Shown here in pieces: positions 1 through 43,055 of a stretch of 43,055 nt of DNA. Source of the stretch: Clostridia bacterium (GTDB taxonomy: Bacteria > Bacillota > Clostridia > Oscillospirales > CAG-272); the NCBI GenBank assembly GCA_017452545.1, contig JAFTME010000145.1, positions 1-43,055 of the forward strand. Reading direction: 5' to 3'. Made by a program: the position numbers and the translations under genes. The notes under the pieces were generated by a model, which saw only the letters and a list, made by a program, of their open reading frames with translations, searched no databases and was not told the origin of the DNA. Each line of letters starts with the position of its first letter. Positions within the stretch are counted from its first letter, which is position 1.

Positions 1-1
1 C

Positions 2-166
2 GGAAACCGTTTTAAGGGTGGCTTGAAAAAGCAAACGCAGAGTGCGGTTTGTCTGGAGACGCAGCGTATGCACGACAGTATGAACCACGAGGGCTTTACT
101 CCCTGTACTCTCTCGCCGGGTGAGGTGTACGACTATACCACGGTGTATCGTTTTACAACGGTATAA
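2..166 (+). CDS. galM: Aldose 1-epimerase (galactose mutarotase), C-terminal end
   Basis: The window opens inside a gene, so only the last 54 codons are present, read in the frame starting at base 2 and ending at TAA 164-166. The residues contain the family's closing pattern: CLETQ, then DSMNH, then LSPGEVYDYTTVYRF. This matches the end of galactose mutarotases, where the Glu of CLETQ is the catalytic base that interconverts the alpha and beta anomers of aldohexoses in the cytoplasm. The N-terminal three quarters, including the catalytic His residues, lie outside the window. Two strong hairpins follow the stop codon, so the gene ends its transcription unit here. The short length limits certainty about substrate, but the match to the family C-terminus is good. 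Confidence 0.8.
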   Translation, partial: GNRFKGGLKKQTQSAVCLETQRMHDSMNHEGFTPCTLSPGEVYDYTTVYRFTTV

Positions 167-227
167 GCGAAAAAGGGTGATGCTCCAAGGAAGTCTTCTA
201 TAAAGCAAGTTTTGATTACATATCACA

Positions 228-254
228 GTAGGGGCGTTCTTTGAACACCCCTAC
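228..254. repeat. Imperfect inverted repeat with GTAGGGG arms
   Basis: GTAGGGG-C-GTTC, a TTT loop, then GAAC-A-CCCCTAC: 11 of 12 arm positions pair. It lacks a T tract of its own and sits just before a real terminator. Hairpins beginning GTAGGGG are scattered between genes in many gut Clostridia, and a second GTAGGGG-led hairpin occurs here at 39128-39150, so this is probably a dispersed intergenic palindrome rather than a site specific to galM. Confidence 0.6.
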
Positions 255-256
255 GA

Positions 257-293
257 AAAAAGGACAGAGAATTTCACATTCTCTGTCCTTTTT
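257..293. terminator. Intrinsic terminator after galM
   Basis: A perfect 16-bp stem (257-272 with 278-293) around a TTCAC loop. The arms begin with five A and end with five T, so it can stop transcription on both strands, chiefly the rightward galM transcript. Confidence 0.9.
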
Positions 294-375
294 GGTTGTT
301 ACCAACAAAAATGGCGCATCTGCATACGGAAGGCATCCCAAGCGCGTCCTTCTTTTTATGCTTTACATTGAAAAT

Positions 376-403
376 GGGGTTACGGTATCATTACCGTAAC
401 CCC
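376..403 (-). terminator. Terminator of the small P-loop gene
   Basis: Perfect 12-bp stem GGGGTTACGGTA / TACCGTAACCCC with a 4-base loop, placed 8 bases beyond the stop of the leftward gene at 412. On the minus strand it is followed by ATTTTC, a short T tract. Confidence 0.75.
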
Positions 404-411
404 GAAATCCA

Positions 412-819
412 TCAGATATACTTCTTTACGATTGCGCTTGCATCCTCTTCAGCGATGGAAGCGGTCATGATGACGTTGACCTCTCTCTTAACGGTGAGAA
501 TGTCGATCTCTTCAACCAGCTTTTCCAGAGCAGCAACGTCGTTTGCGCAGATACGCAGCGTACCGTCGATAAACAGATCGGTAACGTCGTGGTTGCTTGC
601 AAGAATACCTGCTACGAAGCCGTACAGGGACTGTGCGTCGTTAATATAATACTCATCAGTGTTGACCAGACGAGCCTGATACTTAATATCAAACTTCAGC
701 TTTTCGCCCTTCTCCAGAACGACTACGTCACCCGTAGTAGTCTCAAGCGCTGCATCAACCATTTTGATCATCGTCTTTGTTTTGCCGGTACCCTTGATAC
801 CAATAATGAGTTTAACCAT
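412..819 (-). CDS. Small P-loop NTP-binding protein of unknown function
   Basis: A 135-residue protein that starts almost directly with a Walker A loop, IIGIKGTGKTK (residues 5-15). A hydrophobic strand ending in Asp (VTDLFIDG, about residues 79-86) could serve as Walker B. No further domain follows, so it is far shorter than typical P-loop ATPases and may work as a dimer or bind nucleotide without hydrolysing it. The start is supported by AGGAGGT 8 bases upstream of the ATG, and a full-consensus promoter lies at 873-901. It stands alone between pgi and galM with its own terminator. I do not recognise a named family; it looks like a conserved clostridial hypothetical. The call of a real, expressed gene is firm, its function is not. 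Confidence 0.8.
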   Translation of the reverse strand: MVKLIIGIKGTGKTKTMIKMVDAALETTTGDVVVLEKGEKLKFDIKYQARLVNTDEYYINDAQSLYGFVAGILASNHDVTDLFIDGTLRICANDVAALEKLVEEIDILTVKREVNVIMTASIAEEDASAIVKKYI

Positions 820-872
820 GGATTTTGACCTCCTATATATGTCTTAGGGTAAGATTACCTCTGACTAACTAC

Positions 873-901
873 ATTATATACTACCTTTGTGCATTTGTCA
901 A
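873..901 (-). promoter_or_regulatory. Sigma-A promoter of the P-loop gene
   Basis: On the minus strand TTGACA, 17 bases, TATAAT: a full consensus match. The leader of about 45 bases contains a short GGTAA-TC-TTACC hairpin before the ribosome binding site. Confidence 0.88.
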
Positions 902-941
902 GAGGATTTGTGTCTATTTGTGGAAAATTTGGCGTTTGTGG

Positions 942-2285
942 TCAGTTCAGACCCAATCTTTGCTCCAAAGCGGCCTTTTGCTCCTCGTATCCGGGCTTGC
1001 CGAGCAGGGCAAACATATTCTTCTTGTATGCCTCAACACCGGGCTGGTCGAAGGGATTGACGCCCAGAATGTAGCCGGAAATCGCGCAGGCAAGCTCAAA
1101 GAAATAGATGAGATAGCCCATGGAGTGAGCGCTTCTGTCACAAAGCTCAAGCACGATATTGGGAACGCCGCCGTCCTCGTGTGCGAGCAGCGTGCCGATC
1201 ATTGCCGTCTTTTTGACTGCGTCAAGGTCCATGCCGGAGAGGAAATTCAAGCCGTCGACGTTATCGGGGTCTACGGGAATTTCAAAGCCGGTACCGGAGT
1301 TTTCAATGGAAATGACGGTTTCAAACTGATTGTTGGTGCCGTCCTGAATGAACTGTCCGAGAGAGTGCAGGTCGGTCGAGAAAATGACGGATGCGGGGAA
1401 GATACCCTTGCCGTCCTTGCCCTCGCTCTCGCCGTACAGCTGCTTCCACCACTCGTTGAACATCTGTGCGTAGGTTTCGTAGCCGACGAGAATTTCCGTG
1501 ACCTTGCCCTTGCGGTAAAGAATGTTGCGGATAGCAGCATAACGGTAGCAGTCGTTTTTGTCGATGTCGGGGCAAGCGTAATCGCGTCTTGCATCGGAAG
1601 CGCCCTGCATCAGCGCGTCGATATCAATACCGGCAACGGCGATGGGAAGCAGACCGACGGCAGTCAGCACGGAGAATCGACCGCCAACATCGTCTGGAAC
1701 GACAAAGGTCTCATAGCCTGCTGCATCGGAAAAACTTTTCAGCGTTCCTCTTGCGCGGTCGGTGGTAACAAAGATACGATCCTTGGCACCGTCCTTGCCG
1801 TACTTGTTTTCCAGCAGTGCACGGAAGACACGGAATGCGATGGCGGGCTCGGTGGTCGTACCGGATTTGGAAATGACGTTAATGCAAACGTCCTTACCCT
1901 CGCAAATGGCGAGCAGCTCGTTGAGCGATGCGGCACTGATATTGCAGCCGGCATAGTAAATGTCGGGCAGGGTACCGTTGAGCTGGTTATAGAGCGGGCT
2001 CTTCAAAAATTCGATAACGGCGCGTGCACCGAGGTAAGAGCCGCCGATGCCGATAACGATGAATACGTCGCAGGAATTACGGATCTTTTCGGCTGCAACC
2101 TTGATACGGGCGAATTCTTGCTTATCGTAGTCATCGGGGAGCGATGTCCAACCGAGAAAATCGTTGCCGGCACCTGTTTTGGAGATCAGCGCCTCGTGGG
2201 CAGCCGTAACGGCACCGCGCATTCCTTGGTATTCGTCGGGACGGATGAATTTTTGCAGGTAATGGTCGTTGAGTTTTAACGTCAT
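942..2285 (-). CDS. pgi: Glucose-6-phosphate isomerase
   Basis: Interconverts glucose 6-phosphate and fructose 6-phosphate in glycolysis and gluconeogenesis (cytoplasm). The 447-residue length is that of the short Gram-positive enzymes, not the ~550-residue proteobacterial form. Visible family marks are [16 protein letters not shown] (phosphosugar-binding SIS fold), the [15 protein letters not shown] loop, the [16 protein letters not shown] segment with the catalytic Glu, and [18 protein letters not shown] near the C-terminus with the conserved Lys. The start has AAGGAAGG about 9 bases upstream, and a promoter lies at 2342-2370. No clear hairpin follows the stop, so some read-through into the P-loop gene region is possible. 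It lies close to galM, which also handles hexoses, but on the opposite strand. Confidence 0.97.
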
Positions 2286-2341
2286 AGCTGGTTACCTTCC
2301 TTTTTAATTTTTATAGTCAACATAATTGCTTTGCTAAAAAT

Positions 2342-2370
2342 ATTGTACATCATTTGCAGCAAAAAAGCAA
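2342..2370 (-). promoter_or_regulatory. Promoter of pgi
   Basis: Minus strand TTGCTT, 17 bases, TACAAT, located about 60 bases upstream of the pgi start codon within the 120-base gap after the carboxypeptidase gene. Confidence 0.65.
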
Positions 2371-2405
2371 GGGGAATTTTCTGCAATTTTGAAAAAATAT
2401 TCGCT

Positions 2406-3599
2406 TTAATGGAACAGACAAGCGCAAAGCAGACGTTTTAGCAGCTGGCGATAGGTAATGCGGGGGATATCCTCTGCGGCAACGATGGGTGTGCTGCCGA
2501 TGATCTCTCCGTTCAGGCGGTAGGTAACGCTGCCGAGGGGGGCACCCTTGGACAGGGGAGCGGCGATACATTCGGGCAGCTCTACGGTATATTCTACCTT
2601 ATCAAGCTGCGCCTTGGGGAGCGTGCAGCAAAAGGGAACAATCTCCGCCTTGACACTTGAATTGATACCTCCCGTAATGCGCACGGGCTCGGGGGCGGGG
2701 GTGTTGCTTTGATAGTTTGCGTAGTTAGCAAAGCCCCAATCGAGCAGCTTGGTCGCCTGTGCGTTGCGGATGTCGCGGTTTTCGGCGCCCATGATGACGC
2801 AAATGAGTGAGAGGCCGTCACGCGCGGCGGTCACAGAAACGCAGAAGCCTGCCTTTTCCGTTGAGCCTGTTTTCAGCCCGGTAGCGCCGCGATAAAAGCG
2901 AATGAGACGGTTGGTATTGGTCAAGCCAAAGGTGCCGTTCCGAATGGTATCCATCCAAACGGAGCTGTATTGCAAAATGGTTTTATGCTCGATCAGGGCA
3001 CGCGACATGATGGCAATATCACGGGCTGTGGTCAGATGGTGCTCTGCAGTATCATCAAGGCCGGTTGCGTTTTCAAACTGCGTGCCGGTCATGCCGAGCG
3101 ATGTAGCCTTTTCATTCATGCGGCGAACGAATGTATCGATATCTCCGGCGATATGCTCTGCCAGCGCGACGGCGGCATCGTTTGCGGAGCTGATAACGAC
3201 GCTTTTGAGCATATCCTCGCAGGACATGATCTCGCCCGGCTCCAGATAGATTTGCGAGCCGCCCATGCCGGCTGCCGTTTCGCTGACCGATATGGGATCG
3301 CTCAGCTGCAGCGTTCCACCGTCGATCGCTTCCATGACAAGCAGCAGCGTCATAATTTTGGTTACGGAAGCGGGCGGAAGGGCTTGATCGGCGTTTTGCT
3401 CGTACAGCACGGTGCCGGTTGCAGCATCCATCAGAATGGCGCTTTTACAGTTTAAGTTGAGGGAGTCTTGCTCGGCTGCAAATGATGCGGCGCCCGGGGC
3501 GGCGCTTGCCGATGGCAAGGCGGTGAGCAGCAGCGCAAGCATCAAAAAAAGCAGAACGCTGCGGCGAGCGGCGAGGTGACTTTGGGTGCGGGTGGTCAT
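2406..3599 (-). CDS. D-alanyl-D-alanine carboxypeptidase (peptidase S11, DacF/DacB type)
   Basis: A 397-residue exported penicillin-binding protein that removes the terminal D-Ala from peptidoglycan pentapeptides. The start is ATG 3599, preceded by AAGGAAGG; it is followed by a positively charged stretch, a hydrophobic core and an ASAA signal-peptidase site near residue 33. The three active-site motifs are intact: SVTK (Ser78, Lys81), SAN (Ser138-Asn140) and KTG (243-245). The C-terminal part has the small beta domain of S11 enzymes and ends in a basic amphipathic tail (LLKRLLCACLFH) that could tether it to the membrane. It lies 26 bases after the M14-like gene and is probably cotranscribed with it, which suggests joint action on the wall or the spore cortex. 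Which paralogue (vegetative or sporulation) is not decided by sequence alone. Confidence 0.93.
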   Translation of the reverse strand: MTTRTQSHLAARRSVLLFLMLALLLTALPSASAAPGAASFAAEQDSLNLNCKSAILMDAATGTVLYEQNADQALPPASVTKIMTLLLVMEAIDGGTLQLSDPISVSETAAGMGGSQIYLEPGEIMSCEDMLKSVVISSANDAAVALAEHIAGDIDTFVRRMNEKATSLGMTGTQFENATGLDDTAEHHLTTARDIAIMSRALIEHKTILQYSSVWMDTIRNGTFGLTNTNRLIRFYRGATGLKTGSTEKAGFCVSVTAARDGLSLICVIMGAENRDIRNAQATKLLDWGFANYANYQSNTPAPEPVRITGGINSSVKAEIVPFCCTLPKAQLDKVEYTVELPECIAAPLSKGAPLGSVTYRLNGEIIGSTPIVAAEDIPRITYRQLLKRLLCACLFH

Positions 3600-3625
3600 A
3601 GATAAATAATCCTTCCTTTCCTCTG

Positions 3626-4588
3626 TCAGATCAGCTGTGGCGCTTCGAACAGCATCTGACGAATGGCAGCGTAGATGCAAAAATAATATTCCAGCGGTAC
3701 GGGAGTACTGCCGTATCCGCACGCCAGCCCGTAGGCAGGGACGCCGAGATGCTCGGCGCAAAAGGGAAGCAGCGTGGCATTTTGCTCCTCCGCAGCAATG
3801 GCGCGCAGCGGGTAGCCGCAAAGGCGCGAGAGAATTTTTCCGAGTGAGGCTGCTTGCGGATTGCTTGCCTGCTTATAATAGGATAACTGTTCTCCTTGGG
3901 TAGAGAGGCTGATCACCGCTCCGATCGTATCCTTATAAAATCGTAGATAATTGCAAAGATAGGCGATCTCGGGCTCGCTTTCCGGTGTGTCGGATGGAGC
4001 TGCGTTGCTTGCTTTGCCGTTCAAACCGCTTCTGCACGCGGCGCGATATTCGGGATAGCGGATGTCATAATTGTGCGTGAGGTCTACGCCGCGCGCGTTA
4101 CCGCACCATCGGGCGGGAGGAATGGAGGCAGTCAAGCAAGCCAAGCGAGAGTACAGGGGATTGTCGTTTTTGATACCGTTCAGGCAATAGTCGACACCGT
4201 CGGGATTGAGCATGGGAATAACCAGAATGCGGCGACGATGGAACAGATAGGGCAGGTAGGTGTTATAGATATGCCGTCCTGTCCGATAGCCCTCGGCATA
4301 TTCGTTGATAAAGCGCAAAAGCAGCACGCAGGAGAGCCAATCCACCCCTTGGTGCGTGCCGATCAAAACGGTCGTTGTTTCTCCCTCACCCAAGGAGATG
4401 GCGGGAAGGCTGCGCCCCAATATCGAGCTTCCCATGCTTTGCACCTGCACAAAAGGATAGCGTTCCTTAAAGCAATCCAGATATTGCAGCATTCTTGAGT
4501 GATCCACGGGAAGTGGATAGTCCAGCATTTTTTTCTCCGGGTCAAAGGGGAGGGCGCCTTGTTTTTCTTCTCTTTCTTTGTCGTTCAC
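3626..4588 (-). CDS. M14-like peptidase homologue with apparent loss of zinc and catalytic residues
   Basis: The 320-residue product is homologous to M14 zinc carboxypeptidases of the type that cut D-Glu-diaminopimelate bonds. Family segments are recognisable: LIGTHQGVDW (75-84), MLNPDGVDY (126-134), CGNARGVDL (162-170), SLSTQGEQLSYY (227-238) and VPAYGLACGYG (283-293). In active enzymes these read HxxE, then NPDG, then N-R-GVDLN-N, then HSQGE, then T-E-G. Here the first zinc His is Gln80 and its partner Glu is Asp83, the second zinc His is Ser229, and the catalytic Glu is Ala289, whereas the substrate-loop residues NPDG and N-R-GVDL are kept. There is no signal peptide. The start is GTG 4588, chosen because AAGGGAGA lies 6 bases upstream; a longer frame to 4858 lacks such a site. 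It leads into the D,D-carboxypeptidase gene. It may be a non-catalytic wall-peptide binding protein. Confidence 0.82.
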   Translation of the reverse strand: MNDKEREEKQGALPFDPEKKMLDYPLPVDHSRMLQYLDCFKERYPFVQVQSMGSSILGRSLPAISLGEGETTTVLIGTHQGVDWLSCVLLLRFINEYAEGYRTGRHIYNTYLPYLFHRRRILVIPMLNPDGVDYCLNGIKNDNPLYSRLACLTASIPPARWCGNARGVDLTHNYDIRYPEYRAACRSGLNGKASNAAPSDTPESEPEIAYLCNYLRFYKDTIGAVISLSTQGEQLSYYKQASNPQAASLGKILSRLCGYPLRAIAAEEQNATLLPFCAEHLGVPAYGLACGYGSTPVPLEYYFCIYAAIRQMLFEAPQLI

Positions 4589-4613
4589 CGAAATTCTCCC
4601 TTCTTTTTTTACC

Positions 4614-4642
4614 ACTGTATGGCTATGGAACGAAAAAAATAC
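4614..4642 (-). promoter_or_regulatory. Possible sigma-E-type promoter before the M14-like gene
   Basis: On the minus strand CATACAGT matches the -10 of sporulation sigma-E promoters (CATACA-T) and GTATTTT, 14 bases upstream, is a 5-of-7 match to the -35. The predicted start of transcription would lie just before the AAGGGAGA ribosome site. No good sigma-A promoter was seen for this operon. This is weak evidence on its own. Confidence 0.3.
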
Positions 4643-4692
4643 CAAAAGAATAAAATATTCACAAATCCCCCCTATCTTTTTTGGAAGAACTG

Positions 4693-4701
4693 TGGTATAC
4701 T
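4693..4701 (+). promoter_or_regulatory. Extended -10 element before the membrane protein
   Basis: TGG-TATACT, an extended -10 without a convincing -35 at the usual distance, ends 37 bases before the start codon at 4739. Confidence 0.4.
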
Positions 4702-4738
4702 GTATCGGTAATCGATAAACGTCGAAAGGATGCCGAAG

Positions 4739-5548
4739 ATGACTTTGGAAACCTCCATAAACAATCCGATGCTGCGGCGACGGATGCTGCGCTTTACCGT
4801 CGGAATTTTCTCTTTGTATGCGATCTATTCTCTGATACTGGTGCCGCTCAATACGCATTTTGGCAGCAATATCGTATATGCGGGAACCATGCTCCTGGAG
4901 CTGACGGAGCTGCTCTACGAGATCATTGAGCTGTTGGCGTATGCTTACGCATTTGCGGCGCTGATCAATACGCGCTTTTGTTTTGGGCTGCGCGATGCTT
5001 TCTGCATCTTTTGGATCTATCTCGGTGCGGCGCTCTTCCGCTACGTATCCATCTTTTTGATCTCCGGGTATATGAGCGGTATCAATATGTCCAATCTTTG
5101 GTTGGAGCTGCTCTTCCTTCTGGCCTACGTCTTACTGGATGCCACACAGATGATCGTGGTGTTCGTGGGCGCACATCTGCTTTGCCTTACGTACGAGCGT
5201 GTATTTACCGTGCGTGCCAAGGCGCAGGCAGCCCGCGGTGAGCCAGTCAAGGATAAATGCGCGTACGTTGTGCCATATGGCGGAACGCTTTCAATGAAAA
5301 ATCCGCTGCAGGCCTCTGCCGTCCTTTGCGGAATCGTTATTCTTTTGGCACGTGTGATCGGCCGTATCATTTACGACGTCTCCTACGGTGCGCCGACCGG
5401 TGCGGCAGACGTTGCCTGGATGGTATTTTATTATCTCGGCGATATTACCGTATCCGTTTTGTGCTGTGCCTTGATCATGTTGATCATCCGTCGGATGGAT
5501 TGCAGGACCGCAGAGGAGTGCGCGGCATCGGACACAAAAATAAAATAA
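4739..5548 (+). CDS. Polytopic membrane protein, function unknown
   Basis: A 269-residue protein dominated by about six hydrophobic helices: near residues 20-45, 60-80, 85-110, 120-155, 190-215 and 225-255. A short charged cytoplasmic loop (ERVFTVRAKAQAARGEPVKDK) separates the fourth and fifth. I see no transporter or enzyme motif and recognise no family. ATG 4739 is chosen over ATG 4730 because GAAAGG lies 9 bases upstream of the former and abuts the latter with no spacing. It is divergent from the M14-like gene, with 150 bases between the two start codons, and is followed by its own terminator, so it is a single-gene unit. Confidence 0.8.
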   Translation: MTLETSINNPMLRRRMLRFTVGIFSLYAIYSLILVPLNTHFGSNIVYAGTMLLELTELLYEIIELLAYAYAFAALINTRFCFGLRDAFCIFWIYLGAALFRYVSIFLISGYMSGINMSNLWLELLFLLAYVLLDATQMIVVFVGAHLLCLTYERVFTVRAKAQAARGEPVKDKCAYVVPYGGTLSMKNPLQASAVLCGIVILLARVIGRIIYDVSYGAPTGAADVAWMVFYYLGDITVSVLCCALIMLIIRRMDCRTAEECAASDTKIK

Positions 5549-5554
5549 AAAAGC

Positions 5555-5590
5555 CGTGCATCGGAGGAATTCTCCGGTGCGCGCTTTTTC
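5555..5590 (+). terminator. Terminator of the membrane-protein gene
   Basis: A 12-bp stem (5555-5566 with 5572-5583, two G-T pairs), GAATT loop, then CTTTTTCTTTT. Confidence 0.8.
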
Positions 5591-5703
5591 TTTTGCGGAT
5601 TGAGGGGCAAAACGCCGTGAAGTGAATAGAATAATAACGAAGAGAGTCGGATACCGTCGTGCGGTAGGGCTCTCGTATAATGACATAAAGGAGGTTTTCT
5701 ATC

Positions 5704-6546
5704 ATGGCAGAGAACAGATTCCCCTGTCCGCCCGCAGGCAGCGGCAACGGTAGCAGGGAAATGGTTTGTATTGAAGCCAACCGCATTCTGGATTCCTGTA
5801 AGGATCGTGACTGCTTTGAGAATACTCGCGTATTTCTGACCGATTTCGGTAACGAGATCATTGAGCACACCAATTCCATCCGCGTTAAGTGTGCAAAGAT
5901 CGTGCAGACGTCGATCCATCTGGAGCCCGTGCAATTCAATCGTGGCTTTTACTCGGTGTATATTCGCTTTTTTGTCAAGCTGGTGCTGGAGGCCTGCGTA
6001 GGAGCGGGCAGAAGTCAGGAGTTTGAAGGCATTGCGGTTCTCGAGAAAAAGGTCATTCTGTTTGGCGGAGAGAGCAACGTTTGCATTTTCAAGAGTAACC
6101 CTGACGCGACCGATTTTTGTGCAGAGCCCTCGATTTGCGGCATGAGTCGCAACGTGCCTGTGGCAGTGGTGGAGGTCGTGGATCCCATCGTGCTTGACGT
6201 TCGGGTAGTTGAGGAAGCGCGGGAGTGCCGGTGCTGCTGTTGCTGCTGCGATATTCCCGAGAGCATTGACTGTCATGTGGGCGGTCAGCTCAGCGAAGGC
6301 AGCGGTCGGAGGTATCTTGTGGTATCGCTTGGTATCTTTTCCATTGTTCGCATCGTCCGTCCTGCAGAGTATCTGATCCAGGCGACGGAATATTGCGTTC
6401 CCGACAAGGAGTGCGTGACGCCCAAGGAGGACGATCCCTGCGGTATGTTCCGCACGATGGCATTCCCGACGCATGAATTCTGCCCCGTGGGAACACCCCT
6501 GCCGCCTCCTCCCGCGAGTGAGGGGCGCAGCCGCTGCGGTTGCTGA
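5704..6546 (+). CDS. Cysteine-cluster conserved clostridial protein, unknown function
   Basis: A 280-residue soluble protein without signal peptide or membrane segment. It begins with REMVCIEANRILDSCKDRDCFEN, and residues 170-190 hold an unusual RECRCCCCCCDIPES run with six consecutive cysteines. Further cysteines are spread through the chain, and it ends in SRCGC. The two halves, before and after the Cys run, look alike in outline: each has beta-rich stretches and a phrase like VFLTDFGNEIIE or RYLVVSLGIFSIVR, so an internal duplication is possible. From memory, proteins of this pattern recur in spore-forming Clostridia as hypothetical proteins; a role in spore layers or metal binding is inference. 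The start is firm (AAAGGAGG, 8 bases). A leader hairpin lies at 5642-5674; I could not identify its promoter. Confidence 0.85.
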   Translation: MAENRFPCPPAGSGNGSREMVCIEANRILDSCKDRDCFENTRVFLTDFGNEIIEHTNSIRVKCAKIVQTSIHLEPVQFNRGFYSVYIRFFVKLVLEACVGAGRSQEFEGIAVLEKKVILFGGESNVCIFKSNPDATDFCAEPSICGMSRNVPVAVVEVVDPIVLDVRVVEEARECRCCCCCCDIPESIDCHVGGQLSEGSGRRYLVVSLGIFSIVRIVRPAEYLIQATEYCVPDKECVTPKEDDPCGMFRTMAFPTHEFCPVGTPLPPPPASEGRSRCGC

Positions 6547-6572
6547 TTAAAATACGGAAGAACAAACAAGAG

Positions 6573-6609
6573 GGCGCAAGGCGGTCAAACAGACCGCCTT
6601 GCGCCTTTA
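6573..6609. terminator. Shared terminator between convergent genes
   Basis: Perfect 14-bp stem GGCGCAAGGCGGTC / GACCGCCTTGCGCC with an AAACA loop, placed between the Cys-cluster gene and the end of clpX. Short T tracts follow on both strands (TTTAAAG; CTCTTG). Confidence 0.75.
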
Positions 6610-6618
6610 AAGAATGCA

Positions 6619-7983
6619 TCAGACTTGGGTATCATTTCCTTCGGAGAGAAATGCTTGGGTATCCTGCTTTGCGGTGAGATAGAGCGGAGGCTCGGTGCCG
6701 CGGATGGTGCCTGCGGTGATGCGCACCTCCTCGATCTCGGGGCGGGAGGGAATTTCATACATCAAATCCGTCATTGCCTTCTCAAGGATGGAGCGAAGTC
6801 CGCGTGCGCCGGTATTGCGCTCCAGCGCAAGGGTGGCGATCTCGCGGAGTGCCTCCTCATCGAAGGTCAGACGGACACCGTCCATGTCAAGCAGCTTCAT
6901 ATACTGCTTGACCAGCGAGTTCTTGGGCTCGCTGATGATACGAACGAGTGCATCCTTGTCAAGGTCGTCGAGCGTGACGATGACGGGCAAGCGTCCGATG
7001 AGCTCGGGGATCAAGCCGAATTTTACAATATCGTGCGGTGTGACGTCACGGAAGATGCCCTTCTGACGGCGCTCTTCCTTTTTCATCACGGCACTGTCAA
7101 AGCCGATCGCCTGGTTCCCGCGTCTGCGCTCGATCAGCTTTTCCAAGCCGTCGAAGGCACCGCCGCAGATAAAGAGAATGTTTTCGGTATTGACCTGCAG
7201 AAATTCCTGATTGGGGTGCTTTCTGCCGCCCTGGGGAGGAACGTTGGAAACCGTTCCCTCAAGGATCTTCAACAGAGCCTGCTGTACGCCCTCTCCCGAA
7301 ACGTCACGGGTGATCGAGCGATTTTCGCTCTTGCGGGAGATCTTGTCGATCTCGTCGATATAAATGATGCCGCGCTCGGCAAGCTCAATATCGTAATCGG
7401 CGGCTTGAACCTGACGGAGCAGAATATTTTCGACGTCCTCGCCGACGTATCCCGCCTCGGTCAGCGTTGTAGCATCCGCGATGGCAAAGGGAACGTTGAG
7501 CATTCTTGCCAGCGTTTGGGCAAGGTCGGTTTTACCGACACCGGTGGGACCGATGAGCAGCACGTTGCTCTTTTGCAGATCAACGTCAGCAAAAGCATCG
7601 CTTGTCGGATGCTTGCTGCTCTTAGCGCCGGCTTCCTTGGAGAGAATACGCTTGTAGTGATTGTAGACGGCAACGGAGAGTACCTTTTTTGCCTCGTCCT
7701 GCCCGATCACGTAATCATCCAGACCTGCCTTGATCTGAGTAGGCTTGGGAAGGGAATCAAGCGAGAGAGAGGGCGCACTGTTTTTGCCCTTGCTGCGCGC
7801 ATAGTGCTCGTCGACCTCCTCAAGCGTCTGATCGATCAGCTCGCTGCAGGCATCCACGCAAACGTCGCAAATATATACGCCGGTGGGGGAAGGGATCAGA
7901 AAATTGACCTGATGCTCGTTTCTGCCGCAAAAGGCGCAGCGGCGCAGATTTTCACCGGAATTGGGGGGAGTATTGTTAGCCAT
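6619..7983 (-). CDS. clpX: ATP-dependent Clp protease ATP-binding subunit ClpX
   Basis: The 454-residue AAA+ unfoldase feeds tagged proteins into ClpP. The N-terminal zinc-binding domain has CAFC near residue 16 and CDVC near residue 39. The ATPase core shows Walker A GPTGVGKT, the GYVGED substrate-gripping pore loop, Walker [10 protein letters not shown], the [13 protein letters not shown] segment and the GGRKHPNQE pore loop. The IGF loop that docks into ClpP is present (NQAIGFDS), as is the sensor-2 motif [10 protein letters not shown]. The ribosome site GAAAGGA precedes ATG 7983. It lies 23 bases after clpP and is the last gene of tig-clpP-clpX; lon, which often follows, is absent here. 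All motifs look normal, so partner ClpP should be bindable. Confidence 0.97.
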
Positions 7984-8006
7984 GAGGGTATCCTTTCGGG
8001 TTATAA

Positions 8007-8624
8007 TCAGTCACGCTTGGTATAGATCTTGTCAACAAGGCCGTACTCCAGCGCCTGCTGTGCGGTCATGAAGTTATCTCTTTCGGTATCGCGTGCGATC
8101 TGCTCAATGCTCTTGCCCGTATTTTCGGAAAGGATGCGATTGAGGTTATCGCGCGTGCGAAGAATGAGATCTGCCTGGATCTTGATGTCGGACGCCTGAC
8201 CTCTTGCGCCGCCCAAGGGCTGATGGATCATGATCTCGCTGTTGGGCAGGGCAATTCTCTTGCCCTTGGCACCGGAGGAGAGCAGGAATGCGCCCATGCT
8301 GGCAGCCATACCGATACAGATGGTGGAAACGTCACACTTGATGAAATTCATGGTGTCGTAGATGGCAAGACCTGCCGTGACGGAGCCGACGGGGCTATTG
8401 ATATACAGGCTGATATCCTTATCGGGATCCTGCGCCTCAAGGAAGAGCAGCTGTGCGACGACCAGGGAGGCGGTCGTATCGTTGACCTCGTCGGCAAGGA
8501 AAATGATGCGGTCGTTCAAAAGACGGGAATAAATGTCGTAGGCACGCTCGCCCTTGCCGGTTTCCTCGACAACGGTAGGCACGAGTGCTGCATATCTGTG
8601 GTAGGGGTTGAAAGTTTCGTGCAT
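8007..8624 (-). CDS. clpP: ATP-dependent Clp protease proteolytic subunit ClpP, with a Gly-to-Val change in the oxyanion loop
   Basis: The serine peptidase of the ClpXP complex (205 residues, normal length). The catalytic triad is present: Ser109 in GMAASMGAF, His134 in MIHQPLGG and Asp183 in ERDNFM. The loop that usually reads NSPGGS reads NSPVGS here (Val79-Gly80); the codon is GTC at this site. The first Gly of that pair supplies a backbone NH to the oxyanion hole (Gly68 in the B. subtilis and E. coli numbering). ATG 8624 is chosen because GGAGGT lies 7 bases before it; a longer frame upstream lacks such a site. It sits between tig and clpX as expected, and no other clpP is in the window. 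Either the enzyme tolerates Val, or this copy is impaired and another ClpP exists elsewhere. Confidence 0.95.
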
Positions 8625-8670
8625 GGTGTAAACCTCCGTATGGTAATTTGGGGCGTTGATGGGGTTAGCA

Positions 8671-8700
8671 ATTGCCCGACACGGAAGCATGCCGGGCAAT
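8671..8700 (-). other. Hairpin between tig and clpP
   Basis: ATTGCCCG (8671-8678) pairs perfectly with CGGGCAAT (8693-8700). There is no T tract on either side, so it looks like an RNA processing or stability element in the tig-clpP transcript rather than a terminator. Confidence 0.5.
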
Positions 8701-8756
8701 GTAGAATTGACTTAATATCAGTTTACGGCGATACGCGGAAGACTGACACGGGAAAA

Positions 8757-10073
8757 TTATTCAGCAGCGTCCTCTGCAGCCTCTGCGGGAGCAGCGGGAA
8801 CGATGACAGCCTTTTCCTTTACCAGCTCCATTGCCTTCTTGACCTTCATGTCAGCCATGATTGCGTCAACGGCAACGATCTCCTTGACCTTAGCGACCTC
8901 CATGTCGTAAGCGGTAGCGATTGCTTCAAACTCTGCATCGATCTCCGCCTCCGTGGGGGTAACGTTTTCCAGCTCTGCGATCTTCTCCAGAGCCAGACGG
9001 CACTTGACCTGGCTTTCAGCCTGCGGACGGAACTGCTCGCGCAGCTTCTCCAGCGTCAGACCGGTATACTTGAAGTAGGTAGCCAGATCCAGACCCTGCA
9101 TACGCAGCTTGTTGTCGCAGTCGCGGACGAAGTTCTCGGTCTCCTCTACGAACATGGGCTCGGGGATCTCTGCAACCAGGCGATCCATCAGTGCCTTCAT
9201 AATTTGATCCTCGAAAGCGGCGTTAGCAGCGCTCTCGTGTCTCTTCTCCAGTTTTGCCTTCCAATCGGCGCGATATGCATCGACGGTATCAAATTCGGAA
9301 ACGTCCTTGACGAACTCATCGTCAAGTTCGGGCAGCTCGATCTTCTTAAGGGACTTGACGGTTACCTTGAATACAGCCTCCTTACCTGCCAGCTCCTCTG
9401 CATGGTACTCGGTGGGGAAGGTGACGTTAACGTCAAAGGTGTCGCCGACGTTGTGACCGACGATCTGCTCCTCAAAGCCGGGGATGAAGCTGCCGGAACC
9501 GAGCTCCAGAGGATAATCGGTGCCCTTGCCACCCTCAAAGGGAGTGCCATCGGTGAAGCCCTCGAAATCGATGGTAGCGGTGTCGCCGTTCTCGGCAGCA
9601 CGGTCTACGACCTCGGTCTCACGGGAGTTTCTGTTTCTGACGGCGAAGATCTCGTTGTCGATCTCTTCGTCGGTTACGGGAGCGATCTCCTTGGTTGCCT
9701 CAATGCCGAAATAATCCTTGATCTCGACCTCGGGCTTTACGTATACGGTAGCGGAGAAGACAACGCCGTTCTCATCGCAGGAGACAACGTCGAACTCGGG
9801 CTGACCGACGACCTGGAGCTTGGACTCCTCAAGTGCTGCGCTGTATGCGCCGGGCAAGATGGCGTTGAATGCGCCCTCGTAGAAGACACCCTTGCCGTAC
9901 ATTCTCTCAATGACGGAGCGGGGAGCCTTACCCTTGCGGAAGCCGGCGATGGTCATGTTCTTGACTTCCTTGCGATATTCCTTATCGACTGCAGCCTCGA
10001 ACACGGATTTTTCTACACTGAACTCAAGGACAAACTGACCCTGTTCGTTCTTTTCGCATTTGGTTAATGCCAT
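8757..10073 (-). CDS. tig: Trigger factor (ribosome-associated chaperone and peptidyl-prolyl isomerase)
   Basis: Binds at the ribosomal exit tunnel and shields nascent chains. The 438-residue protein has the three usual parts: the ribosome-binding domain with the signature GFRKGKAPRSVIERMYG (about residues 44-60), the FKBP-type isomerase domain (around 150-240, with GFTDGTPFEGG and FIPGFEEQIVGH), and the helical C-terminal arms. The signature has Ala where most have Val. It ends in an Ala/Glu/Pro-rich acidic tail. The start is ATG 10073, 8 bases after GGAGG; an in-frame TTG five codons earlier overlaps the ribosome site and is not used. It heads the tig-clpP-clpX cluster, with a consensus-like promoter at 10126-10154. 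Confidence 0.97.
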   Translation of the reverse strand: MALTKCEKNEQGQFVLEFSVEKSVFEAAVDKEYRKEVKNMTIAGFRKGKAPRSVIERMYGKGVFYEGAFNAILPGAYSAALEESKLQVVGQPEFDVVSCDENGVVFSATVYVKPEVEIKDYFGIEATKEIAPVTDEEIDNEIFAVRNRNSRETEVVDRAAENGDTATIDFEGFTDGTPFEGGKGTDYPLELGSGSFIPGFEEQIVGHNVGDTFDVNVTFPTEYHAEELAGKEAVFKVTVKSLKKIELPELDDEFVKDVSEFDTVDAYRADWKAKLEKRHESAANAAFEDQIMKALMDRLVAEIPEPMFVEETENFVRDCDNKLRMQGLDLATYFKYTGLTLEKLREQFRPQAESQVKCRLALEKIAELENVTPTEAEIDAEFEAIATAYDMEVAKVKEIVAVDAIMADMKVKKAMELVKEKAVIVPAAPAEAAEDAAE

Positions 10074-10125
10074 TTTGTTTTCCTCCAAAATTAGATCATA
10101 GTGATAAAATTTTCATTCAACAGAT

Positions 10126-10154
10126 ATTTTACTTTTTTTTGCTTGAAATGTCAA
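10126..10154 (-). promoter_or_regulatory. Sigma-A promoter of tig
   Basis: Minus strand TTGACA, 17 bases with an A8 tract, TAAAAT, about 50 bases upstream of the start codon. Confidence 0.85.
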
Positions 10155-10206
10155 GAGTTTTTTTGATTTTTGTTGCGTATTCCTTTGAAAAAACGATATT
10201 TTTTAC

Positions 10207-10926
10207 TTATAATACGGGAAACGGGACGAAATTTAAATAATCTGCGGAAACGAGCAGGTAACGAATGCCGTCGATCGTTTGCTGCTGCGGAATGGAATAA
10301 TTGCCGTGGATGTGCCCGAAATAACAGCGCTTAACGCCGTATTCAGCCAGCACCTGCTGGATCTCCTCACATTTGAAATCTCCAAAGACGGGAGGAAAAT
10401 GCAGGAAGGGAAGGATCTCTTCCTCCGGTGCGGTACACAGTGCGCGTGCTGCATCAAGGCTCATGCGCAGGCGGATGACCTCGCGGTTGACGATCTTGGT
10501 ATAATCGACCGTTCCAACTGTTTTTTGCAGCGAGGGATCGATAAACCATCCGCGCGTACCGCAGACGATCTTATCCTCAATGCGGTATGCGTTATTGTAG
10601 AGGATTTGCAGCGTGTCAAGCTTGTTATCCTCAAAAAAGCGATACATTTTTGATGCGGTCGTCCACCAGAAGTCGTGGTTTCCCTTGCCGATCAGCTTTT
10701 TGCCGGGGAGGCGGTCAAGAAAGGCAAAATCATCATATGCCTCCTCCAGCGTCATTGCCCAGGAAATATCGCCGGGTAGGATGACGGTATCCTCTTTCGT
10801 GACGGTTGCAAGCCAGTTTTTTTCAATTCTGCTGATGTAATTTTGCCAACGGTGACCGAACACCTCCATGGACTTGCCGGCGTTTGCGGTAGCCAGATGC
10901 GTGTCGGAGAGAACGTAAAGGGCCAT
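10207..10926 (-). CDS. Metallophosphoesterase (predicted phosphohydrolase)
   Basis: A 239-residue calcineurin-like phosphoesterase with the complete metal-binding set: SDTHLA (residues 7-12), GDISW, GKGNHDFWW, HFPP and GHIHG. The phrases GDISWAMTLEEA and GNHDFWWTT are typical of a subgroup of predicted cytoplasmic phosphohydrolases found in Firmicutes. The natural substrate is unknown. ATG 10926 is preceded by AAAGGAG at 8 bases; a longer frame upstream to 11235 lacks support. No terminator was evident before the tig promoter. It is divergent from the DUF1540 gene. Confidence 0.9.
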   Translation of the reverse strand: MALYVLSDTHLATANAGKSMEVFGHRWQNYISRIEKNWLATVTKEDTVILPGDISWAMTLEEAYDDFAFLDRLPGKKLIGKGNHDFWWTTASKMYRFFEDNKLDTLQILYNNAYRIEDKIVCGTRGWFIDPSLQKTVGTVDYTKIVNREVIRLRMSLDAARALCTAPEEEILPFLHFPPVFGDFKCEEIQQVLAEYGVKRCYFGHIHGNYSIPQQQTIDGIRYLLVSADYLNFVPFPVL

Positions 10927-11040
10927 GACGGCAACTCCTTTTTTTGAAATTTTGTTTGGGGATAATCGGTGAAAAACGGGACAAACTATTACCGTCACGC
11001 CGCAAGGCTGTGCACAGTACAAACGAGAAAGGAAAAAAAC

Positions 11041-11193
11041 ATGGAAAACACGACCGGAAATTGCTACGAGGGCAAGTGCGGAGAGAAGAAGCATATCAAG
11101 GGCATTTGCTGCAACGTGAGAAACTGCGAATATCACGACTGTGATACGCATTGCACCGCGACGGAGATCGCCGTCGGTCCCAGCTCCGCATAA
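11041..11193 (+). CDS. Small Cys-rich protein, DUF1540 type
   Basis: A 50-residue protein with eight cysteines. The second half, from GICCNVRNCEYHDC to the Ala/Val/Gly-rich end IAVGPSSA, follows the DUF1540 pattern (C-x-V-x-x-C-x-Y ... C-x-A-x-x-I-x-V-G). The spacing suggests a small metal-binding or disulfide-stabilised knuckle. Function is unknown; members are frequent in spore-forming Clostridia. ATG 11041 follows AAAGGA by 7 bases. It is the only gene between the leftward phosphoesterase and the threonine synthase and is closed by a hairpin. Confidence 0.85.
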   Translation: MENTTGNCYEGKCGEKKHIKGICCNVRNCEYHDCDTHCTATEIAVGPSSA

Positions 11194-11269
11194 AGCTCTG
11201 CAGACACGGTTTGCGCTACCTTTAAGAAGAAGCACTGCTGACGGTAAGGGTGCGCCGTTGTTGAGCGCA

Positions 11270-11299
11270 GGGGCTGCCGCGGTCTGCGGCAGCCCCTTT
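11270..11299 (+). terminator. Hairpin between the DUF1540 gene and thrC
   Basis: Perfect 11-bp stem GGGGCTGCCGC / GCGGCAGCCCC, GGTCT loop, followed by only TTTG. Position between convergent genes supports a terminator; the weak T tract lowers confidence. Confidence 0.6.
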
Positions 11300-11312
11300 G
11301 GCGGTATCGGGA

Positions 11313-12809
11313 TCAGATACCAAGATACTTATAAACCTCGGACAGCATATCCTTGGCATCAATTACGGTATCAAAGCGGACCTTACGCTTGGCAAGACCG
11401 GCGAGGGGATAGGGGATTTCGGTATCGGTTTTGGACGACAGCTCCTTGAGTGCGGCAAGCTCGTCGGATGCGGGCTCACCGGTAACGGCACGGTAAACGT
11501 CGTTGGCAAACTTATAGGGGCTGGCGGTGGAATCGACGACCATGGGGGCGAAATCGCCGGTGTGGTTCTGATACTGTGCCGCGCAGCACAGAGCAACGGC
11601 GGTGTGCGTGTCGCACAGGTAACCGTGGCGCTCAAAGTAGGTGTGGATGGTCTGCTCGGTTTGCTTTTCGGTTGCAAAATAGCCGGCAAAGGTCTCATCG
11701 ATGGCTGCCTTGACGTCAGCGTCAACGGTATATTTTCCCTCGGTATTCAGCTGCTTCATATATGCAGCGGTCTTCTCGCTGCCTGCAGTGAAATACAGAA
11801 GACGTTCCAGGTTGCTGGAGATCAGGATATCCATCGAGGGAGACATGGTCAGATGGAAGGGGCGGTTGCGATCATAGGTGCCCGTCTGCAGGAAATCGGT
11901 CAGAATGTTATTGGAATTGGAGGCGCAGATCAGCTTACCGATGGGCAGACCCATGCGCTTTGCGAGGTATGCAGCAAAGATATTGCCGAAGTTACCGGTC
12001 GGAACGCAGACGTTGAAGGTTTCGCCGGGACGCAGCTCGTTGCGAGAGATCAGATCAAGGTAGGCGGAAATGTAATAGACGATCTGCGGAGCGAGACGCC
12101 CCCAGTTGATGGAGTTTGCGCTGGAGAGCACGTAACCCGCCTGCTTGAGCTTTTCTGCGGCTTCCTCGTCGCCGAAAATGCATTTTACGCCGGTTTGTGC
12201 GTCGTCGAAGTTACCGCGAATGGCACATACGTTGACGTTGTCGCCCTCCTGCGTTGCCATTTGCAGCTTCTGCACACGGCTGACGCCGTCGACAGGATAG
12301 AAGACCATGATCTTGATCTGGTTAATGTCGCGGTAGCCCTCAAGCGCTGCCTTACCGGTGTCACCCGAGGTAGCAACGAGAATGAGCGCGGTACGATCCT
12401 CACCCGTCTTTTGAAGAGCGCGGGAGAGAAGTCTGGGCATGATCTGCAGTGCCATATCCTTGAAAGCAGCGGTCGGACCGTGCCACAGCTCAAGGCTATA
12501 GGTGTGAGAAAAGTCATCTACCTTGACCAAAGGAGCGGCGCCGCCGGGGAAGGACTGCTCGCGGTAAGCGGCAGCACAGTCCTCAAGCAGCTCTTTTTCG
12601 GTATAATCGTCAAGGAAAAGCTTAAGAATCTTGGCAGCACGAACGTCGTAGGAGGCGCCTGCAAGGCTCTGAAGGAATTCTTCGGTCAGAACGGGCAGCT
12701 CCAGCGGAACAAACAAACCACCATCACTTGCCAGACCCTGCTTGATTGCCTGGGCAGAGGTGCATACATTTTTCTGTTCGGTATCTCTTGTACTACAATA
12801 TCTCATCAT
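11313..12809 (-). CDS. thrC: Threonine synthase
   Basis: The PLP enzyme converts O-phosphohomoserine to threonine. The 498-residue length and the opening YCSTRD ... QGLASDGGLFVP belong to the long (fungal/E. coli-like) class of threonine synthases. The PLP-binding lysine lies in ELWHGPTAAFKDMALQ, and ATSGDTGKAALEG forms the phosphate-binding loop. Other supporting segments are SSANSINWGRLAPQ and PTGNFGNIFAAYLAKRMG. The ribosome site (GAAAGGA) is 14 bases from ATG 12809, further than usual; ATG 12806 is also possible. It lies 72 bases after the dipeptidase gene, with a weak hairpin between, so it may be the last gene of the lepB cluster or have its own start. No homoserine genes are nearby. 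Confidence 0.96.
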   Translation of the reverse strand: MMRYCSTRDTEQKNVCTSAQAIKQGLASDGGLFVPLELPVLTEEFLQSLAGASYDVRAAKILKLFLDDYTEKELLEDCAAAYREQSFPGGAAPLVKVDDFSHTYSLELWHGPTAAFKDMALQIMPRLLSRALQKTGEDRTALILVATSGDTGKAALEGYRDINQIKIMVFYPVDGVSRVQKLQMATQEGDNVNVCAIRGNFDDAQTGVKCIFGDEEAAEKLKQAGYVLSSANSINWGRLAPQIVYYISAYLDLISRNELRPGETFNVCVPTGNFGNIFAAYLAKRMGLPIGKLICASNSNNILTDFLQTGTYDRNRPFHLTMSPSMDILISSNLERLLYFTAGSEKTAAYMKQLNTEGKYTVDADVKAAIDETFAGYFATEKQTEQTIHTYFERHGYLCDTHTAVALCCAAQYQNHTGDFAPMVVDSTASPYKFANDVYRAVTGEPASDELAALKELSSKTDTEIPYPLAGLAKRKVRFDTVIDAKDMLSEVYKYLGI

Positions 12810-12857
12810 GATATATTAAAGGATCCTTTCTTGCTCTGTAGCGTAAATAATCTATGT

Positions 12858-12874
12858 AAAAACCGTCGGTTTTT
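12858..12874 (-). terminator. Short hairpin between dipeptidase and thrC
   Basis: AAAAACC-GTC-GGTTTTT, a 7-bp stem ending in T5 on either strand. It could give partial termination before thrC. Confidence 0.4.
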
Positions 12875-12881
12875 CCGAGGG

Positions 12882-13835
12882 TCAGAAGCTTCTCTTGATA
12901 AAATCAAGGGCGTTTTGGTAAAAGATCTTACCGATCAGGGTATCGCTGTAGCCGAGGCGTGCCATCGCATTCGCGATCATCTCAGCATCGGCAATGGTGG
13001 AAAATCCTTCGGGAAGCTCGGCGCCGTCCCAGTCACCGCCCATAGCGACAGTATTTTCACCGCCGAGGGAGAGATAGTGCTCTGCGTGGCGCACGACGTC
13101 GTCAACGGTTGCCTTGCCCTTGCTTTCGTCGCGCAAATGGGCGCAGTACAAATTCAAGCCGACCAAGCCGCCGCCGTCGCGAATGGCTTCGAAATGGCGG
13201 TCGCGCAGATTGCGGCGGTGAGCATGAACGGTAAAGGAATCGGAATGGGATGCAATCACGGGGCGACCGGCAAGTGCGGCAAGCTCGAGTGCATCCTCTG
13301 CGCTTTGCTCGGAGCAGTGCGAAAGGTCGGGCACGATACCGAGCTCAAAGGCACGTTTGACGGCATCCTTGCCGAAGGGGGTCAGACCATTATCCGTATT
13401 GAAGGCGCCGCCGATACAGGTGTCACCGTTCCAAAGCAACGTCATATAACGGACGCCGCGGCGAGCAAGCTCATCCATGCGGGTCAAGTCACCGCCGAGA
13501 ATGCGTGCATCCTCAATGGCAAGAATGGCTGCGTGTTTCTTTTGATTCCATGCGGTCTGCAGCTCGTCTGCCGTGCGAACGCGGCAAATGCGCGCTGCAA
13601 TCGCAGGATTGGAGAGTTGGGCGGAGAGGTAGTCATCCATTTGAAGGAAAATGGAATATCCTTGATCGTCATCGTATTTATAGCTGCACCAGGATGCAAA
13701 GAACTGTGCATAGTGGTCGTAGGGCGTCAAGTTCTCCAGCGAAATTTTACAGTCGTTTTGGTCCAGATTCTTTTCATGCTTGAAAAGCTCATACAATGTG
13801 TCACAGTGAAGATCGATCAGGGAAAGACCGTTCAT
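12882..13835 (-). CDS. Membrane-dipeptidase-like metallopeptidase (family M19)
   Basis: A 317-residue amidohydrolase-fold dipeptidase. The binuclear zinc site is complete: His and Asp in DLHCDT (residues 8-13), Glu in AILAIEDA, His in PDLSHCSE, His in VIASHSDS, and the Asp of MGGDWDGAE. Such enzymes cleave dipeptides, including D-amino-acid dipeptides in the renal-dipeptidase family. There is no signal peptide, so it acts in the cytoplasm. The start ATG 13835 is set by AGGAGG 8 bases upstream. It follows yraN by 12 bases and is likely part of the lepB-rbgA-rnhB-yraN transcript. Confidence 0.94.
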   Translation of the reverse strand: MNGLSLIDLHCDTLYELFKHEKNLDQNDCKISLENLTPYDHYAQFFASWCSYKYDDDQGYSIFLQMDDYLSAQLSNPAIAARICRVRTADELQTAWNQKKHAAILAIEDARILGGDLTRMDELARRGVRYMTLLWNGDTCIGGAFNTDNGLTPFGKDAVKRAFELGIVPDLSHCSEQSAEDALELAALAGRPVIASHSDSFTVHAHRRNLRDRHFEAIRDGGGLVGLNLYCAHLRDESKGKATVDDVVRHAEHYLSLGGENTVAMGGDWDGAELPEGFSTIADAEMIANAMARLGYSDTLIGKIFYQNALDFIKRSF

Positions 13836-13847
13836 GGGGGGTACCTC

Positions 13848-14270
13848 CTAAGATGAGGAAGCGCTGAAAGCGTTTCGGATATGATGAATTTTCAGAATAT
13901 CGGACGGCTCTGTTCCCGTCGTTCCGCGACGGACGTATACTTCAATGACGTCAAGGCGGGGACGGAGAGCGAGCTGCGGGTGCTCACGCAGATAGGCGCG
14001 AGCGGCGAGAATCAAATTTTTTTGCTTTTGGGTATTAACTGCGCGGGAGGGTCTGCCGTAAGCGGGCTGATTGAGATCAAATGCGCTGCAGGAGCGCGTT
14101 TTGACCTCGCAAAAGACCAACGCCTCGCCGTCGGTACAGATCAGGTCGATTTCCTGATGGGAGCTGCGGTAATTGCATTCCAGGATTCGGTAGCCGTTTT
14201 GCTCCAGATAACGGGCGGCGAACCATTCGCCTCTGCGACCGAGCGCAGTATTTTTTGCCGTTCCGCTCAT
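13848..14270 (-). CDS. yraN: YraN family protein (UPF0102, endonuclease-like fold)
   Basis: A 140-residue protein with the family marks LGRRGEWFAARYLEQNGY at the start, EIDLICTDGEALVFCEVKTR in the middle (the Asp, Glu and Lys spaced like a nuclease active site) and a C-terminal DVIEVY strand. The family resembles Holliday-junction resolvases but its biochemical role is not settled. Its start overlaps the rnhB stop by four bases (ATGA), so the two are translationally coupled. This order, rnhB then yraN, is widespread in bacteria. Confidence 0.93.
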   Translation of the reverse strand: MSGTAKNTALGRRGEWFAARYLEQNGYRILECNYRSSHQEIDLICTDGEALVFCEVKTRSCSAFDLNQPAYGRPSRAVNTQKQKNLILAARAYLREHPQLALRPRLDVIEVYVRRGTTGTEPSDILKIHHIRNAFSASSS

Positions 14271-15037
14271 ACGGCTTCGGGTGTGCCGTGCTTGAAATCG
14301 AGGATCCAGGCAGGGAACTCGCCCTCGACGTATACGGCAGGCTTGGAATGAGAAAAGCGGTAGGATTGTTCCAGATGAGCGACGGCGATCTGCTCTGCCT
14401 CGGCAGCGGTATCGTCGGCGACATCGGGATGCAGAAAGCGAATAAAGCGAGCGCGATGAATGGGGGCAGGACCGTACTCACGCAGCGCCTTCATATGTAC
14501 TGCCGTTCCGTAGCCTTTGTGCTTGGCGATGCCGTATTGCGGGTAAGCGGCATCCAACTCGATGCACATACGGTCACGGGTGACCTTGGCAAGAATGGAG
14601 GCTGCGGCAATATCGGGAATGAGCGCGTCACCGTGGATGACGGCACGTGCGGGCAGCTGAAAATCGCGCTCGACGTTTCCGTCGATCAGCGCTGCCTGCG
14701 GGAGGGGATACAGACCGTCAATGGCACGGCGCATGGCGAGCAGGGAAGCCTCAAGAATATTGAAGCGATCGATCTCTTCGACCGTTGCCTGTGCGATACA
14801 GTAGGTCAGAGCGACCTGCCGGATCTCGTCAAACAGACGATCGCGCTTTTTGGGCGTCAGCTTTTTGGAGTCGTTGAGTCCGGGGAGCTCATAATCGGCA
14901 GGGAGGACGCAGGCTGCCGCCACGACGGGGCCGCACAGCGGACCTCTGCCCGCCTCGTCTGCGCCGCAGATCACGGTATAACCGCAGCCCTCAAAGGGGT
15001 TCGGTATGGGAGAAAGGGAGGAATCCTGCTTATTCAT
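14267..15037 (-). CDS. rnhB: Ribonuclease HII with a C-terminal extension
   Basis: Cuts the RNA strand of RNA-DNA hybrids and single ribonucleotides in DNA. The catalytic acids are visible: Asp27 and Glu28 in GADEAGRGPLCGPV, Asp119 in LIDGN, and Asp137/Asp155 in HGDALIPDIAAASILAKVTRD. The core ends near residue 200 at HRARFIRFL, and a tail of about 55 residues follows, giving 256 in total. ATG 15037 is set by AAGGAGG at 9 bases. It overlaps the end of rbgA by eight bases and the start of yraN by four, so the three are tightly coupled. The tail's role is unknown. Confidence 0.95.
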   Translation of the reverse strand: MNKQDSSLSPIPNPFEGCGYTVICGADEAGRGPLCGPVVAAACVLPADYELPGLNDSKKLTPKKRDRLFDEIRQVALTYCIAQATVEEIDRFNILEASLLAMRRAIDGLYPLPQAALIDGNVERDFQLPARAVIHGDALIPDIAAASILAKVTRDRMCIELDAAYPQYGIAKHKGYGTAVHMKALREYGPAPIHRARFIRFLHPDVADDTAAEAEQIAVAHLEQSYRFSHSKPAVYVEGEFPAWILDFKHGTPEAV

Positions 15038-15932
15038 CGGCGGTTGCCTCCTTGGGTTGTTGCTCGCGGCAGCGATCCAATGTGATGCGACCGATCTTGG
15101 CGCTGCGGAATTCCTCCAGCAGTACGTTTGCGGTGCGTTCATAGTTGATCTCGCCACCCGAGATAAGAAAGCCTCGTTTTTTACCGACGGCCTCCATGAT
15201 CTCAAGATCGGTCATACTGTCCAGGGTGGAAATGTCGGTGGTAAAGGGATAACGGGCGATCAGCAGTGCGGGATAGTCGCGGCGAAGTCTGCCGCACAGG
15301 CGCAGCGCGATGGTCTCCGTGTCCAGAATTTTATCCTTGATGGCGCCCGTGATTGCAAGGTTTTCCCCCACAAGGCGGTCGTCAAACTTGGGCCAGAGCA
15401 ATCCGGGCATGTCCATCAGATCAAGTCCTGCACCGGTTGAGAACCAAGCCTTGTCGGTGGTAACGCCGGGACGGTTTTCCGCCTTTGCTTTGTTGTTGCC
15501 GATCAAGCGGTTGATCAGCGTGGATTTACCGACGTTGGGAATGCCGAGAATCATGGCGCGCAGGCGTCTGCCCGTCATGCCCTTGCTCTCGTAGCGCTCG
15601 GTTTTTTCCTTGAGGATCTCACGTATAGTAGGAACGATGGATTTGATGCCCTCTCCCGTCATGCAATCGACAGGCAGGCAGAAGGTATTGTCTTTGGTGT
15701 AGCGCGCTGCCCAGCGGCGGTTTTGGATAGGATCGGCAAGCCCTGCCTTATTGAGAAGAATGAGCGTGGGCTTACCCGCGGTCAGGCGGGGCAGATCGGG
15801 GTTGCGGGAGCTTAGCGGAATGCGTGCATCAAGCACCTCGATGATCAGGTCTACGTTTTTCAGGTTTTCGGTGATCATACGGCGGGTTTTCGCCATATGC
15901 CCCGGGAACCATTGAATAATTTCGGATGGCAT
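15030..15932 (-). CDS. rbgA: Ribosome biogenesis GTPase RbgA (YlqF)
   Basis: A 300-residue circularly permuted GTPase that promotes late assembly of the 50S ribosomal subunit. The order of motifs is the permuted one: G4 first (LLNKAGLAD), then G1 GIPNVGKST, then G2 (PGVTT) and G3 DMPGLL. The N-terminus WFPGHMAKTRRM is diagnostic of YlqF. The C-terminal domain has the GGEINYERTANVLLEEFR segment. A modest ribosome site (AAAGAGA) precedes ATG 15932. It lies 32 bases after lepB. In Firmicutes rplS often precedes lepB-rbgA-rnhB; it does not here. Confidence 0.96.
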   Translation of the reverse strand: MPSEIIQWFPGHMAKTRRMITENLKNVDLIIEVLDARIPLSSRNPDLPRLTAGKPTLILLNKAGLADPIQNRRWAARYTKDNTFCLPVDCMTGEGIKSIVPTIREILKEKTERYESKGMTGRRLRAMILGIPNVGKSTLINRLIGNNKAKAENRPGVTTDKAWFSTGAGLDLMDMPGLLWPKFDDRLVGENLAITGAIKDKILDTETIALRLCGRLRRDYPALLIARYPFTTDISTLDSMTDLEIMEAVGKKRGFLISGGEINYERTANVLLEEFRSAKIGRITLDRCREQQPKEATADE

Positions 15933-15964
15933 GAGTCAAATCTCTTTCTTTTACAATGGGGATA

Positions 15965-16591
15965 TCAATCGATTACGCCGAACGCCTCAGCGGGGGAGAG
16001 GCGCAGCAGCACCTTGCCAAGCACGCGGCGGGCATCGACAAAGCCGATGACGGACGAGCGGCTGTCGGAGGAATTGTTGCGGTTGTCGCCCATGACGAAC
16101 AGATGTCCCTCAGGGACGACGGCGTCAAAAACGCCCCGCGACATTCCGTAATCTGCGAAAATATGGTATTCACCGTCGTAGATCAGTTGAATGTAATCCT
16201 CGTCGACCGGAACACCGTCCACGGTGACGGTCTTTTGCTTGAAATCAATGACCAGGTGTTGACCGCCGGTAGCAATGACGCGCTTGACGATCGGCTCATT
16301 AAAGCGGGGATCGACGTCGCTGGTCTGGTGGAAGATGATAATATCTCCGTTCTCCGGCGTATAGAGGATGTCGCTGACCAGCAGCATTTGCTGGTTCTTC
16401 AGCGTGGGGAGCATAGAGTCTCCCGAAACGCGGCACAGGCGAATGCCGCAGGCAAAGATCAGCATGATGGCGCAAAGACACAGCGTAAACAGCTCGAGGT
16501 ATTCCAGAACTATGGAGATAAAGGCGGGCTTGGGTTGCTTTTGCTTTTCGTCGGGCGTGGGCTCGACGGCTGCATTTTTTGGCTCTTCCAT
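15965..16591 (-). CDS. lepB: Signal peptidase I
   Basis: A 208-residue membrane-anchored serine peptidase that removes signal peptides outside the membrane. A charged cytoplasmic N-terminus with several Lys/Pro/Glu is followed by one membrane helix (about residues 27-50). The catalytic Ser59 lies in VSGDSMLPTL and Lys103 in IVKRVIA, with GDNRNNSSDSR (the family's closing motif) near residue 168. The start is set by AAAGGAGG 7 bases upstream. It heads the lepB-rbgA-rnhB-yraN-dipeptidase unit from a promoter at 16683-16711. Confidence 0.96.
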   Translation of the reverse strand: MEEPKNAAVEPTPDEKQKQPKPAFISIVLEYLELFTLCLCAIMLIFACGIRLCRVSGDSMLPTLKNQQMLLVSDILYTPENGDIIIFHQTSDVDPRFNEPIVKRVIATGGQHLVIDFKQKTVTVDGVPVDEDYIQLIYDGEYHIFADYGMSRGVFDAVVPEGHLFVMGDNRNNSSDSRSSVIGFVDARRVLGKVLLRLSPAEAFGVID

Positions 16592-16682
16592 GAATAACCT
16601 CCTTTGCGTGATTGAGGAATTTTTGAGGAAATTGCACCTCTGTTCGGGGTGCTGTTGCGTGTAAACATTCCTCGCCGTATAT

Positions 16683-16711
16683 ATTATATCACAAAAATTT
16701 CATTCTTACAA
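16683..16711 (-). promoter_or_regulatory. Sigma-A promoter of the lepB operon
   Basis: Minus strand TTGTAA, 17 bases, TATAAT, about 90 bases upstream of the lepB start. Confidence 0.8.
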
Positions 16712-16763
16712 GGCAAAAGTGCATTTCTTTTCAAAAAATCCATAAAAAAGTTTGTAAAGGGCG

Positions 16764-16792
16764 TTGAAATTAGAGCGCAACTATGATAAAAT
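16764..16792 (+). promoter_or_regulatory. Promoter of the single-TM protein gene
   Basis: TTGAAA, 17 bases, TAAAAT, 31 bases before ATG 16824. Confidence 0.75.
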
Positions 16793-16823
16793 GATAAAAA
16801 ACGATTTCGGAGGATAAACGATT

Positions 16824-17504
16824 ATGGAGCAAATCCCCAACGTGCCGAGTGCCGAAGAGAATGCAAAGGAGCGTGCGGATCGGAAAAAGCGAAAAATCAT
16901 CAAGATAATTTTGATTTTTTCTGCGATTGTCGTGGTGCTGTCCGCTGTTTTTTCGTTGTTTGACCCCGAGAAGATGGTTGACGCCATGTTCGGAAAAGAG
17001 CAGCAGACCGACGGTGAGAAAAAGGACATCTATTTCTATCCGCTTGAAGATAGTGAAAATATTTTCCAAAACGAGGAGTACGCACAGTACGACCGCCGTC
17101 TCTTCCTCCATGATTCTGCGACCGGCTCGACTTATTCGATCGAGGAGGCCGATCTTGATACGGCAGAGGAGGACATCATTTTCTTCTATAATTATTTCGA
17201 TACCGTGATCCGCGGCGATGCGAACGTCTATCGCACGATGTTTACCGATGCGTATCAAAGGGCAAACGAGCTGCCGACGGATTTTACCATGCAGATGATC
17301 TACGATATCACGGTAACGCCGCTGGGTGACCGCATCGAAGATCTTACCTATAAGGTAGAGTATAAGATCTACCGCAATAACGGCTCCTTCCGTGACGACG
17401 TGGGCAGCGATGCCATTCTTCCGCTTTGCTTTACGCTGGCATATGAGGATGGCGTGCTCCGTATCAACTCCGTTCGACGCTATACGACCTACGATCGGCA
17501 GTAA
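16824..17504 (+). CDS. Single-membrane-span protein of unknown function
   Basis: A 226-residue protein. The first 20 residues are acidic then basic (ERADRKKRKIIK), followed by one hydrophobic helix (about 25-45), with the remaining 180 residues outside the cytoplasm. The outer part has a helix-rich section (EEDIIFFYNYFDTVIRGDANVYRTMF) then alternating beta strands (VTPLGDRIEDLTYKVEYKIYRNN), a layout seen in NTF2-like or DUF-type sensory domains, but no specific family is recognised. The start follows GGAGG by 10 bases. It has its own promoter and is 145 bases ahead of the NfeD gene promoter region, so it is probably separately transcribed. Confidence 0.8.
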   Translation: MEQIPNVPSAEENAKERADRKKRKIIKIILIFSAIVVVLSAVFSLFDPEKMVDAMFGKEQQTDGEKKDIYFYPLEDSENIFQNEEYAQYDRRLFLHDSATGSTYSIEEADLDTAEEDIIFFYNYFDTVIRGDANVYRTMFTDAYQRANELPTDFTMQMIYDITVTPLGDRIEDLTYKVEYKIYRNNGSFRDDVGSDAILPLCFTLAYEDGVLRINSVRRYTTYDRQ

Positions 17505-17565
17505 TTTGTGATATTTGTACAAAATAGCGTTCATAACTTTGTGCAATATTTTTTCGTGAACATTA

Positions 17566-17594
17566 TTGACAGTCATGTGACTGCGTGATATAAT
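17566..17594 (+). promoter_or_regulatory. Consensus sigma-A promoter of the NfeD-SPFH operon with an inverted repeat in the spacer
   Basis: TTGACA, 17 bases, TATAAT, a perfect match. The spacer contains CAGTCA-TG-TGACTG (17570-17583), an inverted repeat with 6-bp arms that begins at the last C of TTGAC. A repressor bound there would block RNA polymerase; no candidate regulator is adjacent. Confidence 0.85.
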
Positions 17595-17666
17595 ATAAGC
17601 GTAGCATATCAAAGAGAATGACTTATACCTAAATCGGCAATTTGCAAGGTGAAAGGGGGAGGTTTG

Positions 17667-18107
17667 ATGCCTCAGTTTATGCCGTACATCTGGGCAGCGG
17701 TGTTTATAGCTGCCATTGTGATCGAGTCACAAACCATGGGACTCGTCGCGATATGGTTCATGCCGAGTGCATTGATTGCAATGATTTTGGCAATGCTGAA
17801 CGTACCGTTATGGATCCAGGGTGTTGTGTTCGTCTTACTTTCGGTGCTTCTTTTGATCTTCGGAAGAAAGCTGTTCAAATCGCTGTTCCCAAAGACCAAG
17901 TACACACCGACCAATATTGACGCCCTGATCGGCAAGGAAGCTGTGATCACGGAGGAGGTTAACAATCTGGAGGGCAGAGGTGCTGCCAAGCTGAACGGGC
18001 AGATCTGGTCCGTTCGTGCAGAGAACGAGGACGAGGCGATGGTTCCCGGTGACGTGGTGATCGTCAAGGAAATTCGCGGCGTCAAGCTGATCTGCCGTAA
18101 GAAGTAA
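17667..18107 (+). CDS. NfeD-like membrane protein with C-terminal OB-fold
   Basis: A 146-residue protein. About three hydrophobic helices (residues 5-28, 30-45, 48-70) are followed by a soluble domain from about 80 to 146, where LIGKEAVITEEVNNLEGRGAA, GQIWSVRAENEDEAMVPGD and VVIVKEIRGVKLICRKK match the OB-like domain of NfeD1b proteins. Proteins of this kind pair with stomatin/SPFH partners to organise membrane microdomains. ATG 17667 follows GGGGGAGG by 4 bases; GTG 17649 is an alternative that would overlap the ribosome site. The next gene, 36 bases on, is the expected SPFH partner. Confidence 0.9.
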   Translation: MPQFMPYIWAAVFIAAIVIESQTMGLVAIWFMPSALIAMILAMLNVPLWIQGVVFVLLSVLLLIFGRKLFKSLFPKTKYTPTNIDALIGKEAVITEEVNNLEGRGAAKLNGQIWSVRAENEDEAMVPGDVVIVKEIRGVKLICRKK

Positions 18108-18143
18108 TTGAACTCAATAAAAATATTATAAAGGAGAGTTGTT

Positions 18144-19076
18144 ATGGAGTATTTAATTATCGGTATTGTCGTGGTTGTTTTGGTTCTGATTATTTCCAAC
18201 ATCCACATCGTTCCGCAGGCGCACGCAATGGTTATTGAGCGTCTTGGTAAGTATCATGCCACGTGGAACACGGGTTTGAACTTCAAGGTACCCTTTATTG
18301 ATCGTATCGCGAAGAAGATCAACATGATGGAGCAGGTCGTGGATTTCCCGCCTCAGCCCGTTATCACCAAGGATAACGTCCGCATGCAGATCGACACCGT
18401 CGTATTTTATCAGATCACGGATTGCCACGCCTACACCTACGGTCACGCAATGCCCATGACGGCAATTGAAAACCTGACCGCTACCACGCTGCGTAACATC
18501 ATCGGTGACCTGGAGCTGGATAACACGCTGACCTCCCGTGACATCATCAACACCAAGATGCGCGCCATTCTGGACGAGGCAACCGACCCTTGGGGCATCA
18601 AGGTCAATCGCGTTGAGCTGAAGAACATCATTCCTCCGAAGGAAATTCAGGACGCGATGGAAAAACAGATGAAGGCAGAGCGTGAGCGCCGTGAGGCGAT
18701 CCTGCGCGCAGAGGGTGAAAAGAACTCCGCAATTCTGGTTGCAGAGGGTCGTAAGCAGTCTGCTATTCTCGAGGCAGAGGCCGAGAAGGAGGCACTCATT
18801 CTTCGTGCAGAAGCAGCAAGAGAGTCCACCATCCGCAAGGCAGAGGGTGAAGCAGAGGCAATACTGAAGATCCAGCAGGCTACCGCTGACGGTATCCGCA
18901 TGATCAACGAGGCACAGCCCGGTGAGGGTGTAATTGCCATCAAGAGCCTGGAGGCGTTCGGAAAGGCAGCTGACGGCAAGGCGACCAAGATCATCATTCC
19001 CAGCCAGATCCAGGGATTGGCAGGTCTTGTAACCAGTCTGTCCGAAATCGCACCGGCACAGCCTGAGCAGAAATAA
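18144..19076 (+). CDS. SPFH/stomatin-like membrane-microdomain protein (QmcA-like)
   Basis: A 310-residue band-7 protein. An N-terminal membrane helix (residues 3-22) precedes the SPFH domain (about 25-180; VPQAHAMVIERLGKYHATWNTG, VDFPPQPVITKDNV, DELD-like IIGDLELDNTLTSRDIIN). Then comes a long charged coiled coil (180-260) built of repeats such as AEGEKNSAILVAEGRKQSAI, and a short tail. Such proteins form large ring-like cages at the membrane and influence proteolysis of membrane proteins. AAAGGAG precedes ATG 18144. It sits between the NfeD-like and DUF4177 genes, a conserved pairing with NfeD. Confidence 0.94.
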   Translation: MEYLIIGIVVVVLVLIISNIHIVPQAHAMVIERLGKYHATWNTGLNFKVPFIDRIAKKINMMEQVVDFPPQPVITKDNVRMQIDTVVFYQITDCHAYTYGHAMPMTAIENLTATTLRNIIGDLELDNTLTSRDIINTKMRAILDEATDPWGIKVNRVELKNIIPPKEIQDAMEKQMKAERERREAILRAEGEKNSAILVAEGRKQSAILEAEAEKEALILRAEAARESTIRKAEGEAEAILKIQQATADGIRMINEAQPGEGVIAIKSLEAFGKAADGKATKIIIPSQIQGLAGLVTSLSEIAPAQPEQK

Positions 19077-19082
19077 TCTGCG

Positions 19083-19271
19083 ATGAAAGCATACACGTAT
19101 GTGGAGGTCAAGGTCAGCGGATACTGGATGTCGATGATCTCGCATGAGCACCGCGATATTATCGACGATTATGCCAAGCGTGGCTATCGGTATGTTGGGT
19201 ATATTCCAACGGAGATGGATACCAACGGCAAGCTGCGCAGCATAGACCTGATCTTTGAACTCGATGTATAA
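19083..19271 (+). CDS. Small DUF4177-like protein
   Basis: A 62-residue protein starting MKAYTYVEVKVSG and ending KLRSIDLIFELDV, an alternating strand pattern with KRGYRYVGYIP in the middle that resembles DUF4177 (short single-domain proteins of unknown role). It starts 6 bases after the SPFH stop with no clear ribosome site, so translation is probably coupled to that gene. A terminator follows, making it the last gene of the NfeD-SPFH operon. Confidence 0.75.
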   Translation: MKAYTYVEVKVSGYWMSMISHEHRDIIDDYAKRGYRYVGYIPTEMDTNGKLRSIDLIFELDV

Positions 19272-19282
19272 AGCAAAGCCAC

Positions 19283-19317
19283 AGGGCTGCCGCAAAAGCG
19301 GCAGCCCTTTCGTTTAT
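19283..19317. terminator. Terminator between the SPFH operon and the XRE gene
   Basis: Perfect 11-bp stem AGGGCTGCCGC / GCGGCAGCCCT with AAAA loop, then TTCGTTTATTT rightward. It serves both convergent units; the arm core GGGCTGCCGC recurs at 11271. Confidence 0.85.
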
Positions 19318-20483
19318 TTATCTTTTGGTCTTGTAACGATCAAGTCGCGTACACGCTCGCACAGATGCTGGAATTCGGGATTTTGGCGGAGCGGATCAAA
19401 TTCCTTGCCCATCAACAGTGGATAATACCTGCTGGGAAATATACAATAGCAAGAAGTCATATTGTTCATTTGGGTTGATATAAAAATCATCCGTTCTTCG
19501 GGACTGTCCGGATTGTTATCGCTATTATTCCAATCTTCTTTCGCGCGCCATTCCATACCGTCAAGGAAACGGCAGGAAGTTGGCAGCAGCACCTCATCGG
19601 TGATCTTCATAGTTTCTTCCAACAGTCGGACAACTGTTGTGACCCGTTCGATGGCCTCGATTGGCTTCCCGCCGGATACCAAACGCATTGCCGATTTGAG
19701 TCCGAGTTCAACTCTATCCTCGACCCACATATCCGGGCGGTCATCAACGGCGTCACGGCGGATCAGACAAAGCATGGTTTCCATAAATTCGTTTACAGCA
19801 TCCTTGTAGGCTTGATCCTGGTTCCATTCGAGCAAATAGCGTGGACAGAGCAGGGTGTTAAAGGCTTGATATAATTGATATTTCCTCTCCGGCTCAAATT
19901 TTTCTTTATTTCCGTGTCTGAAATAGCGTGAGAACAGCAACGCACGTGCGGAGCAATCGAAGGGGGTGGTATATTTAGCAAGAAATTCTTGCAGCTGCTC
20001 TTCATCTTCGATTTCCGACATAGTTTCAATCACATGGGGATTCATTGGATGGCGTTCAAGATATGCTTGTGCCAGCAGGCGTACCTCGGGCAAAATTTTG
20101 GGATTTGAGAATGCACGCCCGTTTCCCTCGACCCACGGACGCCAAGCGTGTATGCTGTACACATGATTTCTGCGAATATCGCGCAGCAGCGTTACGATAC
20201 GCTCTGCATCATAGTCATTCCTCAGGCATTCACGGCGAAGCTCGTCATACGCCTCCTCTGCACGTTTTTCTTTTTCAAGGGTTGGCATACAGAGCAGCTC
20301 GTCGACCGTGATTGAGAGTGCCTCGGAAATGGCGGGAAGGAGTTCAAGGTCAGGGTAGGTGGAGCCGTTTTCCCAGCGACTGATGGACTGATAGGTTACG
20401 CCCAAGCGGTCGGCAAACGCCTCCTGCGTCATATCATTTTTCTTTCGGAATTTTCGGATATTTTCACCGATCATCAGCTTCAT
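19314..20483 (-). CDS. XRE-family transcriptional regulator with a helical C-terminal domain
   Basis: A 389-residue protein. The N-terminal helix-turn-helix spans about residues 5-60 (IGENIRKFRKKNDMTQEAFA, GVTYQSISRWENGSTYPDLE). The rest is mainly helical with Arg/Glu-rich repeats and several Trp (HAWRPWVEGNGRA, DRPDMWVED, MEWRAKEDWNN), reminiscent of a TPR-like sensor domain. ATG 20483 is preceded by AAGGAG at 8 bases. Its own promoter is at 20539-20567. A second protein of the same design lies at 39333-40514, but outside the HTH the two differ. Targets and ligand are unknown; the divergent neighbour region is tRNA and the three-way-junction element, so self-regulation is most likely. Confidence 0.9.
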   Translation of the reverse strand: MKLMIGENIRKFRKKNDMTQEAFADRLGVTYQSISRWENGSTYPDLELLPAISEALSITVDELLCMPTLEKEKRAEEAYDELRRECLRNDYDAERIVTLLRDIRRNHVYSIHAWRPWVEGNGRAFSNPKILPEVRLLAQAYLERHPMNPHVIETMSEIEDEEQLQEFLAKYTTPFDCSARALLFSRYFRHGNKEKFEPERKYQLYQAFNTLLCPRYLLEWNQDQAYKDAVNEFMETMLCLIRRDAVDDRPDMWVEDRVELGLKSAMRLVSGGKPIEAIERVTTVVRLLEETMKITDEVLLPTSCRFLDGMEWRAKEDWNNSDNNPDSPEERMIFISTQMNNMTSCYCIFPSRYYPLLMGKEFDPLRQNPEFQHLCERVRDLIVTRPKDK

Positions 20484-20538
20484 CACAGTTCTCCTTGTGC
20501 GGTGTTTTAGCCCTGCAGGATGTTTTGTATACGTCTTT

Positions 20539-20567
20539 ATTATACGATACTTTCGGAGAAAAAGCAA
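20539..20567 (-). promoter_or_regulatory. Promoter of the XRE gene
   Basis: Minus strand TTGCTT, 17 bases, TATAAT, about 50 bases upstream of the start codon at 20483. Confidence 0.65.
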
Positions 20568-20628
20568 TAACGCATTTTGCGAGAAAAATTGTCGGGTTGT
20601 GTTATATAGCAATGTGGGATTTCTATGG

Positions 20629-20758
20629 GGTGGATTCGTGACCACCTGCTCGGCTTGTGCCTCGCACAGAGAATTTCTCGACGGCTGGACGCCGTCGTTT
20701 TGGCTATCGCCAAAAACGAAATTCTCTCGCGGTAGTGCTTCTTACCATCGCACTCGTC
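20629..20758. other. Structured element with a perfect three-way junction and a T-arm-like hairpin
   Basis: Non-coding 130-base stretch beside the tRNA-Tyr terminator. It holds (1) GGTGG-ATTCGTGA-CCACC (20629-20646), nearly a copy of the tRNA-Tyr T arm with one extra base; (2) a TGTGC-CTC-GCACA hairpin (20656-20668); (3) a perfect three-way junction: outer stem 10 bp (20668-20677 with 20718-20727), inner hairpins CGACGGC/GCCGTCG (20679-20697) and TTTTGGC/GCCAAAA (20698-20715); and (4) possible AGTGC/GCACT pairing (20734-20754). Every arm of the junction pairs without mismatch. Its function is unknown; candidates are a structured RNA, a decayed tRNA unit or a small mobile palindrome. Confidence 0.65.
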
Positions 20759-20796
20759 AAAAAAAGCGTAATGCCTGAAGGCATTACGCTTTTTTT
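20759..20796 (-). terminator. Terminator of tRNA-Tyr
   Basis: A perfect 17-bp stem (20759-20775 with 20780-20796), TGAA loop, flanked by A7 and T7. It abuts the 3' CCA of the tRNA, and its last arm base is part of the CCA complement. Confidence 0.92.
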
Positions 20797-20880
20797 GGTG
20801 GGAGCGGGTGGATTCGGACCACCGAAGTCAGTGACAACAGATTTACAGTCTGCCCCCTTTGGCCGCTCGGGAACGCTCCC
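20796..20880 (-). tRNA. tRNA-Tyr (GTA anticodon)
   Basis: An 85-base class II tRNA with encoded CCA. The acceptor arms GGGAGCG / CGCTCCC pair perfectly; the anticodon loop is CTGTAAA with GTA at 20844-20846; a long variable arm is present, as expected for tyrosine tRNAs; and the discriminator is A. The T stem GGTGG/CCACC is perfect, but the T loop reads TCCGAAT rather than the near-universal TTCGAAT, so position 55, normally U changed to pseudouridine, is C here. A full-consensus promoter precedes it and a strong terminator follows, so it should be expressed. Confidence 0.97.
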
Positions 20881-20899
20881 ATGTCTTGACGACTTTGCT

Positions 20900-20928
20900 A
20901 TTATAACAGATGACGGGGGATTTGTCAA
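20900..20928 (-). promoter_or_regulatory. Sigma-A promoter of tRNA-Tyr
   Basis: Minus strand TTGACA, 17 bases, TATAAT, full consensus, ending 20 bases before the tRNA 5' end. Confidence 0.92.
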
Positions 20929-20958
20929 TAGGTATTTGAAAATATTTTTGCAAATTTT

Positions 20959-20996
20959 AAAAAAAACGACGGCACTCTTGTTTTGAAGTGCCGTCG
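20959..20996 (-). terminator. Terminator of ilvE
   Basis: Minus strand stem CGACGGCACT / AGTGCCGTCG (10 bp) followed by T8, 13 bases after the ilvE stop. Confidence 0.9.
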
Positions 20997-21008
20997 CAGA
21001 AAAAATTT

Positions 21009-22073
21009 TTATTTTACGATATGCGTCCAGCCGTAGGTATCCTCGATCTTACCCCACTGGATGCCGGTCAGCGTGTCGTACAGGCTTTGGGTGACGTCAC
21101 CGATCTTTCCATCGTTGATCTTATAGACGCGATCCTGATAGCAGAGCTCGCCGATGGGGGATACGACGGCAGCGGTACCGCAGCCCCAAGCCTCCTTGAG
21201 ACGACCCTGCTCAAGTGCTTCGCCAAGCTCATCAACAGAGAGCAGGCGCTCGGAGACCTTATAGCCCTTATTTCTGAGCACCTCGATGCAGGATTTACGG
21301 GTGATACCGGGGAGGATAGAGCCGGAGAGAGCGGGGGTAACGATCTCATCATCGATCATGAACATGACGTTCATGGCGCCGACCTCTTCGATGTACTTGC
21401 GGTGAACGCCGTCCAGCCAGAGAACCTGAGAATAGCCCTTTTGCTCTGCCTTCATGCCGGCGCGATTGCTGGCAGCATAGTTACCGCCGCATTTTGCATA
21501 GCCGGTGCCGCCGCGGACAGCACGCACGTCCTCGGACTCGATCATGATACGGACGGGGTTGATGCCTTCCTTATAATAGCTTCCGACGGGGGAGGCGATG
21601 ATCATAAAGCGGGCGTTCTGAATGGTGTGCAGACCGAGCGTTTCGTCGTTACCGAACATAAAGGGGCGGAGGTAGAGAGAGGTGCCGGGCGCGTCGGGCG
21701 TCCAGTCCTTTTCGACGAAAACGAAGGTGTCGTAGATCTCGACTGCCATCTCCTCGGGGATCTGCGGCAGGCACAGGCGCTCTGCCGAGTTATTCATACG
21801 GCGAATATTTTCAATGGAACGGAACAGCTGCACCTGACCGTCGGGGCGGCGATATGCCTTGAGTCCCTCAAAGACCTCGGCGCCGTAATGGAGAACGGTG
21901 CTTGCGGGGTGGATCTCAAAATTTCCGAAGGGGACGATTCTTGCATCGTGCCAGCCGTCGGTGGGGTTATAGTCCATCAGGAACATATGATCGGTAAAGT
22001 ATTTACCGAAGCCGAGCGCCGATGCCTCCGGGCGCGTCTTGGGAGCGGTCGTTTTTTCGATACGGATTTCCAT
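21009..22073 (-). CDS. ilvE: Branched-chain amino acid aminotransferase
   Basis: A 354-residue fold-type IV PLP enzyme that makes leucine, isoleucine and valine from their 2-oxo acids using glutamate. The PLP lysine lies in RGGTGYAKCGGNYAAS, and other family marks are VLHYGAEVFEGLKAYR, LYLRPFMFGNDE, ILPGITRKS and the EAWGCGTAAVVSPIG segment that holds the cofactor phosphate. The length and the long N-terminal arm fit the eukaryotic/Gram-positive class. ATG 22073 is preferred; an ATG at 22088 directly abuts the AAAGG site and has no spacing. The site is then 14 bases away, longer than usual. It has its own promoter and terminator, so it is a single-gene unit. Confidence 0.96.
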   Translation of the reverse strand: MEIRIEKTTAPKTRPEASALGFGKYFTDHMFLMDYNPTDGWHDARIVPFGNFEIHPASTVLHYGAEVFEGLKAYRRPDGQVQLFRSIENIRRMNNSAERLCLPQIPEEMAVEIYDTFVFVEKDWTPDAPGTSLYLRPFMFGNDETLGLHTIQNARFMIIASPVGSYYKEGINPVRIMIESEDVRAVRGGTGYAKCGGNYAASNRAGMKAEQKGYSQVLWLDGVHRKYIEEVGAMNVMFMIDDEIVTPALSGSILPGITRKSCIEVLRNKGYKVSERLLSVDELGEALEQGRLKEAWGCGTAAVVSPIGELCYQDRVYKINDGKIGDVTQSLYDTLTGIQWGKIEDTYGWTHIVK

Positions 22074-22133
22074 GTTTTTTCTTTGCATCCTTTCTATCTA
22101 TGTAAATCAAAGATTGTTCAAGTAATTAAAACC

Positions 22134-22162
22134 ATTATTGCACTATGCGTGTCCGATGTCAA
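22134..22162 (-). promoter_or_regulatory. Promoter of ilvE
   Basis: Minus strand TTGACA, 17 bases, AATAAT, about 60 bases upstream of the start codon. No T-box or leucine leader was seen in the short 5' leader. Confidence 0.75.
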
Positions 22163-22225
22163 GGAGAATTCAACAAACGAAAGCCTCTTGTATGTAGAAA
22201 TTTTTAAGATTTTTTTCGTCAAGTG

Positions 22226-22254
22226 TAGACAAACGCGCCAAAGAATGGTAGAAT
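22226..22254 (+). promoter_or_regulatory. Promoter of the second metallophosphoesterase gene
   Basis: TAGACA, 17 bases, TAGAAT, 34 bases before ATG 22289. Confidence 0.65.
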
Positions 22255-22288
22255 AGACGTATCAAACTTTGAAAGGCGGACGTTATCG

Positions 22289-23113
22289 ATGTCACGAATT
22301 TTAATGGCTTCCGATCTGCACCACTGCGAGATGGTGTGGTATAATGTAGAATCCTCTGACAGAATGCAGCGAATGATCAAGGCGTTTAACGATGAATACG
22401 AGAAGGAGCCCTATGATATGCTGCTGCTTTTGGGCGACTATTCTTTGGATTTCTGGGTATATAAGCCTTACGGCTCGTTTTTGAATCGCGGCTTGTCGTA
22501 CACGATGAAGTTCATGCGCGAGGTCGTACCGCATCTGCCGAAGGTTCCGATCTACATGATTGCCGGAAACCACGAGCAGTATGGAAATGCCAACTGGAAA
22601 TGGATCACCGGCTGCGACCGTCGCATGACCATTCCTTACGGTGAGGACAGCCTGTTTATTATGCTGGATAATTTCGGCGGCAATCTCGATCCCACCGAAA
22701 ACAGCGACGGCACCTATACGCCGGCGGACGTGGCATACATTCGCGAGCAGATGGCTGCATACCCCAATACCAACGTCTATCTGTTTGCGCACGATTTTAA
22801 CCCCGATCTTGAGACGGAGGAATTTGAAACGCTGGTCAGAGAAGAGAAGCGCATCATCGCGCTCTTCGGCGGTCATACGCATCTTTCCAACATCATTCCG
22901 CTCGGTGAGAAATACGGCAACAAGTGTCTGATCCGCGACGGCGCCTTCAGCTACTCCCGCGATATCAAAACCACGCGATGGGGCTTCCGCGAGCTGCGCT
23001 TTGAGAATGGCAAGGTCACGACGGCATATTTGACACCCGACAGCGATATTACGCTTGACGGAGAGCTGTCACACCATGTCGGTGGCTCTCAGGATGAGAT
23101 GGTGCTGATATAA
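22289..23113 (+). CDS. Metallophosphoesterase (calcineurin-like)
   Basis: A 274-residue phosphoesterase with the full binuclear-metal set: ASDLHHCE (residues 8-15), GDYSLDFW, AGNHEQYG, FAHDFN and GGHTHLSN. It is unrelated in detail to the one at 10207. No signal peptide is present, so a cytoplasmic role is likely; the substrate is unknown. The protein is rich in aromatic residues around the third motif (NANWKWITGCD). GAAAGGCG about 10 bases before ATG 22289 is the ribosome site. It stands alone, with a promoter before it and a strong terminator after it. Confidence 0.92.
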   Translation: MSRILMASDLHHCEMVWYNVESSDRMQRMIKAFNDEYEKEPYDMLLLLGDYSLDFWVYKPYGSFLNRGLSYTMKFMREVVPHLPKVPIYMIAGNHEQYGNANWKWITGCDRRMTIPYGEDSLFIMLDNFGGNLDPTENSDGTYTPADVAYIREQMAAYPNTNVYLFAHDFNPDLETEEFETLVREEKRIIALFGGHTHLSNIIPLGEKYGNKCLIRDGAFSYSRDIKTTRWGFRELRFENGKVTTAYLTPDSDITLDGELSHHVGGSQDEMVLI

Positions 23114-23148
23114 TTTCGATCAACAACCGGATATCTTGCAATACCAAG

Positions 23149-23183
23149 CAACACCGCAACGCAAATTTGCGGTGTTGTTTTTT
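23149..23183 (+). terminator. Terminator of the second metallophosphoesterase gene
   Basis: Stem CAACACCGCAA / TTGCGGTGTTG (11 bp) followed by TTTTTTG. Confidence 0.9.
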
Positions 23184-23275
23184 GTCAAAATTCATATTAT
23201 AGGGCATATGTGGCGCTTATTTTTCGTTTTTTGCATGAAATTTGAAGGAATGCCGCTGAAATCTTGCAAAAACTC

Positions 23276-23313
23276 TTGACAAATCCTGCAAAAAGGATTA
23301 TACTTGTATACAA
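23276..23313 (+). promoter_or_regulatory. Promoter and GntR operator of the citrate operon
   Basis: TTGACA (23276), 17 bases, TATACT (ends 23304). A perfect 10-bp palindrome TTGTATACAA (23304-23313) overlaps the last T of the -10 box and covers the likely start site. Palindromes of this exact form are typical operators of GntR-family regulators with FCD domains, and such a regulator is the second gene of this operon. Confidence 0.8.
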
Positions 23314-23345
23314 ACATACAAAGGTCAAGAAAGGAACGTAACCCC

Positions 23346-24731
23346 ATGCTTGAAGTATCCTCGCAAACCAATCTTCTGGAGCAGAAATCCTACCGCTATC
23401 AGCTTCAGGACGTTGCCGAGCCCAATCTTTACCGTGACGTTTATCCGTACACGGAGGTACCGAAGGTGCCGTTCAACCACCGCCGCGTACCCATCAATAT
23501 GCCCAAGGAGATCTGGATCACCGATACGACCATGCGTGACGGTCAGCAGTCGGTTGAGCCGTATACCGTCAAGCAGATCGTTGATCTTTACCGTTTGATG
23601 TCGCGCCTTGGCGGCCCCAAGGGCATCATTCGTCAAACGGAGTTTTTTATTTACAGCAAGAAGGACAGAGAAGCGCTTGAGGCATGCTTGTCGCTTGGCT
23701 TGAAGTTCCCCGAGATCACGACCTGGATCCGCGCCAACCGCGAGGATTTCAAGCTGGTGCGTGATCTGAACATCAAGGAGACCGGTATTCTCGTCAGCTC
23801 CTCCGATTATCATATTTTCAAGAAAATGAAGATGACCCGTGCCGAGGCGATGGATTATTATCTGCATACCGTCTCCGATGCGTTTGAGGCAGGGGTCGTT
23901 CCGCGCTGCCATCTGGAGGATATTACCCGTGCGGATTTCTACGGCTTTGTCGTACCCTTTGTCAACAAGCTGATGGAAATGAGCTATGATGCGGGCATTC
24001 CCGTCAAGATCCGTGCCTGCGACACGATGGGCTACGGTGTACCGTTCTCCGAGGTCGCCATCCCTCGCAGCGTTCCCGGTATCATCTACGGTCTGCAGCA
24101 TTACTCCGACGTTCCCAGCGAGCAGCTGGAATGGCACGGTCACAACGACTTCTACAAGGCAGTCAGCAACGCATCCACGGCATGGCTGTACGGTGCGAGT
24201 GCGGTCAACTGCTCGTTGCTCGGTATCGGTGAGAGAACGGGTAACATTCCGCTGGAGGCAATGGTATTTGAGTACGCCTCGCTGCGCGGCACGATGGATG
24301 GCATGGATCCTACGGCGATTACCGATATTGCCAACTATTTCCGTGAGGAGATCGGCTATACCATTCCCGATATGACGCCCTTTGTCGGCAGAAACTTCAA
24401 CGTTACCCGCGCGGGCATTCATGCGGACGGCCTGATGAAGGACGAGGAGATCTACAACATTTTTGATACTAAGACCATTCTTAACCGCAGCGCAGGTGTT
24501 ATGGTCACCAAGACCTCCGGACTTGCGGGTATCGCGTACTGGATCAACGAAAACTACGGTCTTAAGGGCGATGCGCGCATTCAGAAACACGATCCGCTGG
24601 TACAGGCGCTCAAGGAGTGGGTCGATGATGAATACGAAAACGGCAGACAAAACGTGCTTTCCAACGGTGAGCTGGAGGAAAAAATCGACGAGCTGGGGAA
24701 GGGACGCTTCAAAAAGCCTACCAGCTTTTGA
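23346..24731 (+). CDS. Re-type citrate synthase (isopropylmalate/homocitrate synthase family)
   Basis: A 461-residue DRE-TIM metallolyase. Condenses oxaloacetate and acetyl-CoA, or a close analogue reaction. The signature is TDTTMRDGQQS (Arg64, Asp65, Gln67) and the metal-binding HGHND pair is His264/His266; GERTGNIPLEAMV and the NVTRAGIHADGLMKDEEIYN segment also fit. It has no C-terminal leucine-binding LeuA domain, so it is not an ordinary isopropylmalate synthase. The next genes in the operon are aconitase and isocitrate dehydrogenase, so citrate is the expected product, as with the known Re-citrate synthase of Clostridium kluyveri, which replaces the ordinary enzyme in several anaerobes. 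Homocitrate synthase is the alternative. ATG 23346 follows GAAAGGA by 10 bases. Confidence 0.85.
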   Translation: MLEVSSQTNLLEQKSYRYQLQDVAEPNLYRDVYPYTEVPKVPFNHRRVPINMPKEIWITDTTMRDGQQSVEPYTVKQIVDLYRLMSRLGGPKGIIRQTEFFIYSKKDREALEACLSLGLKFPEITTWIRANREDFKLVRDLNIKETGILVSSSDYHIFKKMKMTRAEAMDYYLHTVSDAFEAGVVPRCHLEDITRADFYGFVVPFVNKLMEMSYDAGIPVKIRACDTMGYGVPFSEVAIPRSVPGIIYGLQHYSDVPSEQLEWHGHNDFYKAVSNASTAWLYGASAVNCSLLGIGERTGNIPLEAMVFEYASLRGTMDGMDPTAITDIANYFREEIGYTIPDMTPFVGRNFNVTRAGIHADGLMKDEEIYNIFDTKTILNRSAGVMVTKTSGLAGIAYWINENYGLKGDARIQKHDPLVQALKEWVDDEYENGRQNVLSNGELEEKIDELGKGRFKKPTSF

Positions 24732-24752
24732 TCGCGTATAGGTGAGTCGGAT

Positions 24753-25415
24753 ATGAACGACGGAAAATATTCATCCCGCACGGCCTACGTATTCGAAACG
24801 CTTGAAAATGAAATTCTTGGCGGTGTCTACCGCGACGGTGATCTTTTGACCGAGCTGAAGCTGTGTGAAAAGTTTAACGTCAGCCGTACTCCCGTTCGCG
24901 AGGCGCTCAACCGTCTCAAGCAGGAAAACCTCGTGGTGGAAACGGTACACGGCATGGCTGTCGTCGGCGTGACCGCAAAGGATATTCTGGATATCTATGA
25001 GATACGTAAGCGGATCGAAGGATACGCGACGGGCTGCTGCGCGGCGATCATCACACCCGCACAGCTGGCACAGCTGCGTGAGGTCGTGGATCTGCAGGAG
25101 TTTTACACCGAGCGCGGTGTTGCGGACAGCATCCGCGATACGGACAGCCGCTTCCACGAAATGATCTACGCCTTTTGCGGCAGCAGAACGCTGCGCGAGA
25201 TGCTCAGCGAGCTGCACAGAAAGGTGCAGAAGTACAGGAAGATTTCGGTGGAGAACCCCCACCGTGCCAAGGTTGCCGTAAGGGAGCACAGAGATATTCT
25301 GGAGGCACTCGTCAAGCACGATGCTGCAGAAGCGGAATATCTTGCCGTGCTGCATATTGAAAATGCCAAGAAAAATATTGTGCTTGCTACCGGCAGCACG
25401 GGTGAGCACGACTGA
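24753..25415 (+). CDS. GntR-family regulator with FCD domain (likely citrate-operon repressor)
   Basis: A 220-residue regulator. The winged helix-turn-helix spans about residues 8-72 (LLTELKLCEKFNVSRTPVREALNRLKQENLV is the recognition region). The all-helical FCD domain has the metal/ligand residues Asp131, His135, His179 and His201. Such regulators sense small organic acids, often citrate, 2-oxo acids or their analogues. It sits inside the operon, 21 bases after the synthase stop, with only a weak ribosome site (TAGGTGAG), and the palindrome at 23304 is the probable target, so it most likely represses its own operon. The ligand is inferred from context, not from sequence. Confidence 0.9.
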   Translation: MNDGKYSSRTAYVFETLENEILGGVYRDGDLLTELKLCEKFNVSRTPVREALNRLKQENLVVETVHGMAVVGVTAKDILDIYEIRKRIEGYATGCCAAIITPAQLAQLREVVDLQEFYTERGVADSIRDTDSRFHEMIYAFCGSRTLREMLSELHRKVQKYRKISVENPHRAKVAVREHRDILEALVKHDAAEAEYLAVLHIENAKKNIVLATGSTGEHD

Positions 25416-25451
25416 TCAAACCGTGAAAAAGTTAGAAAAGAGGATATATTT

Positions 25452-27386
25452 ATGGGACTGACAATCGCACAAAAAATCATTCAGGCGCATCTGGTCAAGG
25501 GCGAAATGATCGCCGGACAGGAGATCGCGCTGCGTATGGACCAAACGCTGACGCAGGATGCTACGGGTACCATGGCGTATCTGGAGTTTGAATCGATTGG
25601 TATTCCTCGCGTTCGCACCGAGCTGAGCGTGGCGTATATCGATCACAACACACTGCAATCCGGCTTTGAAAATGCAGATGACCATCGCTATATTCAGTCG
25701 GTGGCTAAAAAATACGGCATTCGCTTCTCCCGTCCCGGCAACGGTATTTGTCACCAGGTACATCTGGAGCGCTTCGGCAAGCCCGGCAAGACGCTGATCG
25801 GCTCGGACAGCCACACCCCCACGGGTGGCGGTATCGGTATGCTTGCCTTCGGCGCGGGCGGTATGGATGTAGCGGTTGCCATGGGTGGCGGTGAGTATTA
25901 TATCACCATGCCCAAAATGATCAAGGTCAATCTGACGGGTAAGCTTTCCCCCTGGGTCAGCGCTAAGGACGTCAGCCTTGAGATCTTGCGCATCCTGTCC
26001 GTCAAGGGCGGTGTCGGTTATATCGTTGAATGGGGCGGCGAGGGCGTCAAGACCTTGTCCGTACCCGAGCGTGCGACCATTACCAACATGGGCACCGAGC
26101 TTGGTGCGACCACCTCGATTTTCCCCTCCGATGAAACGACGCGTGCCTTCCTTGCCGCACAGGGCAGAGAAGAGGACTACATTCCGCTGGCAAGCGATCC
26201 CGACGCCGTCTACGATCGCGTGATCGATATCGATCTGTCCTCGCTCAAGCCGCTGCTGGCTTGTCCTCACAGCCCCGACAATATCAAGCCCGCAGACGAG
26301 TTGTCCAACGTTAAGGTCGATCAGGTTTGCATCGGCTCCTGCACCAACTCCTCGCTGCGTGATATGCTGCGTGTGGCAGCCATTCTCAAGGGCAAAAAGA
26401 TCGACGATTCCGTCAGCCTGTCCATCTCTCCCGGATCCAAGCAGGTGCTGACCATGCTTGCGGATTGCGGCGCGCTTGCCGATATGATCGCAGCAGGTGC
26501 CAGAATTCTTGAATGTGCCTGCGGTCCTTGCATCGGTATGGGCTTCTCGCCCAATTCCGCCGGTGTTTCTTTGCGTACCTTTAACCGCAATTTTGAAGGT
26601 CGCAGCGGTACCAAGGACGGTCAGGTTTATCTGGTCTCCCCCGAGCTTGCAGCCGCTTCCGCATTGACGGGATATATTACCGATCCCCGCACGCTGGGTG
26701 AGTATCCCGAGATCGTGATGCCCGATGCCTTTGTCGTGAACGATTCCGCCGTGCTGATGCCGGCATCCGCTGATGAGGCAGACGCCGTTGAGGTGCTGCG
26801 CGGTCCCAACATCAAGCCGTTCCCCGAGGCACGTCCCCTCAGTGATACTATTACGGCGCCCTTGACACTCAAGGTCGGTGATAATATCACGACCGACCAC
26901 ATCATGCCCGCAGGTGCCAAGATCCTGCCGTATCGCTCCAATATTCCGTATCTGTCCAAGTTTTGCTTCGCCGTTTGCGACGAGACCTTCGCAGAGCGCG
27001 CACTTGCCGCAGGGCAGTCGATCATCGTGGGCGGTGTGAACTATGGACAGGGCTCCTCCCGTGAGCATGCGGCGCTGGTTCCGCTGTATCTCGGCGTTCG
27101 CGTCGTCGTTGCCAAGAGCTTTGCACGTATTCACGTGGCAAATCTGATCAACGCCGGCATTTTGCCCTTGACCTTTGTCAATCCCGACGATTACGACAAG
27201 GTTTCGCAGGGAGATGAGCTGGAGCTTTGCGGTCTGTTTGATGCGATCGTCAGCGGCAAGGCTGTTATGCTGAACAAGACGACGGGCGAGAGCATTGAGC
27301 TTTGCGGCTCGTTCTCCGAGCGTCAGCAGGCGATGCTGCGCGCAGGCGGCCTGCTGAAATATACCCGCGACGCAGGGAACAACTGA
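25452..27386 (+). CDS. Aconitate hydratase, short type
   Basis: Interconverts citrate and isocitrate with a [4Fe-4S] cluster. The protein has 644 residues, like the shorter mitochondrial-like/archaeal aconitases and unlike the ~890-residue AcnA. The cluster ligands are Cys297 in IGSCTNSS and Cys357/Cys360 in CACGPC. The substrate segments SDSHTPTGGGIGMLAFGAGG and the mobile-domain signature GGVNYGQGSSREHAALVPLYLGVRVVVAKSFARIH are intact. It is the third gene of the citrate operon; an AAAGAGG site lies about 8 bases before ATG 25452. 3-isopropylmalate dehydratase is the alternative family, but the single fused chain and the neighbours favour aconitase. Confidence 0.93.
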   Translation: MGLTIAQKIIQAHLVKGEMIAGQEIALRMDQTLTQDATGTMAYLEFESIGIPRVRTELSVAYIDHNTLQSGFENADDHRYIQSVAKKYGIRFSRPGNGICHQVHLERFGKPGKTLIGSDSHTPTGGGIGMLAFGAGGMDVAVAMGGGEYYITMPKMIKVNLTGKLSPWVSAKDVSLEILRILSVKGGVGYIVEWGGEGVKTLSVPERATITNMGTELGATTSIFPSDETTRAFLAAQGREEDYIPLASDPDAVYDRVIDIDLSSLKPLLACPHSPDNIKPADELSNVKVDQVCIGSCTNSSLRDMLRVAAILKGKKIDDSVSLSISPGSKQVLTMLADCGALADMIAAGARILECACGPCIGMGFSPNSAGVSLRTFNRNFEGRSGTKDGQVYLVSPELAAASALTGYITDPRTLGEYPEIVMPDAFVVNDSAVLMPASADEADAVEVLRGPNIKPFPEARPLSDTITAPLTLKVGDNITTDHIMPAGAKILPYRSNIPYLSKFCFAVCDETFAERALAAGQSIIVGGVNYGQGSSREHAALVPLYLGVRVVVAKSFARIHVANLINAGILPLTFVNPDDYDKVSQGDELELCGLFDAIVSGKAVMLNKTTGESIELCGSFSERQQAMLRAGGLLKYTRDAGNN

Positions 27387-27415
27387 GTATCGTTTTTAAG
27401 ACTGGAGAATACATC

Positions 27416-28615
27416 ATGGCAAAAATTCAAATGAAAACGCCGCTGGTCGAGATGGACGGCGACGAAATGACGAGAATTCTTTGGCAGAAGATCAAGGACG
27501 AGCTGATCCTTCCTTTTGTCGATCTGAAGACCGAATACTACGACCTTGGCTTGCCCGAGCGTGAGCGCACCCGTGACGAGGTCACCATGCAGGCAGCGCT
27601 TGCCAATAAAAAGTATGGTGTTGCTGTCAAGTGTGCGACCATTACGCCCAACAAGCAGCGCGTTGAGGAATACAATCTTTCCGAGATGTGGAAGAGCCCG
27701 AACGGCACCATCCGCGCCGTTCTTGACGGTACGGTATTCCGTGCGCCCATTCTGATCGACAGCATCAAGCCTGCCGTTCGCAACTGGAAAAAGCCCATCA
27801 CCATCGCTCGTCACGCATACGGCGACGTATATAAGGCAAGCGAGTTCCGCATTGAGGGCGAGGGTAAGGCAGAGCTGGTCTTTACCGCTGCCGACGGTAC
27901 GGAGCGCAGACAGACCATTTACGATTTCGAGTGCCCCGGCGTGCTGCAGGGACAGTACAACAAGGATACCTCTATCCGTGCCTTTGCACACTCCTGCTTC
28001 CAATACGCGATCGATACCAAGCAGGATCTGTGGTTTTCGACCAAGGACACCATCTCCAAGCAGTACGATCAGACCTTCAAGCTGCTGTTTGAGGAGATCT
28101 ATCAGACGGAATACAAGGCAAAGTTTGAGGAGCTTGGCATTGAGTATTTCTACACGCTGATCGATGACGCGGTCGCGCGCGTGATCCGCAGCGAGGGCGG
28201 CTTTATCTGGGCGTGCAAAAACTACGACGGCGACGTCATGAGCGACATGGTTTCGACGGCGGTCGGCTCGCTGGCGATGATGACCTCGGTGCTCGTTTCT
28301 CCCGACGGTAATTACGAGTACGAGGCAGCACACGACACGGTTACGCGCCACTATTATTGCTATCTCAAGGGTGAGGAGACTTCGACCAACCCCATGGCGA
28401 CCATCTTCGCTTGGACGGGCGCGCTGCGCAAGAGAGGTGAGCTGGACGAGTTGCCCGAGCTTGTAGCCTTTGCCGACAGACTGGAGGCAGCTTGCATCAA
28501 GACGCTGGACGACGGTATTATGACCAAGGATCTGGCAGGTCTTGTTGAGGACAAGTCCGCCGTTACTGCGGTCAACAGCGATCAGTTCCTCAAGGCGATC
28601 CGCGAGAGAATGTAA
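27416..28615 (+). CDS. icd: Isocitrate dehydrogenase, NADP type (eukaryote-like homodimer)
   Basis: Oxidative decarboxylation of isocitrate to 2-oxoglutarate. The 399-residue chain belongs to the class shared with human IDH1/IDH2: isocitrate-binding Arg residues in NGTIRA, TVFRAP and IARHAYGD, metal Asp residues in LIDDAVA and CKNYDGDVMSDM, and the C-terminal KDLAGLVEDK. In the NADP loop EAAHGTVTRH of relatives, this protein has EAAHDTVTRH: Asp replaces the Gly that is invariant in most members, while the following Arg-His pair that grips the 2'-phosphate is kept. GGAGAA lies 5 bases before ATG 27416. It is the last gene of the operon and completes the synthase-aconitase-dehydrogenase route to glutamate. 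Confidence 0.95.
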   Translation: MAKIQMKTPLVEMDGDEMTRILWQKIKDELILPFVDLKTEYYDLGLPERERTRDEVTMQAALANKKYGVAVKCATITPNKQRVEEYNLSEMWKSPNGTIRAVLDGTVFRAPILIDSIKPAVRNWKKPITIARHAYGDVYKASEFRIEGEGKAELVFTAADGTERRQTIYDFECPGVLQGQYNKDTSIRAFAHSCFQYAIDTKQDLWFSTKDTISKQYDQTFKLLFEEIYQTEYKAKFEELGIEYFYTLIDDAVARVIRSEGGFIWACKNYDGDVMSDMVSTAVGSLAMMTSVLVSPDGNYEYEAAHDTVTRHYYCYLKGEETSTNPMATIFAWTGALRKRGELDELPELVAFADRLEAACIKTLDDGIMTKDLAGLVEDKSAVTAVNSDQFLKAIRERM

Positions 28616-28639
28616 ACGAGGAAAAGGGAATATAAGAGC

Positions 28640-28675
28640 GGGGGAAAAGCTTTTTTTGAAAAAAGTTTTTCCCCC
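28640..28675. repeat. A/T-run hairpin with GGGGG/CCCCC clamp
   Basis: GGGGGAAAA, then CTTTTTT-TG-AAAAAAG, then TTTTCCCCC: a nested stem with bulge. Sequences of this design recur between genes in many gut Clostridia. It may give first-stage termination after icd, since CCCTTTTTTC follows at 28678. Confidence 0.55.
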
Positions 28676-28722
28676 ACACCCTTTTTTCAAAAAAATATTT
28701 TATGTCTGCAAGTATGCAGCGT

Positions 28723-28745
28723 CTGCGACATCGCAGGCTTTTTTT
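28723..28745 (+). terminator. Terminator of the citrate operon
   Basis: CTGCG-ACAT-CGCAG stem and then GCTTTTTTT. Confidence 0.75.
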
Positions 28746-28844
28746 GATGGTGTGGGGAGGATCGGCAGCAGATTGGTCGGTTGTGATACTGCACAAATTT
28801 TTTGGGGATATATTAGTGAAAGCGCCAAATCACAGGAGATCGTG

Positions 28845-28873
28845 TTGACGAAAAAAAGATGGCGTGATATAAT
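28845..28873 (+). promoter_or_regulatory. Sigma-A promoter of the giant lipoprotein gene
   Basis: TTGACG, 17 bases, TATAAT; the start codon follows 33 bases later with GGAGGT in between. Confidence 0.85.
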
Positions 28874-28906
28874 TGGATCGTAATATCTACGGAGGTATTT
28901 CAGCCA

Positions 28907-31900
28907 ATGACAATGAAAAAAAGATTTTTACTGCTTGTCATGGCTGTGCTGCTTGTGATGGCTATGATGCTTGTTTCGTGCAAGAGTGATCCCATCGACG
29001 AGCCGCAGCCCGATGACAGTCAAGGTAAGCCGACGGTCAGTCTGATCGAGAACGGTGCTTCCGATTACGAGATCATCGTTAACAAGGGCGCATCAAGAGA
29101 TCTCTCGATCGCAGCGCTGCGGGTGCGCAGCGCGCTGCACGAAGCCACCGGTGTCAGACTTGATCTGACAAAGATTGAACCGGATGCAGAGGAGAGTGCC
29201 CCTACGGACACGCTTGAGATTCTGATCGGCACGACCAACCGCACGCAAAGTGCTGAGGCGGTCGCGGCTTTGGGTGAGAATGAATACGTGATCGCGCTGA
29301 TGGGCAAGCGCCTTGTCATTACGGCTGCCACCGACGAGGGCGCTGTTGCAGCTTGTGAGGCGTTTGTCTCGCAGGTGCTTGGCTTCTCAAAGGAGAGTGG
29401 CACTTATGCGGTCAATGCACTGGTGCTTGAGGAGGGATATCAGCTCAAGGGCACCTACACCCCTGCGCCGGTAGACGATGAAGACGGTGACGACCGCCAA
29501 GAGATCGTTTACGAGGATCAGAACGCCCCGACCAAGTCGCCCGAAACCTACGTTCGCCCGACCTACAAACTGGTGGACGGACAGTACGTACAGAGCTACG
29601 AGGAGGTCGAGTACACCGGCGTGATGACCACCTTCCAGGCGAGCGTTCTTTATAACGAGGGCGTTGCGATCAACACTGACGCTGTGATGGTGTACTCCTA
29701 TTCGGATACCAATTTTGCGTCGTGGTACAGCTCGGGGGATTACGTCATCGATATGATGATTGCTGTCAACCGCGCGGGAAAAGATTATCTTTCCAAGGAT
29801 AAGAGCAACTATGAGGACATCCAGATGGAGGCGAGCGGAAACTATCTGCCGCATCCGACCCACTCGGAGTCCAATCCCTGCTATTACATGGTTCCTTCGA
29901 AGGACTGGATCGAATTTGTTTGGAGCGATGTGCTTCGTCCCATGATCGAAACCTACCATCCGCAAACGATTGCACTGGAGGAGCCCGAAATGTGGGGACG
30001 CTCCGGCTACTCCGAGACCTTCAAGAAGGAGTGGCAGGAATACTACGGTGAGCCCTGGGTGGATCCCGCTACATCCGCGGAAGCAACGCTTAAGGCAAAT
30101 GTGCTCAAATGCTATCTTTTTGAGCGCATCCTGACGGTGCTCTCCGAGCGCGTCAAGGCGCTCTCTCCTACCACGCAGGTCTACGTTGCCTCGCACAGCA
30201 CCATGGACTATGCCCGCCGCCCGATCGTATCCGGCTTGAACCACTATCTGGCAACCGGCGCCATCGACGGAGTCATTGGACAGACTTGGTCGGGTACGCA
30301 CGTGGCTCCCTTTGCCTACAACGGCTCCAAGGTGATCGATAACTTCACCAATGCCTTTGTTGAATACGCTTCCTACGTAGATTCCGTGGAGGGCTCGGCG
30401 TTCTATGCGCTTGCCGACCCGATGGACGATGACGGAAACAGACCCGAAGGATCGTACGAATTTTTGTACCGACAGTCGATTGCGGCACAGTTGATGCAGC
30501 CGGAGATCCACCGCTTCCAGGTGCTTCCGTGGGTCAACCGTGCATACGCTGCCGTTGGAAACGACTACCGCTCGGTACAGTCCACCATTTTTGAAATGCT
30601 GAACGATATCGGTGGGGAGGCAGTGGAGATCACGGCAGGAACGCCGGGGATTACCTATCTGCTCTCCGATACGCTCTCCTGGATGTCGCCCAACAACGGC
30701 TGGGCAATGACACCCAACGACGGTATGTATGCCGTAACGGCACCCCTGATCCGCGACGGCGTTCCCGTCAAAATGAAGGCGATGGATCAGATCACCTCTG
30801 CAAAGGATCTCGAGGGCGTGACGCTGCTGCTGGTCAGCTTTGACAGCTCCGTGCCGTTGAGCGAGGAGATCAATGCTGCGATTGCCGACTGGGTAAAGCA
30901 GGGTGGAACCATGCTTTACGTTTCCGGTCATAACCAATATTTCGAGTGCGAGGATTACTTCTTCTGGAAGGATGACGGTTCTCCACTTGCCAACCTTTTT
31001 GCACAAATGGGTGTGAATGTCAAGGTGAACAGTGGAGTAAACGTATCTTCTACCGCGCGCCTTGCTGCCAAGGAGTCTGCGCTTTCGGCTGCCTTTGACG
31101 GTCACAGCTATCCGCTGATGTATCGCTCCTTCCTGGTTTCCTTTGAGGGGGCAGACAAGCCGATCTTGACGTTGGGTGACAGCGTGATCGGCTTTGAGCA
31201 GTCGGTCGGTAAGGGTGAAATCGTTGTCATCGGCTTGCCCTCGGCGTATCTGAGCAATTATCAGGGTGGTGCGACCATGATGCGTGCACTGACCGAATAT
31301 GCGCTGCAGAGCACGGACTACGAGTACGTTTCCTCCGATCTGATGGTTGCAAAGCGCGGCAAGTACACCATCGCGCACGCATTTGCTGAGCCGCAGATCC
31401 TCAAGGGAACCTATATCAACCTGTTCGACCCCGAGCTTGCTGTTGTTATTGATCCCAAGATCCTTTTGAATGACAGTATGGTTCTTGTTGATGCGGATGC
31501 CTACGACTTGAGTGTACCGCGTCTGGGATATTCGACCGGTACGGTTACGGAGCTCAAGGAGACAAAGGATGCGATGTCCTTCTCGCTGACCAGCGCCGGT
31601 AATACCACCGTCAGCTGCCGCATTCTGCTGCCGGAGAATATTTATTTCCATACGCTGACGCTGGAGCGCGACGGACGCGAGGTGCTGCCGCACGCTGTTA
31701 TCTACGATGAAAAGACGCATTCGCTTCGTGTGACCTTTGACGGGGGCAAAACGCCGATTGCAGTCGCACTGACCTTTACAAGCGACAAAACCGCAGGTGA
31801 GTATAGCGCGTATACCGTAAGGGATACCGATATTCCTACCAACGCGGCAGGCGAGGATGCAGCGTATCTGCTTGTGAATACGGCACGCTCCAAGGATAAT

Positions 31901-34303
31901 ATGCGTTTCTGTGACAATAGCGGTCAGCTGGTCTATTGCTTTGATCTGACCGAGTTCAGTGAGCGCGTGCAGTTCCGCTTCCATGTTCTTCAGAACTATA
32001 TCGTTGAGGTTTACGATCCGGAGGAAGAAAAATGGATCCTGGTTGCCGACTATTCCGAGGGCGGAAAGGTGCCGCATCTGACGACCGGCGGAAACAATAC
32101 CGTTATTGCGATCGATCCGCAGGATTATGAGGGAGCGCTTCTCAACGATGAGCTGCGCGTTCGTCTGCGCAATACCGATACCTCCAAGGGCTGGGGTGCT
32201 TCGATCACACAAATCGTTATTCGTGAGCACGTACTGTCTACCTCCTCCGACGCCAAGGAAGACACCGCGTGGATGGTGGGCTTGAACAACAATACCGTGA
32301 TCGATGATAAGGCTGCTTCAGCACCGAGTCTCACGGACGAGAGTAAGTTTATCGTTTCTACGGAAAACGGTGTCAATACCTACGAGCGAAAGGTTTACAC
32401 CAACAGTAAAAACGAGGATGCAGACTTCCTGTACTTTGAAAGTGCATCCGAGCGTACCAAGGATCGTTATTGCGATAATAACGGTATGCTGATCTACTAT
32501 TTCGACGTATCCGAAATGATCACTGCAGAGCTGACCTTCCACTTGTATCAGAACTATCTGTTTGAGATCAGCCCCGACGGTGAGGTGTGGTGGCTGCTTG
32601 CCGATGCATCGCAGGGCGGCAAGATCCCGACGAACACGACAGGCGGCATTCCTAAGCTGGTAACAGTCAATCCCTTTGCATACGATTGCGACGAGACGGG
32701 CACCTGCTTCTTCCGCCTGCGCGACGCACATCCCGCTGACGGATGGGGTGGAACCATTGATTATTTCAAGATGGTATACACCAAGAACGTCGATCCCGAG
32801 GCCGAGATCGTCCGTCCCGAGGTTTCCGATGCTCCCAGATACACGGCAGACGGAACACTTTGGGAGAAGGAAGAGGAGCAGGATCCGGATGCGGACTATC
32901 TGATTTCCGTCGACCGGGGAATCGGAACGTACGAGCGTACCATTCTGACTAACCAAAAGCAGTTTGACAAGGAATTTCTGCTTGAAAACAAGGGCAATGC
33001 GCGCGAAAACGATAGATATTGCGACGGCGACGCCTATATGGTTTATTGCTTTGATGTTTCGGATATGCTCACGAGTGAGTTTACGCTGCACGTGTTCCAG
33101 AACTATTTGATCTCGGTCAGCAGCGACGGAAAGCAGTGGACGGTCGTAGCGGACTACTCCAAGGGCGGTACGGTGCCGACCATCAAGGACGGCAACAACA
33201 AGACCACCGTGACGATCGATCCGTCCAAGTATGGCTGCGATAAGACAGGGAAGTTCTATTTCCGTATTGAGGATGCAGGTAAGAGCGACGGCTGGGGCGG
33301 TACCATCACCAAGATCGCTATGACCTTTACCAAGAAAACAAGTGCAACCCCGTCTTACCACGACGAGGAATACCTGATCAATATTGAGGGCAATACCGCG
33401 ACCTACTACCGCCGTGTGGCAACCACCGGTGCCGGAACGGATATTGATTTTATCCACAGCAATACGGCTTCCTCGACCGATAATCTGCGCTTCTGTGACC
33501 AGGCAAGACAGCTGGTTTATCTGTTCTCTCTCCGTGGCATGAAGAGTGCGGAATATAAGTTCCAGGTTGCACAGAACTACATTCTTGAGGTCAGCCCCGA
33601 TGGTGAAAGCTGGACGATCGTTGCCGATTATTCCCAAGGCGGCACGGTTCCGCATCTGATGACGGGTAGCTCCAATAAAACGGTCATTACGATCGATCCC
33701 TTTGCGCATGGCTGCAATGCTACGGAAAAAATGTACGTCCGCCTGCGCAACACCGATACGAGTAAGGGCTTTGGTGGTTGCATCTACTATTTTGAGATGA
33801 CGTACACCCGTGAGGTGAGCGGAAATGCCACGATCGCAGATCCGGATGAAAAGTATTACGTTGAGACCAAAAACGGCGTCAAGCATTACGAGCGCAAGAT
33901 CCTGACCAACGCAAGCAATACCGATGCAACCTTCTTGCTGGAGGATCAGGCACAGAGCACGGATAAGATCCGTTTTTGCGACGGAAATAAGTATCTGATC
34001 TATCGCTTTGATTTGAGCGATTGGCAGGATGCAACGGCAACGTGGCGGATCGGTCAGAACTATATGATCGAGATCAGTGCAGACGGAAAAGCATGGACGA
34101 CGCTTGCGGATTATTCCGAGGGCGGTACGGTACCGTGGATCGGCAATGCAAGCAATATGACCGATATTACCGTCGAGCTGTTCTCCCGTGGCTGTGAGGA
34201 AAGCGGTGTTGCGTATATCCGCATCAGCACGCCTTGGAAGGACAAGGGACACGGTGCCCGCCTTGAATATTTCACGCTCAATTACACCAAAGCGGCGAAT
34301 TGA
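28907..34303 (+). CDS. Giant secreted lipoprotein: glycosidase-like front, five C-terminal repeats
   Basis: A 1798-residue surface lipoprotein. The signal peptide ends in a lipobox, MLVSC, with Cys25 as the lipidated residue, followed by an acidic linker. Residues about 45-180 form an alpha/beta domain of the kind placed before alpha-glucuronidase or GH20-like catalytic domains (LEILIGTTNRT, LVITAATDEGAVAACEAFVSQVLG). Residues about 230-600 look like a TIM barrel (VMTTFQASVLYN..., IALEEPEMWGRSG with Glu358, Glu359 and Glu361 as candidate catalytic acids, VIGQTWSGTHV). Residues about 640-860 resemble a glutaminase-like domain of GH42-type enzymes (LEGVTLLLVSFDSS, VKQGGTMLYVSGHNQ, KGEIVVIGLPSAYL). 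From about 990 to the end are five repeats. I do not recognise a single named family. Glycan breakdown at the cell surface is inference. It is a single-gene unit. Confidence 0.9.
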   Translation: MTMKKRFLLLVMAVLLVMAMMLVSCKSDPIDEPQPDDSQGKPTVSLIENGASDYEIIVNKGASRDLSIAALRVRSALHEATGVRLDLTKIEPDAEESAPTDTLEILIGTTNRTQSAEAVAALGENEYVIALMGKRLVITAATDEGAVAACEAFVSQVLGFSKESGTYAVNALVLEEGYQLKGTYTPAPVDDEDGDDRQEIVYEDQNAPTKSPETYVRPTYKLVDGQYVQSYEEVEYTGVMTTFQASVLYNEGVAINTDAVMVYSYSDTNFASWYSSGDYVIDMMIAVNRAGKDYLSKDKSNYEDIQMEASGNYLPHPTHSESNPCYYMVPSKDWIEFVWSDVLRPMIETYHPQTIALEEPEMWGRSGYSETFKKEWQEYYGEPWVDPATSAEATLKANVLKCYLFERILTVLSERVKALSPTTQVYVASHSTMDYARRPIVSGLNHYLATGAIDGVIGQTWSGTHVAPFAYNGSKVIDNFTNAFVEYASYVDSVEGSAFYALADPMDDDGNRPEGSYEFLYRQSIAAQLMQPEIHRFQVLPWVNRAYAAVGNDYRSVQSTIFEMLNDIGGEAVEITAGTPGITYLLSDTLSWMSPNNGWAMTPNDGMYAVTAPLIRDGVPVKMKAMDQITSAKDLEGVTLLLVSFDSSVPLSEEINAAIADWVKQGGTMLYVSGHNQYFECEDYFFWKDDGSPLANLFAQMGVNVKVNSGVNVSSTARLAAKESALSAAFDGHSYPLMYRSFLVSFEGADKPILTLGDSVIGFEQSVGKGEIVVIGLPSAYLSNYQGGATMMRALTEYALQSTDYEYVSSDLMVAKRGKYTIAHAFAEPQILKGTYINLFDPELAVVIDPKILLNDSMVLVDADAYDLSVPRLGYSTGTVTELKETKDAMSFSLTSAGNTTVSCRILLPENIYFHTLTLERDGREVLPHAVIYDEKTHSLRVTFDGGKTPIAVALTFTSDKTAGEYSAYTVRDTDIPTNAAGEDAAYLLVNTARSKDNMRFCDNSGQLVYCFDLTEFSERVQFRFHVLQNYIVEVYDPEEEKWILVADYSEGGKVPHLTTGGNNTVIAIDPQDYEGALLNDELRVRLRNTDTSKGWGASITQIVIREHVLSTSSDAKEDTAWMVGLNNNTVIDDKAASAPSLTDESKFIVSTENGVNTYERKVYTNSKNEDADFLYFESASERTKDRYCDNNGMLIYYFDVSEMITAELTFHLYQNYLFEISPDGEVWWLLADASQGGKIPTNTTGGIPKLVTVNPFAYDCDETGTCFFRLRDAHPADGWGGTIDYFKMVYTKNVDPEAEIVRPEVSDAPRYTADGTLWEKEEEQDPDADYLISVDRGIGTYERTILTNQKQFDKEFLLENKGNARENDRYCDGDAYMVYCFDVSDMLTSEFTLHVFQNYLISVSSDGKQWTVVADYSKGGTVPTIKDGNNKTTVTIDPSKYGCDKTGKFYFRIEDAGKSDGWGGTITKIAMTFTKKTSATPSYHDEEYLINIEGNTATYYRRVATTGAGTDIDFIHSNTASSTDNLRFCDQARQLVYLFSLRGMKSAEYKFQVAQNYILEVSPDGESWTIVADYSQGGTVPHLMTGSSNKTVITIDPFAHGCNATEKMYVRLRNTDTSKGFGGCIYYFEMTYTREVSGNATIADPDEKYYVETKNGVKHYERKILTNASNTDATFLLEDQAQSTDKIRFCDGNKYLIYRFDLSDWQDATATWRIGQNYMIEISADGKAWTTLADYSEGGTVPWIGNASNMTDITVELFSRGCEESGVAYIRISTPWKDKGHGARLEYFTLNYTKAAN
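31855..34294 (+). repeat. Five tandem protein modules in the giant lipoprotein
   Basis: Five copies of a ~120-residue beta-rich module spaced 158-187 residues apart; the RFCD/RYCD motif begins at residues 1000, 1187, 1370, 1528 and 1689. Each copy has, in order: R(F/Y)CD, a (V/I)Y-FD(L/V)S stretch, QNY followed by (I/L)-V/S-DG, W..VADYS-GG-VP, a loop with NKT or similar, DP-(Y/H)GC, and a closing G(W/F)G. Copies 1 and 4 share RLRNTDTSKG. The repeats are not similar at DNA level in any obvious way, so the duplications are old. Confidence 0.85.
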
Positions 34304-34325
34304 ACGCAGAAATAAATATAGAGAA

Positions 34326-34353
34326 AAGGGTTATCCCATGTAGGATAACCCTT
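34326..34353. terminator. Terminator between the giant lipoprotein and the aminotransferase
   Basis: Perfect 11-bp stem AAGGGTTATCC / GGATAACCCTT; on the minus strand TTTTCTCTAT follows, so it mainly serves the leftward aminotransferase unit. Confidence 0.8.
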
Positions 34354-34358
34354 GATCT

Positions 34359-35531
34359 TTATCTCTTCAATTCTTCTAAGAATTCACCGATGCGGCGTAA
34401 TGCTTCCTTGATATGCTCGGTGGAGTAGCAGTAGGAGGCGCGGACAAAGCCCTCGCCACCGCGTCCGAAGGCGGTGCCGGGAACGATGGCTACCTTTTTT
34501 TCATACAGCAGCTTTTCGCAAAATTCCTCGCAGGTCATGCCCGTGGAGGCAACACAAGGGAAGGCGTAAAACGCGCCCTTGGGCTCACGGCAGGTCAATC
34601 CCAGCTTGTTAAAGCCTGCGACCATCAGTCTGCGGCGCATATCGTATTCCTCGCGCATTTCCTCGACTTCTCCATCACAGGAGCGCAGCGCTTCAATGGC
34701 TGCATACTGTGAGGTCGTGGGGGCACACATAATGGCAAACTGATGAATTTTGGTAATCTGTCGCATGATGGGCTCGGGACCGCAGGCATAACCCAGACGC
34801 CAGCCCGTCATGGAAAACGTTTTGGAGAAGCCGTTGACGACGACGGTGCGCTCTGCCATACCGTCGATCGCGGCAATGGAAACGTGATGCTTGCCGCCGT
34901 AGGTCAGTTCGGCGTAGATCTCGTCGGAAATGACCAGAATGTCGCGCTCGCGCAGAATTTCTGCGATTGCCTCAAGATCCTCCCGCTCCATGATTGCGCC
35001 TGTGGGGTTGCAGGGATAAGGAAGAATAAGCGCTTTGGTGCGCGGGGAAATGCTGGCAAGTAGCTCTTCCGGCGTCAGCTTGAAATCATTCTCGGCCTTG
35101 GTCTCAATGATAACGGGAACGCCGCCTGCAAGTGCCGTAATGGGCTCATAACAAACGTAGCTGGGCTGCGGAATGATGACTTCATCGCCATAGGAGACCA
35201 CGGCGCGGATGGCAGCATCGATTGCCTCGCTGCCGCCGACCGTGACGAGGATCTCACTCTTGGGATCGTAGGTCAGATCGTATTTTCTTTTGACGTAGCT
35301 TGCAATCTCTACGCGCAGCTTTTCCAGTCCCCAGTTGGAGGTGTAGCGTGTCTGGCTGTTTTCCAGCGAGGTAATACCGGCGTTACGTACCTTCCACGGC
35401 GTTGCAAAGTCCGGCTCACCAACGCCCAGGGAGATGACGTCCTTCATGGTCTCGGCAATATCGAAAAATTTACGGATTCCCGACGGCTTGATCTCAACGA
35501 CCGTGGGGTTCAGTAGCTTATTGTAGTCCAT
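34359..35531 (-). CDS. Class I/II PLP aminotransferase (probable aromatic or broad-range)
   Basis: A 390-residue fold-type I aminotransferase close to the PatA/AspC group. The PLP lysine lies in NGFSKTFSMTGWRLGY; SLGVGEPDFATP and YPCNPTGAIMERE are the usual substrate and cofactor segments, and the Arg that binds the substrate carboxylate is in EGFVRASYC. ATG 35531 overlaps the last base of the Lrp TGA stop codon (TGATG), so it is translationally coupled; GTG 35534 is the only alternative. The pair lies behind a T-box with a phenylalanine codon, so this enzyme is likely the final transaminase that makes phenylalanine (and maybe tyrosine). Sequence alone does not fix the amino donor or acceptor. 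Confidence 0.93.
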   Translation of the reverse strand: MDYNKLLNPTVVEIKPSGIRKFFDIAETMKDVISLGVGEPDFATPWKVRNAGITSLENSQTRYTSNWGLEKLRVEIASYVKRKYDLTYDPKSEILVTVGGSEAIDAAIRAVVSYGDEVIIPQPSYVCYEPITALAGGVPVIIETKAENDFKLTPEELLASISPRTKALILPYPCNPTGAIMEREDLEAIAEILRERDILVISDEIYAELTYGGKHHVSIAAIDGMAERTVVVNGFSKTFSMTGWRLGYACGPEPIMRQITKIHQFAIMCAPTTSQYAAIEALRSCDGEVEEMREEYDMRRRLMVAGFNKLGLTCREPKGAFYAFPCVASTGMTCEEFCEKLLYEKKVAIVPGTAFGRGGEGFVRASYCYSTEHIKEALRRIGEFLEELKR

Positions 35532-36013
35532 CACAGCGAGATATTCCCCCTGTCGTCCTTGTCCGAGCCGATCAGCTCTACGTCAAGCTCCTTATAGCGG
35601 CGAAGGACGAAGTGCGTGGCGGTGGAAATGACGGAATCAATGGTGGAGAGCTCTTTGGCAACGAACAGAGCGACCTCCTGGAAGGTCTTGCCCTTGACCA
35701 TAACGGACAGATCGTAGCCACCGGACATGAGATAGACCGACTCAACCTCGGGGTATTTCATGACCTTTTTGGCAACCTCCTCAAAGCCGAGTCCTGCCTT
35801 AGGGGTGACGCGCAGCTCGATGAGTGCGGAAACGTAAGCGCTATCCATGCGCTCCCAGTCAACGACCGTCTTATAGCCGCGGATGAGGCCCTTGTCCTCC
35901 ATCTCCTTGATCTCGTCGCGGATCTCACTCTCCTCGCGTCCGGTCATAGCGGCGAGCTCGTCGTCGCGATATCTTGCGTTTTTGCTCAGCAGCTTCAACA
36001 GTTTCAAGTTCAT
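35531..36013 (-). CDS. Lrp/AsnC-family regulator
   Basis: A 160-residue regulator. The helix-turn-helix covers about residues 3-50 (LKLLKLLSKNARYRDDELAAMTG, DKGLIRGYKTVVDW) and the ligand-binding RAM domain covers 63-140 (VSALIELRVTPKAG, VESVYLMSGGYDLSVMVKGKT), with the typical G-Y-D-L of the ligand pocket. The start ATG 36013 has AAGGAG about 11 bases upstream and lies 21 bases after the T-box terminator. It is cotranscribed with the aminotransferase (1-base overlap), a common pairing in Clostridia. It probably senses an amino acid made by its partner; which one is inferred as phenylalanine from the T-box. Confidence 0.94.
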   Translation of the reverse strand: MNLKLLKLLSKNARYRDDELAAMTGREESEIRDEIKEMEDKGLIRGYKTVVDWERMDSAYVSALIELRVTPKAGLGFEEVAKKVMKYPEVESVYLMSGGYDLSVMVKGKTFQEVALFVAKELSTIDSVISTATHFVLRRYKELDVELIGSDKDDRGNISL

Positions 36014-36033
36014 AATTTTATACACTCCTTGAT

Positions 36034-36299
36034 AAAAAAATAGCCCCGAACGCAAGGATATTCTTGCGTTCAGGGCGAAAAAATTCCGCGTTACCACCTG
36101 AATTCGGTTCCTTGTGCAGAACCGCTCTCTGCCGGTACAGACATACCGATTCCCGATAACGGGGGAAAACCGTTGAACCCTCGTGAAAACTCGAATTCAA
36201 AGCTCCAAAACTGCTTCGCGGAGGCACCATCAAGACTTTCACCAACCGTCTTGTCTCTGCAATGGAGCATCTCCGTTACTCCTTTTTCTCATTGCCGTT
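36034..36299 (-). promoter_or_regulatory. T-box riboswitch, phenylalanine type by specifier
   Basis: All expected parts are seen on the minus strand. The T-box sequence AGGTGGTAACGCGG lies at 36086-36099; its TGGT bulge fits a tRNA with discriminator A. The terminator is a 14-bp stem GCCCTGAACGCAAG / CTTGCGTTCGGGGC (one G-U) at 36043-36076 followed by T7. In stem I the distal stem CAAGAC/GTCTTG (36231-36253) encloses GGTTGGTGAAA, an AGAGA motif precedes it, and TGGAGC/GCTCCA (36202-36207 with 36263-36268) lies above the specifier loop. That loop reads GAA-TTC-G, which puts TTC (Phe) at 36193-36195. Uncharged tRNA-Phe should therefore turn on the Lrp and aminotransferase genes. The T-box is certain; the specifier less so. 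Confidence 0.9.
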
Positions 36300-36305
36300 A
36301 TTCGT

Positions 36306-36334
36306 ATTATACAGGATTTTTCGGCGTTTGTCAA
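36306..36334 (-). promoter_or_regulatory. Sigma-A promoter of the T-box operon
   Basis: Minus strand TTGACA, 17 bases, TATAAT, full consensus, directly before the T-box leader. Confidence 0.92.
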
Positions 36335-36350
36335 GTATTCTTTGCTATAT

Positions 36351-37346
36351 TCAAAAAGTTTCTTTCAAGGGGCGAATACTGACCTCGCCGCTGTCCAGCG
36401 CTTCTACCGTTCTGTCGATATTTCGCACGACCAGACGATAAGCGTCATCAATGTCCAACACGGTCACCGTGCGCTCCTCACCGTTCTCGCGGACGACGTT
36501 TACCGTGCGGCCGGGGAGAAAGGATGCAGCGCGATACGCGCGCAGAACCTCGGGGGCGGTGCTGTGTGAGAGGTGATGGTCGAGTCGATTAAGCAGACAG
36601 GACACCATGGCGGTGCGCTTACCGGCGGGCGGCGTATCGGGAGGATATATCGACGTGGCCACGTCGCGGATCTCGGGAGGGAAGCCCTCCTTGGGGGGCA
36701 GGACGTTGATCCCGATGCCGACGATTGCATATTCCAGCCGGGAACCGTCGGGCGCGATCGCCGCCTCGGTCAGAATTCCGCAGACCTTTTTTTCATTCAT
36801 ATAAACGTCGTTGACCCACTTGATGCCTGCCTTTTGACCGGTCTGCTCCCGTATGGCTTCGACGACCGCGACGGCAGCAGCCGTTGTCAGCGTCAGTGCA
36901 TTTTGCGGCGAGAGCGTGGGGCGTACAAGGACACTCATATAGATGCCGGTCTCTCCGGGGGAGAAAAAGCTTCTTGCCTTTCGTCCGTGCCCTGCCGTTT
37001 GCCTTTGAGCAATCAGTACGGTACCCGCAGGTGCACCGTGCTGCGCCATTTCCTTCAGCGTTTGGTTGGTGGAGGCAAGCGTGTGCCGCATATCAATCTG
37101 ATACGCTGATGCCGTATCGCAAAGTCCGGCACGGATTGCCTCGGGGGTATACACGTCGCAGTCGGGAGATAAGCGGTAGCCAATACCGGATGCACTCAGA
37201 ATGGCAAAGCCGTCCTTTCGAAGTGCGCGGAGTGCATTCCAAAGCGCGGCGCGGGACAGACCGATCTCGCGCTGCAACTCCTCAGAGCCAACAAAACGGT
37301 CGCGGTTGCGATATAGATAAGTGATGAGCAGCTCTTTATTTTCCAC
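36351..37346 (-). CDS. birA: Bifunctional biotin ligase and biotin operon repressor BirA
   Basis: A 331-residue class II biotin protein ligase. The first ~65 residues are a winged helix-turn-helix (REIGLSRAALWNALRALRKDGF). The catalytic part has the biotinyl-AMP loop TAGHGRKARSFFSP (usual GRGRRGR form, with His for the second Arg), KWVNDVYM (usually KWPND; Val for Pro) and VCGILTEA. The C-terminal SH3-like cap starts near residue 280 (GRTVNVVRENGEERTVTVLDID). The start is GTG 37346, 6 bases after AAAGGAGG. It has its own promoter at 37378-37406. No biotin genes are adjacent. Confidence 0.94.
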   Translation of the reverse strand: MENKELLITYLYRNRDRFVGSEELQREIGLSRAALWNALRALRKDGFAILSASGIGYRLSPDCDVYTPEAIRAGLCDTASAYQIDMRHTLASTNQTLKEMAQHGAPAGTVLIAQRQTAGHGRKARSFFSPGETGIYMSVLVRPTLSPQNALTLTTAAAVAVVEAIREQTGQKAGIKWVNDVYMNEKKVCGILTEAAIAPDGSRLEYAIVGIGINVLPPKEGFPPEIRDVATSIYPPDTPPAGKRTAMVSCLLNRLDHHLSHSTAPEVLRAYRAASFLPGRTVNVVRENGEERTVTVLDIDDAYRLVVRNIDRTVEALDSGEVSIRPLKETF

Positions 37347-37377
37347 GGTATCGCCTCCTTTGCGGTTTTATGACAGT

Positions 37378-37406
37378 AGTATACCACATTTGCATCAAAA
37401 CTGCAA
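37378..37406 (-). promoter_or_regulatory. Promoter of birA
   Basis: Minus strand TTGCAG, 17 bases, TATACT; it ends about 30 bases before the GTG start codon. Confidence 0.7.
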
Positions 37407-37447
37407 GACCGTTCCTGGATAAATATTGCTCAAGTGGTGCATGAGGC

Positions 37448-37476
37448 TTGACAAACGGCAGCGATTGGTTTATAAT
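37448..37476 (+). promoter_or_regulatory. Sigma-A promoter of the nucleotidyltransferase gene
   Basis: TTGACA, 17 bases, TATAAT, full consensus; start codon 45 bases downstream with GGGAGGT between. Confidence 0.92.
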
Positions 37477-37521
37477 AAACAGGTAAATAAATTTATACCG
37501 AATTTCGGGAGGTCAAATATT

Positions 37522-38436
37522 ATGAAAACTTCTTTGGTTATTCTTGCAGCGGGCATCGGTTCTCGCTTTGGCGGCGGTATCAAGCAGCTGGAGCACATGG
37601 GCCCTGCGGGCGAGATCATTATGCACTACTCGATTTATGATGCACTGGCTGCCGGCTTTGACCGTGTGGTCTTTATCATTCGCAAGGATATTGAGCAGGA
37701 TTTCAAGGAGATCATCGGTAACGAGATGGAGAAGATCTGCCCTTGTGAGTACGTATTCCAGGCGATCGACGACCTGCCCGAGGGCTACAGCGTTCCCGAA
37801 GGACGCACCAAGCCGTGGGGTACTGCACAGGCACTGTTGGCTTGCCGCGGCGTAGTTAACGAGCCCTTTATCGTTATCAACGCTGACGACTATTACGGCA
37901 AGGAAGGCTTTAAGCTTATCCATGATTATCTTGTTGAGCACTGTACGGACAATACTGCGATGGATTTCTGCATGGCAGGATACGTGCTGGAGAATACGCT
38001 CAGTGAAAACGGCGGCGTTTCTCGCGGCGTATGTGAAACGAATGCTGCCTCCGATCTTGTCCGCGTGACCGAAACGCACAATATCACCAAAACCGCCACG
38101 GGAGCTGCTGTTCCGGACGGTGATGGGTGGAAGGATATTGATCCCAAGTCGTATGTTTCTATGAATATGTGGGGACTGACGCCTGCGCTGATCGATCGTC
38201 TGTACGACGGTTTTCCCGCTTTTCTTGACAGCATTTCCGACAATCCCATGAAGGCAGAGTACCTGCTTCCGATGGAGGTCGATAAGCTGCTGCAGGCAGG
38301 ACAGGCTACGGTCAAGCTGCTGCCGACGAACGACAAGTGGTTTGGCGTTACCTATAAGGAAGATAAGCCTGCCGTGGTTGCTGCCATCCGTAAGCTGATT
38401 GCGGACGGTGTCTACCCCTCGCCGCTGTTCCAATAA
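37522..38436 (+). CDS. Sugar-phosphate-nucleotidyltransferase-like protein
   Basis: A 304-residue protein with the nucleotidyltransferase opening LVILAAGIGSRFGGGIKQLEHMGPAGE (Rossmann-like NTP-binding loop with Arg and Lys) and the metal-binding strand FIVINADDYYG. Other segments include GTAQALLACRGVVNEP and ENGGVSRGVCE. It has no hexapeptide acyltransferase tail, so it is shorter than GlmU. Such proteins attach a nucleotide to a sugar or polyol phosphate; the substrate cannot be read from sequence. The start ATG 37522 follows GGGAGGT by 8 bases. It is a single-gene unit with its own promoter and terminator, opposite birA. Confidence 0.9.
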   Translation: MKTSLVILAAGIGSRFGGGIKQLEHMGPAGEIIMHYSIYDALAAGFDRVVFIIRKDIEQDFKEIIGNEMEKICPCEYVFQAIDDLPEGYSVPEGRTKPWGTAQALLACRGVVNEPFIVINADDYYGKEGFKLIHDYLVEHCTDNTAMDFCMAGYVLENTLSENGGVSRGVCETNAASDLVRVTETHNITKTATGAAVPDGDGWKDIDPKSYVSMNMWGLTPALIDRLYDGFPAFLDSISDNPMKAEYLLPMEVDKLLQAGQATVKLLPTNDKWFGVTYKEDKPAVVAAIRKLIADGVYPSPLFQ

Positions 38437-38461
38437 TCATTTCCCGCACTAAGAAACATGT

Positions 38462-38500
38462 AGCCCCGACAGATTTTTCAGTCTGTCGGGGCTTTGGTTT
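38462..38500. terminator. Terminator between the nucleotidyltransferase and the HELLH gene
   Basis: Perfect 12-bp stem AGCCCCGACAGA / TCTGTCGGGGCT with an 8-base loop, then TTGGTTTTAT. It is shared by the two convergent genes. Confidence 0.8.
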
Positions 38501-38961
38501 TATAGCGGTTTAAGACCGTCATATAAGTCGTTAAAGGATTTCATTGTTTTGCATCTGCCATAGGAAAACTCTTTGTTATCTCCATACTGCAACAAAAAAC
38601 ACTTAGCTAATTCTTCTACGGTTTGTTCGAGCATAGTCATAAATTGCTTGTAAATTGTGTTATATTCTGCAGTATCCGGACAATAGTGACCGTCAATTAA
38701 TCCTTCCGTCAGTTGATCTAACGGATATAATTTTAAATGCAATAATTCGTGAACGATCACTTCTTCAATATTTTCTTGCTTGGGATTTGTTGCATTCAAC
38801 ATCAAAATCGCTTTTCTATCATCGGGATCCACTTTGAAATCTCCGGTTTTCCAAAAGTGTTCGTCGTCTACGAGCTCTAATTTTATATCCCAAATATTTT
38901 TTAATCTTAATATTTCAATCCATTTATTGAACAACGGCTGAATTGCTTCGTACGTTAACAT
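38500..38961 (-). CDS. HELLH-motif metallopeptidase-like protein
   Basis: A 153-residue protein with a zinc-peptidase helix IEEVIVHELLHLKLYPLDQ (about residues 66-84), where HELLH supplies two zinc-binding His and the catalytic Glu. The likely third ligand, and the family, are not clear; SprT-like or ImmA/IrrE-like proteins have similar helices. It is rich in Asn, Lys, Tyr and Ile codons and the base composition is visibly more A+T-rich than the neighbours on its left, which suggests recent acquisition. ATG 38961 is firm (TAGGAGG, 6 bases). It is divergent from an XRE regulator whose promoter core is almost identical, so the two may form one unit: peptidase plus regulator, as in ImmA/ImmR-type pairs. 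That link is inference. Confidence 0.82.
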   Translation of the reverse strand: MLTYEAIQPLFNKWIEILRLKNIWDIKLELVDDEHFWKTGDFKVDPDDRKAILMLNATNPKQENIEEVIVHELLHLKLYPLDQLTEGLIDGHYCPDTAEYNTIYKQFMTMLEQTVEELAKCFLLQYGDNKEFSYGRCKTMKSFNDLYDGLKPL

Positions 38962-38983
38962 AATAACCTCCTATTTTATTTGT

Positions 38984-39063
38984 TGCCTTTATTTTATAAA
39001 GGCATTGTGTAACCTCTATGTACATAAGGATGCACACATTCATGGACTTCCTCTCGGAGGAAG
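38984..39063 (-). other. Structured leader of the HELLH gene
   Basis: Two perfect hairpins in the ~115-base leader: CTTCCTC-TCG-GAGGAAG (39047-39063) and TGCCTTTA-TTTTA-TAAAGGCA (38984-39004), the second only ~14 bases from the ribosome site. No known riboswitch class is recognised. Confidence 0.55.
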
Positions 39064-39077
39064 GGCTTATTAATCCC

Positions 39078-39106
39078 ATTATAGCATATATTGACAGAGA
39101 AAACAA
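39078..39106 (-). promoter_or_regulatory. Promoter of the HELLH gene
   Basis: Minus strand TTGTTT, 17 bases, TATAAT with a TGC extension. The 15-base core AATATATGCTATAAT is shared exactly with the XRE promoter at 39267-39294. Confidence 0.8.
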
Positions 39107-39131
39107 TCCCTCTGCCGAAATTCGTTTGTAG

Positions 39132-39150
39132 GGGAGGCGTTTCGCCTCCC
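39132..39150. repeat. GGGAGGCG/CGCCTCCC hairpin
   Basis: Perfect 8-bp stem with TTT loop after GTAGG, then GATTTTTC. It resembles the intergenic palindrome at 228-254. A terminator role for either strand is possible but no gene end is adjacent. Confidence 0.6.
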
Positions 39151-39253
39151 GATTTTTCGTCACGTTGGACATGTGCGGGAGGGAAGTCTTGCTCTTATGA
39201 CTAGGCAAGATGGAAATCAATCGATCGATTCAAGGATTGCTTGAATTTGAAAC

Positions 39254-39294
39254 AACAATTTGATTATTGTTTTTTGACAAATATATGCTATAAT
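39254..39294 (+). promoter_or_regulatory. XRE promoter with an inverted-repeat operator candidate
   Basis: TTGTTT (39267-39272), 16 bases, TATAAT (39289-39294) with an extended TGC. AACAAT-TTGATT-ATTGTT (39254-39271), a 6-bp-arm inverted repeat, overlaps the -35 box and could be the regulator's own operator. A separate palindrome AATCGATCGATT lies at 39219-39230. Confidence 0.65.
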
Positions 39295-39332
39295 AGAAGT
39301 ACACCGGTGAAATGAATGTTGGAGGTGCTTTT

Positions 39333-40514
39333 ATGCAGCTTGATTTAGGACAAAAAATACGCGAATTGCGTCGGCGAGATGGACGCACACAAGAAGCACT
39401 AGCTGAAGCTATTGGTGTTACATCGCAGGCAGTTTCCAGATGGGAGGCCAATGGAGGATATCCTGATATGGAAATGATTCCATCTATTGCAAATTATTTC
39501 GGTATTTCAATTGACGAGCTCTTTGGATATGATAATGAGCGTTCTAAAAGAATTGACGAATTAGTTAAAAAAATTGATCAGATGAATTCCCAAAATAACG
39601 GCGAGGATATCAATATTGATGAGTGTATTTTCCTTGCAAGAAATGCACTGATTGAATTTCCGGATAACGAAAAAATCATGTTGTGTCTCGCCTCGGTATT
39701 ATATAACGCTGGTTATGTTCGTTATGGAGAATATCATTTATCCGACGATGAAGGCTATGATGTTTTAGATGTTGAAAAACATCGAACCTACTCCGAATGG
39801 AAAGAGGCAATATCTCTTTACGAGAAATTATTAAAAACCATGGAAAACGGAGAGCCACGCCATCGTGTAATCCGCGAACTCAGTCAGTTGTATTTGAACA
39901 CAGGCGAATATACACGAGCACTTGAGGTGGTTGAGTCTGCCCCTAATATCTACAGTACAAGGGAAATTCTCAAAGCCAAGGCGGTAGACGGAAAAAAACG
40001 TGCTAAGGCTTACGGCGAGGCATTGTTGAAAATGGTTCGAGCTTGTTCTGAACTTATGGTAAGCGGTGTAATTGCCAATGAAAAAAACATGTCCGTAGCT
40101 GAAAAAGTGCAAAGCTTGCGAGGTGCTATCGAAATATTTGATACTGTTTGCACCGACGGTAATTACGGTTCACACCATTCCTATATAGCACGTGTCTATA
40201 CGTTCCTTTCCCTATATTTGTGGTTAGATGAAAAAAAGGATGATGCATTTATGGCATTAGAGTCTGCACTTTCACACTTCCAACTCTATGATGAGAGCCA
40301 TACAAAGGGAAAAGGCTACTATACTGCACCGCTGGTAAAATTGGTTCAGAATGAAGTATGGAAAAACGATCCTGATATTGATATGCCAATTGAAACATCT
40401 CACATAAGTCTTGCAAAGGATTGGCCTTGGTGGTGTGTTTCTGAGTGCGATGTGGTAAAAACTGAAATTCAAGGCGATCCTCGTTGGAAAGAATGGGTAT
40501 CCAGGCTACAGTAA
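39333..40514 (+). CDS. XRE-family regulator with TPR-like C-terminal domain
   Basis: A 393-residue protein. The N-terminal helix-turn-helix is clear (LGQKIRELRRRDGRTQEALA, GVTSQAVSRWEANGGYPDME; residues 5-60). The remaining ~330 residues are helical, with repeated patterns such as LARNALIEFPDNEKIMLCLASVLYNAGY and LSQLYLNTGEYTRALEVVES, typical of TPR arrays. ATG 39333 is chosen because GGAGGT lies 6 bases upstream; an earlier ATG at 39312 lies upstream of that site. Codon use is A+T-rich like the HELLH gene. The design (HTH plus helical repeats) is the same as that of the regulator at 19314, but the C-terminal parts differ. It may sense a peptide or a metabolite. Confidence 0.92.
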   Translation: MQLDLGQKIRELRRRDGRTQEALAEAIGVTSQAVSRWEANGGYPDMEMIPSIANYFGISIDELFGYDNERSKRIDELVKKIDQMNSQNNGEDINIDECIFLARNALIEFPDNEKIMLCLASVLYNAGYVRYGEYHLSDDEGYDVLDVEKHRTYSEWKEAISLYEKLLKTMENGEPRHRVIRELSQLYLNTGEYTRALEVVESAPNIYSTREILKAKAVDGKKRAKAYGEALLKMVRACSELMVSGVIANEKNMSVAEKVQSLRGAIEIFDTVCTDGNYGSHHSYIARVYTFLSLYLWLDEKKDDAFMALESALSHFQLYDESHTKGKGYYTAPLVKLVQNEVWKNDPDIDMPIETSHISLAKDWPWWCVSECDVVKTEIQGDPRWKEWVSRLQ

Positions 40515-40534
40515 CAAACTACTCTCTCCGCAGA

Positions 40535-40576
40535 GAGATGCCCCCAAAAGTTAGACACTTTTGGGGGCATCTCATT
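40535..40576 (+). terminator. Terminator-like 17-bp palindrome after the XRE gene
   Basis: Perfect 17-bp stem (40535-40551 with 40557-40573), TAGAC loop. The T tract is poor (ATTG). A second small hairpin CTCTCT-CCGC-AGAGAG precedes it (40522-40537). The arm CTAACTTTTGGGGGC is reminiscent of transposon-end sequences, but no transposase is near. Confidence 0.6.
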
Positions 40577-40622
40577 GAGGGGCTCTTCTGACTGTATGAT
40601 TGCAATTCTATAATGCTCTACC

Positions 40623-42086
40623 TTAATCCCAACTGTCGACCATGTCATTGAAATCGCGGCTCTTTTCCTCGATGCTGGCCTCAAAGGCGGCACAGTGAGA
40701 GGCGAGCGTGTTGGAGTCCACCTCCGTCCACAGCTTCCATGCAAAGGTGGTGGGGTCATAGATCATGCCGATATCATATTTTCTCGTATCAAATACGATC
40801 TGAAGCATTTCCTTGGATTCCTGGTCGCGCGTGGATTTTCCCATCAGAACCGTATCGTGGAACATGGGATAAACGGTGTAGTAGGATTCGGCACTCAACG
40901 CTTCGATAATGACGGAAACCATCATCGAATCTCCGCAGGAGGTGGGAACACCGATGACGCTGTCGTAATGCTGCCAGACAAGGCTGGAGTAGTTTTCCTG
41001 TTCCTCATTGTATTTCGGAATGGGAAGAATACCGTAGTTGGTCTCCATATCACGCAGGGAAGCGGATGTCTTGACCATGCCGTACATGAACAGACCCTCA
41101 TCTGCCTTGAATTTGTTGATTGGCGTTTCGCTCCAGCGGTAATCAACGTGATACATATAGTCGTACAGATCGGACATGACCTGAATGTTTTCTTCCTCGG
41201 CAAATTCATGGACGAAATAGCGGTCGTCCTCAATGTGGCCGATACTGTGTCCGGAGCCGCCGTACAGATATGCTACGACGTCAATGGCACCGAGTGCGCC
41301 GTACAGGTCGCCCGCGCTCCACTCGTCGTCACCATCCAGCTCACGCGTGACATCCTCTGCATATTCTGCCAACACCTCCCAGGTCCATTCCTGGTCACGA
41401 ACAATCTCGTAGAGGTCGGTAATGCCGTTATCGGTGGCAACCTTGGTATTGAAATAAACGCAAGCAGTCGCGCCCTTATCCAACAGCAGCATTTCAGAGG
41501 AAGCAAACTGTGTTTTGTCGCCAAAAGTGAAGTTTTCAACGGAAGAGGCATTCCACCAAGGCATAGAAAGATCGATGTAGGGAAGATCGTCATCGCCAAG
41601 ATCATAGAAAAGGTTTTCCAGCCACATACCGGAGAGCGTGTTGCTTCGCTGCACCATCATCTGGAAGTCCGTATCGCCGGTGTTAACGGCGTTGCGGATC
41701 TTACCGGGCAGCTCCGAGTCGGTGTGAAAATACGAATTGGTAATGGTAACGCCGTATTTTTCCTCGACGGCAGCGTTTCTTTGATATACCTCGTTTTCAA
41801 GGTGATCGCCGGTCATGGATTCAACGCTGATCTCTTCCCAAGGCGTCCAACCGCCGCCAACGTCTCCGTTGACCGCCCAGTGAATGACGCTGAAGGGCGC
41901 GTTATTGTAGTATTCATTGGGAAGATCGGGCTCAATGCGAGGCTCTTCCTCATCTGCGGGATCCTTCCCGGTACCGTTTTCGGATTCATCGGCGGGAGGA
42001 AGGTCATCGTCTGCGGGGGTATCGGCGCAGGCGACCGCTAAGAGCACCAGAAGCATTGCGAGAAGCAACAGTGTGAATCGTTTCAT
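40623..42086 (-). CDS. Extracellular solute-binding lipoprotein (ABC importer type)
   Basis: A 487-residue lipoprotein. The signal peptide ends in LAVAC (Cys20), then an acidic Asp/Glu/Pro-rich tether (21-55). The mature part has the outline of family 1 sugar-binding proteins: NEVYQRNAAVEEKYGVTI, FDL-like strands, YIDLSMPWWNASSVENFTFGDK, CVYFNTKVATDNGITDLYEIVRDQEWTWEVLAEYAEDV and NYGILPIPKYNEEQENY. A short periplasmic-protein-like C-terminus ends in MVDSWD. No permease or ATPase genes are in the window, so the transporter is elsewhere. ATG 42086 is preceded by GAAAGGA at 10 bases; a TTG 18 bases earlier overlaps the ribosome site. The substrate is probably an oligosaccharide, by family only. 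Confidence 0.9.
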   Translation of the reverse strand: MKRFTLLLLAMLLVLLAVACADTPADDDLPPADESENGTGKDPADEEEPRIEPDLPNEYYNNAPFSVIHWAVNGDVGGGWTPWEEISVESMTGDHLENEVYQRNAAVEEKYGVTITNSYFHTDSELPGKIRNAVNTGDTDFQMMVQRSNTLSGMWLENLFYDLGDDDLPYIDLSMPWWNASSVENFTFGDKTQFASSEMLLLDKGATACVYFNTKVATDNGITDLYEIVRDQEWTWEVLAEYAEDVTRELDGDDEWSAGDLYGALGAIDVVAYLYGGSGHSIGHIEDDRYFVHEFAEEENIQVMSDLYDYMYHVDYRWSETPINKFKADEGLFMYGMVKTSASLRDMETNYGILPIPKYNEEQENYSSLVWQHYDSVIGVPTSCGDSMMVSVIIEALSAESYYTVYPMFHDTVLMGKSTRDQESKEMLQIVFDTRKYDIGMIYDPTTFAWKLWTEVDSNTLASHCAAFEASIEEKSRDFNDMVDSWD

Positions 42087-42116
42087 GAAAAGAAATCCTT
42101 TCAAAAATTATACTAC

Positions 42117-42145
42117 ATCATAGCATAAAAGCGGAGAACTGTCAA
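42117..42145 (-). promoter_or_regulatory. Promoter of the solute-binding protein, with -35 in a terminator loop
   Basis: Minus strand TTGACA, 17 bases, TATGAT. The -35 lies at the tip of the hairpin that ends the upstream transporter transcript. Confidence 0.8.
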
Positions 42146-42160
42146 CAGTTCTCCGCTTTT
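42127..42160 (-). terminator. Terminator of the EamA-type transporter gene
   Basis: A 15-bp stem (42127-42141 with 42146-42160), TCAA loop, with T4 then ATG on the minus strand. It lies 43 bases beyond the transporter stop. T-rich ends on both sides. Confidence 0.8.
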
Positions 42161-42202
42161 TTTGGCATAATGACAAAAATATTTGTGTAAAGTTCACAGA
42201 AA

Positions 42203-43055
42203 TCAACCGAGCAAGACGATACCGATAAAAGCGGTAAGGATGGCAGCGTAATGCTTCCAGCTCAGTTTCTCGCGCAGGAAAATGCGTCCCCACAGAACGG
42301 AAAGTGCGCAGTATGCAGAGATGATGACCATACCGACAGAGAAGTCGCTGAACATGACTGCCATGTAGAAGACCTGGCCGACCGTTTCGCAGATTGCGCC
42401 GAGGTAGAAGTGCTTGTTACCGCTGAAGATGCTGTCCTTCTTGACGAATTTGATCCAGATAAAGGCAAAGACGGCAACAAGGAAGAAGGTCAGCTCAAAG
42501 GCAGAGTTGGCTGCGTAGTCGGTGATGATCCCCTCGCCACCGGGGCCCTCGATCGCAAAGATCATTTCGTCACCAAAGGTGCCGAGTGCATCGATGATCA
42601 GATAGGCAATGGGGAGCAGGAAAGCAAGAAAACTCTTGGCGTATTTGCGGTTTGCCTTTTCTTGACGCGCCTGCTTGACCTCTTCGTCCTCCATGTTTTC
42701 AATGAAGCCGAGAGCAACGATACCGACGGTGATCAGGATAACGGCAATAATGACGGTAGCGGAAATATCCTCTCGTGCGCTGCCGACGTTGAACAAGAGG
42801 CAGAGCAGAAATGCCAGAGCGCCGGAGCAGTTACAAATGGGAGAGGAAATGGACAGCTCGATATAACGGAGACCGATATAACCGAACACCATTGCCAGGA
42901 TGTAAAGCGCTGCAACGGGCAGATAGCGGACGAAGTCGATGATCTTAAAATCGGTGTAGAGCAGGCTGGCGAGAATTTTTCCGCCGTCCGACTCCTCAAG
43001 AGCCGCAAGACCGATGGTGTTGTCGATCACGATGCTGCCGATCAGCGTGATGGCA
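42203..43055 (-). CDS. EamA-type (drug/metabolite) transporter, N-terminus outside the window
   Basis: At least 283 residues, open at the right edge (the frame runs through base 43055 without a start). It has about eight hydrophobic helices, with the last five forming a typical EamA half: FYLGAICETVGQVFYMAVMFSD, VGMVIISAYCALSVLWGRIFLREKLS and KHYAAILTAFIGIVLLG, the last two being the family's closing signature. A charged loop with many Glu/Lys (ENMEDEEVKQARQEKANRKYAKS) joins the two halves. Such proteins export or import small metabolites; the substrate is unknown. It is followed by a terminator whose loop carries the next gene's -35 box. Confidence 0.85.
   Translation of the reverse strand, partial: AITLIGSIVIDNTIGLAALEESDGGKILASLLYTDFKIIDFVRYLPVAALYILAMVFGYIGLRYIELSISSPICNCSGALAFLLCLLFNVGSAREDISATVIIAVILITVGIVALGFIENMEDEEVKQARQEKANRKYAKSFLAFLLPIAYLIIDALGTFGDEMIFAIEGPGGEGIITDYAANSAFELTFFLVAVFAFIWIKFVKKDSIFSGNKHFYLGAICETVGQVFYMAVMFSDFSVGMVIISAYCALSVLWGRIFLREKLSWKHYAAILTAFIGIVLLG

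Follow-up and report, generated by a model that had tools for sequence, protein, structure and literature searches.

The gene at 3626..4588 on the minus strand of the window (the whole 43,055-nucleotide stretch of DNA analysed here) encodes a protein with the predicted fold of an M14 carboxypeptidase, in which the three zinc ligands and the catalytic Glu have all been replaced. Judging from its residues, this protein is very unlikely to work as an enzyme by the M14 mechanism. Sequence comparison with related gut bacteria indicates that the catalytic machinery of the same gene has been lost several separate times, with the gene retained. The reading that we favour, and to which we give about an even chance, is that the window protein is a cytosolic dead M14 fold that arose in place and was kept for a non-catalytic binding or scaffold role, with a membrane protein, or a ligand sensed for that protein, as its likeliest client.

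Fold and active site of the window protein

The gene and the codons of the altered site are as follows.

3626..4588, minus strand: M14-fold pseudo-peptidase, 320 aa, GTG start, without signal peptide
~4596..4603, minus strand: Shine-Dalgarno-like GAAGGGAG ahead of the M14 GTG start, read off the sequence
4349..4351, minus strand: codon of Gln80, the zinc His of HxxE in 121/121 intact orthologues
4340..4342, minus strand: codon of Asp83, the zinc Glu of HxxE in 121/121 intact orthologues
4076..4078, minus strand: codon of Thr171, Asn in 121/121 intact orthologues and aligned with Asn144 of carboxypeptidase A (CPA)
3902..3904, minus strand: codon of Ser229, the second zinc His in 121/121 intact orthologues
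3722..3724, minus strand: codon of Ala289, the catalytic Glu in 121/121 intact orthologues

An upstream in-frame extension of the reading frame was considered and rejected, since in the alignment with congeners the relatives begin near the same place. A hydrophobic start is absent from the window protein and from 101 of the 102 orthologue frames tested. The protein is matched by Pfam PF00246 (E 1.6e-19, 71 bits, cut-off 21.6) and by none of the NCBIfam profiles. Its AlphaFold2 model, built with 79 aligned sequences, has a pLDDT of 93.1 and a pTM of 0.92 (95.0 and 0.93 for the control model of an intact congener). The best Foldseek match is carboxypeptidase T for both proteins, and VIA-align places the window model on carboxypeptidase B (1zli_A) with Z 32.6 and rmsd 2.3 over 272 residues. 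The structure prediction proposed as a check in the initial annotation, which was made from the sequence alone, thus gives a confident carboxypeptidase fold, and the window protein is confidently predicted to be a full-length M14 fold of the carboxypeptidase A/B/T alpha/beta type. Residues 80, 83, 229 and 289 are put on the zinc site by sequence and profile alignment and by the overall fold match, rather than by distances.

The quartet at positions 80/83/229/289 reads H-E-H-E in the 121 intact orthologues and Q-D-S-A in the window protein (codons checked), as the initial annotation had claimed. An orthologue is called intact by definition if it has the full H-E-H-E quartet, and the independent point is that other conserved positions follow the quartet. 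At 49 positions conserved in at least 95% of the intact orthologues, the window protein is changed at 16, against 0 (77 rows), 1 (26), 2 (11), 3 (5) or 4 (2) losses per intact orthologue, so that the change in the active site is more than chance. The losses are clustered, affecting 9/11 active-site positions and 7/38 other conserved positions (Fisher p 0.0002, for a set of site positions picked after the losses had been seen in part). Counting as active site only the positions aligned to seven CPA residues (which we take to be His69, Glu72, Asn144, Arg145, His196, Thr268 and Glu270), the losses are 6/7 and 10/42.

Beyond the quartet, N171 has become Thr, G271, G272, D275, W276, T287 (two positions ahead of the catalytic Glu) and N295 are altered, and the YGGxxDW strip is gone. 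By alignment, N171 corresponds to what we take to be the carboxylate-binding Asn144 of CPA, and Ala289 occupies the position of, presumably, its catalytic Glu270. With N171T, T287, G271, G272 and D275 among the losses, the substrate side is eroded too. The earlier statement that the substrate-side motifs remain thus holds for NPDG and R-GVDL and fails for these other positions. NPDG and R-GVDL, together with W161, N164 and ESEPE, which are also kept, look like elements of the fold rather than of peptide binding, since nearly all other degenerate copies keep them.

Recurrence in the family and fate of the gene

An M14 profile matched 224 of the 395 genomes of the family. Together with the window, 160 stretches from other genomes were surveyed (161 in all), of which 145 have an M14 frame and 16 lack one. 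The first 100 came mainly from the highest-ranking matches, the next 20 from around membrane genes, and the last 40 mostly from lower-scoring M14 matches, chosen after a low score had proved to be tied to lost residues. The 145 orthologous loci comprise 121 with the full quartet, 23 degenerate ones and one (L217) cut by a contig end; because the sample is non-random and enriched for low scores, 23/145 is not an estimate of frequency. Degenerate copies are found in the window, in four g18 species (two of which are truncated at a contig end but show the loss of both HxxE ligands), in g55 (L148, L165, L193 and L195), in g9 (L167), in nine species of g60, in two of g70 and in one each of g66 and g92. 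Within the family, the annotation 'M14 family metallopeptidase' would mislabel some of these genes. At a further locus, L083, an in-frame TAG interrupts the M14 frame of genome G069, with the catalytic residues kept in both halves.

A tree of 82 rows, made without the four catalytic columns, has 7 changes of state, of which at least 5 are forced by well supported branches. None of its 200 bootstrap trees puts the degenerate group on one side of a branch, in a bootstrap that had not settled and with the placing of L199, on a very long branch, unsure. A quick tree gave 6 changes, 6 of them forced, and an earlier tree (81 rows, 8 degenerate) gave 4 and 4; near-identical intact rows, L083 and L217 were left out of the trees. 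The nine degenerate g60 species form a clade. The changes of state are read as losses because the regain of four catalytic residues is unlikely.

The degenerate copies share features beyond the quartet. The Asn at position 171 is lost in 22/22 copies readable there, and the fold core is kept at D130 (23/23), N164 (22/22), N173 (22/22) and E207 (23/23). Position 83 has lost its Glu in 11 copies (10 Asp, 1 Ser) and retains it in 12, so that a carboxylate is favoured there. At position 231, in the HTQGE motif, 16 of the 20 readable degenerate copies have Gly; Gln is found in 118/121 intact orthologues and also in the window copy.

The genus of the window's species consists of six genomes, all of which have an M14 orthologue, with an intact site in all five congeners, so that within the genus the loss is the change of a single lineage. 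The window copy is sister to the intact copy of G001 (support 100/98 in the tree without catalytic columns), with an end branch of 0.74 against 0.26. With the other congeners as outgroup, the changes unique to the window and to its sister are 52/20 in the M14 gene, 15/9 in the neighbouring S11 gene, 5/6 in the membrane protein, 6/6 in GPI and 6/5 in P412. The acceleration on the window branch is specific to the M14 gene, and its neighbours show little or none. A search for a second genome of the window's species found none.

These comparisons bear on two parts of the initial annotation. The proposal of a non-catalytic M14 homologue is supported, and is extended to the family, where the same kind of protein appears repeatedly and is conserved. 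The proposal of a conserved pseudo-enzyme, against which intact homologues in sister species had been named as evidence, does not stand within the genus, where such homologues are found in 5/5 congeners; across the family, degenerate copies occur at 23 loci, that of the window among them.

For five pairs of degenerate copies from other genera, dN/dS (NG86) is 0.048, 0.083, 0.112, 0.194 and 0.244, and for the four computable of six intact pairs tried it is 0.021, 0.096, 0.102 and 0.132. The degenerate copies of these pairs are thus under purifying selection, which is perhaps a little relaxed. Between the window copy and its sister, identity is 0.35 at fourfold sites (nearly saturated) and 0.51 in the protein. 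In simulations that let the sister gene drift neutrally to this level of protein identity, 0 of 200 frames stayed open, with a mean of 8.6 stops. The open frame of the window copy despite near-saturation therefore shows constraint over most of its branch, not necessarily after the catalytic loss.

When 16 genomes were searched with PF00246, eight of the 23 degenerate-bearing ones were covered, and just one M14 gene was found in seven of these eight, the window genome included. The exception is G391, with a second M14 whose motifs read intact. The eight genomes are 67-98% complete, so that a missed paralogue is possible in some. In the seven, the losses took place in situ, without duplication. 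Since no other M14 is present in these 7/8 genomes, regulation of a live M14 sister is mostly not the role of the dead copy. For many of the pseudoenzymes described, the genome also encodes an active relative at another locus; here what is seemingly the sole M14 gene of the genome goes dead in place, in several lineages, with close relatives intact.

Neighbouring genes

Two genes flank the M14 gene in the window.

2406..3599, minus strand: S11 D-alanyl-D-alanine carboxypeptidase with signal peptide and SxxK/SxN/KTG motifs, 26 bp downstream of M14
4730..5548, plus strand: divergent multi-pass membrane protein (P0003) with 7 hydrophobic segments, head to head with M14

The S11 gene lies directly after M14 in 6/6 genomes of the genus and only there. 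In g60, three intact loci have S11, GPI and P412 upstream of M14. In the rest of the family, the flanks taken contain no S11 or only a distant one, and at the degenerate loci compared from other genera they contain none. A small protein encoded at 412-819, which begins in the manner of a P-loop (GIKGTGKTKT) and has no more than weak AAA matches in Pfam, accompanies GPI and S11 both within the genus and at three loci of g60.

The membrane gene is more widely associated with M14, lying beside it on the opposite strand in 80 of the 101 loci of the first survey. It adjoins M14 in 23/23 degenerate and 85/120 intact loci (Fisher p 0.001, for rows that are not independent). Counted by origins, there are 7 linked origins, expected by chance with a probability of about 0.14 (0.755^7), and the link of the membrane gene to degeneracy is weak by this count. 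Members of the membrane family are present in 223/395 genomes of the family; many of these genomes have no M14 match, which suggests an independent role for the membrane gene. Among 16 M14-less loci the gene has no constant alternative partner, the neighbours (named by eye) being pyrH-like, ruvC-like, YfhO-like and others. It is found without an adjoining M14 in G229, which belongs to the genus of the four-species degenerate group, and in G303. At the G229 locus (L185) a YfhO-like gene is near the membrane gene and M14 is absent between them, as if deleted.

A Pfam search with P0003 gave no match. One weak match to PalH (E 0.0086) among 38 aligned members of the membrane family was taken as chance. 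The family has a C-terminal consensus motif like RIxYDIxxGxP...D...M..YY..DI. A promoter scan between the divergent M14 and membrane genes found nothing.

Possible roles and related systems

In the favoured reading, an active M14 orthologue would have lost catalysis in place, without duplication, on the branch to the window's species. The M14 protein would have been retained through a non-catalytic binding or scaffold role, either gained or present from the start, and its peptidase activity would matter only in some species. The likeliest client would be the product of the adjoining membrane gene, or a ligand sensed on behalf of that protein. Losses that recur in place while purifying selection continues are most simply explained by a non-catalytic job, and loss that recurs with the gene kept suggests a second job for which catalysis is not needed. 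A scaffold or ligand-reporting role for the membrane protein is a first guess, because an M14 protein without signal peptide lies beside a membrane gene. Against this partnership, the membrane gene shows no co-acceleration on the window branch (5/6 unique changes). Continued function of the window copy, with the membrane protein as partner, is our inference. It is conceivable, though rather unlikely, that a hitherto undescribed module of envelope sensing or signalling in this clostridial family is made up of the M14 protein and the 7-TM protein, with the M14 fold as receptor or scaffold and peptidase activity as an option; such a module would explain why catalysis was repeatedly dropped and the protein kept.

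The main alternative is relaxed constraint, in which the pathway is dispensable, the catalytic residues go first and the gene is deleted later, so that the window copy would be decaying and still open. This is possible, with a chance well short of even. The faster evolution on the window branch fits such decay, as do the end branches of L148 and L167, longer than those of their intact sisters. So does the presence of three states in g55: intact (L078, L079, L092), degenerate (L148, L165, L193, L195) and M14-less (L186-L192, L194). A further point for decay is G229, with the membrane gene and no M14 in a genus of four degenerate species. Decay is harder to reconcile with the dN/dS of 0.05-0.24 in five pairs of degenerate copies, with a clade of nine degenerate species in one genus, with the fold core at D130, N164, N173 and E207 that degenerate copies keep, and with a window copy without a stop codon at near-saturated synonymous sites. 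If catalysis were altered rather than lost, Q80 and D83 could hold the metal, or other residues could rebuild the site. A precedent for Gln as a zinc ligand is named for Helicobacter Csd4 in the title of a paper in the reference list of PMC5053510, and the predominance of Asp among the E83 losses (10/11), with Glu kept in 12 copies, points the same way. The window protein, however, is without His229, the general base Glu289, T287 and N171, and we regard altered catalysis as improbable.

In the initial annotation, the M14 protein was proposed to bind wall peptides and perhaps to regulate or target the S11 D,D-carboxypeptidase encoded next to it. The short spacing on the same strand (the S11 start is 26 bp downstream) and the adjacency in all six genomes of the genus speak for such a pairing. 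However, the signal peptide is on S11 (by sequence) and none is on M14, and the residue aligned to the carboxylate-binding Asn is lost in all readable degenerate copies. The same change was also to be sought beside S11 genes; five of the six S11-adjacent M14 copies in the genus are intact, and the degenerate loci of other genera are without S11 within the flanks taken. With an exported S11, an M14 that lacks a signal peptide and the same S11 neighbour in the five intact congeners, the S11 link is no explanation, and we give this proposal very little probability. An assembly or sequencing artefact might be suspected in a fragmented assembly (159 contigs, 90% complete). Against this, a single open frame flanked by conserved neighbours carries changes at 16 conserved positions, and like changes recur in other genomes, which makes an artefact extremely unlikely.

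No bacterial M14 pseudopeptidase was found in the open-access literature searched. The review PMC11266112 describes the eukaryotic M14 pseudopeptidases AEBP1/ACLP, CPXM1, CPXM2, CPD domain III and Ecm14, which, like the window protein, have the M14 fold with zinc ligands and/or Glu270 replaced, and which are kept for non-catalytic roles. The window protein differs from this set in being bacterial and without signal peptide, and in belonging to a series of repeated in-place losses with no other M14 in 7/8 genomes. The degenerate M23 (LytM) factors EnvC, NlpD, DipM and Csd2, according to PMC9662197, are dead folds of peptidoglycan peptidases that act by protein-protein contacts; they differ in family and fold, and here no partner enzyme is identified. 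In Clostridioides difficile, CspC and CspA are pseudoproteases kept for sensing or stability, as stated in PMC6636752; they are clostridial, as is the window protein, but belong to the subtilisin family and coexist in the genome with an active sister, CspB.

The recurrence in the family amounts to a natural experiment, in which live and dead orthologues that share their neighbours can be paired for a direct test of a non-catalytic function of a bacterial M14 protein. Compared with MpaA, a cytosolic M14 murein-peptide amidase (NCBIfam NF007897), the window protein is without an NCBIfam match and its catalytic residues are gone, and an intact congener, without signal peptide, scores a weak 24 bits against the equivalog cut-off of 157.

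What the first reader, a model, noticed from the sequence alone, without database searches (positions are those of the whole stretch)
28907..34303. 1798-residue lipoprotein with glycosidase-like front half
Lipobox, glucuronidase-like N-terminal domain, TIM-barrel-like domain with an EEPE cluster, a glutaminase-like domain and a long repeat tail in one chain. No named family fits the whole. Likely a surface enzyme acting on a complex glycan, or a binding scaffold.
Basis: partly seen in the sequence, partly recalled or inferred. Interest (0 to 1): 0.62.

Follow-up and report, generated by a model that had tools for sequence, protein, structure and literature searches.

The report
Unnamed sugar-cutting surface lipoprotein family
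A gut bacterium carries a very large membrane-anchored protein whose core is a beta-galactosidase-shaped sugar-cutting enzyme that Pfam and NCBIfam do not name; its smaller relatives sit beside mannose-removing enzymes in soil bacteria, so it is a testable candidate for a new enzyme family acting on mannose-containing glycans.

Summary
The 1798-residue reading frame is real, with its own promoter-like site, a ribosome-binding site and a lipobox. Residues 43-187 fold like the N-terminal domain of GH115/GH67 alpha-glucuronidases. Residues 222-960 form the GH42/GH164 three-domain glycosidase architecture: barrel, glutamine-amidotransferase-like domain B, beta-sandwich. The tail is five F5/8-type-C (CBM32-like) modules. 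The barrel has no Pfam or NCBIfam match. It belongs to an unnamed family with two clades: long, mostly lipoprotein forms in herbivore-gut Clostridia and Victivallales, and compact ~740-residue enzymes in Paenibacillus and relatives, Verrucomicrobia and Bacteroidota. A conserved pocket ringed by the ends of the barrel strands (E359 after strand 4, D504 after strand 7) is intact in 85 of 86 members; the one exception lost nearly all of it together. Strand 7 ends in Asp, not the Glu of GH42/GH164, so I do not file it in clan GH-A. Twenty of 22 compact genes from named Bacillota strains lie beside a GH38 alpha-mannosidase gene, usually with ABC importer genes. Most likely a lipid-anchored exo-glycosidase acting on mannose-containing glycans. 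Activity, linkage and catalytic mode are inferred; CAZy could not be searched.

The parts
28845..28873 (+). sigma-70-like promoter TTGACG-N17-TATAAT
   Evidence: read from sequence; consensus match only
28891..28895 (+). GGAGG ribosome-binding site
   Evidence: read from sequence
28907..34303 (+). 1798-aa lipoprotein ORF
28907..28981 (+). signal peptide II with lipobox LVSC (Cys25 = lipidation site)
   Evidence: sequence; 39 of 50 long-form ORF entries (some the same gene fetched twice) carry a lipobox by the same simple rule
29033..29467 (+). N-terminal accessory domain (res 43-187), GH115/GH67/GH20b-type fold
   Evidence: AF2 pLDDT 96.0; Z 13.8 to GH115 4zmh_B, 131 aligned, 2.6 A; paralogs hit NAGLU_N, GH20b, GH67N
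29468..29569 (+). acidic, Pro-rich linker (res 188-221)
   Evidence: sequence
29570..30616 (+). catalytic (beta/alpha)8 barrel, domain A (res 222-570)
   Evidence: AF2; fold search
29978..29989 (+). E358-E359-P360-E361 cluster at end of beta4; E359 invariant in 86 of 86 = proposed general acid/base
30416..30430 (+). D504-x3-D508 at end of beta7; D504 in 85 of 86, D508 in 86 of 86; D504 = proposed second catalytic carboxylate
30617..31321 (+). GATase-like domain B (GH42 trimerisation-type; DUF4350 match)
   Evidence: Pfam DUF4350 E 1.2e-6, just under cut-off; profile match to GH42 domain B E 5.5e-8 and to PDB 6jow E 4.3e-5
31331..31786 (+). beta-sandwich domain C (res 809-960)
   Evidence: AF2
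31796..32236 (+). tail module R1 (res 964-1110), F5/8 type C-like
32351..32785 (+). tail module R2 (res 1149-1293)
32891..33334 (+). tail module R3 (res 1329-1476)
33365..33814 (+). tail module R4 (res 1487-1636)
   Evidence: best F5_F8_type_C stretch 1546-1622, whole-protein E 2e-10
33842..34291 (+). tail module R5 (res 1646-1795)
   Evidence: best F5_F8_type_C_2 stretch 1696-1740

Best explanation
It is a lipid-anchored, multimodular glycoside hydrolase of an unnamed family with the GH42/GH164 A-B-C architecture. Cys25 tethers it to the membrane. The GH115-type N-terminal module and a flexible acidic linker hold the barrel away from the membrane, and five CBM32-like modules bind a glycan. 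The barrel cleaves terminal glycosidic bonds, with E359 (end of beta4) as general acid/base and D504 (end of beta7) as nucleophile or base; domain B probably mediates trimerisation as in GH42/GH164. The likely substrate is a mannose-containing glycan (N-glycan, alpha-mannan or a mannose-bearing heteropolysaccharide), because the compact relatives are co-encoded with GH38 alpha-mannosidases and, less often, GtaA-type proteins, GH76 or GH92. Shown by computation here: the fold, domain layout, conservation of the pocket and gene linkage. Inferred: activity, exo mode, which carboxylate does what, trimerisation, substrate.
For: AF2 core model pLDDT 95.8, pTM 0.94. Top solved matches over about 550 residues: GH42 1kwg (Z 23.6, 4.0 A, 547 aligned) and GH164 (Z about 20); Foldseek top hits are exo-beta-glucosaminidase 6jow, then GH42, GH164 and beta-1,2-glucosyltransferase entries. 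Domain B is also linked to GH42 by profile (E 5.5e-8). Residues at or just after the ends of strands b1, b2, b4, b5, b6, b7 and b8 (Q244, Y263, E359, H430, S431, Q459, W461, D504, W542, R545) are near-invariant over 86 sequences at 22-59% identity to the window core, and all but E359 are lost together in one decayed homolog, L028. GH38 lies within the fetched flanks (up to about 6 kb each side), same strand, in 20 of 22 loci from named Bacillota strains, 14 of them within 300 nt; GtaA in 11 of 49 compact loci, GH76 in 3, GH92 in 1. Background is 27 GH38 genes in about 37 Mb of carrier genomes, so about 1% expected by chance. ABC permeases, binding proteins and GntR/LacI regulators recur. The own genome has nine GH38 genes in 2.2 Mb.
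Against: No member known to me has measured activity. The barrel shows no sequence match to a GH family. The beta7 carboxylate is Asp, not Glu. The long-form genes themselves show no conserved carbohydrate gene neighbourhood. One compact locus has a GH2 beta-galactosidase instead of GH38 (L093).
Confidence: 0.6

Rival explanations
1. The same enzyme, but a conventional beta-galactosidase- or glucosidase-like activity with no special link to mannose; the GH38 genes are general neighbours in sugar-uptake operons.
For: Best fold matches are beta-galactosidases and exo-beta-glucosaminidases; L093 has a GH2 beta-galactosidase next door.
Against: 20 of 22 GH38 linkage, plus GH76 and GH92 in unrelated phyla; beta7 Asp instead of Glu.
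Confidence: 0.2
2. A transglycosidase or glycoside phosphorylase rather than a hydrolase, using the same pocket.
For: Structural neighbours include the beta-1,2-glucosyltransferase of Ignavibacterium album (7vkw); Asp at beta7 departs from the retaining-hydrolase pattern.
Against: Importer plus exo-glycosidase operons are typical of hydrolases (general knowledge); no phosphate-site evidence was looked for.
Confidence: 0.1
3. A catalytically dead, surface glycan-binding scaffold.
For: Five CBM32-like modules, large size, accessory N-domain.
Against: Pocket residues intact in the window protein and in 85 of 86 relatives; compact relatives have no binding tail.
Confidence: 0.08

Closest known systems
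GH42 beta-galactosidases (e.g. Thermus A4, 1kwg)
   Same: Same A-B-C domain order and fold over 547 residues, Z 23.6; domain B related by profile; carboxylates at beta4 and beta7.
   Different: No PF02449 match; no 'NE' acid/base motif (EEPE instead); Asp not Glu at beta7; 11% identity.
GH164 beta-mannosidase Bs164 (6t5o; PMC7105311)
   Same: Same three-domain architecture, Z about 20; a mannose-specific relative by function.
   Different: Bs164 uses Glu160/Glu297; only domain B shows weak sequence similarity.
GH115/GH67 alpha-glucuronidase N-terminal domain
   Same: Fold of residues 43-187 (Z 13.8 and 12.0).
   Different: Here it precedes a different catalytic barrel and is reused in about 20 lipoproteins of one genome.
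F5/8 type C (CBM32-like) modules
   Same: Pfam match above cut-off; five mutually similar copies.
   Different: Specificity unknown; nearest relatives carry about two copies, judged by tail length.
GxGYxYP putative glycoside hydrolases (PMC4071793)
   Same: Also linked to GH38/GH92 loci, and in this genome several related proteins carry the same N-terminal module.
   Different: Unrelated catalytic domains.

Membership tests
GH42 | match to PF02449 catalytic domain | tested here: not met
   no hit at E<=10 for the window protein; sampled relatives also none at E<=1
GH42 | barrel + trimerisation domain + beta-sandwich | tested here: met
GH42 | Glu acid/base after beta4 and Glu nucleophile after beta7 | tested here: not met
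   E359 after beta4 in 86/86, but D504 after beta7 in 85/86; residue-level superposition not available
GH164 | sequence homology to Bs164 over the barrel | tested here: not met
   profile hits 6t5o only in domain B, E 0.043
GH164 | three-domain fold | tested here: met
   Z about 20, 539-546 aligned
GH164 | catalytic Glu160/Glu297 equivalents | tested here: inconclusive
   beta4 Glu present; beta7 residue is Asp; positions inferred from DSSP only
clan GH-A | retaining mechanism | not testable with these tools
   needs NMR of products
clan GH-A | Glu nucleophile at the end of beta7 | tested here: not met
   Asp504 in 85 of 86; strand assignment from the predicted model
any CAZy family (dbCAN/CAZy) | membership in a CAZy GH family, including those without a Pfam model | not tested
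   no CAZy library on hand; only Pfam, NCBIfam and PDB searched
GH115/GH67 N-terminal domain | alpha/beta fold of the N-terminal domain | tested here: met
   Z 13.8 to 4zmh, 131 of 145 residues
F5/8 type C / CBM32 | Pfam PF00754 above gathering cut-off | tested here: met
   41.3 bits vs 28.2
bacterial lipoprotein | signal peptide with lipobox ending in Cys | tested here: met
   LVSC25; lipidation itself not tested

The most novel reading that the evidence does not exclude
The core defines a glycoside hydrolase family not yet recognised anywhere: a GH42-shaped enzyme with a Glu(beta4)/Asp(beta7) catalytic pair, working on a mannose-containing glycan that GH38 enzymes cannot finish alone.
Probability: 0.4. 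Interest if true: 0.65.

Novelty: new variant of a known kind. Interest (0 to 1): 0.5.

Why it matters
An enzyme family annotated 'hypothetical protein' (e.g. in Paenibacillus cellulositrophicus) recurs in cultured soil bacteria beside alpha-mannosidases and in herbivore-gut bacteria as giant surface lipoproteins. Assigning it would add a step to mannose-glycan breakdown, and an Asp at strand 7 would test how fixed the clan GH-A catalytic pair is. The compact 740-residue forms make the test simple.

Tried and rejected
phmmer of the whole protein against PDB gave only sub-threshold hits. E533 (MQPEI) looked like a nucleophile in five paralogs but varies freely in 86 sequences and precedes beta8, so it was dropped. 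The GHL6 family (PF14871) was searched as a source of comparison sequences but the comparison was not carried out. GH42 versus core profile comparison aligned domain B only, so it gave no residue mapping of the active site. PgaB (GH153), Cwp19 and GH168 barrels match at Z about 20 but only over about 300 residues and are taken as a shared barrel. A batch of neighbour proteins was aligned for a Pfam tally but clustering was used instead. Literature searches found no paper naming the family. Papers on Paenibacillus xanthan degradation also mention GH38 (not read), so xanthan-like substrates remain open.

Full report
Observation. The ORF at 28907-34303 (+) encodes 1798 aa, with GGAGG at 28891-28895, a TTGACG-N17-TATAAT element upstream, and a lipobox ending at Cys25. 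Pfam finds F5/8 type C modules (E 2e-10) and DUF4350 just under its cut-off at 605-785, nothing else of note; NCBIfam finds nothing meaningful.

Family. The own genome holds four further copies of the core and about 20 other proteins sharing the N-terminal module. All five same-genus genomes searched have the core, but only a few others in the order, and only 2 of 299 sampled genomes of the phylum passed a strict threshold. One degenerate pattern scan over 84,980 species genomes confirmed 186 relatives. Lengths and a tree of 86 cores show two groups: 34 long forms (support 1.0), most with a lipobox and with tails of about 1-5 module lengths, from herbivore-gut Clostridia and Victivallales; and compact forms of about 710-820 aa in Paenibacillus, Cohnella, Thermobacillus, Alicyclobacillus, gut Clostridia, Verrucomicrobia and Mucilaginibacter. 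The window protein has the longest tail of those fetched.

Fold. AlphaFold2 with the 86-row alignment gives pLDDT 95.8. Eight barrel strands are followed by a GATase-like domain and a beta-sandwich. Structural neighbours over about 550 residues are GH42 (Z 23.6), GH164 (Z about 20) and the Ignavibacterium beta-1,2-glucosyltransferase (Z about 20); Foldseek puts Pyrococcus exo-beta-glucosaminidase first. Domain B is also recognisable by profile. The N-terminal domain (pLDDT 96.0) matches GH115 and GH67 alpha-glucuronidase N-terminal domains best, and related paralogs hit GH67N, NAGLU_N and GH20b in Pfam.

Active site. E359 follows beta4 and D504 follows beta7 in the DSSP of the model. Across 86 sequences E359, P360 and D508 are invariant; H430, S431, Q459, W461, T464, D504, W542 and R545 are kept in 85. 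The single exception, L028, lost those eight together and keeps E359 and D508, the pattern expected of one functional site decaying. GH42 and GH164 use Glu at beta7 (Bs164: Glu160 and Glu297); here it is Asp, so clan GH-A membership is not claimed.

Function. In the compact clade the gene lies on the same strand as a GH38 alpha-mannosidase in 20 of 22 loci from named Bacillota strains, with binding proteins, permeases, GntR/LacI regulators and, in 11 of 49 compact loci, GtaA-family proteins. A GtaA-family (DUF4964/DUF5127/DUF4965) protein was labelled by a glycosidase probe in PMC9668830, whose authors suggest such proteins may be glycoside hydrolases. Verrucomicrobial and Mucilaginibacter loci carry GH76, and the latter also SusD and GH92. 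GH38 density in carriers is about 0.7 per Mb, so proximity by chance is about 1% per locus. The species are not independent of each other, so the count overstates the evidence, but the link recurs with different gene orders. The window genome carries nine GH38 genes. Mannose-containing glycans are therefore the best guess; xanthan or other GH38-linked polysaccharides are not excluded.

Limits. No coordinates, no CAZy library, no biochemistry. The long-form genes are solitary: the window copy lies between an aconitase/isocitrate dehydrogenase-like run and an aminotransferase.

Noticed in passing
L115-L131 (own genome), L119 two in tandem: A GH115/GH67-type N-terminal domain is reused in about 20 different lipoproteins of this 2.2 Mb genome, several of them related to GxGYxYP putative hydrolases; it looks like a general surface spacer or docking module of this lineage.
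   Followed up: partly
G000 contigs C85, C84, C32, C12, C86, C39, C30, C97, C128: Nine GH38 alpha-mannosidase genes in one 2.2 Mb genome.
   Followed up: no
L133:1430-4117 (+): 896-aa protein joining an FGE-sulfatase-type domain to a GH14/GH42-like barrel, directly upstream of the paralog on contig C26.
   Followed up: no
L028:871-3000 (-): Homolog that lost nearly all pocket residues at once: probable pseudo-enzyme.
   Followed up: partly
window 40626-42086 (-): 487-aa lipoprotein-like protein with no Pfam match.
   Followed up: no
window 23346-28612 (+): Run of HMGL-like (possibly Re-citrate synthase), a regulator-like gene, aconitase and isocitrate dehydrogenase-like gene just upstream; names partly from memory.
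   Followed up: no
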